The notes under the pieces were generated by a model. It did not search any database and was not told the origin of the DNA. It was given only the letters and a program-made list of their open reading frames with translations. The position numbers and the translations under genes were made by a program. A stretch of 64,000 bases of DNA from contig MJGA01000002.1 in the NCBI GenBank assembly GCA_001910725.1, forward strand, positions 1,798,001 through 1,862,000, written 5' to 3'. Origin of the DNA: Phanerodontia chrysosporium. Its lineage: Eukaryota; Basidiomycota; Agaricomycetes; Polyporales; Phanerochaetaceae. Position 1 is the first letter of the stretch. Every line of letters starts with the position of its first letter. Below, piece after piece: positions 1-64,000 of this stretch.

Positions 1-525
1 AGTTTACCGGTCATGCAACCGTGCGGGGGACGTACTTTTGCAGCGCGCTGTGCTGAACCTCCTGACCATAGAACAGCTTGGGGAGGTGGTAAATGAGGGG
101 ATGCACCACCAGAGGTCCCAGCTGCACCAAACACCATGAGCAACTCTGCCAGCCTTGAATGGTAATAGCCCGCACGTATTCGATCACGAACACCGTCATC
201 CAGCTGATTTGTGGGCCCAAGTCCTTGACCGCCAGCTCACCCCCTTCCTTCAAGCCAAGGCTGGCGAGAGTCGCCTCGTCAGACAGAGCCTTGCTATCAC
301 CCTTCAGTGTCAGCTTCTGCCGCGAAGGGTAGAACTAAAGTATTGTTGAGTATGCAGTCGGTGGTAGTCCCTGACGCGACGCACCTTCGGGTACTTCGCG
401 GCGAAAGCACGCTTCACGTCCGCGACCGTGACAGCATCCGGGCCTTTACCGGAGAAGTCGAGTATGACCGGTAGGCCCTTTGCTAGTGCAGTGGGCTTGC
501 TGGAGCTAACAGTGACGGAGACCAT
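1..525 (-). CDS. TSC13: Very-long-chain trans-2-enoyl-CoA reductase, 5' part only
   Basis: Last step of the fatty-acid elongation cycle at the ER membrane: NADPH-dependent reduction of trans-2-enoyl-CoA. Only the N-terminal part lies in the window. Exon 1 runs 525-385 from the ATG that opens MVSVTVSSS; exon 2 is 334-176 and exon 3 121-36, after which a GTACGT donor at 35 leads out of the window. Removing the 50- and 54-nt introns gives the family order: a ubiquitin-like N-terminal domain, then DLGPQISW, then VIEY joined to LGPLVVHPLIYHLPKLFY and VQHSALQK, which is the conserved start of the steroid-reductase-like membrane domain. The catalytic C-terminal part cannot be assessed. Identification rests on these conserved blocks and is firm; exact splice sites are inferred. 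Confidence 0.85.
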
Positions 526-631
526 GTTGGCGGAGGCAAGACACGATCGACGCGCACAGTCGCGAACCCGATTCCCCACAACTTCCGCAAGACGAGTTTG
601 TTCTGTAAGTTCAAGGCGCTCCAATTATCAC

Positions 632-727
632 GGGGCCATGGCGCAACGGTAGCGCGTCTGATTCCAGTCTACATGGGTTTGCCATGGGGCTTCCAGAAGG
701 TTGGGCGTTCAAGTCGCCCTGGCCTCA
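632..727 (+). tRNA. tRNA-Trp (CCA) with a short intron
   Basis: A full cloverleaf can be folded. The acceptor strands GGGGCCA (632-638) and TGGCCTC (720-726) pair with one G-U; the D stem is GCGC/GCGC, and the T arm is GGGCG-TTCAAGT-CGCCC. The anticodon CCA is at 664-666, followed by G37 at 667, and about 24 nt (roughly 668-691) interrupt the anticodon loop there, the standard position for eukaryotic tRNA introns. An A-C mismatch closes the anticodon stem at the loop side, so the exact intron limits are uncertain. Internal A and B boxes for RNA polymerase III are present (TGGCGCAACGG and GTTCAAGTC). Confidence 0.93.
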
Positions 728-736
728 TTTTTTTTT
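728..736 (+). terminator. RNA polymerase III T-run terminator
   Basis: Nine consecutive T residues directly follow the discriminator base of tRNA-Trp, the normal Pol III stop signal. Confidence 0.85.
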
Positions 737-963
737 CTCTTTCTGCTTTCTGTCAGATGCCTTGCAAAACTGTGTACAACCATCCAATAATTCAGAGGCT
801 GCAGCAAACGACATACCATGATAGATAGAGCATGCCCAACGTTGCCAACGGGCCCTTTACAGCATCTCCTGTCACGTCCGAGTTTCCACGTGGTCGCCAC
901 CGCGCCCCTGTAGCGTCACAGGTAAGCGCCCGATATGCGCTATACTTGCCGTCACACACCGCG

Positions 964-2574
964 ATGCCTCCAGCAGCCCCCGCTTCATCCACAAAGGCTC
1001 TCAACGCCATCCTTCCACTCATTGAGGCTGGGCAGCCTTATGAGGCCCATCAGAAGGCCAGGACATTTGCATCTCGGTACCAGAAGTCGGGACAGTACGA
1101 CACTGCAATCGATGTGCTCTTCCAATCCGCGCGCGAGCTCTTGAAGGCTGGGCAGCAGGGAAGCGGCACAGACCTTACGCTCTTCCTCCTGGATGTTTAC
1201 GATGCAAAGAACGAACAAGTTAATGACGAAACTAGAGGTCAGCAGCCTTCGCGCATGCAGTGTGCCGCATCGCTCAACCACTCACCAGTGTCCTGCTCTC
1301 TACGCCAGGTCGCCTCACACAGCTCATTGCTCTGACTGGCTCGTCCGGCTCGTGGCGCAAGACTATCATTGATAAATCCATCGCGTACGTTCCCTGCCGT
1401 GCTGTAACTCTTCCTCCGCTCACCGGAACTTTAAGATGGACGGCCAAGCATGGACCTTGCCCCTCCGGTGATCCTAGTCTTCAGCACTATATTGGGGAGC
1501 TGCTTTACAAGGGTTCGTGTGTAAATGCCGTCACGCCGGTGCGCTAAGGTCTTACGTCGCCTTCCAATTGCAGAAGGCTCCTTTGAGGCTGCGGAGAACC
1601 ATCTTCTCGCAGCTGGCAAGCGAGACAGCGCACGAGTGCTCGCCGACATGTACGTTCAATGGTCGTCAACGGGTGGTGCACCGGGAGCATTTGCGCTTCG
1701 AGGAACTATACCGTAAGTCCCTCCATATTGTCTTGGTTTCCATCAGACACCCCAGCATTCCTCGAACGTTACCATACCAGTCTACCAGCCCGCTGCTGCC
1801 GCCTGAATATGATTTCGTAAGGAAGAGAGCTGACCCTTCGTCACGACAGGTACCTACTGAATGGGAACATCTTGGCCGCGCGCACATTCTTGTCGCAGTT
1901 GATCTCTCAACTCGCTTCTTCTCGCTCTGATTTCCTGTCGCCGCTCCAACCGACGCCGATCCCCGTCGGCCCACCGGTGAATGGCCATCAGGACGAAGTC
2001 GTGCTGACGAAGGACCCGCTCGTGAACTTTGCTCAGCTAGCGATACGCACATGTCAACGCGCGCAGGGAGACAAAAACAGAGCCATACGGGAAGCTTGGG
2101 TACGCCTCTGTGGAACGTATCAGAGCAAAGGCGGCGTGCTAGCCGCTAGAGAAGTTCGACAGGTGCGTCCGATAGTCGCGGTACTGCTCTTCCTATGATG
2201 GTGGGCGCGTTGCCCTGTCGCGCCTATCCGGGACCCGCGGGGGTCCGGGCTGTGTATTCACTTAGCCGTTCATCGCTCCACCTCTCGCCGCGCAACTTCT
2301 GTCGGGTTGTCCGGTCGGACTACCTTTTGTCACTTTTCTGCCTGTCGCGTCTGATAGACCCTGATATGCATAGTGCTGACCCTTATTCTCTATCGTCCAG
2401 AGCCTCGCCGAGATCGCAGAGCTGTATTTCGCGATCCCTCCGCCGCGCGCACAACAGGCGAATCCGTTCGGCGACGTGATGTCGGCCTTGCTTGGCGGCG
2501 GTCCTGCTAGGCCGCAAGCTCCGCGGCGCGTGCTCACACCCGCCCCGGCCACTGGCGCGCCTGCGTTGGATTGA
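964..2574 (+). CDS. GET4: GET4, component of the tail-anchored protein insertion (GET/TRC) pathway
   Basis: Get4 works with Get5 in the cytosol to hand tail-anchored membrane proteins to Get3 for ER insertion. Six exons (964-1237, 1309-1384, 1436-1512, 1574-1712, 1850-2162, 2401-2574) give 350 residues, near the family length. Conserved blocks are EAGQPYEAHQKARTFASRY near residue 22 (the alpha-solenoid start), LTGSSGSWRKTIIDKSIAW, GDPSLQHYIGELLYK, AGKRDSARVLADMYVQW, and FALRGTIPYLL after splicing exons 4 and 5. The C-terminus is Pro/Ala-rich after FAIPPP. All introns are 50-240 nt and keep frame. The ATG at 964 is the first one in frame with the conserved start. It lies 237 bp downstream of tRNA-Trp and is convergent with the HSBP1-like gene. 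Confidence 0.92.
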
Positions 2575-3065
2575 GTGAGGAGTTAGTTGAACGTACTAGA
2601 ATCTTGTCAGTAATCAGATACGGATGCTGGATGGAGATTGTATTCTTGTATTCATTACTGAGGACTGACCCTGCGGGCCTCCCAGGTATATGCCATAAGT
2701 TTTCTCAGAAGGAAGATGAACTTAGTTTCAGAGCCGCTCCCATACCACTCTGGTGAGGCTACAGCACTGACCGATGTACTGTGATTGTGTCCGAAATGAA
2801 ATCCTTCCATGCGTTCCTTGATTATTCGCGTCTTTGTGCGAAGGTGGAGTAACTCACGTCAAGTTCGCCGAGCTTGCGTGGTCCCCGAAGGTGGCGTACA
2901 GGTGGACCCACAGGTAGGAGAAAAATAGGAGGAAATGTATTGGGTATCGTTCCATGGCGAATGAATTACGGTACGGGCACAGGGTGTGGGACGGTCGTGA
3001 ACACCCTATGTGAGAAGCAGCGAAAGGTCCGGCAATGCTTTCCTGCGGTGCACACAGGCGCCTCC
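2575..3065. other. Convergent intergenic region, GET4 / HSBP1-like
   Basis: About 490 bp shared by the two 3' ends. I see no gene, RNA or repeat in it. Confidence 0.6.
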
Positions 3066-3606
3066 TTACGTGCTGCCCTTGCGCTGGCCTGTCGGCGACT
3101 GCGGCAAGCTCGATGGAGCGGGGGCACCGTCGCCCGAGTTAATGATGTCCTGAATGGACGCCTCCAGGGCGTCGACCCGGCTAGACATTTGGTTCACTGG
3201 ACCAAGGTGACAATGGATCAGAATGAGGTGCTCTAACACAACGGAGGCCGGGTGGGGCATGCGCCTGCACTCACTCCGATCCAGGATCTGAGAGGACATG
3301 TCCTCGAATTTGGCGTCGAGCTGCTCCAGGAGGTTCTCGACCTGCAGGTAGGAGGCCAGAGCGGCCGCAAGGGCGCGTGGTCAGTGCGCCATGTGCCTAT
3401 CAGCGGGGTTTGCGACTTACGAAAGCGGTGAGCTCGTGTGGGCTGGAGATGTCCGAGGACGTCACGCTCGTGGGCTTTGTCGAGGCGGTGGAGACGGTAG
3501 AGGCCGCGGTAGAGCCGCTCGGCGACGAGGGCGCAGGCGATGGGCGAGATGGCGTTGCCGCTGGAGTCACGTTCAAAGGCAGCGCCGCGGAGGATGGTGG
3601 AGGCAT
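3066..3606 (-). CDS. HSBP1-like protein (heat shock factor binding protein 1 family) with a long N-terminal extension
   Basis: HSBP1 is a small trimeric coiled-coil protein that binds the trimerisation domain of HSF1 and attenuates the heat-shock response; it is also linked to WASH complex assembly. Exons 3606-3421, 3341-3275 and 3196-3066 join to 127 residues. The family core is unmistakable across the joins: SPHELTAF, VENLLEQLDAKFEDMSSQIL, then MNQMSSRVDALEASIQDII. The heptad pattern of hydrophobic residues is clear. Unlike the roughly 75-residue animal protein, the first 55 or so residues are a Ser/Thr/Pro/Ala-rich extension. An in-frame upstream start would add 26 residues; the ATG of MPPPSSAAL (3604-3606) is preferred because it opens the low-complexity arm without Arg/Cys-rich sequence. 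Confidence 0.88.
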
Positions 3607-6600
3607 GGCGAATCTGCGAGCGGAGCACACGGCGGGTAAGCGCCTCGAACTGGGGCGGAGTGCGGCGGCGATATCTAACCGCACCGGTGGGCTTACTACG
3701 CTAAATGTACTAGCAGACTAGCATAAATGTTAACTGGTGTATACGCAGGCATCTCGAGAGGTATGTCGACTCACCTGCAGAAAGTAGGAACTTGGCCACG
3801 GACTTGACAAGTGGCAAACCACAGCCGCCCCTCTGTGGTATGCTAGATGAGATCGGAGATGGCCCGGATCATGCCGAGAGCGCCTGCACTGCAAGCCAAA
3901 GATGGTAGCGTTCGTCAAGCGCCTTGTTTGAACTTCCCCTCTGCGACGCGCGCATCGCAGCCTTTGTTGTCGCTTTCCTCCCACACGAACTCGACGTCTG
4001 CAAGGCATCTGGATGCGAGAACACTAAGGCGTCCGACTATTCATCGGCGAGTCGGAGACGGCGTCTTGCCATGCCAGATACGCGCCCTCGAGCCCTCAGG
4101 AACACTCGAGAGTTCCGTCTGTACGAGGGAGCTTCTAGCTCCGCTGCTATGTCGTTCGCTATGCAGGATCCTGTGCGTTCTGCATTCATCGGGTCTTCTG
4201 CCGCCAGCGCTAGGGATCTGGCCCGAGACAGGCGAGTACTTGATATGTATTTGCCATCGTCCCTTCAGACTCGGTGCCTCGTGCCCGTGCGCCAATTGCT
4301 CTGATATCCCGTAGAAAACGTATCCGACGAAACGCTGGGCACTGTAAGCGGCGTCCGCCTGGATGCACGACGGCGAGGCTTCTCTGGTCTTAGAGCAGAT
4401 TATGTCCAGACAACGACCGGCTACCCAGGACTCTATCAGCTGGCGCCCACTGCCCCCAAAGGGCACGTAGGCCTTCCAGCCGAACACTTGCGCTGCTCGG
4501 TCCCAAGCGCGTGCGGCCCGATAATTGTTGCAGAGAAGATGCCTGTCGGTGTTTTATGGTTACTATCTGCGATACTGTCCGCGCTCGGCTTCGATCGCCA
4601 CCGGTGAAGCCGCGATGACCGCTGGTCAAGAAGATACCCGCACCTCGCCTTGGTCCCACAACCAAGATGCGAAGGCTAAAATTTTATTCCTCTTCAAGAA
4701 GACATCCGAACCCAGTCCAAATCCTCAGTATAAAGTGCGGCCCATCCATAGTCCGTCTACATCGGATTATTACTTTCAATTTCTTCCCGGACGCGTTGCC
4801 CGTTGTCGACCTTTCGTCCATATTGTCTCACCATCGTGTGGCCTATGAAGTCACAAGAAAGCTTGTCCTCCGAGGTCAATAGAGTGAGGACGTTGCAGTA
4901 AGTCGTACGTTTTCGGACCCCTTAATTTGGTTTCTTGCATAGGACCTATTCGCTTGCTGTATCAAGAAGCATACGCGGAAGCACAGCCGAATGAGGCCTA
5001 CAAACCTCGTGATAACCCGACGCCCTGTATCGTCGGGAAGTCGTGCTCGTCTTTCCGATGTGGCGGTCGAGTGTGGACCCGAAGAACGGATGACGCTCCT
5101 AGTGGAATAATATACAAGTGAAACACTCTGACTTGGCGGCAGTATCCACATACAGCTGGCTCACATGTAGTGGCTCGTACACATCTGCAGGCAGTGCAAC
5201 CGCAGTACCTATCGGCCCCACGCATGACGCTCGCAGGGTCCACGGCCATGGGTGTGGATGAGTTCGGGTTCCGGACGTGCCGCCGTGAGTCCTCTCGTTT
5301 TCCGCTAACACGATGCACCTAAGGTGGAAGTTCTAGGCCGTCATGTCCGTACGCTCTCGGACGTTCCAGCTCTCTGTATCAATACTACATGCGAGGCCTC
5401 GGCAGCAAACGGATACCACGAGGTGCAGAAGGACTCGCTGCGTGTGGGAAGTCCCCGCGGGGGAAAGTTCAGAATCGACTCCATCGCGCACCTGCGGGTT
5501 CGTCGGGCCTGTCTTTCGGAATCGATATCTGATAATAGACGGGCACTGGTACGTAGCCCGTGTACACCCTTGTCAAACGTTCCTTAACGGTAAAGTGCAC
5601 AAGGTATGCCTAATAGCCTAGCCGTTGGCATGATGACCATTTTTATGGGCCTTGTGAATCGTCTCATTTAACAAGCTCTGAGAGGGTGCTTGCGGAAGCG
5701 AGCGGTGCTCTATTTCTCAACCCTGCCCGAGACGTGAAGCTCCAGGCCATGTGCAGGGGGGCTTCTGACACTCAATCTGGGGTCTGAAGTGGCGCTGCAC
5801 TGTAAGCTGTGGGCCGCAAAAGACTCTGTGCTATGCGGCGAAGGATGTATCATGATCAGTATGTTCCTCGACTAGTACGAATCCTGAGCGGGTTGCTGAT
5901 CCACGCGTATTTGGGACAGAACGAGGCGGGTGCCGCTGACCCGGGCCAGCTCGTGAAGCGAATAGAAGTCTATATAGAAGCGAGAAGTTCATATAACCAT
6001 CGGAAGACGAGCGAGCATTCGTTGAATGTCGTCACTTTACCAGGGTTCGAGCGCGGTGTCGTAACAAGCAGGCGTGCGCAAAGCGGGCCGCCATTACACG
6101 ATACACACTCCATTGCCTCAGTATGGTCTTTTCCTCGAGCCGTCGCACGCCGCCCTTCCGCCCATGGGAACTCGCTCCGGGTCTCAGGCACTTGTTCCGG
6201 TCGTCTTGCCTTCGCTGGGCTCTAACTTTGTGCGGAGCCTGTTCCTGCTGATCCTCTCAGATCTCAAGATGTGGCGATCACGTCCCGCTCAATGCTGTTC
6301 TTGCCCGCCGTGATGTTTGTGTCTATGGTCTTGAGGTAATCTCCCACTCGAGGATTGCCTCGATGTCCATACCAAGGCGTTACCTTTACGTTAGCGGCAC
6401 TAGCCGATGTCCGTGCTCCAGACTGTGTGCCCCGCCCTGCGCCTGCCCAGTGAGAGCACTCGGACTGCCTCTTCTGCAGACTGCGAACACAGAGTTATGA
6501 GGAGCCATGCGCGCATCTATCCGGACAGGACACAGGTGTTGGGTAATCTCCCGCTCAGCATGCCAAAGAGGCATGCTACTGCCTGCTTCAGCAGTCGTCG

Positions 6601-7285
6601 ACTGTCGCGCTGCTGATTCGGGGTGCCGTGCACACGCTCGTGGGTGCTCCCCCTGGTTTTGATTGGCTGCGCAGCCCTGGAAAAGAGCGACCCACCGGAG
6701 GCGGATGAAGAACAATGGCACGCCCTTGCAGGGCGCTCTGGAAGACCCACAGCCGCCTGTCGGTTCTATTGGGTCTATCTCCTTCGGAATTGCCAGTTCT
6801 GGCGCAGGCGGCCACACGGAGCGTCCTCTCTCTTGCTCCAAAGTTCAGTGATCACTTGACTGGTCCATCGTCTGACTTCTAGATGCCGCTATCCGGCCGC
6901 TGTCCGGGCGTCCATCCTGGCGCACTCTGCAACCAGCACATCGATGAAACCACCCCCGGCGCCCCGAAAAACATATCGGGAGGCACATATTTACAGCGCG
7001 GAGCGCAAGCGTGTGAGAAGCAGGAAGACCGGATCCGAGCAGTCCACCACGCGGCTGCCAGCTTGCTCGCCCAGGGTGGGGATCTCCAGGAAGTGCCGTT
7101 TCTCTCTTCGTCCGTACTAGATTTTCAACGAGATGGGCCTGATCAAATCACATAATGACAAAATCCGAGAGGGCGGTATGTCAACAGTGCGGAGGTCATA
7201 CATGACGGTACAGGGCCTCTTCCTTCTCGCTCGCACTATTAAAGGTCCCCGCCGTCGCTACAGGCCGGTCCAGTCCTCTGTAACT
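3607..7285. other. Gene-poor region of 3.7 kb
   Basis: Open frames exist on both strands, but none shows a domain I recognise, consistent splice structure or family similarity. A minus-strand stretch near 4520-4400 reads like protein (NNYRAARAWDRAAQVFGWKA) but stops making sense on both sides, which would fit a decayed gene or element. The last 400 bp should be the promoter and leader of the WOPR gene. Confidence 0.5.
7237..7244 (+). promoter_or_regulatory. TATA-like box of the WOPR gene
   Basis: TATTAAAG lies 42 bp before the chosen ATG at 7286, a plausible core-promoter element for a short 5' leader. Confidence 0.4.
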
Positions 7286-8753
7286 ATGCCTCCGACCTCT
7301 ATCCGTCCGTTCTCCGGCTACGTTGAGACCACGGCCGACGCGCTGCGTCTCATACAGGCTGCGCGATGCGGGCTCATCCCCCGTATCACCCGCCGTCTCA
7401 ACGAATTAGAGCGCCGCTCCATGATCAAGAGCGGCGCCGTCTTCGTCTTCAGCGTCGACGAGAGCGGTATCAAGCGTTGGACCGACGGTCAGACACCCGC
7501 ATGCGGTATGCAGTATTATATTGACACACGCTGTAGGGTACACTTGGACCCCCAGCCGTATATCCGGCAACTTCTTGGTCGGTTTTGTTTTCTGCTGGGG
7601 ATGGTCAGGAGTTTGTCTGACATTCTGTGCGTTAGGTGTACCGTGAGGTCACGGAACGTCCCAGCAGGAGTACCTATCCGGCATCTTATCCGCCGGAAAT
7701 GGCCCAGAGACTCGACAGCACCGTGGCGCTCAAGACCCAGGGCCTCATCAAGAAGGTTCGCTACAGCGTTCGTTTCGGCGGCCCTGACGAGAATGGCTGA
7801 GACACCTCCCACTGCAGACGATTACAGTCAAGATAGCAGACTCAGACCACCATCTCATATGCTACTATACCCAGGACGACGTCCGATCGGGGCGCCTGCA
7901 GCGGCCGACCGTCGTCCCAGAGCTCATGGCTCTCGAGATACCCCACGAACTCATACAGTCGACCAACTTTCGATACCCTCCGAAGCTCGAGCCTGGCCCG
8001 GATGGCCGGCTCACTAAAATGTAAGCCGCATCAACTCTCACCGAGCGACAGCGTCTGACTGCCGGTGCTCCTCAGTCGCGATTCAGAAGACAGCCACGAG
8101 CCTTCCGAGAGCCCGAGTCCTGTTGAACGCGTCAATAGAGCCCGGTCTATATTGGGCGAGGACTCTTCGGTATTCTCCCAAGCCCCCTTCGCATCTTCTC
8201 CCCCGCTGGCTTCTACAATCAAGCCTACTCGGGAGCAGGTCACCAGCAAGCAGACGTGCACTCGGGCATCGCCTCGTCTCGGAACTACTACGCCCACGGA
8301 ATGGGCCAGTCCCTGTCACCCCCGTCGCCAACTTCACCATGGCAGGCAGGCTCCTACCATCAGTACAGCCCGTCTTCTCCGACCGAGTACTCGCCCCACG
8401 GGCGACACTCGGCGCTCCAGTCAGGTTCTTCGCCCGAGGAGAGCACATGGGAACTGCGCGGCACGGGCGTGTCCTCGCGCGCCCGCATGGGCGACGCGTC
8501 CTCAGGGTGGTCGCCGGAGAGCTCTGCGGCCGTGCTTGGGCAGCCGCCGCTTGCGTCACTCGGACTGCGCTCTGAAAGCCCGGGTATGTCCACCCCTGCA
8601 CGCACGAATGCCATCGCTTCCTCGTGGAGCTGGGACGGGCACGGCACCAGCGTGGGATTCCAGACCTCCTCCCACCGCGAACATTCACACCGGACTGTTG
8701 CAGGTCATCGGTCTAGTTTCACTGCAGGTCAGATGTACGAGAACGCGTCCTAG
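7286..8753 (+). CDS. Gti1/Pac2-family (WOPR domain) transcriptional regulator
   Basis: WOPR proteins (Wor1, Ryp1, Gti1, Pac2) are fungal DNA-binding master regulators of morphology and development. Exons 7286-7487, 7537-7577, 7636-7755 and 7818-8020 are clear. They give the first WOPR half (GYVETTADALRLIQA, ITRRLNELERRSMIKSGAVF, GIKRWTDG), then YTWTPSRISGNFL across a 41-nt exon, VYREVTERPSRSTYP, and the second half (ALKTQGLIKK, TITVKIADSDHHLICYYTQD, then the FRYPPKLEP region). The C-terminal exon is Ser/Tyr/Pro-rich (YSGAGHQQADVHSGI to the stop at 8751-8753). The join between about 8021 and 8247 is unresolved: sequence after an acceptor near 8075 is in another frame, so either a second small intron (8170-8246) or a later acceptor must be used. 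Family call firm; C-terminal model tentative. Confidence 0.88.
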
Positions 8754-9020
8754 CCCGGACTATTGTTGTGAGCTGTGTAGAGTAGGACATTCTACAACAA
8801 CCGGATGTACTTACGATTTGCAATACTGGCTTCCCCTTGATACGCTCATCATTCCTACTGTAACGTTAGCACTGCAGCGCGATTCCTGCCCGCATCTCCT
8901 TTGTATCTAGAATTCGCTTCCGGGACGTCGGAAGCTCAGGTCCGCTGCGAATTTAGCTTTCCCAACTTAGATTTTGACGCATGCGCAATTGGTGTCTAGA
9001 AAATCTGGAACGAGCACACG

Positions 9021-11134
9021 TCAAGCGTTGCCGGCTGTCCTCCTCTCTATAAACCCTCGGATGTTGGGATGGCCCTCCAGCGTGCCGAAGAAACACCGCT
9101 TAGCTGAGCTTTCCCAGAGTACGACACCCAACTGCTTCGCGTAGTTCAGTACGTATTCGTAATCCGCCTGAGACGCAAAGGCGGTGTAAAGGTAGCCTGG
9201 ACACGACAGCGAGGGCGTGAGATCCGGATCATACAGTCGGCCCTGCGCAGGGCCTGGTTTGTGCGCACCTTCCTGTGACTTCATCCTATTCTTTTCGAGC
9301 TCCCAGAGGCGTATCTGATCCTGCACCGTCACAGGAAGCAGCGGTTTCTGTTAAGGAAATATGTAGGTACCAGGTCCGAAGTAGGAGCCGAATAGAATTG
9401 ACATACATTCCTGCGCATTTGCGGGTGCGCATGTGTCGTAAGGTAGCTGATGATCTGTGGTCCAGTTTTCTTGCATCAGCGGCAGTCGCGGTGTAACATG
9501 ACCAGGGGACGCGCCTGATCGGCGGTAATGCCGTTCGCCAGGGCCTTCTTCACGCTCTCACGTGTGATGGCTCCGACAACTAGATTCGGATACCGCGACT
9601 TCAGCGTCACGAAAAGATTGAGCACTGCTGTCTGCAAAGGGTTATCTGATCGGAGGTTAGACTGGGTACTCCTCGGACATGGCAGTGAGCTACCCGTGTA
9701 GGCATATAGACGGTAATTTGTCTCCAAGATAATAAACCCTTCGTTCTGGGCATTTGTTGACACTCCGCCAGCAGCTGGAAGCGGAGGAGATGAGGAAGTC
9801 AGCGTTGTCGCCAAGCGCGTCGGACAGAATCGTTTTGAGGTGGCCTGTGGCACGTGGACTCAGCCTCGAGGACAGGGTACACTCGGAAGAGGGTGGCCCT
9901 ACCTTTCGCTGCCAGACAATGCCGTAATCGCGGAGATCCTCCAGCATTGCGATTTGAGTTGGACTCAAATGCTCGACGGAATATTCCTGAGAAGGTCGGT
10001 GCCTTGCCCGGGAAAGTTCAGCGAGAAGCACGGACGTACCCGGCCAAGTTCCATGGTCGACAGCATGAAGAGGAAGCTGAGCACCTCCACAAGGTCCATT
10101 TGTCGTTCCTACGGAAACCTATACGTCAATGCTGCCACCGAGCATCGCGGGAGAACAGCGGAGCGTACGGACCTCGACCATGTGTAAGTATTGCAGCAGC
10201 AATTCCCATAGTTGCGCGTGCGGCGAGTGGAGCAAGAACTGGAATCCGAGTGATGTGATTTGTAACGAACCACCACTTGGAAAGGTCCCGAGCCAATCAG
10301 AGGCTGCTGCCGGGTTACTAGCCCAGATGAACTCACTGCACGCTCGCCATGAGGCCGCTTCGCTGCAGTAGGAATAGAACGCCCTGCGAGGGTCTGGTCG
10401 CGGTGCCAGAAGAGACCATGTAATGCAGGATCGTCTGATATGCCGTTAGTCAGGGTGGGAGTCATACCGAGCAGCGCTGCTTACCTCCCAGCGTTCGAGG
10501 GCATAGGCGTCCAACACCTCGACAGAAGGAGGAGAGTGCTTCTCATCCCGAGTGGCAGGTACACCGAAACTACCGCTACTGCCCCTGCCTGAGAGTTAGG
10601 TCGAGCTCCACATCGGCACGAGGCGAGCTCACCCTCCCACGATGGCTTGTCTCAGGCTCGTCTTGAATGTGGGGTTCAAAGCGAGCTTGACTGTCGACTG
10701 TGGCAGTATGTGGAGCCGCGAAAGAATTGACAGTGAGTGTTCGTATGTTCTAGCGGTGGCGACACGGGTGAACAACCGTGTGCAGACGAGCCAAAGAAGT
10801 GGGATTGTAATTGCCTACTTTCTGACCTCATGAGACACCCATGCTGCCATCGTCGATGCCGGTATCGACGACTCAAGCCATAAGAGATTCATGACGATTT
10901 GCCTCTCGAGTGGACCCAGAAGCCTGTAAGATCAGGAACATGCCAAGTAAGCCGTGGTGTCCGAGGCTGGGATTAAGAAGTTGTTGACCTGAATATGGAC
11001 AAACATGAAGATGGACGTTGGTAGAGACGTGTAAGGGTATTCTGCGACTGAGACTGTAGGAAGGCAAGCAACAGATGCGACGGTGTGTCGAGAGTAGTAG
11101 CCGGGTCCGTGTTGGTTTGTTGAACGGACGGCAT
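9021..11134 (-). CDS. TFB2: TFIIH core subunit 4 (p52/TFB2)
   Basis: p52/Tfb2 anchors and stimulates the XPB/Ssl2 translocase in TFIIH, in transcription initiation and nucleotide excision repair. Thirteen exons from the ATG of MPSVQQTNTD (11132-11134) to TGA at 9021 give 468 residues, close to human p52 (462). Recognised blocks in order: LTRLYQRPSSCLSIFR, LLGPLERQIVMNLLWLE, LNPTFKTSLRQAIVGG, EVLDAYALERWETILHYMV, ITSLGFQFLLHSPHAQLWEL, DLVEVLSFLFMLST, EYSVEHLSPTQ, GFIILETNYRLYAYT, LVVGAITRESVKKALANGIT, IISYLTTHAHPQM, VQDQIRLWELEKNRM and GVVLWESSAKRCFF. The intron at 9514-9455 appears to be a GC-AG intron. Transcribed divergently from NAS6. Confidence 0.93.
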
Positions 11135-11538
11135 CACGTTACCACAGCAATACTATGGAATATTCCAGCAGAGGGTCCAGCAAAGGGTATGGTAGAGAGA
11201 AACGATGAAACAGGTCGGCTGCTAGGGATGCTTGAGCTTGTTTGACGGGACCCTGATGCAAAAGCTGAGGGCAGGATACACTTTCACTCAACCTAGGAGT
11301 GGCCGTGCTTCAGCTCAATGTCTGCAGAAAAATATTCTTCTACGCACAGCCGTAAGTGAGCGGTTACAACGTCGAAGACGGGTTGGAAGAGAGAGTTCAC
11401 ATCGGAGTCCGAACCACGTGCAATAATATTGCCGCGTACGCGTCGCGCTGCGCTTCGGCGCTTAGGCCCACCGCTGTCGCGTCCCCTGACAGACTCTTGG
11501 CAAAGCATTCTCTCTCTGTTTCACTGCTCTCAGCATAT
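11135..11538. promoter_or_regulatory. Shared divergent promoter, TFB2 / NAS6
   Basis: These 404 bp are the only upstream sequence for both genes. No clear TATA box is placed correctly for either start. A 71-codon minus-strand frame at 11293-11508 has no supporting features and is probably chance. Confidence 0.5.
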
Positions 11539-12791
11539 ATGTCTACAGGAACTCTTTCTGTACACAACGCTGCCCTGAATCGTATGGCGCTGTTCATTTT
11601 ATATACTCACTTGCAAGCATCTCACCATTCTCTCCCGCTAGGCCAGGTCGGCCTTGTCCGCACTCTCATCTCTCAGGACCCGAAATTGCTAAACGCACAG
11701 GATGTGGTCAGTAAGTCTTATTCTCGCTGAGAGCTCCGCTGACAGTTGGTACCTGAACAGGATGGCCGTACTCCTCTCCATTGGGCAGCAACCTCAGGCT
11801 CCCTGGAGATTGTTCGCTACTTACTCGATCAAGGGGCACAAGTTGACTTGACCGACCATGCGGGCTGGACAGCACTACACATTGCCTGTTGAGTGAGCTT
11901 ACGGTCTCCGCCGTCTTACTGTGACTGAGGTGTTGTGCATACTACTGTGCAGCCAGTGCAGGTCATGAAGATATCGTCCGAGAGCTCCTTGGGGCTGGTG
12001 CTGATGTTAAGAAGACTAATGACAAAGGACTGACAGCTCTGTGCGCCGTTTGAGTATACTCGCTGTCGGAGACAGGACGCTGATAGGCCTGATGCACGTC
12101 ATCAGGCACTATGCCGCGTCGAAGTCTCGTATCGATGTACGTGATGTATAGTCGCTCGCTGTCTTTGTCCTGAGAGACTAACCTCGCATGCAGATAGGAA
12201 GACTGCTCATTGAACGGGGTGCCGATGTATGTACGAATCATAGTTTTGCAGGGATTGCTCACGGGGATCTTTCCCATTGTCAACGACCGCATTAGATCAA
12301 CGCGCGGGACAAAGCTAACCAAACCCCCCTGTACGTCATTGACTCTCCAACTTGAACTTCTCTGTGCAGCAAGCTGATGGTAGCGGATTCAGGCATCGGG
12401 CTGCTACGACGGGCTCTACCGGCTTCGTTAACCTTCTCCTTCATCCGCCGGAGGGGTCCCCTAAAACTCGCGTCAACCCGGCGGACCGTGTAGGTGAGAC
12501 AGCGTCGCATCGCCAGAGGCTGAGAAAATACGAACACATCTGTCACCCGCAGGGAACACGCCATTGCATCTGGCTATGGAATCTGCACATGCGGAAGCCG
12601 CCTGCCTGCTCATTGAGGCCGGTGCGGACCGAACCAGAGTACGTACCCGTCCTTTTTAAAGATCCGAACAACTCACGGAATTTTCGTAGGAAAATCTGGA
12701 CGGGGAGACCCCGGAGGGCCTCGAAGGCGTCGGCGGCCAGGAACAGCGCAGGGCCCGAGCCTACGTTATAGAACGCTGCGGGAAGCCTTAG
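11539..12791 (+). CDS. NAS6: 26S proteasome assembly chaperone, gankyrin (NAS6/PSMD10)
   Basis: Nas6/gankyrin binds the C-domain of the ATPase Rpt3 and chaperones assembly of the proteasome base. Ten exons (11539-11581, 11642-11706, 11761-11887, 11953-12040, 12106-12136, 12194-12226, 12296-12330, 12393-12493, 12553-12638, 12690-12791) give 236 residues; human gankyrin has 226. Seven ankyrin-type repeats follow one another: [102 protein letters not shown] and [20 protein letters not shown]. Two exons are only 31 and 33 nt, so automatic prediction may miss them. Frame is kept at every join. Confidence 0.92.
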
Positions 12792-14197
12792 GTGGAGTAG
12801 GTTTCGTTCAACGGACAGCACGAATAGGGTGACTTGTCATCAGCGGGATAATAAACTGGATGTATACCGAACGGCTGCAATGCCAGATTAGCCTCTCCTT
12901 TGCCAAAGTCGTATCTTTCTAGACATGGGTTTGGCAGGAAGCGCACGCTGTGAGGCGGAACCTTAGATACACCTCGCGCTGGCGACGCCCCGTGCGAACC
13001 GTTCTCATGTTCGTGCGGCTAGACTCGCCATTCTGGATCGCGGCTTGCTCAGTCGGGCGTATCTCGCGGAGACCACTCACGGAGATGGTTGACACTTGCC
13101 AATACGCCGTTATGCTCATCTTGTGTGCACGACGAGCTCTCTGTCGTGCACGACACGTAACGATCAATCTGCGCCTAACCCCTCTTGTCCATCCGTCGGA
13201 ACCGCCCCAGAACTCGATTGCTCTACCAGTGAGTAATAACAGCTGCACGTCCACAATATAAGCTGCCCGCCGCTCCACTGATAGCCATATGCTTGACATC
13301 CAGCATAATCTGGAGCGTAACGGACAGCCTCGTTCCCGATTTATGGACACTTTGTTCGCCTTTCTATCACAGATTCGCTGTCGGACCAAGCGCCGCCGCT
13401 CGCAGCCGCAGCGGCCCATTTGGCTTCCGTTCGCGATGTCTGCCTCACATTTGCCGAGGCAGGCTTCCCTGCGGTCAGCTGAGCAGAAATCACTACGTGT
13501 CCCGTCTAGCGAGGCACAGAAGCTCGCAACGATCGCGGCCCTACGCACTCCTCATGCGTCAATGTCCAGCAAGGAACAAGGGTCCCTTTCTCCGTTACGG
13601 ACTCCGCCTGTGCGTTGCCCCGGCCTGATGCCTGCTAGCTGGGGCGCAGCATGCCAAATGAAGGCATAATGAAGCACCATCCACGGGATCGCATCGTCGA
13701 AGGCTGCTGACCCGTGCAACGCGCGAAGCCAACGTAGAACAATGCTTCTAGAGAGCGAGGAACGGACGTACCCTGCGGAAATGTGCAGCGCGCGACCGCC
13801 GCTCGCCTTTGCATGGGCCGCTCGCCGCACGATCTCGCGCGCCTGCCTTAGAGGCGTAAACTCTCGAACCGACGATCCTGGCAGGTCCCACAGGCCCCGT
13901 CAGGCGCAAATAATCGCTGTTTGTGGGGCCACGGTGTGCCTGCGTAGCATGCATTTGCGCTCCACAGTACGGAAAACGGCCTTTGGGACCCATGTCATTG
14001 GGGGAAGAAGCGTGTACAGGCAGCCGACTGCATTGAAAAGCGGGGTTTGGAATATGTATCGGAGGCTGTATGGAGCGGCGCGAGGGCCTTGTGGCAGTAT
14101 GCATATCTTCGGTACGAATCAAGCAATACCAGGGACGGTATTCTTTGTGGTATTCATATTCGGGTTTGTGTCTGCTCTGCTAATTGTACATGAGCTT
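12792..14197. other. Convergent intergenic region of 1.4 kb, NAS6 / aldo-keto reductase
   Basis: No gene can be supported. Two plus-strand stretches look protein-like, ARLAILDRGLLSRAYLAETT (about 13019-13078) and SVRDVCLTFAEAGFPAVS (about 13428-13481), but frames break between them and no family was recognised. They may be remnants of a lost gene. Confidence 0.45.
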
Positions 14198-15488
14198 TCA
14201 GGGACAAGTTGTCACTTCCCAGTCAGTGACGAGGGCTACGATACCGGCATGTCAGGACACTCAGAAGGGGTGTAGACTTTTGACATACCTTCATCGAGAC
14301 TATCTAGGTGGTCCATTTCCTCTTGCGTGAGCTCGAAGTCAAAGATCTGGGTGTTCGCAATGATGCGCTCCTTGGAAGACGCCTTGGGAATTGGCAAGTA
14401 ATCCTACATTTACGATAGTGGTCAGCGCCAAGGTAAGTTCCGAGTACTTTGACTGTGAGCACATACCTTCTGAATGGAATAGCGAAGAAGCACCTGAGCT
14501 GGCTGTTTGTTATACTTCTTGGCCAGACTGGTGATCGAAGGGTGCCCGAAACGGAGACCGCGCACGAGAGGTCCCCAAGCCTACAATAGCCTCAGTACAA
14601 TGTCCAATTGGCCACCGAAACTTCACCATACTTCGAGTGCAATGTTGAGCTTACGACACATGCTCACGATATCCACCCGAGTCATGAAAGGATGAAGATC
14701 AACCTGATGACGACAAGTGAGGGTCATGTTCGATCTCGCACATGCGTCATAACATACCTGGTTGATGACGGGAAGTTCGAACCCTTGGTCCACCATTTCC
14801 TGCAGATGGGCAACACCGTAGTTGCTTACGCCGATGCTGCGAACCTTTCCTGCCTTCTTCGCATCGCAGACAGCACGCCAGCATTCGCGCCGCTTCTCCG
14901 GGCCGCCAATGGCGGAGTGTAGGAGATACAGGTCGATGTATTCAAGGCCACAAGCCTTGAGAGACGCATCAATGTCCTTGAGCGTTTGCTCGTAGGAGAC
15001 GTTGGTCATGAGCTTCGTGGTGTAGAAGATCTCTTCGCGGGGAGTGCCTGTTTCCTTGAGCCAAGCACGGATAGCCTCGCCGCACTCCTTTTCATTGTAG
15101 TACCAGGTAGCGCAGTCCTGGAACACGGTTCGATCTCGCAGAAATATAGCTAATCTGGAGCGACACTCACGATGTGTCGGTAACCGGCCTACATCGGAGA
15201 TATGTTGTCAGATCTATCGGAGATGACAAGCTTTGGCGAGCTACCAACCTCTAGGGCCCATCTAACGGGCTGCTTAACAGCGCTTCCTTCAAGCTCATAT
15301 GTACCTGGGGAATGTGATATGTCTCGCGACCATCAAGCATCACAGGCGGTGATGGTCTCATACCGAAGCCGAGAATGGGGATCTCGTTGCCGTCCGCGAG
15401 CTAGTGCAGACATGTGCTTCAGTGGTTATATAAGCTATGAAGGTTTCGGGCTGACCTTCTTCTTGGACTGCAGCGTGAATTGAGGCAT
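14198..15488 (-). CDS. Aldo-keto reductase
   Basis: NAD(P)H-dependent carbonyl reductase of the AKR superfamily, cytosolic by sequence (no signal peptide). Nine exons, including one of only 18 nt (15188-15171), give 280 residues from MPQFTLQSKKK. The fold markers are LADGNEIPILGFGTYELEG, AGYRHIDCATWYYNE (catalytic Asp and Tyr), IFYTTKL (catalytic Lys), YIDLYLLHS (catalytic His), GKVRSIGVSNYG, LPVINQ, VDLHPFMTRVDIVSMCRK, AWGPLVRG and, near the C-terminus, DYLPIPKASSKERI (cofactor phosphate site). It ends LVTDWEVTTCP. Substrate unknown; similar fungal enzymes reduce aldoses, glycerol-derived aldehydes or diketo-acids. Divergent from the AA14 gene, which suggests but does not show a role in plant-wall sugar metabolism. 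Confidence 0.9.
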
Positions 15489-16086
15489 TGTACTGAAGCA
15501 GTGTCGTGACGATCCAATCCGATCTGGGCGGCTACCATCAATGAAGTCAATGTCCGGTATGCACGATCAGTTCTGCTGAGACGCACCTTTTGTTCCGACA
15601 GTAAACAAGACTTGTACGAGTTGTACGAAGTAGGGACGCGCTCGTACGTGGTCTGAACCAGGGCTGGGTGCAAACGTGAATCATTGCGCTTTCTATTTGT
15701 CTTTGCTTGGGTTTATGTCATCATCGTAAGCGCCTTCCCACGCCCTCTGCCTCCTTCCACACCTCCGCCTCGAGCAGAAGTGAAAGCTATGGACGTTGAA
15801 GGTTGCTACGGCCAGGGCAAACATGACTATTCGTAGGCAAACTGTACACGCGGACGAGATCTATTCCTAGGCCGGCAACGTTGCCCGCCAGGTGTCTCAT
15901 TGTGAACGAGTACAATAGACGTGGCCTGCCGATGGACAAACGACAATTCGCAGTTGCCAGGATGTCCACCCTCTGTACTTATACCCCTCATCCTCTATGA
16001 GTGCTTTGACTTGACGCCTCCCTCTACTTCTCCCCTGGCGGGCTGGTTCCATTCCGTCGAGTACCCTTTCGTTCACTTTGATCATA
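15489..16086. promoter_or_regulatory. Shared divergent promoter, aldo-keto reductase / AA14 LPMO
   Basis: 598 bp lie between the two start codons. A TTATACCC element near 15979 is about 105 bp upstream of the AA14 start. No repeat or small gene was seen. Confidence 0.45.
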
Positions 16087-17853
16087 ATGACTTCGCTGGC
16101 TGGACTCAGCTTTGTCACGCTGCTGTTTGCAATTGCAGCTCGTGCGCACATATGTGAGTTAGTACAACCCAAGTTCGATACCCTGCTCACACAGTTGTGC
16201 TATATAGCGATATGGACCCCATCGATGTGGGGATTCAATGTTACTGGGGAGACGTACTCTTGCGACAATCGACCTGTTACCCCCCTCATGAACTACAACT
16301 TCCAGCAATGGTGGTTCCATAACCACCTGGACCATCCGCCGAATCCGGGTGACTTCTTCGAGCTCCCAGCTGGCAAGGCGGCGACCACAGAGCTGGCTTG
16401 TAATAAGGGAGCTACAACGTACTTCAACTCCTCAGAGGGCGGAGACATCCGTGACCCGAACAACCCCAACGATCCATGTCCCGGCTCGGACATGAGTGAG
16501 TGGCACACGAAAGGCATCGACGATCTCTTCGGCTGCGCCTTGGCAATCACCTACAAGAGCGATGTCACGCAAGTAAAGCCTGAAGACTTCACTGTGTTCA
16601 GTGTCAACCAAACGTGCGTCTGGACACGCTTCACCGATTTCCAAGTGCCTGCGGCGATGCCACCATGCCCCGAGGGCGGGTGTATCTGTGCATGGTTCTG
16701 GATACACTCTCCTGACAGCGGCGGGGAGCAAAGTGAGTCAAGTTCACTCGACGTGAGACGCATTATTGACGTCTGAACTCAGATTACATGAACGGCTTCC
16801 GATGCAACGTAACTGGCAGCATGTCGAATGTTGCTCTCGCTCAGCCTCAGATACCCCGACGGTGTGGTGCCGATCCAGCCAATGGCAAGATGCAAGGTTC
16901 ACCTGGTAACTGCACGTATGGCGCGAAGCAGCCTTTCTACTGGTTCCAGTTAGAACAGAACAATGTAAGTCAATCTCGTGCAGAACGAGCGAATCTGATT
17001 CCATGGCCCGCGCATTCGTAGATGTTCGAGGGAACTTATTCGCCTCCGCGGTACACGGACATGTATAACTTTAAAGACGGCGCTCAGGATGACATCTTCG
17101 AGAACTCATACCCAAACGGCATCCCCCCGCCGAGTCCCAACTCTACAGTCGTCCCGACCCCAGTCCCATTCAATGCTGCTGTACCTGCGCCCACCTCCTC
17201 CTCGTCCGCCTCATCTATTTCGTCTACCGGCTCCTCACAGACACACAGTACAGGTACTGCATCTTCCCTTCTGTCACAGTCCCCTTCCGTCTCCGTCTCC
17301 GTGTCTGTTGCCACTGTGGTTAGCACCGCGACGGTCACGCAGTCAGCCTCAGCCCTAGCCACTCCTTCGTCGTCTACTCTAGCCGTCAGCACGAGTACCG
17401 TCACCAACTTGATTTTCGTGACTGTTACGGGAAGCGCGACGCCTTCCATGACCGTGCCGTCCGCGGCGTCAACGTCCACAGTGTTCAAGACGATATACGC
17501 GTCCGTAACGGAGACAGCCTCCTCGTCCGCGATCTCTGCGCTCGCGAGCATACAAACCGGAGACACTATCCTCGCCAATATGACAATGCCTAAGCAAGCT
17601 TTTGCTGAACTGGACGTTTTAGGTCCTCCAAATTCGACTTCAACGTCTGCGGGAAACGGGCTCAGAATGTGGTGGGTGCCCTTCTAATCCGGAGGCCTCT
17701 GCTTGCGCTAACCCAATGTAAACCCTTAGCAAACGCGACACGAACTTGAGCCCGAGAATGCCAAAGACCCGTTCGAAGTGGCTTATGTCTGTACCTGGTT
17801 TGCACAGTCATCGCAAGATGAAGAAACGGTCCGCACTCTGGAACATCTTTTAA
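16087..17853 (+). CDS. AA14 lytic polysaccharide monooxygenase, secreted
   Basis: Secreted copper enzyme of family AA14, first described from Pycnoporus as acting on xylan-coated cellulose (that activity has been debated). Exons 16087-16153, 16208-16732, 16783-16964, 17022-17671 and 17730-17853 give 515 residues. The signal peptide is residues 1-20 (ending AARA), so His21 becomes the N-terminal histidine of the copper brace. The second brace histidine is in SEWHTKGIDD (about residue 122), and the axial tyrosine is probably in NYMNGF just after the exon 2/3 join. Family blocks: TPSMWGFNVT, QWWFHNHLDHPPNPGDFFEL, EGGDIRDPNNPNDPCP, PEDFTVFSVNQTCVWTRFTD, CICAWFWIHSPDSGGEQ, CGADPANGK and YNFKDGAQDDIFE. 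A Ser/Thr/Val-rich linker of about 150 residues and a basic tail (HSHRKMKKRSALW) follow; there is no carbohydrate-binding module. Confidence 0.93.
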
Positions 17854-18170
17854 ATGTACAATATACCCTCCAATTGCGGCTGATGTGTAGCAAATACCTC
17901 GTGGCTCATACGCGCCTCTTGTATCTTATCCCATGGCGTACGTGCTGGAATGCAGATTATCATTTGTACTGTGTCAGCGTGCGGGGGCGCGACGATAGGG
18001 TCACCTCGACTCACCGCTACGTAATCGGTGCCGGCTAAGTCTTGGGCGTCTGACGACCATGAAGTTGAGGACGCACCTCGGGTCATACGATCTTGCCTTC
18101 CACCGTCTCTACTTGCTCGAAACGAGCCTTCGATACCCTTCGTAACCTCTACCCTTCAGTGCCCTACAAC
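17854..18170. other. Intergenic region, AA14 / beta-tubulin
   Basis: 317 bp holding the AA14 3' end and the tubulin promoter. No further feature seen. Confidence 0.5.
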
Positions 18171-20509
18171 ATGCCACGCGAGATTATCAACGTACAGGTG
18201 CGCTCGCCGCGCGATGTTGCAGTGACCTCGAGGCTGATCCCAAGCGCGATCACAGGCTGGTCAGGTCAGTGGGCAACGACGTGGCGCAGGCACCATGCAC
18301 AGGTCTGATTGGAGCATGGATACTGTAGGCCGGAAACCAGGTTGGAGAGAGTTTCTGGAAGATGCTGCTTGCGGAGCACGGATTGGACGAGGCTGGGGTA
18401 AGCCAACATACTCGCTTGTGTCGCGTGTCTTCCGCTTACGGGGCATGTATCGCGCGTAGTTCTACAAGGGCAGCGATCCACAGCAACTCGCGAGGGTATG
18501 TTAACTCCTGAACTAGCACGGCGTCACTGCATAAGGTCCTAACCCGCTCGCAGGTTGATGTGTACTTCACAGAAGTTGACCTGCCTGGCGAAGCGACCAA
18601 GTATGTGCCTCGCAGCGTACAGGTGGATCTCGAGGAGGGTGTTTGCAACCATGTACGCATATGTCACGTCTGACGGCACACGGGGGAACTCAATTGGACG
18701 ACAGATTCGCGGCAGTTCAATAGGATCGCTCTTCCGCCCTGATACCTTCCTCACAAGCCAAACAGGTGCAGGCAACAATTGGGCGAAAGTGAGCTGCGAT
18801 TGCCTAAGGATCTATTCAGATTGCTGATATGTGGACAGGGTTTCTACACCGAGGGTGCAGAGCTCGTAGATTCTATTCTCGAGGTAGTCCGGAAACAAAC
18901 CGAAGCGTGTGATGCTCTGCAGGGATTCCAGTTGCTGCACTCCCTTGGAGGAGGTACTGGGTCTGGCTTAGGCTCCTTGCTGCTGAACAAATTCCGAGAA
19001 GTTGTGTTCTTTTCTCTCACCCCCGTTTGGCCCCTCATGTGAATACTGCAGGAATATCCCGACAGAATGCTCGCCACATTTTCCATCTTGCCATCACCTA
19101 AGGTATGTGCTCGCCATCGTCCGTCGGATAGTTTCTAACATCAGTCGAATAGGTCTCCGAAACTGTTGTTGAGGTTAGTGTGGTTCGATCAGTTCACGGG
19201 CGTATACTGAGGTTTCCTACAGCCGTACAACGCGCTTCTCTCTGTGCATCAACTAGTTGAGAGCAGTGACTTGACGATTCTCATCGACAACGAGGCACTG
19301 TATGTATTCTCCTCTGCTCCTTGTGTGCTCTCCTAACGTGAGTGCAGATATAACATCTGCACTTCGACGCTCAAGATTAAAGCGCCTGCATTCGAGGATC
19401 TAAACATTGTACGCCCGGATACCGCGTCATCCTCCACTTATCTCATGCATATCACAGCTTGTGTCGCAAGTCATGACTGGTGTTAGCACGAGCTTGCGTT
19501 TCCCCGGACAGTTGAACGGGTAAGACATGCATTACTTTGAATTATTCCGGTTGCTGAGGCGCAGATTCGTAGTGATCTTCGGAAACTAGGCCTGAACCTT
19601 GTCCCATTCCCTCGAGTGAGTCTTTCATTGCACCGAGACTAGGGCTGGGATGTTCATATCTCCCGATAGCTTCACTTCTTGATGCCAAGCTATGCGCCAT
19701 TCTACAACCCAGCAGATAAAGCTTTCATCCGGATGTCAGTCGCTGACCTGACGCAAGCGTAAGTTATTGCAATGTATGCAGGTTGCAACAATGCTCACAA
19801 TGCGGTAGTGTGTTCGATCGCAGAAGCTTGCTCGTCGCCTGCGATCCTAGGTTTGGGTATGTTTGAAATCTTCGTGTGAAGGTAATCCACTTATCACGTT
19901 TGATTTGCAGTCGTTACCTTACCGCCGCCACCATCTTCCGTGGTCAGATATCCTCGCGTGAAGCAGAGGTAAGCATTTGACGTGTGAAGCGCTCTTCTCA
20001 AGCTAACGCTGGATTAAGCACACCGTCGCTGAGCTGCAACGCAAGAACTCTGCACAGTTCGTGGAGTGGATTCCTGACAATGTTTCTGTCACGCTTTGCA
20101 CTGTTCCACCTGTTGGGCAAACGCAATCGGCGACGTGCCTCGCCAACTCGACCGCTGTGCAGGAGCTCTTCAAGCGCACTCTGTCCCAGTTTGCTGCTAT
20201 GTACAAACGGTACGCGAAACTACGCAAATATCCATGTTCTACTGCTTACACTTCTGTTATAGCTCTGCTTTCTTGCATTGGTATACCGGGGAAGGCATGG
20301 ACACCATGGAATTCTCCGAAGCTGAGAGCAATGCACATGATCTCATGTAAGTCGCACCTACGCTTATTGTACGCGATACTAATGCAAACTTGCCTCATAG
20401 CTCCGAGTACCAGCAGTACCAGGAAGCCACTGTTGAAAGCGAAGAGCTTGAAGAATATGAAGAAGAAGTAGTTGCAGAGACCGAAGAAGTCGCTGAGGAA
20501 GACCAATAA
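18171..20509 (+). CDS. Divergent beta-tubulin paralogue
   Basis: Nineteen exons give 459 residues of a complete beta-type tubulin. The GTP-binding signature is [13 protein letters not shown], the beta C-terminal hallmark [18 protein letters not shown] is present, and the tail is very acidic ([19 protein letters not shown]). Departures from canonical fungal beta-tubulin: it starts MPREI, not MREI; GQCGNQ is GQAGNQ; the SDETF stretch around residues 198-200 reads SDLTI, so the benzimidazole-site Glu198 and Phe200 are Leu and Ile; the loop after LHF is [14 protein letters not shown]. Exon 2 is only 9 nt (18256-18264, Ala-Gly-Gln). All joins keep frame and no stop occurs, so it looks functional, probably a second, specialised tubulin beside a conventional one elsewhere. 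Confidence 0.92.
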
Positions 20510-20895
20510 CGCTAAGCAAACTCGTGATGTTTCCTTTCTTGAAGCTCTTCTTTCTCAGAAGTATCTACCCCACTCGCTAGCTTAGGATTTCATTGCTCTT
20601 TACCTGGATAACTAATTCCTGGTTCACATACACACTAACGCTCCTTTTTGATGGACTAGTTCTTCTATCTCAATTACCTACGATGTCGTGTTCTGTTGTC
20701 TTTGCAAGCTCTGCGTAAATGAATCATTGCTTCAGATGGTAGCGTTCGTCCAGCAAGAGAAGTTCCACTAAAGAGCGTTCTGTCTCCGTTATCACCCACG
20801 GAAAGCTCACTCATTCCCAAACACGCCACTCTCGGTCCTCATGAGAAAGATCCAGGGTTCCGTTACAACTAATATACAGCTGATGTTTTGTGACT
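20510..20895. other. Convergent intergenic region, beta-tubulin / cyanase
   Basis: 386 bp between two 3' ends; T- and C-rich just after the tubulin stop. No gene seen. Confidence 0.55.
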
Positions 20896-21759
20896 CTACC
20901 AGGTGGCGTACTTGAGGTACTTGCCGCTGTAGCCAATGGATCTGAGCAGCAAGATTGGGACAAAATAAAGCATACGCACTCGAACGTGAGCACGGCGCGA
21001 TCGCCCTTGGGGTCTGGCTTCTTCTCAATCTTCACCGTGCAGTCTATCATGGAGATAATGCCATCGCCGAACTACGAGATACCGGTACGCGTGAGAACTC
21101 TCCCATACGCTCAGGAGCCGGACAACAAACCTTCTCGTGTACGACCGCCTAAAGAGCAGGAGGCCGAGGCCGGCTCAGTAAGGATGATAGCAACTCAGCC
21201 AAGTATTCCTCACCTTGATAGCATGGCCGTACACAAGAATACCCTAGAAATGGCACGGTATTGTTCAGGGGCGATTCGCGTTCCACAGCTGCAGTGCATG
21301 ATGCATACCTCGTACAGACGGTAGAGGACAGGATCGGTGGGCGGCATCGGGCCGAGGCCGCGACGCGGGAACCAGTTGGGGCCGAGCTCAGCCGTGAGCT
21401 GGGTTTTGTCGACCTCGAGGACCTCAGACAGCTTGGCGATCTCTTCGGTGGTGAGCTTCGCCTGGACGGGCAGCCATCAGCGAGTTGTCCCACGGGCGGG
21501 CCAGGGCGCACCTGAGCGTAGAACACGGCGGCAACCCAGACCTCGTCGCGTCCAATGGCCTTGCCAATTTCCTCGTAGGTCAGGCCTGTGCATGCGCGTG
21601 TGAGCGCGATGAGACGACGCGACGCGTACAGACGTGCGACGCACCCTTGCGTGCCTTCGCCTGGGCGAGCTGGACGCAGATCGACGGAAGGCTTGCCCAC
21701 GGCTCGGCTTGGGCGTTGAGCGTCTGTACCGCCCGTGTGTCAGCTGCACGCTCACGCAT
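20896..21759 (-). CDS. Cyanate hydratase (cyanase)
   Basis: Converts cyanate and bicarbonate to ammonia and CO2 (via carbamate), detoxifying cyanate and yielding nitrogen. Seven exons (21759-21645, 21585-21512, 21461-21309, 21243-21214, 21148-21131, 21071-20980, 20926-20896) give 170 residues. The N-terminal helix-turn-helix-like domain is LTYEEIGKAIGRDEVWVAAV. The C-terminal catalytic domain has PTDPVLYRLYE with the catalytic Arg and Glu, and FGDGIISMIDCTVKIEKK with the catalytic Ser; it ends DGKYLKYATW. The start at 21759 (MRERAADTR) is the first ATG in the exon-1 frame. Exons of 30 and 18 nt are easily missed. Confidence 0.93.
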
Positions 21760-22273
21760 AGGAGTAGAGAGGGATGCGCACGAGAGTGGACTCAGATGTG
21801 TTGGATGGGGCAGCCATTGCGCGACTCGGAGGAGCTGGGTGATTGGAGTTAGTGGGTCGGAAGTTGGAGAGGTCTGCGTGGTGATCCAGCCATTATATAG
21901 GGCCGTGTACGCGTGCAGACGAGCCTGAGCGAGTCCACTAGCCCGCGGGGGGATACCGTATGTGTCCCGATCGAGCTGATCAGCGGTTATCGCGCCCCGC
22001 GTGCCCGCTTGTGAATGCCGCCAAGGGCCGGGCGCTTCATGCCGCTATTTCCCGCCGCGCAGTGCGAAACAGGCCGCGAGTGGATGTTAGGACGGTCGTG
22101 AAACCATAGCAGTCGTTCGCCGGGCGTGTGCGCTGGAAGGGGGCGATAAGAATAAGATTCCTCAGGATTAGATGCAGGCGGCGTGTCTGTCCAGTCGTCA
22201 GCGCGCCCGCTCCCGGGCAAGATAGGAGCGTGTCTCTATTCAGCTAAGACTTTCTACGGGCGTACAGGATTAT
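21760..22273 (-). promoter_or_regulatory. Cyanase upstream region with TATA box
   Basis: 514 bp between the cyanase start and the 3' end of SDHAF3. CTATATAATG on the minus strand (about 21891-21900) lies about 135 bp before the ATG and is a good TATA box. Most of the rest is GC-rich without a gene. Confidence 0.45.
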
Positions 22274-22869
22274 TCACGACTTGTTCTTATCGTCTGCGTA
22301 CTCGTTCTCGGCAGGAGAGGCGGGTTTCCAGACGTCTTTGGTGGCATGCATGAGCTCATAGAGCTGCCCGATCTGCTCCGCAGACATCTGTGCGCGCGCT
22401 GATTGTGAGAGGATGGAGAGCACTGGATTGTTCAAAGAGCTACCTTCTCTATGAGTTCAGGATCCAGCTTGCGCCCCCTGAACGGCTGGCCTTGGTCACG
22501 CGGAAGGCTATCCAGGTACATCTTCCATTGGGACAAGAATCCTATGATGTGAAGGGGGTTGTCCACTCGTCGGTGATTGCGAAACTCTGTCAGGTGCGAA
22601 ATTAGTCGGTGTAGGCCGCGCTGACGGGGACACGGTGTGCACCTGACTTGACGTATGCATCTCCTAGTGAGCGCATCTCGTGCGGCAGACGTCTGTGCGC
22701 CCGTAGAAGGGCCCTGTATAGTCTGGGCGCGGGCCTCCTTAGTGCAGCCTTGGTAAGCTGTGGCGATTGGTACTCACGGTATCGGAGGCAGAAGGGATGC
22801 CTGAGCCTGTTGCAGCGTCAGCGGAGTCCTGCCGACGTTCTCAGCGAGCCTTTGCAACGTTCTCTGCAT
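22274..22869 (-). CDS. SDHAF3: Succinate dehydrogenase assembly factor 3 (ACN9/SDHAF3, LYR-type)
   Basis: Mitochondrial matrix assembly factor that helps mature the iron-sulfur subunit of succinate dehydrogenase. Exons 22869-22778, 22722-22643, 22586-22444 and 22387-22274 give 142 residues. An LYR-family start ([20 protein letters not shown]) follows a 30-residue leader ([17 protein letters not shown]...) that is Arg-containing and lacks acidic clusters, fitting a mitochondrial presequence. The ACN9 hallmark [20 protein letters not shown] and WKMYLDSL is complete, and the last exon encodes [18 protein letters not shown]. All joins keep frame. Confidence 0.93.
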
Positions 22870-23485
22870 TGTGTTTGCCCGGAAAGAGTCCCGAGGGTCC
22901 TTTGAAATTCACAAGCTGCTGAAGTGAGTTCTCTGGACGCAGAGCGGAACGAGATGCAAGCTCGGTGGAGCAAGAAGTTGGCAGCCCTCCCGCGAACATT
23001 GTTTACACCTGTTTGTCTCCCCGCCGCCCTGCACAGCTGCGCGCACTACGCTACGACATTGTATGCATGGCCTATCTAGGGCTTGGCAATGGCATGGTAT
23101 CACCGCAACGTCCTGGTATTCCATAATACTCCTTCAGGCCCGAGTTGCGCCTCCTGAGAATGTAACCACCCATTAGACCGCTTCCAGCATCCCGTGCCCG
23201 TCCAATATCCTATCAACAGCGAGAGCAGCGTCCACCTGCCGCGTCCTCGGCCATGAGATTCGCAGTCTGAGCGAGCAACGAGGCCGTTCTGCGACACGTC
23301 CGAGCCAAAGTGACAGACATGTCGGCCCTCGGACGCTAGGGTCGCGGCGTGCCATTCAGCGGCCGTTCGGCAGCAACCTATGTCATGTTCAGAGAATAAT
23401 TGCAGCAAGATCGTCAGACAAGACCCACAAATAAGTCTATCTGTGATTAGCGGGAGACATCCAGAGCATTCTGCCAGGGCCCGCA
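22870..23485. other. Intergenic region, SDHAF3 / DUF4604
   Basis: About 615 bp between a minus-strand start and the end of the next minus-strand gene. Minus-strand open frames at 23100-23486 show no family features. Treated as SDHAF3 promoter plus DUF4604 3' region. Confidence 0.5.
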
Positions 23486-24132
23486 CTACGCGTCATCGCC
23501 AAACGACAGCAGCTTTTTCTGGCTCTTCTTCGGCTTCTTGCCGCTCCTTGCTGCCTTGAAGCGGCGACAGCCTCGTCCGCATCATCTCCAGCACTTTCAA
23601 TGACCTTCCGTTTCTTTGATGTCGACTTCGCGCTCGTGCCGCCAGAGGAGAATGACAGGGACTGCGTCTTGGCTTTGGTGGTATCTTTGGCTTTGGTCAC
23701 GGGCTCGCTCCCGCTTGGTGGAGCAGGGACCTCTTCCTTGTCAGGAAGCGGAGGAAGGCCCTTCGCTGTGGACCACGAGGAGGGTGCCCTAAGCATCCGC
23801 AAGTGTCCAAAGCGAGGCATACACGCACCTTTCCGTTTCTCGTTCTCAACCTCCCGCTCGGACAGGTGCTTTCCCTCCTTTAGCACTACGATCTGCGGGG
23901 CCTCGTCGTCCTGATCCTCTTCATCTGCGCTCCCGCGGTCATCGTCGGGACGAGTGGGTATGGGAGGCCTCTTGGGAATCGGCGGGCGGCCGCTCCCGTC
24001 ATACTCGTACTCATCATCCTCGTCGTCGGCAGCGCCAGAGTGCTTGTTCTGCAGCTTCTGCAAGAACGCTGGAATATGGGCCTGGTATGAAAGTTTGTTC
24101 GAGTACTGGTATCGTGTAGGTTCTTTAGACAT
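23486..24132 (-). CDS. DUF4604-family protein, probably nuclear
   Basis: Conserved eukaryotic family of unknown function. The family N-terminus starts at the ATG of MSKEPTRYQYSNKLSYQAHI, followed by PAFLQKLQNKH, an acidic stretch, and VVLKEGKHLSEREVENEKRK. An intron of 63 nt (23828-23766) joins this to AKGLPPLPDKEE, the usual continuation. Lys/Ser-rich, NLS-like sequence (TSKKRKV) follows. The characteristic tail KKSQKKLLSFGDDA ends at the TAG at 23486-23488 but is in a different frame from the KKRKV segment, so a short intron (possibly about 44-50 nt just before the tail) or a frameshift must lie between; read straight on, the frame runs to 23437. N-terminal call firm, last join uncertain. 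Confidence 0.82.
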
Positions 24133-24420
24133 CGTCGCGGATGATGTGGTCGCCCACGGTGCGTTCTCAGAGTGCGCAGGCGCCACCAGGGCTTTGCCTG
24201 ATTAAGGAGGCCCATCAAACAGCAAGTCACGCACGGAAAGATGCAATTCGAGACGGAATTCGAGGACACAGGCAGAAAAGCTATACAAGAAAGCATATAC
24301 TGATAACGAAAGCTATTAGGAGGAGAACCGACAGCATATATAGACCGAGAGCACGAATAGCGTCCGAGTCGGTCTAGGTCCAAGACGGAGGAAGAGAGCG
24401 AAATATAAACTAGCCGTCCC

Positions 24421-25736
24421 TCAGCCGTCGCGAGACCTGACCAAGCTCTTCATGCCTTGACTAATCTTCTTCATGGTCTGCATGAGGCTCGTAAAGTCCT
24501 TGTGGTGCTCGCGATCGTGGTAGATGTATTCTGGGCGCGGACCGCCGACCGTCTTGCTCCGCTGCCTCGAGAGCGCCATCCGCAGCTCGGTTTCTCCGCT
24601 GAGCGAGCACCCGCTCGAAGCGCGGAAGTGGCTGCGGCTCGGGGCCATCGGGAGTAGATCCTTGATGTCCATGTCGTCCTCGTCGGATTCGGAGAGGGGT
24701 GGCTCGGAGGTGACACTCGTCGGCCGCTCGGGCGCGGGCTGACAAGGGCCGGAACCAGACCGTACGGAACCGACGGAGAAGAAGGAGCTGTCTGAGTCCA
24801 ATCGCTTCCTGATGGCGGTGTAAAGAGGCCTTGAGGGAGATCCAAGGCGCGCCGAGACAGCAGCGCGCGGAGGAGAGGAAGTAGGAAAAGATGCCACGGT
24901 ACGTCCCGTGCGCGAACTTTCAGGCGTGGCGGGTCGCAGGTCAATCTTCTCTGATAGAGGGGCTATAGGGAGTGCACCCTTCGAAGACTTGCTTCGCAGG
25001 GACCGCGACGACCGACGCCGAGTGACAGACATCCGTTTGCGCCTGCGCAGGGTCCGAAGTGGACTCGGGGTCGCCCTAGTCTCGCTCTGATCGCCTATGG
25101 AGAATGTGGGAGAGACTGGCGAGGCTGGGGGTGAAGCTGCTTCTACTGCGGATACGATGCTGGATCGTACAAAGACCTTGGCTTTGCCGTTCTAAGATTG
25201 GCAAAGTAAACTGGATTCTCATGTGAAAACAAATAAACGCCACCCACCGTGCGCACCATCCCAGTAGTGGCGTTGAGGGTATAAATCGCCGCGTCTCGGT
25301 TCCTGTGTCGTTTCGCGGCTGGGGGAACTTCTGGCGGAGGGCCTGCCTGGCTGGCAAGAAGTGTCCGTACGATGGCAGCGTTCTTCTCGATCAGACGCAG
25401 CTGCTCCTTTTGCGCGTCGGTGAGAAGTTGGGGTGCGCTGACTCGGCGGCGCGCGGTGGGCGTGTCGCGTATAGAATCGCAGGAGTGTCCACACCATGTG
25501 CAGATAACGCCATGCACGTTAACCGCGGCGCAGCGTCGACACGCGAAGAGGGGACGATTTGAGGGTGCTATTTGCGACGTCGGCATGGATCTCCAGCGGC
25601 GCAACTAGGGCGAAGGTAAGATGTCAGATCTCCAACACAGAGAAAGCCAGCGCACCTTCTTCAGCCATCTCTCTGGACTCTTTGCGATGCGCGTAGGCAT
25701 TCTGATATCTCGCCTCTCGCTATGGTCGGTATCCAT
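24421..25736 (-). CDS. Unknown protein with a Cys4 (CxxC...CxxC) motif and Ser/Arg-rich C-terminus
   Basis: Not recognised. Three exons (25736-25656, 25604-25248, 25191-24421) join in phase 0 to 402 residues, so two long open frames that look like separate genes form one protein. The N-terminus is basic (MPTRIAKSPERWLKKLRRW), then FACRRCAAVNVHGVICTWCG forms a CxxC-x11-CxxC pair that could bind one zinc, followed by a helix-prone segment (DAQKEQLRLIEKNAAIVRTL). The second half is Ser/Pro/Arg-rich (RRRSSRSLRSKSSKG) with an acidic patch (SESDEDDMDIKD), and ends with a Lys/Met-rich region (SLMQTMKKISQGMKSLVR). Intrinsically disordered, possibly nuclear. No similar family was recalled. Confidence 0.7.
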
Positions 25737-26377
25737 CGCGATGTTTGTTAGGAATGGGAAGAAACGCGATGGGGATGACAGATGGAACGGACGAGATATT
25801 CAGCACGCGTGCGATGGCGGTAAGAAGGAAAGGCGGAGGCAGGGTCGCGAGAGGCTGGAACGGTTAATAATGCGGATAAGCATGACAGCTACAAAGGGGG
25901 TTATTACCATCTGGGGCGGAACGAGGCTGACATGCGGGTTGTCCGTGGCCACCTTGGAGTGCTGGAAGCGTGTCCGCCGTCCCCTTCCAGACCCGGATCA
26001 TCTTGCGTATCTGGATTTGGAGGACCGTCAGCCTGTACAGCGAAGCAATGCCGCTCTCACAGCAAGCCATATCCGACACAGTAGCCAAGGCAGTCTCTTC
26101 GACGAAGATGGCGGCGACGGTGAACACGTCGCGCGAGCCGAACCAGTTGAGATTGAGACGCGTGGGAAACGGGAGCGCGGACAACGGCGGGAACTTTGCG
26201 GCTTGAATGAGTGCTCTGGCTTGGTCGGTTTCCTCGGCTTGAGGCTTGAGGCCCTCGCGGAGAATGACAATCGAACCAGCAGAATGGATTAAATCTACAA
26301 ACAATGCAGCCCACAATAAATGCCCCAATCCTCTCGAAACGCGAGTCCGGAGACGCTCTGTTGTACAAGTAAGATCA
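25737..26377. other. Intergenic region with an unassigned minus-strand open frame
   Basis: 641 bp upstream of the Cys4 protein. A minus-strand frame at 25864-26400 reads plausibly as protein (LREGLKPQAEETDQARALIQ, NWFGSRDVFTVAAIFVEE) and may be an unrecognised small gene, but it lacks a convincing start, overlaps the end of the RING gene and shows no known domain. Confidence 0.4.
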
Positions 26378-28037
26378 TCAAACAAACATTGGAAGTGCAC
26401 CTTTATGAGGGTCCATCAACCATTCGTCCTCGCCAGCTGGGAGCACGCTGACATGCTCCAAACCGCAGTCGGGCACTGGACATTTCCAAGTGTGCCTCTG
26501 CCGCCGACTCTTCCGACCCTTCCCTTTCGTGGGGCACCAATGACTTCCGCAACGGAACCTTTGGCACGTCTTAATAACGGCCGCACTGTCCGCGATGTTG
26601 ACGAGACGTCTGCTACCTCCTGAAGCTCTGTTGTGCTCTGAGCAGCCAAACCAGAGTCGCGACCACCGGCAGCTCCACGACGCGGACGTAGACGAGAGCG
26701 AATGGACCCCTCTTCCTGCGAGGGAATGGTGTAGGGTGCTGGGCGATCCACCGCCTTGCCCTTGCCCTTGCGATCAATGACAGGTAATGGTTGCACGTCG
26801 GCTGCCGCGTTGGCCTCCGGCTCCACCTTCACCGTCTCAGCGCATGCCGGCTGCGGTTGCATGAGGTGCGTGATGCATTTGCCATCAAATATGTGACCGC
26901 AGCGGAGTGCCCACAATCTCCGTGTCTTGTTCTCCTCTGCAGACGCCGCCTGTGCCGGAAGGACAAGTGGGTCCATGCATCGTGCACATACGAGGGTGGC
27001 GGTCATGTGAGGAGACGACTGAGAGCTGCTGGAGGCAACCGCCTCATCCTCATCGAGAACAATGACCTTCTTGGATGAAGGCACTGGGACGTTCTCGGAA
27101 GCTTCGGGTTCAGCGAAGTCCCACGTGAAGCCAGGGGGCGGCGTTCCAGGGTGTGTGTACGACGGCTCGTACACAGTGACCTTGGGTTTAGGAAATGGGG
27201 GAGGAGGCATGGCAACGTTCTCGCCGAGAAGCGGAGGCCAGTGGATCTCATGTTCCAGCTGTGCTGCCCAGTGATCCTCGTCATGGTCTTGAGGCCAGGT
27301 CCGGTCTTCCTCCTGGTCCTGATGAGTAGACTGACCGAAGAGGTTGCGGAATATATTTACAATTCCACCAAACGCAGTGGACCGGTGCCCAGGCTGCTCG
27401 CTGCCATAGACAGTTGTCCGGCGAGCGGGCGGCAATGGTGGTTGATGATGGCGTCTCCGATAGGCATCCTCCGCCGCAGCCTGGCGGTTCATGGCGATTA
27501 TGCCACCGCCGAGTCCCATTGACGGTTGGTGATGTGATCGAGGAGCAGCCTGAGGTGCAGGGGCGGGCGCGGGTGCAGGGCTCGACGTGCCGGCCTGTTG
27601 AGTCGTGATTCAAAATCGAAAGGTTGCGAATTCGCTATGATAACCGGTGGCGGGGAGTACCGTGGCTGTCGTCGCGTAATATCGCGGAATGAAGGAAGAC
27701 GTTCGAGAGGCCGCGCAGAACTGGGAATATGAGGGCGTCGAGGAGGTGTGTGGGCTGACGACAGTGTGAGAAAATGTCTCGAACGTCCTGGCAATGACTA
27801 CATACCGAAAAGGCCCCTCTCGACCTCTTCATCACTGTCATAAACTACTATTGGTTCCTGCCCTGTGCTTGTTGAAGGGCCAGCGACAGGTTGTACGGCT
27901 TGTGCGGGACCGGTGTTCATCCGCCGACGTTGGGCTGGACGGGCGTCATCATCGGGGATTGCATCGACATCGATGACCTCCACGGGTCTCGGTCTGCGAG
28001 CAGGGATGGTTTGGCTGGATGTTGAAGCGTCGGGCAT
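26378..28037 (-). CDS. RING-finger protein (probable E3 ubiquitin ligase)
   Basis: Starts MPDASTSSQTIPARRPRPVE with an acidic, Ser-rich SUMO-interaction-like stretch (IVVYDSDEEVERG). Introns near 27796-27731 and 27648-27599 lead into Pro/Ala-rich sequence and the long exon that begins around QAGTSSPAPAP. A RING-like module is LVCARCMDPLVL ... LWALRCGHIFDGKCITHL (Cys-x2-Cys, then Cys-x-His-x5-Cys), with the remaining ligands in the C-terminal segment WKCPVPDCGLEHVSV after a short intron that starts at GTAGCA near 26618. It ends LMDPHKGALPMFV. The split RING with a basic insert between its halves is a type I have seen only in basidiomycete predicted proteins. The acceptor of the last intron is ambiguous, so length (about 470-500 residues) is approximate. 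Confidence 0.75.
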
Positions 28038-28413
28038 CGCGAAGAGTGGCGTGCGCGGCGAGGTTTGTCGTTAGGAGTTCGTCGACCGCGAGAAATGTGG
28101 AAACAACAAAGGCAGCGCCCGCCGCAACGGCGGGGCAACGCGTTCCACAAACATGTACAAACAAGAGCTACTGTACAGTAATCCATATATGGCAATGTCG
28201 TTGTGCTTCACCCCGAAGATTTATCGCTTTCTCTCAACATATTGGACAGCACATCCATGTGTGAATATAGCTCTCCGAAAATGTTCCAAGAGAGCCTTTG
28301 CATCAAGCAAAATGCTGCCGTCTTGACGGGCGTCTGTGAGCAAGCGCTCGCTTTGTGGCGTCACCCGCGCAGTCGAGCTGCCTTCGTCTTTCCTGCAACC
28401 TCTCTGCCTCGCC
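28038..28413. promoter_or_regulatory. Shared divergent promoter, RING protein / YAE1
   Basis: 376 bp between two opposed start codons. No distinct motif stood out. Confidence 0.45.
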
Positions 28414-28989
28414 ATGGACCTCGACGATTCTCCCTGGGACGAGAATGTCAAGTCCCTGCAAGACTCGGAGTGGACAAAGCTCTCTTCTGACTTTGTCAAC
28501 GCCGGCTACCGCGAGGGCATCACAGCCGGCAAGGAAGGAGCACTGCAGGAAGGCTTCGATGAGGGTTTCGCGCAGACCGGCGCACCTCTCGGCCGAAATC
28601 TAGGATTGCTGCGTGGCGTATCCTCTGCTCTCTCAGCCTTTCTGTCCTCCAACGCCGCTCAGGATCTCCCGAAGCGCGACGAGCTCCTGCACGAGGTCCG
28701 CTCGATCTCATCCGCCCTTTCAGACGTCCGGTTTTCGGACATCGTGCCTCCGGACATGCAGGCGATCGAGCATGCGAAGGAGCACATGGAGGACGCGGAG
28801 GATGTGGTCACATCAGAGGAGTTGCAGGAAAAGCGAGACATGGAGAGCTTAGAGGACCTGATGAACCGCATGGGAGCTGCTCCCTCCGCAAAGAAGGCAG
28901 AACGTCCCACGACTGAAGACGTCGTCAAACTCGAGCAACGCCTTCACACACTTGCTCATGCACTGGGCTTGACCGTGCCCTCAACCTAG
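28414..28989 (+). CDS. YAE1-family protein (Yae1/Lto1-type Fe-S delivery adaptor)
   Basis: Yae1 and Lto1 form an adaptor that recruits the CIA machinery to the ABC protein Rli1 for iron-sulfur cluster insertion in the cytosol. A single exon encodes 191 residues. The family repeat of spaced glycines is obvious: FVNAGYREGITAGKEGALQE then GFDEGFAQTGAPLGRNLGLL, starting near residue 23. The rest is helical and acidic with a closing coiled-coil-like segment (DVVKLEQRLHTLAHALGL). The first 20 residues are acidic (MDLDDSPWDENVKSL). Whether it is the Yae1 or Lto1 partner cannot be decided by reading alone; the short N-terminus with DSPWD is more Yae1-like. Confidence 0.85.
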   Translation: MDLDDSPWDENVKSLQDSEWTKLSSDFVNAGYREGITAGKEGALQEGFDEGFAQTGAPLGRNLGLLRGVSSALSAFLSSNAAQDLPKRDELLHEVRSISSALSDVRFSDIVPPDMQAIEHAKEHMEDAEDVVTSEELQEKRDMESLEDLMNRMGAAPSAKKAERPTTEDVVKLEQRLHTLAHALGLTVPST

Positions 28990-29457
28990 CGGGGAGCACT
29001 ACGTTACTTAAGACCGTGTTTCCGCGGGACTCCACTGTTGCAGGAGCTCGTATTCACTTCGTACTGCAGCCACCCTCGGCACACCAAAACATCTTAGGCT
29101 GAATACGAGCCAAGCCGCACCATCACTTGCAGATACCGGATCTCCGTCAAATGGCACCGCTGACGTTGGCGTCACAAATATCTGGGGAGCAGGGGACCGG
29201 TGTTCGTATTAAGACAACAATATTATGCGAATGTATCAAGAAGGGGTGAATCGCTCGGGTGAAGGACTAAGAGAAGCTACTACTCAAAGGTGAAGTCTAA
29301 TGGAGCGACAGGGAGCATATACTCAATACACTGGAATAAACGGGTGGCAAAGTGTGAAAATGAACGATAACTTAGCGCAACATCAAGAAAGGTCCCTGCG
29401 TGGCAGTTGCGGCGGGTCGTACAGGTTCGTGACGGATACAAACGAGCGGGCGGGTGG
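28990..29457. other. Convergent intergenic region, YAE1 / coiled-coil protein
   Basis: 468 bp between two 3' ends. Nothing further seen. Confidence 0.55.
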
Positions 29458-32400
29458 TTACAGCAGGCGGCCGCCGGAAGGGATGTCAGGTAGTTGGGTT
29501 ATTTCGGGAGGCGACATGGTCAGATGCGGAGGGGACGTTGGAGAGTGCGGCGGACTTTGGGCCGAATTAGAGGCGAACGACTGGAATGAAGACGAGGACG
29601 CATGTCGATGCTGTTGCATGGTGATAGTTAGCCGTCCGCCGGTCGTCGATAACCAAGAACTGCTTACAGCTTTGTGAGGAGTGAATTTAGAGATGATACT
29701 CTTCACCCGGTCTCTCCCATGGTGCTTCGAGGACGATGTCGCAGAGGTCGAATCTTCAGAATCGCCAGTAGGGAAGCTGACCACAGCCGGATCGGACTGC
29801 TCATGATTCACCGCACTCTTCCGCCTCACGAAGGAGTTCACCTTCTGCCGGATGCCACCCGACTTGCGTTTGCTGACAGTGCTCATCGCCTTGGGCGAAT
29901 GCGGTGGCTCCAGAGGTTCGTGCGACGCAAACGACTGGTCGTGAGACGCACACGAAGCATCCCCGTGCAGGCTCTGCTGGCTGGAGCTGACGTAGTGCTC
30001 AAAAGTGCTCTTCGAGCTGCGGGCGCCACCACTACCAGCATCACCGGGGGTGCCGTATGGGTGCAGAAAGTGCTGGCTCGCCCGATGACTGAGCTTACTG
30101 CCGTTCAGATTGAGGTAGAGGCTTGTTGGACTAGATTGATCACTGGTAATCGCAGTCGTGCCTGCAAGGAATGTCAGCTCAGAAAAAATGCGGTAAGTGC
30201 GAATATATTACCAGATAACGCACGTCCATGGCCAGGACTCGATCCCACGTCCTGCACATTCTTTAGTGTGTTCTCCAACTCATCCTTCGCCGCCCTCAGC
30301 TCCGCAGCAGACGCCTCTGCATTTTGGAGAGCCCGGGATCTCGCTTCGAGCTCGGCGGTAACCTCCGCCAGCTCGTCGCGCATAGTCTCCATCAGTCTCG
30401 CCATCTCCGCCTTCGCCTTGCGCTCCTCGGCGAGCTCGCTCTCGGCCGAGCTCAGCGACAAGTTCTTCAGGTCGATCTCGGATTGCAGTGTTGTGTTCTG
30501 CGAGGTGAGTTCAGACTTGAGAGACTCCAGCGAGGCGAGGGCGTCCTGCTTGGCAGCCGTCTCCGCAGCGATCGCCTGTTGCAGGTCTTCGAGGGCTTGC
30601 ACCTTCGCATCGAGCTCTGCGCGAAGGCTGGCGATCTCCGTCGATGATTCGGAGCGGGCGATAGCAGAGGAGCTCTCGGCTTGAGCGAGGGTGGCTGCAA
30701 GCTCATCGAGCCTGCCCTGGAGGACTGCCTTCTCGGCCAGCGCTGCAACAAGTTGGTCCTGAGCAGAAACCAGAGATCCCTCCAGCTCCTGGCGAGTTTG
30801 TTGCTCGTGGCTAAGGGAAGACTGGACCGTTCTGAGTGAGTCGGAACGTTCATGCAGTTCAGCAGTAAGATCCTGAACGCGTCGATCATTTTCTGCACGG
30901 AGGGCATCCAGGTCGAGAGAGAGCTGCTCCCTGGCCTTCTCGGCATCGACTGAAGCGGCCTCTGCGGCCTCCAATTTTAGCGACAATGCCTGCAGCTCGC
31001 CCTTCAAGGACGAAATGGCTTCCTCTTGTGCGCGAATCGAAGCTTCCGCAGAGGACTTCGCTTCCTCCAGTTCCCGGGATTTCGTTTGCAGCTCGTCCTC
31101 GAGCGTGGAGACAAGTGCTTCTTGCGCTTGCTGGGCCACCTTCGAGTGGTCCTCGAGGCTGATCAAGGCCTGGGACTTCGCCTCGAGGTCGGCCATCAGA
31201 GAAGCCTTCTCATCTTCCAGATGCCGTAATTTAGCCTCCAGCTCGGCAGTGAGTGATGCCCTTGCCTGCTGTTCTTCAGCGCGCTCTCGCTCGGTCTGTT
31301 CGAGTGCCTGAGTCTTGGATGCGAGCTGACTTGACAATGCGGCCATCGCCTCCTTAACCTCGATCAACTCGTGCTCGACTGCGCTTAGTGCCTGCGCCCG
31401 AGCCTCGAGCTGACCCAACACGGTTTCCTTCTCCTCTCTCACCCGTTCCAACTCCTCTTGCACCACCACCAACCTCTGTCTCTCGCCGCTCAGCTCCTCC
31501 TTGATGCTCTCCAGCTCCTTCACCTTCGCCGCGACCTCAGCGCGATGCCGCTCCGCTTCCTCCGTCGTCTCGCTCCGGAGCTTCTGCACAGTGGCCTCCA
31601 GCACGCCGTACGCGTTGCGCTCGCGCTCCAGCGTCTCGCGCGCCTCGTTTAACGCCTCGCTCTTTTGTCGAATGTCGTCTCGGAGACCGTCGACCACGGC
31701 CGCATGGTCCGCGCGCATCCGTTCCTCGGCTAACGCACGGCTCTGCCGCTCGGCGTCGATCACCGAGACCGCGGTGCGCAGCGAAGACGACTCGACGTCG
31801 AGGCGCTCCTTGAGCTGCGCAACGGCAGCCCGGTGCTCGTCCTGTTCGCTGCTGAGGGCAGCCTCCGCGAGTTCTCGCGCCTTCTCGGCGGTCTCGCGCG
31901 CGGCCTCGGCATCGAGCAGCGCTTTGCGCGTGCTCTCGAGCTCGGCCTTGAGGGAAGCAACTGTCGCATCGAGTTCTTCGCGGATGGACGAAAGAGCTTT
32001 CTCGAGCTCTGCTGAGTTGCGAGATGCCTCTTCGCGTGTCGCCTCGAGAGCTCGGTTCAGCGTGTCAATCTCAGCACGAAGTTGGTCGATGGTCTCCGAT
32101 GACTCCTTACGGAGTTTGGCCAGGGTAGCCTCTAACGCGGCCTTCGCATGGCGCTCTTCCTGCAGCAACAAGTCGGAAGCGGCAAGAGCAGACGATTTCT
32201 CCTCCAGCTCAGCCCTGAGCGCGTCGATCGCTTGGGTGGATTCAGTCTTGAACGTAGCGAGAGACGTCTCCAGCTCCAGGCTCGCCCTCTCGGCACTGTC
32301 TCTCGCGGCCTGAAGATCGACGATAGCCCTAGACTTCTCTTCGAGCTCCGCTTTGAGACCAGAAACAGCACCTTGCATCTCCTCCGCCAGTGCGGCTAGC

Positions 32401-33946
32401 GAGTTCTCCGCCCGCTCCTTCGCCTGCCTGGTCGCCTCCGAAGCAGACTGAGCATCGAGAAGTGCTCTCGCAGATCGCTTGAGCTCAGTCTTCAGGTTCC
32501 CCACCTCCTTGGAGAACTCCGCCTGTATACGATCAAGAGTGGCTGAAATCTCTTCTTTGGCTTGACGTTCGAGGTCTAGCATGTCTTCCAAAGCACGAAT
32601 AGCCTCCGACGTCCTGTCTAGCTCGTTCCGAAGCTCCCGAGCCTTCTGGCTGGAGTCGGTGCGAAGCGCGTCAAGCTCTTCCGAAAGCCGTTGATTATCG
32701 GTTGAAAGTCGTTCTGAAGTAGAAAGAGCACTGTCCAGTTTATCCGAGGTATCCTTGAGCGATGATTCCAGTTCCGAGTTCCGTTCTTGAATAGCATTGA
32801 GGGTCGATGATGTCTGTGTATGCGCTGCCTTTTCTTCGGCCAAGGACTTTTCGGTAGTCGCGAGCGTCCGGCGCGTCTCCTCCAAAGCAGCCTGTGTCTC
32901 CCGAAGCGAACGAGAGGCTTCCTCCAGACGATCTTCCAGCTGCTTAATCTGCACAATAGCTGCCTCGTGCTGCCGCCGCTGTTCTGCAAGAGCCGCATCG
33001 CTCGCCGCAAGTCGTTCTAAGGCATCTGACATAGCCTGTTCATGACTCTTGCGCAGGGTGTCGCCCTCCTGCTTGGCCTTCGATAGCAGCTGTGCTTTCT
33101 CCTCATTGTGCTGAGCAGTAAGGGTGGCGACAGAGAGTGCGAGCTTGTTATTTTCTTCCGTGAGACGCGTGATCGACGCGGAAAGCGTGGCTCGCTCGGC
33201 CTCCAGGGCGGAGAGTGCCTCAGACAAGCGTTCGGAGTTGCGACATTCAGATGAGAGGGAGTTCGAGAGCTGAGACGCTAGCTGACGTTCTCTTTCGAGA
33301 GCCGTCTGTGTTTCCGCTAGTTCCTTGGAAACTGAGCTAAGGGAGGCACGAGCCTGTAGATGGCCCTGTTCGGAGTCTCTTTGGGCGGCTAGCAAGCGGT
33401 CGCGCTCGCCTTCGAGGGCCACTAGCGAAGCTTGCAAAACTTGGCCGCGAGAGGACTGTTCTTCGAGGGCGCGACGAAGACTCGAGAGCTGGTTACCGAG
33501 GTCGTCACGTTCTCTCTCAATGATCTGTATTCGTTCCTCCAGCCCGGACACAATGTGTGCACTCAGGTCGTCGAGTTCGTCGTAACGAGCCTGCCGGGTG
33601 GTCAAGACCTTTCTTCGGATAGCGGCACGGAACGCACCTGTAACTGTTCGTATGTAGCTTGAAGCTTCTCGTAGTCGCTGCGACATTGCTCTATCTCTCG
33701 TTTCGATTCGGCTAGCTGAATGAGAGCACGGAATCCTTCATTATGGAGAGTTGGTGCCGCAGTCTCCTGCTCTTCATCGACCTATGAAGCGCACAACTCG
33801 ATGGAGGAAATACGTCAAGAAAGAAGGCAACATACCACACCATCCTGAGAACCAAGTTCGCTCTCAGAGTCTGTGATATCGCCGCTATGGTCTTCAGTCT
33901 CCTCCGGTGGCGAGTGGCTTCCGAAGCGCTCTAGGAATCCCAGCAT
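29458..33946 (-). CDS. Long coiled-coil protein, 1441 residues
   Basis: Exons 33946-33836, 33781-33638, 33590-30224 and 30161-29458 join in frame. The N-terminus (MLGFLERFGSHSPPEETEDH) is acidic and non-helical. From about residue 50 to 1200 the protein is an almost unbroken run of Leu/Ala/Glu-rich heptads without helix-breaking prolines, with imprecise repeats such as LRAELEEKS, ALEATREEAS and LKAELESTR. The last 240 residues are Ser/His/Pro-rich and basic (STVSKRKSGGIRQKVNSFVR), ending with a Pro/Ser segment. Architecture resembles golgins, spindle-pole or myosin-tail-like tethers, but no motor, GRIP, PACT or membrane segment was seen, so no function is assigned. Opposite-strand frames over this exon are mirror artefacts of the biased codon use. 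Confidence 0.85.
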
Positions 33947-34516
33947 TATATAGAGTATATACCTGGTCACAGGGAGTTTCAACGATCGAATGAGGTTCTG
34001 AAAAAGCTGCACAACGGACCTATTCGATAGACCCTGTCTTCATGGATGGCTCGTTCTGTAGCTATGTAGGACGCGCGGGGGTTCAGCCCGCTGCCGAATG
34101 GAGGTCGTGTGCAGTTCGTTGTCTAGAGATGGCGAGGGAAGAGACAGGGAGCGTCGCGAGGCCGTGAGGATGTACTTTTTTGAGGGAGCGTTCGGGTATA
34201 TGAGTCGCTCTGGAGGAGCTATTAGGGACCGGATGGATTCGCAAAAGTTGAAGGACCGACAACGAAGGGAAGCAGGCCCTCCGCATCAAGCGCCCGCCCG
34301 CCGCGTCGCGAACGAGCCAATCCCCGCACTCGATCATCTGATGCCGGCAATTTCCGGCACTATGGCCCAGCCCAATCCTCCGCCCTTCATTCCAAAGCCA
34401 CCCATCCGTCGCTTGGCCCATGTCCTTTGTTCGCGGTGGCCAATGCGGCCCTCGTCGTCGTATATATCTTTGTCTCCTACCACCACCATCTCCAGAGCCG
34501 CAGTTACTCCTGAGCG
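33947..34516. promoter_or_regulatory. Shared divergent upstream region, coiled-coil protein / zinc-finger-like unknown
   Basis: 570 bp between two start codons. CCAAT occurs at about 34318 and 34440 on the plus strand and TATATATC near 34460, 50-60 bp before the ATG at 34517, is a candidate TATA box for the plus-strand gene. Confidence 0.45.
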
Positions 34517-35625
34517 ATGGTCTCCACCCTCCCAGACTGGACTGGCCACGCCTCTGGCCCGCATCCCGAACAGTCCTATTCTCTGCCGTCCTCGCATGAC
34601 ATCCGATACAAGCCCGAGCACGGCCGGTCCCCAAAGGTGTGTATACGGCGAATTTCTTCCCTCCTGACGGCGTTGATTTTGGGGCAACGCAGCACTACTC
34701 GCGTGTGACCGCACCTCTCTATAGCCAGCCGTCCCCATGGGCACTGAGAGCTCGCACCGCACCGGCAGGACCAACAGAACCATGGCGCCACACTGGATAC
34801 TACTCAGAGACATCCTTCGATGATCCTCGCGCCATATGCTTGATTGATGACTCCGAAGATGATGGCCACGACGTCGGGTCCGATTCCGAGTCTGAGGGCG
34901 ATGAAGACCGCATGTCCATGGACGTGGACGAGAATAGCTCTGTGGCGCCAGCGCCTGCTCGAGAACGCAGCAGAAAGGTTCGTACTCCCTTTGCACCTCT
35001 AGACATATCTCCCGCCACGGGCAAACGCAAGCATGAAGATCCACATCTTGCCCTTCCACCCCCGTCACCAACAGGAGACACGTCCATGACATTCGAGCCG
35101 TATGACCTGCCAGACTACGAGTCCGTCATGGACGATCATGACAACAGCTTGGAAGATGTGCTCGCCGGCTTGAACGCAGGCGAGAACATATATCCAATCC
35201 GCCTCTGTTCCTTTTGTGGGAGACCGGCCTGCTCGTCGCCCCATTCGTCTCTGGGCCACCTCGAGTTGCGGGAAATGTATGATGATGTGGACGACACATA
35301 CAACGTGTTCGATACTCTACAAGAGGCACAGTCTCTGCCCAAGTCTCCGTCAGCAGAACGACGCGCGAGGAGAACCACAAAGTATTTCGGGGCCCCACCA
35401 AACACTGCTGACTGGCTCATCGACAAAGTCATGCAGCCATCTCGGCCGCGCAGCACATGCTACTCTGGAGTCGCTTCTCCTCTTGCTCCCAGACCCGATT
35501 TTCGCTATCGACGTATACGCTGCTCCCATGGCAATTGTGTTTTCGTCGGTGCCTCTATCGAACATTGGAAACATCACATGCAGACCTTCCAGCATAACGC
35601 GTATAGCGTCACTCGTAGACACTAA
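34517..35625 (+). CDS. Unknown protein with two Cys/His clusters
   Basis: Not recognised. Exon 34517-34636 (MVSTLPDWTGHASGPHPEQS...) joins exon 34693-35625 in phase 0, giving 350 residues; without the intron the second exon would need a weak internal start. The middle is acidic and disordered (DDSEDDGHDVGSDSESEGDE). Two possible zinc sites are RLCSFCGRPACSSPHSS near residue 212 and RCSHGNCVFVGASIEHWKHH near the C-terminus, the latter resembling a C2H2 finger with Cys-x4-Cys and a His-x3-His or His-x6-His pair. A conserved-looking segment KYFGAPPNTADWLIDKVMQP precedes it. Likely a basidiomycete-specific nuclear protein; no function proposed. Confidence 0.72.
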
Positions 35626-35736
35626 AATCAAACCCACGTCACACGCTATAATACAGATTGTCCCAACCCACTAAATGTACTGCGGAGCCATTAATACGAA
35701 GGAGAGATGAAGAGCATCTGAACTGCGGCATAAGCC

Positions 35737-37842
35737 TTACAGGCGGGGGATGGGAGGTAAGCCAGCCGCTTTCAGGTCTGCTTGAATCTGTTCCTTGTGC
35801 GTCAGGAATTTCGCCTTCAGGCCCTCGTGTCCACCGGTCGATGCTGTAACAAGGTTACCGACGTCAGTTATCCCAGACTTCCTCTACATTGGAGCTTTAC
35901 TTACGTTTGCGCCTGCTGGTCTTTGCAGCGTACTCCGTAAGTGTCATCAACATACTGGTCTCGAAGAGAACGACTGCACGCATGAGGTCAGTCGATAGTA
36001 GAGATTCATCCTCGTTCGCTGGACGTACCACGTGTGCCCTCGAGGATCTTCATGGGCTTGAGCTCCATATTCGATGCCCCATCGTACGCGTCACTTTCCA
36101 CTGGGTTGGGCACTAGGTCAGCCGCAGCTACAGTGACGAGCGAACCTCGACTTACTCCCATGCGCTCCAAACCCGGTCTCAAGCGCAAGCGCACCCGGCT
36201 CGAAGTCCCGGTCGAAGCCAAAGTCGCCGGTGACGAGCCCAATGATCTCAGCTGCAGTGTTGCGGTGGAAGTACTGTCGACGCGCAGACTCGTCAGAAAA
36301 AGCTGGCTTGCTGTATGCCACACCGTGGGGCTCACTGGCGGCCTGAAAGTCTTCTCAGCGACGTCCCATCTCTCTCCAGCGAAAACAAAGTCCGCGAGAG
36401 CGACGCCTGTTGTCTTGGAGCGCGCAGTGAGGACGGTCCAGATTGACGGGTCCATGTGGTCGCGGGTGAGGCTCCCGCATGAGATGAACGAGTCCAAGTT
36501 ATACTTGTATGGGACGTAGCTATCAGAGAAGGCCCAGTTAGGATTCAGAATACCGAGTCAAACGTGGTAGTACTTACTTGCCATGCCATGCAACGACGTC
36601 GAAGGGCGTGTGGTCCTGTCTGCATGTGAATAGTTGACCCCCGAGCTTATAGATCACTGCAGAGACGTAATCAGAAAGGGCTACTGCGTTGAACGGCGGA
36701 CGATGTACCTTCCCATGGCGTCTGATCGATGTCGAAGTGAGCTACCGGATGCTCGAAATCGCGAACGTTGGCCAGCCCGGAAGCACCGAGTGGACCAAGA
36801 TCCGGAAGCTCGTAGTGCATGCCGAAGATCTCCTGAATATCTGTACATGCGTGATGAGACTGACGGTAGTAGAATGCTGATCTGAATGCTGACATCCGAC
36901 CGCCTGGCCATCTGGTAAGGAAACCTTCCACTTCAGACCGCGCTGCACGACCGCGATCTCTCCGGGAAAGACCATGAGCCTGCGCCCAATGTCAATCCTA
37001 GACCGCACGAATGAATCCACCATACGTACTTTCCCAGCTCGGTCTGGATATCCAACCGCCCGTGGACGGGCACAATAAGGAAGTCGCCATCGCTATTGAG
37101 GAACGCCTCTTTTTCCATGTTGGCATTGCACGCATAGGTATGGATCACGACGCCTTCCCGAAGCATAGGGCTGCCATTGCCTATCATGGTTTTTATCCCA
37201 TAAATGAAGTTGACCGGCTCCTTCTTTGAGGGGGCGTCCGCATTCCACGCCACGCGCTCGGGCGTGACGCTTTGCTTCGGGTCGCTGAGGGAGAACTCGG
37301 CTACGAGCTATGAAAATAGTATCGTCAGGAGAAAGGCACCAAAGGCATAGTGATACGCACGAGTGGGTTCTGCTTCTCGCTCTTTGTGAAGCCTTGGTGC
37401 GCCACAGAGGGGCGTATACGGTACATCCAACTATGGAGCAGATGTTAAGACAGACAGATGGAGGAAATTAAGGTCATACTTGTGCTCATTCTGCGCCCTC
37501 GGCGTCGTGAACGGTGTGCCATTCATCTATCACTTTCACTCAACAACTATCGGAACAGTGGATGTTAGACACCCACCCCTTCTGTGTAAAGGTCGTATTT
37601 ATTCTTCTGAGGCATGTTCTGGCCGATCGGCAAGACATTGGGACTGGAACACAATCAATAAGACGGAAACCGTGGAGAACAACCAGGACTGACATAGCCT
37701 CCGAGGTGAATGTGTTGCCGAAGCCAACCTGGTAGCGGTAGGGGTCGTCGGAACGGCGAGAGATAGTGTAACCTGTCTGGGCAGATGTCTGTGGCGAGCA
37801 TGGTGAGCGTAGGCTACCTTTCAGAGCGTAGATGCATACCAT
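35737..37842 (-). CDS. Homogentisate 1,2-dioxygenase, copy A
   Basis: Opens the ring of homogentisate to maleylacetoacetate in phenylalanine/tyrosine catabolism. Exon 1 consists of the ATG alone (37842-37840), spliced to [20 protein letters not shown] at 37788. Family blocks in order: [153 protein letters not shown], then [14 protein letters not shown] with the metal-ligand His and Glu, GAHG with the third ligand His, and [15 protein letters not shown]. It ends GLPPIPRL. An intron (36335-36274) splits FRPP from YFHRN; copy B lacks it. No stop or frameshift was found. Confidence 0.92.
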
Positions 37843-38442
37843 GGCAGCGGGAATGGAAGAGTTTGATGTTGTTATATCGTGTTCTCGCACGAGCTTGCAT
37901 CCTTATAGCTGGCTCGACCGCGTACCAGAGTTATGGGCGCGGATCCGCGCGGGAAGAGACGCCCTTCATGATATTCTGTAACACATGTGGCACTGACTAC
38001 GGTCTCGCAGCCGGGCCTCGTGGAGCGCGGGCGAACACAAGACATGTCCAATACACACCCGCGATGAAGCTCTAGACAGGGGTGCCAAACGGAGAGCGCT
38101 AGCGCTAGCGTAACGCATTCCGTGAGCGGCGAAACACAACGTGGATCGTTGTGTCTAAACGATGCAACGCAAGCGACATCTGGGAGTGCGTGGTATAAAT
38201 CGAGTAAGCGGTAGTGGAATTTCCAAGGGCGGCAGGAAGCCTTACCGCAAAGTCCATACACTTGCTGTGTTCGAGCTTCCACACCTTCCGCTGACATCAA
38301 AGCGTGCGCACTGCAGTCCGATCGAGCGGAATTCCGAGCCCAAGAGTGGTTAGTTATTCATAGGATGGCGGTATGGTACATATTATACGCAAGGCACGAT
38401 TTCCACGAGGTAAATACTCAGGCATAGCTTGTTCGCAAGCTT
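37843..38442. promoter_or_regulatory. Upstream region of homogentisate dioxygenase copy A
   Basis: 600 bp between the tandem copies. It holds a perfect 12-bp palindrome AGCGCTAGCGCT at 38095-38106, about 255 bp before the copy A start. No gene seen. Confidence 0.45.
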
Positions 38443-40481
38443 CTACATAGCCAGTGGCGGAAGGCCGGCCGCCTTCAGATCGGCCTGAATTTCGTCCTTG
38501 TACTTCAGGAACTTAGCATCAAGACCGTTCCACATGCCTGGTTCGTGTTCTGGGAAAGTCCTGTCAGCCTGCGTGCTGAAGTGAACGCGATGGACGTACC
38601 ATGACGCTTCTCAGACTTCATCGCGTACTCCGTAATGGTCATCATCATACTCGACTCAAACATGACCACTGCAGATCAGTGATTAGTCACTAGTGCTGTA
38701 TACTGACAGTCGGCACCTACTGAGGGTCCCCACTTGGACTTTGCGAGGGCCGAGTTCTGACTCTGAGGCGGCGGTGAAAACATCGTTATCAACTAGAGCA
38801 AAGCAGTCAGGACCAGGAGAGTTCGGACGCCGAAGAAAAAAGCTGACCTCCGTGGGGGCAGAAGCCGGTCTCAAAGCTCAGCGCCCCAGGGGTGAAACCA
38901 TCGCTACGCCCGCCATATTCACCGTAGACGAGACCCAAAATCTCCGAAGCGGTGTTTCGGTGGAAGTATGGCGGCCTGAAGGTCTTGTCCGCGACGTCCC
39001 AGCGCTCCTTGAATATCGCAAAATCGGCCAAGGCGACGCCGGACGTCTTCGAGCGCGCAGTGAGAACTGTGAAGATCGAGGGGTCGCTGTGATCCTTAGT
39101 GAGACTGCCACATGCGATGAATGCGTCCAAGTCGTATTTATATGGAACATAGCTGAGGAGCGATGGTGAGCAACCGCACCACAAAGAGCGTTTACGACCT
39201 ACTTTCCATGCCAAGCGACCACATCGAATGGAGTGTGCTCCTGCTTGCAGCTGAAAAGCTTGCCACCAAGCTTATACGTAACTGAGGACCGTGAGCTTGG
39301 CATCTGGATAGTCAGAGATTGGAGCATTTACCTTCCCATTGCGATTGATCGACCTCGAAATGCGCGATTGGATGCTCGAAATCTCGAGGGTTAGCAAGAC
39401 CACTTGCTCCGAGAGGGCCTAGTTCTGGTAACTCGTAGTGCATGCCGAAGATTTCCTGGACGTCTGTTCATGCTCGAGGGTTAAAGGCGGACAGTGCGTA
39501 TTGATCAGCTAACTTACAGCCGACAGCTTTGCCATCGGGCAGAGTGACCTTCCACTTGATCCCTCGCTGTATGACTGCGATCTCTCCGGGGAAGACCATC
39601 ATGCTGAAATCGCAAACGTCAACATCATCCTGAGCGTAAATGTGTCCCGAACTCACTTTCCGAACTCAGTCTGGATGTCAAGCCTGCCGAAGACTGGGAC
39701 GATCATGAAGTCACCGTCGCTGTTGACGAACGCCTCCTTGCCCATGTTCGCGTTGCAGGCGTAGACGTGGATAGCTATACCCTCACGAAGCATTGGACTG
39801 CCATTTCCCATCATCGTCTTCAGACCGTGGATGAAGTTCACTTGCTCGTTTGCAGGGGGCTCGTGAGGGCGCCATGCGAGCTGCGTAGGTGTCACAGTCT
39901 GCTTCGGGTCAAGGAGAGAGAACTCGGCCACGAGCTTCGGGTGAAGGCAGTGAGGGTAGATACGGTGACTGAGCGTACATACACTTACATATGGGTTTTG
40001 TTTCTCAGATGGAACAAAACCGTTGTGTGCAACCGAGGGGCGGATACGATAAAACCATCTTCGAGAATGTCAGGCTACCGAAATGGCAGTTCCAATCTAA
40101 CAACTCACGAGTGTTGATTCTGAGCTCTTGGGACGGTGAATGGAGTGCCATTAAGCTACCGACGCTTTTAGTCAAGAGCTAGCCCTATTATCCAAGACCC
40201 TTACCCCCTCAGTGTACAGCCCGTACTTGCACTTCTGTGGGTTGTTCTGACCAATTGGAAGGGTACCCGGCCTACACAGCCAGTCAACTTAAGTAGTGTG
40301 AGCATTCGGATACCGGGGCACTCACAGAGCCTCCGAGGCAAAGGTGTTACCGAAACCGACCTGGTAGCGGTAAGGGTCACCCTTGCCTCTGCCGATGGCG
40401 TATCCACCCTGTGCAGTTGCCTGATTATCGGGCAGTGTTATTAGACCGGTTACACTTCGGGTCCGAGCGATACGTACCATG
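38443..40481 (-). CDS. Homogentisate 1,2-dioxygenase, copy B
   Basis: Same enzyme as copy A and in the same orientation. Exon 1 is again only the ATG (40481-40479), spliced past a GTACGT donor to [20 protein letters not shown]. Recognised blocks: [85 protein letters not shown], then [20 protein letters not shown] in one exon with the ligand His and Glu, and CPHG with the third ligand His. The C-terminus is [20 protein letters not shown] then [20 protein letters not shown], ending LPPLAM. In the 62-residue stretch around SPMLRE, 51 residues equal copy A, so the duplication is not recent. No inactivating change seen. Confidence 0.92.
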
Positions 40482-41653
40482 TTAACTCAGAAGCAGCAGT
40501 GTGGGTGGAGATATGGGTGCGATGACCGCAGAGATGGGGTTGTTGTGTGCTATCCTCGCCGTCTTATATACCTCGCCGCGTTTCGCATTTGGATATTTGA
40601 TGCAGGCCGGGTTAGCAAGCTTCCAGCGCGTGGCTGGAAACAAGCTTGGCTGTGGCTCCAGGTTCAAACGATATCGCGTGCTTGTTTGGGCCATCTTCTC
40701 TCACCTGGCGCAACACATAGCTCGGCAAGCTCCAAAACTGAGCCTGGCGGAGGTGCCTGCATTTCCAGCACACCCAGTTTGGACGGATTTTCACTCGTGG
40801 GAAGGGAAGAACAGTTCAACAAACATCAAGTGACTGAGCCCGCGGTCGGTTAGTGCCAGCAGGATCATGGAAAGCGATTGGAATGACGGACCACGAGCCA
40901 ATAGGAGTCATGTTCATTATGCGACGCGTAGGACATAGCAGGATACTTGGTGTAGTAAGGGCTCTCAGAGTGGTTCGCAGAGGATAAGCGCGATGTGTAG
41001 ATACTCTTCTTTCTGACAGAGAGGCTGGCCTCATAGACCAGGACGGGCAGAGTGTTCTCACTATGCTGAGCGGCTCCTCCGATGATCGTAAGGCAATTGA
41101 CAGGGGCTGTTCTGCCGCATAACTGTCCCCGCGAGCCCTTGTGGGCGTTCCTCGGGAGCCTGATACAGCACGCAGGGTCGACATATGGGTTGTACAAGGG
41201 CAAAGACAGACTAAAGCAAGTGGTTCTCACCTTGACCTATTGCCAATTGCCCGCCCCTACTCTGCTATCCTGGGATGCGATGATCAACTTCAGGGCGCCA
41301 CCCGAGCAGCCTGGGCTGGGAGTCCGCCCGGCCTTCCGGAGCGAGGCTGTAGGAGGACGTAGTTGCCCAGGAGATGTGGGAGTCACGCGCAGCCTGAGCA
41401 AGCAAGACCATTCGCGGGTGTCGGGAGTAGAAAGAGCAGGCGAGTCGCGCGCTGCGTGGGTAGACGGCGAACGGTGTGCGGTGGGCAAGACGAGAGTGGG
41501 ACGGACGCAAGCCGGCATCGCCGGTCCGTTTTGGGAAAAGATGATGTAAACCGCGCCTGGGCTTGGGAGGTCGATGGAGAGCGCTGGGGCGAGGACGTGG
41601 CCTATATCACCCGGTTCTCTCTTTTTCGCACCATAGCTTGGACAGCAACCACC
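40482..41653. promoter_or_regulatory. Divergent upstream region, homogentisate dioxygenase B / transketolase-family gene
   Basis: 1.17 kb between two opposed start codons. Open frames on both strands (e.g. 41082-41549 plus) show no domain. No transposon end or repeat recognised. Confidence 0.45.
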
Positions 41654-44059
41654 ATGTCGGGCACAGACGCGAAATTCCCCATCGACCTCAAGCAGCTCAA
41701 GCCGTACGTGCCACACACGCTTTGCGCGAGGAGAGGGTCGCTGACCGCGTCTTGCAATTCAATCGCAGGCTCAAGCTCGATCCGAGCAATCCCAAGCTTA
41801 CCGATGAGCAACTCAGCACGCTGAAGCACAACATCCAGTTGATGCGCGATGCCATCGTGCTCTTCACCGCTACTGGTGCGGCGCGCGGGGTCAGCGGACA
41901 CACTGGTACGTGATTCATGATTCCGACGCGCCGACATCGCTGATGTACCCGCGACAGGTGGTGCATATGATACAGTGCCTGAAGTGAACATGTTGCTGTC
42001 CCTTTTTAACCACTCAGACAAGTTTGTGCCCATTCTGTTCGACGAAGCCGGTGAGTACATTGTCCGATCATCTGCCCTAGTCGTCGCGCTTTGTTGCGCG
42101 TAGAGCATCCATTGTACTGGTTCGATGGCTTTGAAACTTCCGCAACTACCGTTTCGGAACGCTTCCCTTGCCTGGACCGCTAACGGGGTCCTTCGACAGG
42201 TCACCGTGTCGCAACACAGTACCTCGTGTCTGCCATCGAGGGCCACATCCCCCCTGAGCATCTCCTTCACTACCGTGAAGCCAACTCGAAGCTGCCTGGC
42301 CACCCAGAGCTTGGTCTCACTCCAGGAGTCAAGTTCTCCTCCGGTCGTCTCGGTCACGTCTGGCCATGGGTCAACGGTATCGCCCTCGCCAACCGCGACA
42401 AGACCGTCTTCATGCTCGGTTCGGACGGCTCTCAGCAAGAGGGCAACGATGCCGAGGCTGCTCGCCTCGCCGTTGCGCAGAACCTGAACGTCAAGCTCAT
42501 CATCGATGACAATGACGTCACCATCGCTGGCCACCCTTCCGAGTATCTCAAGGGCTACGACATCGGCAAGACGTTGGCCGGGCACGGCCTCAAGGTGATC
42601 AGCGTTCAGGGCGAGGACATTGCTGCCCTCTGGTCGGCGTTGGTCGAGGTCATCAACTACGATGGCCCTGCTGCCAGTACGTGCTAATACCGACCGTATA
42701 TATGCGCGATACTCATGCTGTCTAGTCATTTGCAAGCGTCTCATGGCACCCGGCATCGCCGACATTGAGGGCACTTCTCACGGACACGATGTCATTCCCG
42801 TCAAGTCCGCCATCAAGTACTTCGAGGCTCGCGGCTACCCCGCTGATATGGCCAGCAACATTCTCAACAACATCAAGCCGCAGGCCGTGCCTTACCTCTA
42901 CATTGGTTCCACCAAGGAGGTTGGCGCTAACCGTGTCATCTTCGGAGAGGCTGTCAACGCTGTCCTCGACAAGATCGGCAAGGAGGAGGCTGCCAAGAAG
43001 GTCATGGTCATCGACAGTACGTCCTACTCGTTGCCTTACGATTGAACGTGCACTTATGAGACATTCAAGGTGATCTTGAGGGCTCTACCGGTCTCAAGGT
43101 CATTCACCAGAAGCACCCCGAGGTCTTCATCCCGTCGGGTATTATGGAGCGCGGTAACTTCAGTGCTGCTGCCGGCTTCGGATTCGACAAGGACAAGTTC
43201 GGTGTCTTCTCAACTTTCGGCGCATTCCTCGAGATGGTCATCTCGGAGATCACCATGGCCCGCCTCAACTTCTGCAATGTTCTCTGCCACTTCTCCCACT
43301 CCGGTGTTGATGAGGTTCGTGCCTTGACCGCTTGTGCGATGCGCGTGCTAACTTGCTCTTGGACAGATGGCGGATAACACTTGCCACTTTGGTATCAACC
43401 ACTTCTTCGCTGATAACGGTCTCGCCGACACCGAGTCATGGCTCTATTGGCCCGCGGATGGCGCTCAGATGATCAAGGTCGTCGAGCGTGTCTTCTTCGA
43501 GCGGGGCCTTCGCTTCGTCTTCTCGACTCGCTCCAAGGTCCCTTACATTCTCAAGGAGGACGGTCAGACCCGGTTCTTTGGCGATGACTACCAGTTCGTT
43601 CCTGGCAAGGACGAGGTCATCGCTGAGGGTACCGCAGGCTACGTTGTCTCCTTCGGAGACATGCTCTACCGCTCGTGGGACGCAGTCCTCCGGTGCAGAC
43701 AGGAGGGTCTCGACGTCGGTCTCATCAACAAGCCGACGCTCAACATCGTTGACGAGGAGGTGAGTAGATGACACCTATTTGTGGACCTTGTCGCTGAGCT
43801 GCTCTGTGTATAGATGATCAGGAAGGTCGGCTCCAGCCCCTTCGTCCTGGTCGTGGAGTCCTTGAACCAGAAGACTGGTCTTGGCTCCAAGTTCGGTACT
43901 TGGCTTCTGGAGCGGTCGCTCACGCCGAAATACGCGTACATGGGCACCAACAAGGAGGGCTGCGGCGGTCTGACCGAGCAGATCCCTCACCAGGGTCTTG
44001 ACCCTCAATCCATCATCCTCAAGATCCGCCAGCTTTCGCAGGGTTCCCAGAGGGCGTAA
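41654..44059 (+). CDS. Transketolase-family enzyme (thiamine diphosphate-dependent)
   Basis: Eight exons (41654-41703, 41769-41905, 41958-42050, 42200-42676, 42726-43016, 43070-43314, 43367-43759, 43814-44059) give 643 residues. The diphosphate-binding region is MLGSDGSQQEGNDAEAARLA followed by VKLIIDDNDVTIAGHPSEYL; the pyrimidine domain includes EGTSHGHDVIPVKSAIKYFE and PSGIMERGNFSAAAGFGFDK; the C-terminal domain has SLTPKYAYMGTNKEGCGGL and ends IRQLSQGSQRA. It is shorter and clearly different from housekeeping transketolase; in basidiomycetes this type is annotated as transketolase or dihydroxyacetone synthase-like, and the substrate is not known to me. Intron 3 (42051-42199) is unusually long and could hide a small exon. 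Confidence 0.87.
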
Positions 44060-44783
44060 ACAAAACTAACTTCCCGGCGTTGGCCCAGTGTACAGTACGC
44101 GAAGGATAGAAAGGGTATTCGCTAGAAAGGAAAATCATTGAAATGTATACTACGTGCCGTCGAAACGAAGCACAGGAGTTTCTTGACAGTCTTTAGCAGG
44201 TCCGAAAACCATATTGACGGTATGTCGAATTGGTTTCGAAGGAAACCATGTTCACCAAAAGCATTATCTACGTGACAATTGCCAGATATGGTAAGAGGGC
44301 GTGATTATCAAGAGAAAGTGGAGGGTTACCTCGTTTCCCACGACCTGTCTTCATTTGCGACAATACCCTTACCCTCGAAATATATCCAACAAGTCCACGT
44401 CCCCGAAATTGTTACGAAAATGTGAGCAATCCTTCCTGTTTATCTCTCCCAAATACCATCATCCTGCGAGCCGAGGCTGCCTAGTCAGTCCACGACGTTC
44501 TTCCATTACCCACCTGCTTGACTGCGTCCCTGTGTGTGAAGATGCAGCCCCCGCCGACTTTACCGAGTGGCAGAAGTTGCACAAGCTAGTAAAGGGAGCA
44601 TCATAATGGAACTGGAATGGACTTCATTGGGCTCTTCAAAGCCGTCTTTCGAAGGCTTGGCTGTATAACGTCCATGCCTTGCCGAGGAGGCCTGGTGGAC
44701 CGCTGCCGTTACCTCATCGCGCACCCAACTGACTCATTCTACCGCCTAGGGAGGGGAGCGTCCCAGACGGCACCGTACATAGC
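44060..44783. other. Intergenic region, transketolase / AT-hook protein
   Basis: 724 bp holding the transketolase 3' end and the promoter of the next plus-strand gene. No supported gene. Confidence 0.5.
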
Positions 44784-46714
44784 ATGACAAGCACGCTCGC
44801 GTCGCAGCCCCTCTCACTCGGCTCGGGAGTCAATCCGCAGCCAGGCGACGTCGTCGCGCACCTGCAGCCGCAAGCCACGGTCGTGCAGCCGGAGCAGAAC
44901 ATGAAGCGGCGCCCGGGACGCCCGAAGGGCAGCGGCAAGAAGGCCATCGACCTGGGCACCGAGCCCAAGGTCAAGCGTCCCGTGGGGCGGCCGCGCAAGG
45001 ACGGGCTGCCTGCGGGCTCGGTGGGGCCGAAGAAGCCGGGCAGGCCGCGGAAGCGGGCCCCTGGGACGTATGCCACCCCGACGAACATGCCGTCGCCCAG
45101 CCTGTCGTATCCTGTGCGTCGCGTCCCTTTCGCTCTCTGTGCGCAGCTGATGTCTTCTCGCGGTGCAGCCACCCCCCTTTGTCGACCCGGCACAGTGGGC
45201 CTCCATATCCGCAGGTCCAATGGCGTCCCTGAGCGTGCGTGCACCCCCGAACATGAACTTCCCCCTCGACCCTACCCTTGACCGCGACAATTGGGCCGAG
45301 CTCGCGCGGATCCGCCCGGACGCGTTCCTGCACGCGCTCGTCACTGCGCTTTCGGCCCCGAACCCGGTGTCTGCCGCAGGCCCGAGCGTCGAAGACGCCT
45401 TCCGCGCGCACCTGGCGTCGCTGACCCCGAACGTGAAGAACAACAACATGCCAAGCATTCCCGCGCTGTATTCGATCCTGAAGACGTTTTGGCTGCCGTC
45501 TTCCCCCGCCTACTTTGCCCTCACCGCCTCTGCGTCGACACAGCGGAGCACCCCGTCCGAGTATCGATTTTTGTACTGGGACCCCCAACCCCTCGTCTTC
45601 AACGGCATCGCCTGTCCTTTCTGTGGGACGCCGCTCGTGAACAAGGGGCGCATTACCTCCGGACCGATCAAAATCTACGACCTCGGCAAGCCCTTCTTCA
45701 TCATTGGCTGCGAGTACGTGTGTCGCTCTCCACAGTGCCTCTCCTCCGGTACCCAAGGGGAAGGCCGTCGATTTGCAAGTACGGACAACTCGATCTTGCG
45801 TGCGCTGCCACCGAAGCTCAAGGATGAGTTTCCCGCACGGATCATACAGGGTCCTGGCCCTACCGCTGACATGGGACCTGGCACGGACGTCTGGAGCTGG
45901 AGAGGCATGGGTGTTTCAACTGGGCTGTGGGACATGGTCAGGGCCTCGCTGCGGGCGGGCTTGCACAAGGATGTCATCATGGGCATCATCCACGCTGTGA
46001 TACAGGGGCTTCCGGACGATCCATGGGTACTGCCTCCTCCTGCAGACGTGGAGGAGAAGCGAGACGGTATGGTGGAGGGGGATAATGCGGACCTGTTCAA
46101 TGACAATGAGGGCCAGCGGCCTGCGAACGAGGGAGAAGAGCAGAACGTGGAGGATTCATCGAACAAAGAGGTATGCCACTCAATAGTTCTGATAAAGTCA
46201 CTGCGAGCTGATTTTGCTACAGAGACCCGAAGCTGAGGAATTCCAGGAAGCATGGGCGACACACAATGGCCAGCCAGAAGCCGGTGGTAGCGCCATGCCC
46301 GAGGCTGGACCCAGTGATCCCAGCATGAATCAACAGGTTGCTGTGCCTCCTCCTCCTCCCGCGGAGTACAACCCCTATGGACCTCCCCCGCCAAATCCGT
46401 ATGCTATGCCGTTTGGCTACCCACCATACGGGTATTACCCGCCGCCGACCGGACACCCGCCGCCGCCTCCACCACCGAGCACTCTGAAGCGCACGTTCGC
46501 GCTGGTCGATAGCGACGGTACGGAGCCTACTCCGCGTCGTGTGCGGCACTGTGTCAAGTGCGGGTCGAACGAGTGCAAGGGCAAAGGCGGGCGGACGTTC
46601 TGTATGAATCCTTGCCAAGACTGCGGCAAGCTGGACTGCAGAGGCCGGAACAGCAAGCGCCCGGACAGGACGTGTGCAGATGCGTGGTCACCGAGCGAAA
46701 CGACGGCATCATGA
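44784..46714 (+). CDS. AT-hook protein with a DUF6729-like zinc domain and a C-terminal Cys cluster
   Basis: Three exons (44784-45113, 45169-46170, 46223-46714) give 607 residues. Residues 35-100 hold three AT-hooks (KRRPGRPKGS, RPVGRPRKDG, KPGRPRKRAP), which bind the minor groove of AT-rich DNA. The central region matches the layout of the fungal domain I know as DUF6729: GIACPFCGTPLVNKG, GCEYVCRSPQC and LRALPPKLKDEFPARI, with CxxC and CxxxxC pairs that should bind zinc. A long Pro/Tyr-rich stretch (EYNPYGPPPPNPYAMPFGYP) leads to the cluster HCVKCGSNECKGKGGRTFC, NPCQDCGKLDCRGRNSKRP. Similar domains occur in proteins near or derived from KDZ transposons, so this could be a host gene of transposon origin; that link is inference. 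Likely nuclear. Confidence 0.78.
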
Positions 46715-48214
46715 CCGCGTTTCAAGCAACGTTTTGTGTCCTTGTATCTCTACTGTATTATAATAAATGTTGAATTTGCTGGGACCGTGTGAAATGTTCT
46801 AGGCGCCGAACAAATGCGCTGGAAAACGCCACAAGGCGGGCTGATGGGAACATTGCGCAAAGGAGCGCGGAGATGGAAATTTGCATCGCCCGCGTATGTG
46901 CGCGTCCGAGAGGCAAGGTTCTGCTGGCTGAGATCCCCGTCCTCTTGGAAGCGGCGGGCCCATGCACGACTCCATGCCGCGCACGGCACACACACACACA
47001 CCCTGCCTCTGATGGCCCTGGCACTCGGCAGCACGCTCGACGCTGCACACTCTCGGCAATTCGCCGCTACCACCTCGACGAGCCCAACGACCGCGCAAGC
47101 CCCCCGCCCGGCCCCCGCCTGCCCCCCTCGACGCCCATGACGAAGCCTGGAGAAACGTTCTAGCACAGCTCACCCTCGGATCTGCGCCAAAGGCTGGGAC
47201 AGCCCGCGCCCCGTGCCGCCGTCACGGCACCCAAGAACCGCACAGGGTGCACCCTGCGCCATTTTCTTTTTTCCCTCTGTCGGCGGAACGTTCCCCGCAC
47301 GAGGGTTTGCGCAACATACGTGTACACTGCGCACGCCGAGCCACACAACACACGCCCACGGACAGCGCTCTGGGAAGAACGTTCGGCAACGCCTCGACGC
47401 GAGTGGCTCGGGGGACCTCCTTTTCCTTTCTTTTTTCCCTCCTTTCTCTCGCGCTCGCGCGGGGCCCCACCTGGCGCATCGGCACACACAGCGTTACACA
47501 AAGTACGCCGCCGTTCTTGGTTTTACCTTTTCCGTCGGGCACCGCCGTCTCCCCTCGCTGCGGTAAGTTACGATGCAGGAGAACGCGGCCGGCAGCGCAG
47601 GCGCGCGGGACTCTATACCATAACGTTAGTCGCTCGTCCCACCCTCGCCAAGCGACGTTTCTGATTGCTCGCAAGAGTCTATCACTCAGTTCATATGTCG
47701 TAGATCACCAGATATGTCGAGTACCCGCAGAAATACAAATTGCCCATTTTTCTCACGTTTGTTGGAGCCAGTTGTGCTGAATCCTCGGGCCCAGATTCCC
47801 GGAACCTTTCGAGGTGCGCAAGCCTGCGCGACGCCGCTGTCACACTAGCCGCATTTCTCACTGGACCCTTCCATGCCTTCGTTTTCCAGGACAGATTTTT
47901 CGTCGATAGAATAGAGGATGTCCCAAGGACTATAATACACGGTAGAGACACGGCGGACAAGATAATAACGAGACAGTGCAGGGAAGGGGGAGAGGAAGAC
48001 GAGAGGAGGGGTGAGCTACATTAGCGGCCGACAGCTACGGTACGAGAAAAAGGCGGGATGCAAAGTCGACAGAAAAAGAAACGCTCTTGCGGTATATATC
48101 GTGTTACGAGCCGCCCGCGTCATAAAAGCCCATCGCCCTCTAACAAGAGTCCAACAATCTCAAAGCGGGTACAACGGCGGAGGAAGGAGGAGAAGGCATA
48201 ACGGAAGGACGCAT
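46715..48214. other. Gene-free convergent region of 1.5 kb, GC-rich with dyad motifs
   Basis: Lies between two 3' ends yet holds promoter-like material: GAACGTTC dyads at 47286-47293 and 47377-47384, related GAAATGTTCTAG (46791-46802) and GAAACGTTCTAG (47152-47163), and a (CA)n run near 46987-47002. Open frames on both strands are Arg/Pro/Thr-rich composition artefacts. No tRNA or other RNA could be folded by eye. Confidence 0.45.
47286..47384. promoter_or_regulatory. Two heat-shock-element-like dyads
   Basis: GAACGTTC occurs twice, 91 bp apart, each matching the inverted nGAAnnTTCn unit bound by HSF; the second is preceded by another GAA (GAAGAACGTTC), making three units. Function is unproven, and no start codon of a supported gene is near. 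Confidence 0.3.
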
Positions 48215-51200
48215 TTACTGCTGGTACGTGCTCACCGGCGACTGCGATTGCGCTTGATCGTGACCGCCGACAGCAGTTCGTATGGGCGGAAGCGTCAGGG
48301 CATCGCCGGACGTGGCAGGCAGGCTGAACCGCCTAGGCCCCTCGTGTCCGTGCTTCGCGAAGCGCCCCGATGCCGCGACGTCTTCGTCCACCTCATCATC
48401 CTCCTCGATAGACTCTGACTCCTCCGGACCGCGGCGCACATCGTCCCACCCCGCAGGCCCCAGCAGAGCGCGCTTCGCATTGGGTGGTCCCAAGGTCTGC
48501 GATGCCAGTCGCTTGAACGATGGACGATACGACGCCGGTTGCCCACCGTCGGACTCTGCCCCCACGGACGATTCGCGTGGCGAATCGGATGACGACTGCG
48601 AGTGCTGGTGTTGCTGGTGCATACGGTACTGATCTTGGATAGCGTAGTGGTGGTCTTGTGGGTGTTGCTGTTCTTGCTGCTGTTGCTGATGTCGCTGCTG
48701 GGGGGACCCAAAGGCGTCCGCCAGACTGCTCGACGAACTGCTAGGCCGCTCGTGGTTGGAAGAGTCGCCGACGCCGCCTGGACCGTTGGACGACTGCTGG
48801 TGCGCCTGTTCGCCGGACGAAGACACCGCATTAGGGTTGGTCGCTTGGGGCAAAGTTCCCACGGTCCCGCTCACCTGCCCAGGAAGCTGTGGCGGACTCA
48901 TATGAGCCTGCTTGGTAACAGAAGGCGCGCTGGAACCAGCGGGCATCGTGCCTCGTCTCCTAGGCACCAGATTCAGGGTGGTTGGGGCTTTCCGAGCCAG
49001 TACAGCCTGCTCGTAGCTCTTGAGGTCGTCGGCGTCTCCATGCAGTGTCGTCCGCATACCCGAGTACGACATCTGGGGATGCTGGTGCCCGCGGTCGTCG
49101 TGTGCATGTTGATCGTCTTGACTGGCCTGATGCTGGCTCTGCCGCTCCCGAGCTTTGGGGCCGAGGCTGAGGCTGAAGCTGCCGACGGGGGCGAAAGAGT
49201 TCAGCTCCGGCGTGGTGCCTTGCCCAAGGATCGGCGGGGTCTTCATGCTAGGCAAGCTTGCTACGCGTGAGTGCCTTCTTGTGGGGCTTGGCCTGCCAGT
49301 CGCCGAAGTGGTACTGGAGCCGGCCATACCAGCGCCGAGCTGATGTCCGGGGCCTGTGGGTGTCTGCAATGGGAAGAGAGGTGTGTTTGCCCCGGGACCA
49401 GTCAACGGCGTACGCATATACTGCTTCCAAAACTCCCTCAACTCCTTCGAGTCCAACGCCTCCCTACCGCCTGCGCTCAACAACCCTCCGTTCTTCAGCG
49501 ACGCAATAAGCTCTGGCGTGGGGGTAGGAAGGCTGAGGCCCATGTTGCCCATGCTTCCCACCGACGACTCGCTGGTATGGCTCGTCTGCGAACTGCCATC
49601 GTTGGCGGATGATTCCGTGTGCAGTGAGGTTGTAGACGAGTTCGCGCTTTGGTTATCGCCTTCACCGTGCGAAAATTGAGTAAGCGCAGAGAAGAAGGGC
49701 GCAGAATCGTTGGCCAGCCCCGCCAGAACGTTGGGATCGTCCAACGACATTAGCCCGAAGGCGCTTGAGAAACCGCCTTCGTTGGTGCCATCGTCCTTTC
49801 GTGCGCTGTTCTGATAGGGTATGGTTGGGCTTGCAGACTCCGCAGTATATGGTCGGCGTTGCGAGCCGTCCATTGGCAGGTGCACGCTGCTGGAGTTGGC
49901 GGAAGAAGGGACACTGATGCCGCTATCGCTGCCATAATCATCGCTCAATTCCTCGGATCTTCTGTGATGGGCAGAAGGGTGTCCTTGAGTGGGGTGATGC
50001 TGGGGGAAGGGTATTCCTCCACCGTAGCCTGCAGCGGTTGCATGGGCATCAGAACCAGAGGCATGGCCAGAGGTAGAGGGAATGTTGGTGAATGGCGCTC
50101 CGTGCGTGGGAGGATGGGACGATAGCGCCGCGCTCCCTCCTCCCCCTGGAAAGGACTGGACATCATTTCCATAGTCTGCAAGGTCCTTACCGGCGTAAGG
50201 ATGACCACCAGGTTGCCCCCATGCCGGCGCTTGCGATGATGCCAAGCCGTAACGCGCGAAGGTCGCACTGTCGGGATTGTACATGCCTGGCATCACAGTG
50301 CCAGCGGCGCCCATACCGGCGAGTGCGCCGCTGGGAAGTACTCCTGCGCGGCTGAGCAGCTCGGCTTGAGCGCGGTAGCGCGCGAGCATCTCGGGTGAAG
50401 GCTCAGTTTCACGGGCGCCCGTAGACATACTGAGCGACGACGCCGTCGACGGACGGCTATCATACGGATTAGGCGCATACATCGATGCACCAGGAAGACC
50501 ATAATCAGCCGGCAGGTACATAGACCCAAGTCCTCCGGCCGCGCCAGTGGGCTGCATAAGGAACTCGTCTGGAAGGCGTGCGCCCAGGGGAAGACCTCCC
50601 CGGTGGGGCGCATTCGGCAGGGTGTTGGGAGGTGGATGCCCGGGTCCGGCGGGAGCGGTCTGTCGGTGAAATTTGACATACGTGCAACGGCATTTTCGCT
50701 GAACGCATTTAGCTGGAGGGATAAATTAACAAGCCGGTCAGCGCCGCCTGAATCTGAGAACCAAGCTATGCGACGTACAGCAAGGGTTGCAGCCATCGCA
50801 AGGAAGGCTGGAAGTGACGCATTGATCGCACGCTTGCTTTGACGTGGTAGCCCTGGACGCAGCGGCCGTGCCCTTGCGTCGGTTGTTGGGGGCGGTCGTG
50901 GTCGGGGGCTTTTCGGAGGCGTGGCACTTGTTTATGTGACGAGAGAGCAGATCACTGTTGGCAAGGGCAGACGAGCCTAAGCATCACAGCAGGCGGAAAT
51001 ACGGGCAGGAAAGATGCTCACCTGCGTGCAAACTGGTCCCCGCAATGCTGACACTTGTACGGCCTGTCTCCTGTGTCTGTACGAGAAAGCAGCCGTTAAC
51101 TCGGTGCTGTGACAAGGCGGGAGACGAGGGTAGCGGCGCAGGAGAGCGACAAGCATGACGCTGGCGGGGAGTTCCCGCGGGACGGCCGCACGGTAGTCGC

Positions 51201-51428
51201 CGCTCCCCACGTCATGCAGACGACTGCCGACGCCGCACAGCCTCGGGCGAGAAGCGCCATCGACGTCAGACTTACGAGAACGCATATGTCTGGCGACATG
51301 TTGTGGCCTGGTGAAGGTAGAGTTGCAGACTGGACACTGGAGAGGAAGAACGAGGTGGAATGTGAGCAGCGGGCGGGGGCTTTAAATGCGAGGAGGGAGC
51401 GGGCGCATACTTTGTGATCGCCCGCCAT
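48215..51428 (-). CDS. Transcription factor with two C2H2 fingers plus a Zn2Cys6 cluster
   Basis: Five exons (51428-51411, 51336-51276, 51076-51022, 50954-50779, 50712-48215) give 935 residues from MAGDHK. Finger 1 is C7/C10/H23/H27 (CPVCNSTFTRPQHVARHMRS), finger 2 is C35/C38/H51/H56 (CQHCGDQFAR then SDLLSRHINKCH). At residues 87-113 a fungal binuclear cluster follows the exact CX2CX6CX5CX2CX6C spacing (ACDQCVTSSLPCDGCNPCSK, CVQRKCRCTYVKFH). The remaining 800 residues are disordered: Gly/Ser/Asn-rich, Gln/His runs (near 48660-48705) and several phosphorylation-like SP sites. Splitting the zinc region over four small exons means automatic gene models may start at an internal Met and lose the DNA-binding part. 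Target genes unknown. Confidence 0.88.
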
Positions 51429-53401
51429 TTGGATGCGGCGGCGTTGGTGGTGGTGGACTTGGAGGAGCTGTTGGAGAGAGGAGAGCAGGAGGAGTGGTGA
51501 GAGGAGGCGGAGGACGAGGAGAGACAAGAGACGAGGAGTGGATTATTGGTGATGGCTTCGGGTGGAGGCAGCGTCGTCGTGGAGAAATGCACTCGGAGAC
51601 ACAAACAGTGGAGCAGCGCTACAAACAACAACACATCCTGTCACCATGTCACACAGCCCCGTCACAGCAGCCCAAACCCAGAAGGCTCAACACCATATAA
51701 AGCACATTGTATTGGCAACACGTCACATCCGTGACTATGTGTGGAGCTATGACGCAATGGGGTTACCTCTCACTGGCGCGAGATCGTGGCAGAGATCAGT
51801 CCGCTGCATTACGTCATGCATCAGCTTCCCCGTCGCTGTTCCACTGCAAGCTCTGAGACTCACCTCGGCGCTGACACCGGCACGAACACTTCAGCGGCTG
51901 CCCTGTAGGAAACCGACTGTGAGCGACCACCCAGAGAGAGGCAGAGGAAAAGAAAAAAAAATGAAAGACATAAAAAGAACACATCCGATACACGTCACGC
52001 TTTGCCGCCGGGTTTCCTTCGCCCATCACGCGGGAAAATTTGCTAAAAAGAAACCAGAGCGCGAACAATTCATGGGGAAAATTCGCGTCCTCCGTCCATC
52101 CCTGCAACTGGTGCCGGAGCACACCCCTTCCCAACAGAATGGCAACAACCGTACTGCAATCTCTCCCATCTGCCAAAGATCCTTTCCCGGATAACGCTAG
52201 CCCGCAAGACCCTGCAGGCTCCCCCAGTTCCGGAAGCAGATGCTCTGGCCGCGGACACTCTTTTGACTCTCAAAGCTACTCCTATCGCCCGCCCCAGTCG
52301 TCACCGACACCTCACATGAACGCGTCTCCCCGCCCAATCAGGCCCACCACACCGGCCCCGCAAACCGTGCCCCGACCAGGGCTGTCGCCAACACGCCTGC
52401 GACGCGGTGGAGCCGATCTGAGGCCTCGAACCATGCGAACACAGGCCACCACAACAGGCCATCGCGCAATAATCACGGCGGAGATCACCCGGCGGCACGG
52501 CCCACCCTGCCTACTCCACGGGAACGCGCCTGCGGGACATTGCACACCAGACGTCAACGCGGCCTGCCCGCGTCCCCATGCAACGTGTCGAAGCAAGGCA
52601 AGACACCGTCGCGTCGCACGGGGCGTGTGTCCAAAATCTGCTGCGCCCAGAGCCCATGGGTGTCCGCGCAGACGCGGACCGCGCGGCGGAGCTTTGAAAG
52701 CAAATGATAGCATGGGAACCTGCGTTCTCACCACCGACCCCCCGAACCACAATTAAGCACCAGGTACGCGAGCAATGGTACGAGGTGCCCTGGTTTCGTA
52801 GGGAGTAGATGGAGCCCACCGAAGCAAAACAGAAGAACGATAAATGCGAGGCGAAGAACGACAAGGTTTCGAAGTCTGCGAAGGCACCCCTGCGAGGTAG
52901 ACCACGCCGGGTCGAGCGAGCAGAACCAAAAATGAATCTGCCTGCTGCAGCCAATCCCAGCTTCGCCGCTCCTCCATTCAATGGACTGCGCCCAATCACA
53001 GACCTGCCCAGCAGGAAAACATAACCGGAAGGTTGACAACCGCGAGTCATCATTGGACACATGTCCCATGGCGATCGCAGTTGGCACGCGTGACGTGCAC
53101 AGGATTGTCAGCCAATCGTGTCCAGTGACACAAGGACACAAAATGCAACGGGAGAACGCAAGAACACCGACGGTGGCATTCGTGCTCAGATGAAAACAGA
53201 CATCTCAGCCAATGGGGGCAAGTCCGAAACACCACTTCGGGTGTAGTGCGCCGAGGCAAAGGACCACCCGACGCTTTGCATCGGGATGGCAGATAAGGCC
53301 CAGCCATGAGGTGAGTGTCATGCCCGCCAAAGCGACGAATGATGGCGGCAAGACAAACGAAAAGGAATGATCCGAAACATGGAGGAGAGACAGAGACGTA
53401 C
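51429..53401. other. Long intergenic region upstream of the dual-finger transcription factor
   Basis: Nearly 2 kb between the factor's start and the last recognised uricase exon. CCAAT-type boxes recur (near 52335, 52950, 52990, 53112). A plus-strand frame from the ATG at 52139 to 52756 (205 codons, Ser/Pro/Arg-rich, MATTVLQSLPSAKDPFPDNA) has no family support. The missing last exon of uricase, if it exists, should lie at the right side of this region. Confidence 0.45.
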
Positions 53402-54651
53402 GGAGTCAGGTTGTCGATGCCAGCGTAGCGCATGTCGACCGGGATGTAGTGCTTGTTCGGCAGAGTGTACGAGACCGTCTGGACATGCTTGTTCTCCGCG
53501 AGGATGCGCTCGGCCATCTTGTATAGGGTTGCCTATGAGATTGGCAGGAACGCCATCTGAGCATACGTACGTCCCGGGATTCGCGAGCAGTTCTTACCTG
53601 GACGCTAGCGCTCTCATCCTCTGCGAATACTTCCAGAGTCGCGACCCGGGCCTTCTGGACAACATTGTTGCCATCCCAAGCGGTACCATCCGCACTCAGA
53701 GCATCCGAAAGCTTGAAGGCGTCCACCACAGCGCTCTGCGGAACTGTAAACGGCGCGAAAGTGTACTTCAGGTCAACAGAAGTGGAGAAGATTCGATCGT
53801 TGACTTCGACTAGGGTCGTGTGCTCATCTCGAATGAAGTTCTCGAAAGCGGAGCCAGTTGATTTCAAGACTGCGGGAATGTCAGTTAAGCGTACAGCGAT
53901 TCGAGTTCTGCGTTAATACGCACCGAGAAGATCAGATATGCCGGCGGATACAGTAGCGGTGATCTTGTCCTTGCCCTGCGAAGCATCGACCTGACCAGAA
54001 CCTCAGCGCACACACTCGACCCGATGGTAAGGAAACGCACCACAACGTCTACCAAACGCTTCTCATCACCATCTCGCCAGAAAGAGTGGCTGTGCTCCTG
54101 GCCATTCACGTCGATACGCTTCCAGCGAAGCTGCTCGATGGTGATGAATGCCTTGTGGATGTGGGCATACTTCGAGACGAAATAGGTGCCAAGGTGCAGC
54201 GCGAAGCGTTCCGGATGAAGGATGTGAGGAGACGTCTTGGCAAGGTCTGATATGTCGGACACTTTCAGAAAAGGCGAAGACCAGAAGACCTTCGGGACGC
54301 ACGGTAGGTGATGTTCTTGACTGAAAGGGGACTCAGCGGAACGATTTGAGGTCTGCGTAAGGAACTACGTACTGGAGTCTGTGGCCACAATGACAGAGTT
54401 GTCCGCCTGCGTGTAGCTGTGATATCAATTCATTAGCAGCCGACCCCGCGATGAAGGGGCACACAGCAGTGGGGAAGGTTTGCCCTGCGCCACCACTTCT
54501 CACTAAACACTCACGCAGCGTCGACATCACCCTCGAGCAGTGCGGTGACGTTGTACTCGACAACAGTGTGCCACTTGTCCTCGCGCACAATGCGGAAGAC
54601 TCGGATAGCTTGCTTTCCATAGCGAGCATGCGACAGCTTGACGGTAGACAT
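53402..54651 (-). CDS. Urate oxidase (uricase), C-terminal end not located
   Basis: Cofactor-free oxidation of urate to 5-hydroxyisourate, normally in peroxisomes. Starts MSTVKLSHARYGKQAIRVFR at 54651. Exon joins give WHTVVEYNVTALLEGDVDAA, YTQADNSVIVATDS with the urate-site Thr/Asp, IKNITYHLAKTSPHILHPER, GTYFVSKYAHIHKAFITIEQ with the catalytic His region, HSHSFWRDGDEKR, VLKSTGSAFENFIRDEHTTL, FAEDESASVQATLYKMAERI and LPNKHYIPVDMRYAGIDNLT. At 53401 a GTACGT donor follows CC, so a last exon of about 25-30 residues (the AEVF...SGLI segment and peroxisomal SKL-type end) is expected, but I could not find it in the next 650 bp. Reading through the donor gives unrelated sequence. Confidence 0.87.
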
Positions 54652-55343
54652 CTTGAAGTTCACTAGTTGACAGGAATAGGCTGCTTGGGTAGTCTGTGCA
54701 ACGGCCGGTGCGAGCTAGGTGTGAGTCACAAACAGACAGCTGGTGCACTCAGAGGGTGGGCTAGATATATCAATTCACAGGTGCAGTGATCGGGCGAGCC
54801 GATAGAGGGACGGCGCAGAGGATGCGGATGTGCCGAGGGAGATAAGGAGTCAGGCGCGGAACAGTGCGATGTTGTGAGGGCCTCCGCCAGCCTCGAATGG
54901 CCTGAATCGCGTGCTCAAGGAGCGTGAGACGGCGAGAAGGGGTCCTTCCGTGCTGGAGGAGACCCGACTGCGATTCAAACCCGCCAAGCTCACAGACAAG
55001 CTGAAACGCGGTGGGCTCAGGCGGGCTGTTGCGGTGTGTCGTGCACGAAGAAGAACAGCAGACGGTCATTGAGCAAACGAATCGATATCACGTTGGACTA
55101 GAGTGTGCTGGAGGATACACGGTGGTGGGAAAGGCTTCAAGTGCAACGAAGGACAAGTTGAAAACACCGGGCGGGCAGGCGGCCGGGGCAGCCGCCCGCT
55201 ACCTCCGCAGGAGCACGTGGCGGGGCGGCCTGTCCCGGAACCCGCCTTTTTCCAGCGGTTGGCTCGTCACCGTTCCCGTCGTTGTCGACGTCTCTATACC
55301 ACCCTCCATCCCACCGACCCAGGCGTCGCCGACCATCCCAACC
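54652..55343. promoter_or_regulatory. Shared divergent promoter, uricase / ATP synthase subunit g
   Basis: 692 bp between two opposed start codons; no additional gene seen. Confidence 0.45.
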
Positions 55344-55999
55344 ATGGTCCGCCCTGCATCCCGCTTCGCTCAGTCCCTGAGGCACCGTCTCCAGTTCCAG
55401 CAGACGCGCTTTGCGTCCACCAACCCCAGCACTGAGGCGGCCCAGAAGAAGGCGCAAGACGCGCTCGCCTCTGCCCAGAAGTTCGCTGGCCAGGCCGTTG
55501 AGAAGGGCAGGAAGTTCTTGGGTCCCGCTGGTGACAAGCTCGCCAACGCCTTCGGTGGTGTGTACTATTTTGTTCTGCCTGTGAACTCTCGACTCATGAA
55601 TGCTCCCCGACGCACGCCTTGACTCATTGCACGGGTTTCAACGTTGGAATGTTGCACATTGACATACAGCCTACCGCGAGCCCCTCGTCTACAACTTCCA
55701 GGTCGCACGCGAGTTGTTGAAGCAGATCTACGTCGCAGAGCGCCTGCAGCCTCCCTCCCTGTCCACGATCCAAAACGCGTACAGCACAATATGGTCTCGT
55801 GCCTCCAATCCTGCGTACTGGAGGGAGGTTCTCCGCACTGGAGAGTACGCAAAGATTGGGGTCTATGCTCTCGAGGCCTACGGCATCTTTAAGGTAAGTC
55901 TCACGTCGTACAGTAATTGTCTGTGTGGTTGCTTACCCCGCCGTACAGATTGGAGAGATCATTGGACGGAGAAGTCTTGTAGGATACAACATCCAGTAA
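55344..55999 (+). CDS. ATP20: Mitochondrial F1Fo ATP synthase subunit g
   Basis: Small membrane subunit of the ATP synthase dimer interface, needed for dimerisation and cristae shape. Exons 55344-55557, 55670-55893 and 55949-55999 give 162 residues. The first 30 residues (MVRPASRFAQSLRHRLQFQQ...) are Arg/Ser-rich without acidic residues, a mitochondrial presequence. An Ala/Lys-rich helix follows (AAQKKAQDALASAQKFAGQA), then the family core AYREPLVYNFQVARELLKQI, LQPPSLSTIQNAYSTIW, the membrane helix TGEYAKIGVYALEAYGIFK with its GxxxG-like spacing continuing into IGEIIGRRSLVGY. All joins keep frame. Confidence 0.9.
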
Positions 56000-56535
56000 T
56001 TGCACACGCGGACCGACTGTCTGCACCTTCTCAAAATACAGTTAGAGCTGAAGGCGTGTTCAGACTTCGGCTGCGATTATGCGAGCCCGTTCTTTTCTAC
56101 GTTCCCGCCCGACATTGGACTTTTAACTTGCTGTACAGAACACGATTTCGTTATACCGGAGAAAACGCCTTGTATGCGCGCTGCCTGCGCGTCGATATGA
56201 CTCAATTGCGGTGAACTGGTAAGCGAACGGCATTATTCTGGCTGTGCGAACCTTGGCAGATAAAGAGCATCAATATGTAAGCGTACGTTATTCATATTTT
56301 GCTCTCCTTGTTGGCTGCTTTTTGACTCCAGACAAAGCGCTGCACGTGGTGTTCACGCATTGTGCGTGTTTGTTCGCATAATTAGGCCACTTGACCCGAG
56401 GGCTCAGCGGCTCGCTAGCACCTTGTTTCCAACCTCCATCTTATCCGCCCCTCTGCGGCCACGTTCAACTAGTAAGTATCACGTCGACATCAAAACTGCG
56501 TTCTCTGGGACTGATTTACCATCCACAGAGTTACC
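56000..56535. promoter_or_regulatory. Upstream region of the FunK1 gene with a possible 5'-UTR intron
   Basis: 536 bp. A GTAAGT donor at 56472 and a CACAG acceptor ending at 56528 suggest a 57-nt intron in the leader just before the ATG at 56536. Confidence 0.4.
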
Positions 56536-58480
56536 ATGAAGCCTCGAATCTTGCGTCTACTTGATGGCAACGTCCACAGAAACCACGATATTCAACAATT
56601 TGTGCGCAATGTCTGGCAAGGAGAAGTCGACGTGCACAGACTATCACCAGACGTTCGGATTACTCTGCCCAAACCCCTCCGAAGTAAGGAAGCGCCTACT
56701 GCGGTTCAATCCATGCTAATAACGCGTGTCAGGGCTTCTCGGCTGTTACGACGAGCGCATCTTGAGGCGCATTAAACTGGAGGCCCCGACAGACGACGAG
56801 CTTGATGAGGCGCAGGACGTGTGGGAGAGGCAACATCGTCCGCGTATGCGTTGGATATGCAGACACGGGACTGGGAAGGAGTGAAATGCATCCGAAGAAC
56901 CCGATGGCATCGGGCGAAGGCGTTTGTCCACATCGTCAAGAGCGAACACCCATCCTCAGACGAATGCGTTCAAGAACCCGTCGCCTCCTGCTCCTCCAGG
57001 AAGGATGGCCTCACCGACGCTGAACTGCACACCCTGGAGTATATCCTCCCGCTCATGTCCTCCAATGCACGCGACTGGACCAGCGGGATCGTTATCCGCG
57101 ACCACGAGGCCACCTTCTGGTATGTCGATCGAATGGGCCTCGTGCTGTCGCAAACCTTCAACATCTTCCTCGAACCTTACCACCTGTGGACGGCTGGACT
57201 CGCGATCGCCAAGGCCGCGACTACCCCCATGGGCATCTGCCCGCTTATCACCTTTACATGCCCTGAGGAGGTCGACTTCCGCAAGGCTCGGTTGGACGTC
57301 CCTGGGGTTCGTGATGCCGAAGGTGCCCAGATTGACGCTGTCACCCTCAAGTGCGCAGGCGACGAGGAAGTGCCTCTCACCACAACGACAATAGTCGGCC
57401 GCGGGACGGCAGTCTTCAGCGCTCTGGCCACTGGCAAGACGAAGCAGGCTTTTGGCACCGACCCTCTCGCCGTGAAGATGTCCTGGCCGCCTGCTCATCA
57501 GCACGCCGAGGACTAGATCATTCGGGCAGTGCGGCGGACACTCAAGAAGCATAAGCCTCAATTTCTCCCGTCTATCCCCGAGTTGAAGTGTTCTCTGGAC
57601 CGGTCGATGGAAGAGTGTGGACTCCCGCGGGCTTCTCTCGGGTTGCCTCTCCCGTCTGAAGAGCGCATATTTCGCTTGCAAGTGATGGAGGAGTACCTGC
57701 CTCTGGCGACAATCAGTGATGCCGAAGAGTTTAAGGACGTGTTCCTAGACGTCGTGCAAGGTGAGTTGTTATCCAGCGCTTACTACGCCGAGCTGCCCTG
57801 AGACCATCCACACAGCTCATCACTGGGTATATGAGATTGCCAATATCCTGCAGATGGATATCAATCTTGAGAACATCATGGTTGCCGAGCGCGACGGCGA
57901 AATTCGAGGGGTTCTGGGTGACTGGGACCTCGCAGGCGCACCCATCCCCCGCAACCGCCCTAGGAACGAGCGGAAACGCTTCGGCTCTCGACCGTTCATG
58001 TCGGCAGACTTTTACGCGTCCTGGTGGACGGGCGAGCACTTCTACCGGCACGACCTCGAGTCTTTCTACTATGCCCTCGCCGCGTTCTGCGCAGGCTTCA
58101 ACCCCGAGCATCACTCCGTCTGCCTTCCCAAGGACTGGATCACGGAGGCGCAGATCGGAAGGGCCGACAAGAAGCGGGCTCTACCGGAATATCATGACGC
58201 ATTTTTCCGCCATGCAGCTCCAGGCTTCCGCGAGCTCGCCGACAACTGGGTTGTCGCACTTGGCGAGCTCTTCCGCAAGACAATTAATGTGACCTACGCT
58301 CAGCTGAACTCCATGCACGCTATCCATCTGAAGGCCATGAAGGACAACGACCATGAATTGGCTGCCGAATCAGCGGACCTTATGTCGAAGTATATGGACG
58401 ACCGGGAAAGAGACGTAACCTACCGCAAGTTCTTACAATGTCTCGGTGTAGATGATCGTTCGTGCAGGTGCACTCATTAA
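56536..58480 (+). pseudogene. FunK1-type protein kinase with an in-frame stop codon
   Basis: FunK1 kinases form a large family in Agaricomycetes. Segments in order: MKPRILRLLDGNVHRNHDIQ, GLLGCYDERILRRIKLEAPT, then (after an apparent 44-nt intron or frameshift near 56819) TRDWEGVKCIRRTRWHRAKA, EYILPLMSSNARDWTSGIVI, GRGTAVFSALATGKTK, VKMSWPP with the presumed ATP-site Lys, then a TAG at 57514-57516, then IIRAVRRTLKKHKPQF in the same frame. Related kinases read ...EDEIIRAV... here, so one GAG-to-TAG change explains the stop. After a further intron, MDINLENIM replaces the usual HRDIS.GNIM catalytic loop (His and Arg lost, Asp kept) and GDWDLA is the DFG-equivalent. The nonsense codon and altered loop together point to an inactive gene. 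Confidence 0.8.
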
Positions 58481-58659
58481 CGTTATATCCAGGCTGCAGA
58501 CTCGGCGCGATCTCATTGTACAGTACTAGCATTCAACACAATTTATCGCTATGTTATATCTAGGGTTTCCTTTCTCACTATCCAGCAGCGTATATCCCAA
58601 GGTATGTTACAGTTGATGCTACATCGAAGCTCAATGATGCGCGGACAGATGCCAGCCCC

Positions 58660-59301
58660 TCAGTCACGGTAAGCCCTGCTGTTCCTCCTCCTCTCGGTCC
58701 ATTGGCGCACTGACTTCTTGAACTCCACCTCACTCATCTCCAGCTCTGGCGAGAGGAGATTCGAAGGCAGGTGGTAATGGGGTTCCTCGTCGTCCGCGAA
58801 CGGCTCGAAGGCGTGGGCATATGAGTTGCGTTTGCTGCACGACGAATCGGAGCCGTACGTCGCCCACTCGGGATATGGGAACACACCGTGTTCGTCGCCC
58901 AGTTTCGGGGACGGCAGACACCCGATGCGCGGCACGGCCGGCGGGGTGACTGGCGACAACGACGGTGACCCGAGTATCGAGGACGAGGGTGTTCGCGGGG
59001 AGAGCTCCTCGCTGCGGAGGGACCACTGCGAGTGGCTGCGGCTACGTCGACAACCCAGCAGCGGAGGGGAAGCCGCCGTCTTGGTCTGCTCGACAGCGTC
59101 GGGGATAGCCTCGACACTGTACGTAGTGATCTCGCTGCCGTCCGAGCGTGTACTCATGACGGCAGTGACCCGTACCCTTCGTGGGGTCGTCGGAGAAGGA
59201 AGGGTAATGATGGGTGTAGCGGGAGTGTCGCGAGGCTTCAAGTCTGCGATACTCTGGTTGCCTGGACCTGCCAGGTAAGAAGTGTCATATGCGAAAGTCA
59301 T
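58660..59301 (-). CDS. Unknown Ser/Pro-rich protein, 213 residues
   Basis: Not recognised. Single exon from MTFAYDTSYLAGPGNQSIAD to the stop at 58660. A possible beta-rich segment (RRVRVTAVMSTRSDGSEITT) precedes a long Ser/Pro stretch (LGSPSLSPVTPPAVPRIGCL), and the C-terminus is a charged helix (EVEFKKSVRQWTERRRNSRA). The open frame is long for this GC content and its codons end mostly in C or G, which supports coding. No transmembrane segment or signal peptide. Confidence 0.6.
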   Translation of the reverse strand: MTFAYDTSYLAGPGNQSIADLKPRDTPATPIITLPSPTTPRRVRVTAVMSTRSDGSEITTYSVEAIPDAVEQTKTAASPPLLGCRRSRSHSQWSLRSEELSPRTPSSSILGSPSLSPVTPPAVPRIGCLPSPKLGDEHGVFPYPEWATYGSDSSCSKRNSYAHAFEPFADDEEPHYHLPSNLLSPELEMSEVEFKKSVRQWTERRRNSRAYRD

Positions 59302-60036
59302 GGCAGCTTAGCTGATTGACGGTGTCAGAATTGTGAGCAAGCTTGTTGACTTCAACTCTCGAGACGAGTCCCGCTTTTATGCTTTGTGCAGCATAACCAA
59401 ACAAATAGCGGAAGATAGGCTTTCGGCCTGACCACTACTATCACAACGCCAACTTTTGAGGAGGCTGTGCGTGCGGATGTTTGAGGAGACGGTAAGTCTC
59501 AACAGATGCATTATAATCGAGACTGAAGCAGCATTTGCCTTAATCCCAGTAATTATGGGCCGACGGTCCTCGTCATCTACGCTTTTGCTTCATGACTACG
59601 ATATTGGGTGTCATTGTGCCCGCAATCGTGGCATCAAGAAGATTTGAAAGGCTTGCGTCACAGGAAGCAGGAACATAAGCCAACAGAGCTCGACGGAGGC
59701 GTAGAATCCAGGGATTTCAATCTCAACCACGACACCTACCAAACGCGGATCGTCCACGAGAAGCATAGTATCCGCTCGCCGATCGACCCGACACTTTTCC
59801 AAACCGCGACATCCGACCTCGAGAGCGGCCCGAAATTTCGTTGACGACCGAACGTCGAGGACGGTAAGCCGGAAACTCACCATCCGTGGAACGCGCCGAT
59901 CGATTGTCGAGCAAACAAATGCAACGTCGAGCAATACATAAGAGACACAGTGCCTACGGAAACTCGACAAACAATCTTGTCTTCGCTCTTTCATCACACA
60001 GCCAACCTTTCTTCGTATATTGCGCACACTCTCATT
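59302..60036. promoter_or_regulatory. Divergent upstream region of two unknown genes
   Basis: 735 bp between opposed start codons. Minus-strand frames at 59611-60111 show no domain and overlap the next gene's start. No repeat recognised. Confidence 0.4.
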
Positions 60037-60600
60037 ATGAAGTATTATCCTCGCACCACGACCGGCGCGTGCAGTAAGTCTCCTCAACACCATCAGTTCT
60101 CTAGCATCCATTCACATCCAACAGGGCTCCCGAAGGTGGTCATCGTGGGCAAGGTGCTGCACCTGCCTCTGGACCCCATCCCAGAGCGTCACCATGCCGA
60201 GTCCCTCGAGCCGGAGGCGTACCCGCTCTCTCCTCCGGTCCCCACTCCGTACTTCACGCCGGAGTTTTTCTTCGACCCCGCCTCGCCGCCGTCGACGCCC
60301 GACCCGCTGGAGATCGCCATGTGCATCGCACGGCGGATCCCAGTGCGGTGGACGCGCCCGGCACCCACTGCGCCGCGGGTGACGCCCGTGAAAGCATTCC
60401 CGGCCTTCGTGGACTACACCCCCACGGCCACGCAGGCATGGGTCAACATGCTGAGGATGGCGCAGGAGAAGGAGGGTCGGCGCCGTGCCCCTGTGGGGTT
60501 GGGTGTCGAGCTTTCGCCACTCCAGGATGCGACGCTGCATGTGCACATAGAGCATGCGCCATGTCGTGTCGACTCCGTTCGATCTCACCTCTCACAGTAG
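60037..60600 (+). CDS. Unknown protein, 170 residues
   Basis: Not recognised. Exon 60037-60073 (MKYYPRTTTGAC) joins 60125-60600 after a 51-nt GTAAGT...ACAG intron. The protein reads LPKVVIVGKVLHLPLDPIPE, then a Pro-rich acidic part (PVPTPYFTPEFFFDPASPPS) and FPAFVDYTPTATQAWVNMLR near the C-terminus. Reading through the intron is also open, with a start at 59950, so the spliced form is preferred only because of its good splice signals. It converges with the fused gene on the right. Confidence 0.55.
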   Translation: MKYYPRTTTGACSKSPQHHQFSSIHSHPTGLPKVVIVGKVLHLPLDPIPERHHAESLEPEAYPLSPPVPTPYFTPEFFFDPASPPSTPDPLEIAMCIARRIPVRWTRPAPTAPRVTPVKAFPAFVDYTPTATQAWVNMLRMAQEKEGRRRAPVGLGVELSPLQDATLHVHIEHAPCRVDSVRSHLSQ

Positions 60601-60810
60601 TGGTAGTAGATTCTGTCTGCTGGTCAGACAGTAGGGAAATCAATCATAGATCTACCCCTGAGTGGAGACTGAAGTCGCGCTGACAGGCCTACGAGCGAGA
60701 TATGCAGGCCGAACCAAGCATTTGTTCGATGATGTTATACATGAGTACAATGGTTGAGCTACGACGACGGCTGGAAGCAGACAGCAAGTAAATACAGCTC
60801 GAGGCAGCGC

Positions 60811-63800
60811 CTACACGAACAGCCAGCGACCACGCTGTTCGGCCCATTTGGAGAGCTCCTCCGTGCTGACAGCCGCGAAGTCCTCGCGAAGAGGCGTCCG
60901 GACCGGGCCCTCGGCAGGAGTCTCGGGCGGGGTGAGGGGTGTCAGGACGCCGGCCTTGGCAGTGCCCCCGTGGTCGTAGGGCGAGAGGATTCCGAGGCCG
61001 GAGCCGCCCACCGCGGTGAAGTACGGGTCGAAGTTCGCTGCGGAGAGCTCCTTCGCGAGCGCGTCCAGCTCGGAGGCCGGGAAGTCTACGCGAGCACGTG
61101 TAAGAAATGCAAGGACCGGGTGCGCGTCGTGGACATGCACGTACCGTCAGGAACGAGCGTGACGGCGCAGCCGCCGCCGCCTGCGCCCGTCAGCTTCGTG
61201 CTCAGGTTGTAGGGCGCCGAAGAGCACTTGAGACGGATGAGCTCGAGCGAGTCGTGCGACACACCGAGGGAGGCGAGATAGCTGTGATTCTCCTCGATGA
61301 GAGCCTAAGAATAACACGCCACATGTTAGGAGCCTTTAGGGGTGCATACTGCGAGTTAAACGTACCGAAAGCGCATTGAGGAGCTCCTCGCGGGGAAGCT
61401 CAGGATCATCTAGTGCACGCCTCGCTTCATCGGCGATGCTCTGTATCGCCTCGAACATGCTGTTGACAACATGGGGCTCCTACGGAGATCGTCAGACACC
61501 GGAGGCTAGGTTACCGACAGCCGGGCATACCTCGAGCTTCCTCTGCGCAACCCGCGCTACTAGAGCCTTCGTATCTCGTCCAACTCTGGAATCGGTGAGC
61601 AAGAACCGCAGGGACTTGAAGCTGTACGTGAAATGTCGAATATGAATATCGGTACCCCTAATAGGCAACCAAAGACATACCCGTGTATCTTCTCCATTCC
61701 GCTCTTGCGTCCGAAGCCCGGCTTGGTGTACGCCAGAGCACCACCAAACACGACGATCGCGTTGTCGACACCGCTTGGGTTGCCGTGCAGCACCTTCTCG
61801 GAGACAAACGCCCAGCGGTTGATCTCTTCAGCAATGGCTGGCGGGATCGCACGCCTGCCTTGGTGGGAGATGTGTACGTGGCCAGGGCTGGAGAACGAGG
61901 GAGCGCGGCTCCGTGGCGGGAGGCGGGGAAGTTCGATGCGCTGATGCAGGAGCAGGAGTGCCGTGGCGACGCAAGCTGAGAACGCTGCAGACGATCCCAG
62001 GCCAGCACCGACGGGCAGCGTGGAACGGGCCGTGAAGTTGAAGGAAGGCCGCTCGTCGCCATGCGTCATGGTCATGTAGAGATAGAGGAAAGCCACAGCA
62101 GCTGCATGCGCCTTCGGGGGCATCTTGTGTGCCGGCGGGAGGGCACGTTCGTTAATTGCTTGCAGCAAACGCTGATCGAGCTGCTCGGGGTGTTCGTCCC
62201 CTGGCGGTACTGGAGATACTGCGTCCCATGGTAGGTTGTCTAGGTCCCACTCGTGGCGATAATCCTCAATATTGGTGAAATGAACTGAGATTTTGTTATC
62301 ATGACGAGGTGAGGTCAGCCCGTAGCAGCGTAGATCCACCGAAGCAGCCACGGCGGTCTAAGGAGATTGAGTGAGTACCGAGGGACGGGTGGCATAATAA
62401 AATCACTCACAACTCCGTGGACAACAGCATGCTCGCCGAAGAGGATGACCTTGCCTGGCGCACTAACGAACCACTCACGGTCCTCCCGGCGCCTAGTGGT
62501 CTCGACGGGAGGCTCGCCAAGCGCAAGCTTCTCCACGGCCTTGTTCACAGCGGTGGGAATGCGGACGAAGTCGTTCGCAGCCATGGTAATTGCACCAGCA
62601 TCGAGAAGCGCGTGTCGGAGGTCGTCGAGAAGATCCGCCGGGTCCTCGATACCAACGCAGAGGCGGATGAGGTCCTCGGGAAGACCACGCGCAGCGCGGG
62701 TTGCGGGGTCAATAGAGGCGTGTCTGTGGATGAAAACTTGTGAGAAAGGTACGTAACGCAATTCACGAGCCAAGACACGCACGACATCACGCAAGGCATA
62801 CTGATGAGACTGTTCACAGCACCAAAGCTGACACTGATTCCCCACAAACGGGTAGCACCGACGATACGTTCGCTGAGCTCCTTGTCACCAGTTTCGAATG
62901 AAAGCACCGCGCCATAGCCTAGTCAAGTGTAAGCAATTAGTTGAGAAGCTAGAGTCGCGTGACTTACCGTCAGCGATGCGCTCGTGGACTTCTTTTCCTG
63001 GGTGACCAGGGAGACCAGGGTAATGAGTGACAAATCCGAGCCGCTGCAGCATCTGTGCGACAAGCATAGCAGTCGACTGCTGACGGTCCATGCGAATTGC
63101 CAATGTCTTTGTGCCTCGAAGGAGAAGGAACGAGTCGAAGGGCGTCAAAGCATTGCCGACCGCGTTGATGGTGAAAGCCATTTGCTAGGACGAGCCGTGA
63201 GTATCTGCACACTCAATGAATGGGAACTCCTTTACCTTCGCGAGGTCGTCTCTGTTGCATGTGATGACACCAGCCATGAGGTCGTGGTGACCACTGAGGT
63301 ACTTGGTAGCACTGTCGTAGACAATGTCCGCACCGTGCTCGAGCGGGCGCTGGAGGTACGGGCTCATCATGGTATTGTCCACGACAATGACGGCGTCGGG
63401 GCACTTCTCCTTGACCATAGAGCTGATAGCGGCGATGTCGACAATCTTCAGCAGAGGGTTGGTAGGGCTCTCGAGTAGGACCATAGCCGTCTTGCCAGGA
63501 TGGAGGTGCGGGAGGACCGACGTCGGCTCGGTGGTATCGACATGGTGGACAGTGACTCCCATATGCGTGCGGATGTAAGTGAGCAGGCGGTTCGTGCCGC
63601 CGTAGAGATCGTCGCCCGCAATGACTTCCTGACCGGGCTTCAAGATACGGGTGATGACGTCCAAAGCTGCCATCCCGGAGGAGACGACGAACGCGTGGTT
63701 CGCAGAGGATATCTTGGCCAGATGGTGTTCTACGTGACGGTCATGTCAGTTGTCACCGGTGTTTTCGCCCTGAACACGAGGCATGAGTTGCTCACCGAGA

Positions 63801-64000
63801 TGAGTTCTGGTAGGGTTACCGCTCCTGCTGTAGTCATATTCTCCGCCGACCCCTTTGAAAGTGGCTGTTTGATAGATGGGTACGCTGGAGCTTCCATGCT
63901 GGTCCTTGTGTCCGGGATTCGGATTCTCGACGGTCGCGCACAAGGTCGAGAAGCGGTACGGCTTGCGGGAGCGAGAGATCGAGGGGGACTCTGGCTCCGG
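60811..64000 (-). CDS. Fused cystathionine beta-lyase-type enzyme and mevalonate kinase (5' end outside window)
   Basis: Ten visible exons (64000-63796, 63729-63236, 63184-62968, 62918-62783, 62723-62411, 62357-61681, 61621-61531, 61479-61366, 61304-61145, 61085-60811) keep one frame for 893 codons. The first half is a Cys/Met-metabolism PLP enzyme: SSSVPIYQTATF, EYDYSRSGNPTRTHLEHHLA, SSGMAALDVITRI, GDDLYGGTNRLL, VVDNTMMSPYLQRPLEHGAD, then DSATKYLSGHHDLMAGVI with the PLP Lys, and SMPCVMSHASIDPATRAARG, RLCVGIEDPADLLDDLRHAL. Exon 62723-62411 continues without stop through a linker (FVRIPTAVNKAVEKLALGEP) into mevalonate kinase: WFVSAPGKVILFGEHAVVHG, LPVGAGLGSSAAFSACVATA, KVLHGNPSGVDNAIVVFGGA, KSLRFLLTDSRVGRDTKALV and KLTGAGGGGCAVTLVPDG. 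It ends EQRGRWLFV. The kinase converts mevalonate to phosphomevalonate; the lyase half cleaves cystathionine to homocysteine. An in-frame ACCATGG at 62580-62586 could also start the kinase alone. Confidence 0.85.

Follow-up and report, generated by a model that had tools for sequence, protein, structure and literature searches.

At the end of the window (the whole stretch of 64,000 nucleotides of Phanerodontia chrysosporium DNA analysed here) lies a gene predicted to encode one bifunctional polypeptide, in which a cystathionine beta-lyase (CBL) is followed by a flexible tether and a mevalonate kinase (MVK); we identify it, with a probability of about 0.93, as the known basidiomycete metC-MVK fusion. 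Among the club fungi examined this arrangement is the usual one; it occurs widely across the phylum and joins two otherwise unrelated pathways. It is also a fusion already on record, in two independent descriptions from 2012 (PMC3342255; PMC3468542), and the suggestion in the original prediction that it might be undescribed does not hold: further reports came in 2013 and 2014, from Pleurocybella (PMC3720577) and Lignosus (PMC4129116).

The accessible parts of the first description record metC-MVK from 12 basidiomycetes, Laccaria bicolor excepted, as the only MVK homologue in those species, with an average length of about 886 aa and a suggested origin in the basidiomycete ancestor (PMC3342255). 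Work on STR3 of the rice blast fungus describes, in its accessible text, ~450 extra C-terminal, mevalonate kinase-like residues on all Basidiomycota STR3 orthologues examined, except that of Postia placenta; there, no standalone MVK was found in basidiomycetes, and the function of the fusion was left to be determined (PMC3468542). That exception may hold for one strain or one gene model only, because a 909-aa fusion from a Postia placenta strain (P0006) is among the matches listed in the present searches. This fused Postia protein, a kinase-half tree with outgroups, a count of start codons and an account of residue conservation are modest additions to the published record.

Many entries among the matches listed are named “cystathionine beta-lyase” alone, a label under which the kinase may look absent. 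In Ustilago maydis, MVK was the only enzyme of its module that KEGG did not predict, and the main text, in its accessible part, names the enzyme without mention of cystathionine (PMC7396576).

Gene structure and neighborhood

On the minus strand, the fusion gene occupies window coordinates 64048 to 60811 (Table 1) and has 10 exons encoding 909 aa. Its ATG is at 64048, so that the first 48 bases of coding sequence lie beyond the window end and were taken from the surrounding genome; an in-frame stop codon is found 30 nt upstream of the ATG. The spliced coding sequence is 2,730 nt long and free of internal stops, and the nine introns, all GT-AG and 49-66 nt each, total 508 nt. The lyase and kinase peptides quoted in the original prediction are both on the minus strand, and with the introns removed they fall in one protein. 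Its claim that the two halves meet in frame within one exon proved exact: in the spliced model the junction lies inside exon 62411-62723, with no stop between the halves.

Table 1. Positions of the fusion gene, its parts and one further ORF in the window.
Feature	Position	Strand	Basis
Fusion gene CBL-MVK (metC-MVK), part within the window	60811..64000	-	Spliced model and full-length P. sordida homologue
Predicted cystathionine beta-lyase half, residues 1-413 (exons 1-4 plus the beginning of exon 5)	62585..64000	-	PF01053, TIGR01329, 1ibj
Codon of the putative PLP-binding lysine K227 (SATKYLSGHHD)	63302..63304	-	K in 224/224 aligned rows
Exon 5, with lyase C-terminus, linker and kinase N-terminus in one frame	62411..62723	-	Spliced model
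Linker, residues 414-449 (MAANDFVRIP...RREDR), ~36 aa	62477..62584	-	Variable length, low pLDDT in a relative's model
Predicted mevalonate kinase half, residues 450-909 (from late exon 5 through exon 10, with the stop codon)	60811..62476	-	PF00288, 2r3v/1kvk, conserved residues
ORF matching Pkinase_fungal (PF17667)	57749-58477	+	59 bits

Past the window end, the fusion gene is adjoined by two terpene-synthase-like genes, at 65378-66550 (+) and 68017-66896 (-), whose hand-spliced models match PF19086 with 152 and 165 bits. The nearer of them is ~1.3 kb from the fusion gene and divergently transcribed, and an ORF beyond the pair matches WD40 proteins. That a gene of the mevalonate pathway neighbors terpene synthases may be coincidental or may reflect a loose cluster.

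Identity of the two halves

Residue conservation was assessed on an alignment of 224 rows, comprising the window protein and 223 of the 224 distinct proteins from the whole-protein and profile searches described below (P0263, shorter than 800 aa, was dropped). The two enzyme identities and the intactness of their motifs, as originally proposed, are backed by these rows together with domain scores and solved relatives.

In the lyase half, PF01053 (Cys_Met_Meta_PP) matches residues 48-406 with 422 bits, and TIGR01329, the model for eukaryotic-type cystathionine beta-lyase, scores 526.3 bits against a curated cut-off of 487.5. The best solved relative is the Arabidopsis cystathionine beta-lyase 1ibj, in a match that spans the full domain, PLP lysine included. 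K227, Y127, D202 and R387 are invariant (224/224 rows), and S361 is serine in 216 rows and threonine in the other 8.

In the kinase half, PF00288 (GHMP_kinases_N) is above its cut-off in the part from residue 450; PF08544 (GHMP_kinases_C) reaches 20.9 bits against a cut-off of 21, and is a label carried by many relatives among the matches listed. Among proteins of solved structure, its best relatives are human (2r3v) and rat (1kvk) mevalonate kinase (E about 1e-62). If the catalytic residues of the rat enzyme are K13, S146, E193 and D204, as we assume, their counterparts as read from the alignment are K458 (224/224), S593 (223/224), E658 (224/224) and D669 (224/224). S666 is likewise invariant in all 224 rows and the GAGGGG motif is conserved; T714, in the RDTK motif, is threonine in 214 rows and glycine in 10. 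The glycine rows are P0318, P0329, P0331, P0334, P0335, P0337, P0339, P0340, P0343 and P0344, the named ones being Ustilago and relatives (smuts). A strict text pattern of three motifs is satisfied by 213 of the 224 rows; of the 11 others, six deviate from the literal SAPGK or GAGGGG string and the remainder from the lyase string alone, K227 being kept throughout.

At about residues 612-645 the protein has a stretch that exceeds its rat MVK counterpart in length and holds an HVHxSHQGRR block conserved in relatives. A conserved 16-aa insertion in the MVK half has been described from 7 fungi in the accessible part of the first report (PMC3342255); this stretch is at most a candidate for it.

Distribution among fungi

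Homologues carrying both domains, a search for which was among the checks put forward with the original prediction, are plentiful. With the whole protein as query, 1,046 proteins reached E <= 0.001, and of the best 120 of these, 118 carry both PF01053 and PF00288, the PF00288 label being absent from the other two (P0032, P0085). The closest among the matches listed are from Phanerochaete sordida, of the Polyporales lineage (94% identity, 100% coverage), and P. carnosa (89%); against P. sordida the linker itself is 94% identical and ungapped. In a profile search built from four distant relatives, all of the best 120 of 4,590 matches (three of them the query's own members) have both domain labels. 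The matches listed there include Puccinia, Rhodotorula, Mixia, Ustilago, Malassezia, Tilletia, Dacryopinax and Calocera, and the names cover Pucciniomycotina, Ustilaginomycotina, Dacrymycetes and Agaricomycetes; the Mixia and Exobasidium lineages were checked, and those of the remaining named members are assumed to follow established taxonomy.

A search with the kinase half was open to proteins of ~253-805 aa, which excluded most full-length fusions. Among its best 120 of 6,738 matches, the basidiomycete-named rows are fragments of the fusion or truncated models of it, with no native kinase start among them; those from Inonotus (P0143) and Phaffia (P0201) comprise inner kinase parts only. The named standalone kinases among the matches listed belong to other fungal phyla, with 39-42% identity. 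Three unnamed proteins (P0161, P0177, P0196) have 18-83 residues ahead of the kinase; they could have arisen by a later split of the fusion or be incomplete gene predictions.

Some predicted proteins depart from the usual dimensions. Those of Malassezia psittaci (P0252) and M. yamatoensis (P0253) are fusions of 1,249 and 1,210 aa, ~300 residues beyond the window protein, the extra residues being either an additional fused domain or a product of faulty gene prediction. Three Lentinula proteins (P0146, P0152, P0153) of 720-739 aa have a kinase half 48% identical to that of the window protein, without the PF00288 label: either the copy has decayed or diverged, or the gene models are poor.

Other loci in the same genome

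A protein search of the P. chrysosporium genome with the kinase half matched no second MVK, all 5 matches being exons of the fusion locus. Four other loci have PF00288 above its cut-off and one has PF08544, none of them matched by the MVK query. A close second CBL copy was also considered and rejected, since no exon at the other loci matching the CBL query exceeds 42% identity. For exons of the two top-scoring Cys/Met loci among these, the best-scoring families are cystathionine gamma-synthase/lyase type (C124) and O-acetylhomoserine sulfhydrylase (C61), the latter family also giving the best score for an exon on C102; TIGR01329 matches other Cys/Met loci weakly, and further loci lie on C33, C1 and C58:394-395 kb.

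Origin of the fusion

Trees were built from a hand-picked 30 of the 224 fused rows, to which 10 hand-picked standalone fungal MVKs were added for the kinase half. In the MVK-half tree, one branch (100/96) separates the 30 fused rows from the 10 standalone kinases. In the CBL-half tree, made from the same 30 rows with no outgroup, every subphylum forms one group, and CBL and MVK distances correlate with r = 0.82 over 435 pairs. Taken together, the two trees and the distance correlation favor a single early fusion: most likely, as far as sequence comparison can tell, it took place once in an early basidiomycete ancestor, before the three subphyla split, with vertical inheritance since. Pucciniomycotina are not one clade in the MVK-half tree, where the rusts stand apart (88/85), and this is a point against perfect agreement of the halves. 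A recent local fusion is ruled out by the distribution and by both half trees.

One polypeptide or two

Is the protein made, and does it remain, in one piece? An artefact of gene modeling or assembly, merging two adjacent genes, has practically no probability: the same fusion is found in independent genomes, mRNA of a relative carries it, and the junction sits within one exon. The full-length homologues of P. sordida (94%) and P. carnosa (89%) exclude chance and misassembly as well. It is also very unlikely, to a lesser degree, that the halves are made or matured separately, by way of an internal promoter, an internal translation start or proteolysis of the linker. A linker of variable length and low model confidence could allow easy cutting, and the window protein does have a methionine, M414, at the lyase-linker boundary; against this, M414 is found in 5/224 rows, and 126/224 have no methionine at all between residues 407 and 457 (98/224 have at least one). 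Among fused rows with the SAPGK motif, 49/221 have a methionine at most 20 residues upstream of it, which can be counted in favor of separate starts in those rows; since they are the only ones with a methionine nearby, internal initiation is unlikely to yield a separate kinase in general. In standalone MVKs, the motif lies at most 20 residues from Met1 in 37/37 proteins that have it (38 examined). The accessible description of a Pleurocybella unigene, derived from mycelial mRNA, places both domains on it (PMC3720577), a further argument against separate production. Three of the present matches, P0003 (908 aa), P0025 (914 aa) and P0104 (906 aa), come from contigs of 2,915-2,922 bases, barely beyond their coding sequences; these are likely spliced transcripts, we infer, because they are too short to contain the 508 nt of introns seen here.

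By analogy with the transcript of the relative, and with most rows having no internal methionine, the polypeptide likely stays intact, which would mean forced co-expression and 1:1 stoichiometry of the two enzymes. The linker stretch (residues 407-451) ranges from 34 to 134 residues over the 224 rows, with a median of 49, and in a structure model of the P. sordida relative, of moderate confidence overall (mean pLDDT 78, pTM 0.53), linker residues 425-443 have pLDDT < 50. Because of this variable length and low model confidence, it is read as a putative tether more than as a conserved interface. Its first half is partly conserved in the 121 rows of the whole-protein search set (e.g., A429 at 0.99), and its sequence differs in distant relatives.

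Proposed function and retention

The lyase half would be a PLP-dependent CBL, converting cystathionine to homocysteine, pyruvate and ammonia, and the kinase half a GHMP-family MVK, converting mevalonate and ATP to 5-phosphomevalonate. Both active sites would work independently in a protein that presumably stays uncut, the fusion fixing co-expression of the two enzymes. The CBL and MVK reactions have no metabolite in common, and channelling is therefore not expected. Our preferred reason for retention would be historical lock-in: a single-copy kinase may have lost its own promoter and start codon, so that splitting the gene would need both to be regained.

Alternatively, the fusion could be kept by functional coupling, with a mixed assembly or shared regulation tying the supply of methionine (and S-adenosylmethionine) to isoprenoid and sterol synthesis. 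Sterol C-24 methylation consumes S-adenosylmethionine; the fusion is kept in named members of all three basidiomycete subphyla, with no second MVK matched in this genome, and the partial conservation of the linker's first half, A429 included, also speaks for such coupling. We nevertheless consider it unlikely: the linker varies from 34 to 134 residues and is unlike in sequence in distant relatives, the two reactions lack a common metabolite, and neutral lock-in accounts for retention equally well. A more elaborate version, to which we would give somewhat less weight again, is that lyase tetramers scaffold kinase dimers in a mixed-pathway assembly, through which the state of the methionine pathway tunes isoprenoid flux, or the reverse. 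If true, it would imply a coupling of sulfur and sterol metabolism across basidiomycetes.

No functional study of the fused protein was found in the literature searched, which was mostly open-access. The fusion offers a ready case for a general question: is an ancient fusion of enzymes without shared metabolites functional, or merely locked in?

Comparison with known systems

Each half resembles a known separate enzyme. The lyase part matches eukaryotic CBL (Arabidopsis 1ibj; TIGR01329) over the whole domain, with the PLP lysine, and differs from it in having a kinase attached at its C-terminus. The kinase part shares the GHMP family and catalytic motifs with standalone MVKs, such as rat 1kvk and those of other fungal phyla; in the latter, the SAPGK-type motif is preceded by 5-15 residues (37 fungal rows), whereas here an entire lyase and linker come before it.

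The closest counterpart is the published metC-MVK or STR3-mevalonate kinase fusion, which in the accessible parts of both 2012 reports has the same order, lyase N-terminal and kinase C-terminal (PMC3342255; PMC3468542). Lengths also agree, with 909 aa here as against an average of about 886 (PMC3342255) and 918 aa in Lignosus (PMC4129116), as given in the accessible text of each. Nothing essential, as far as the accessible descriptions go, distinguishes the window gene, a Phanerochaete-like member, from the published fusion (PMC3342255; PMC3468542).
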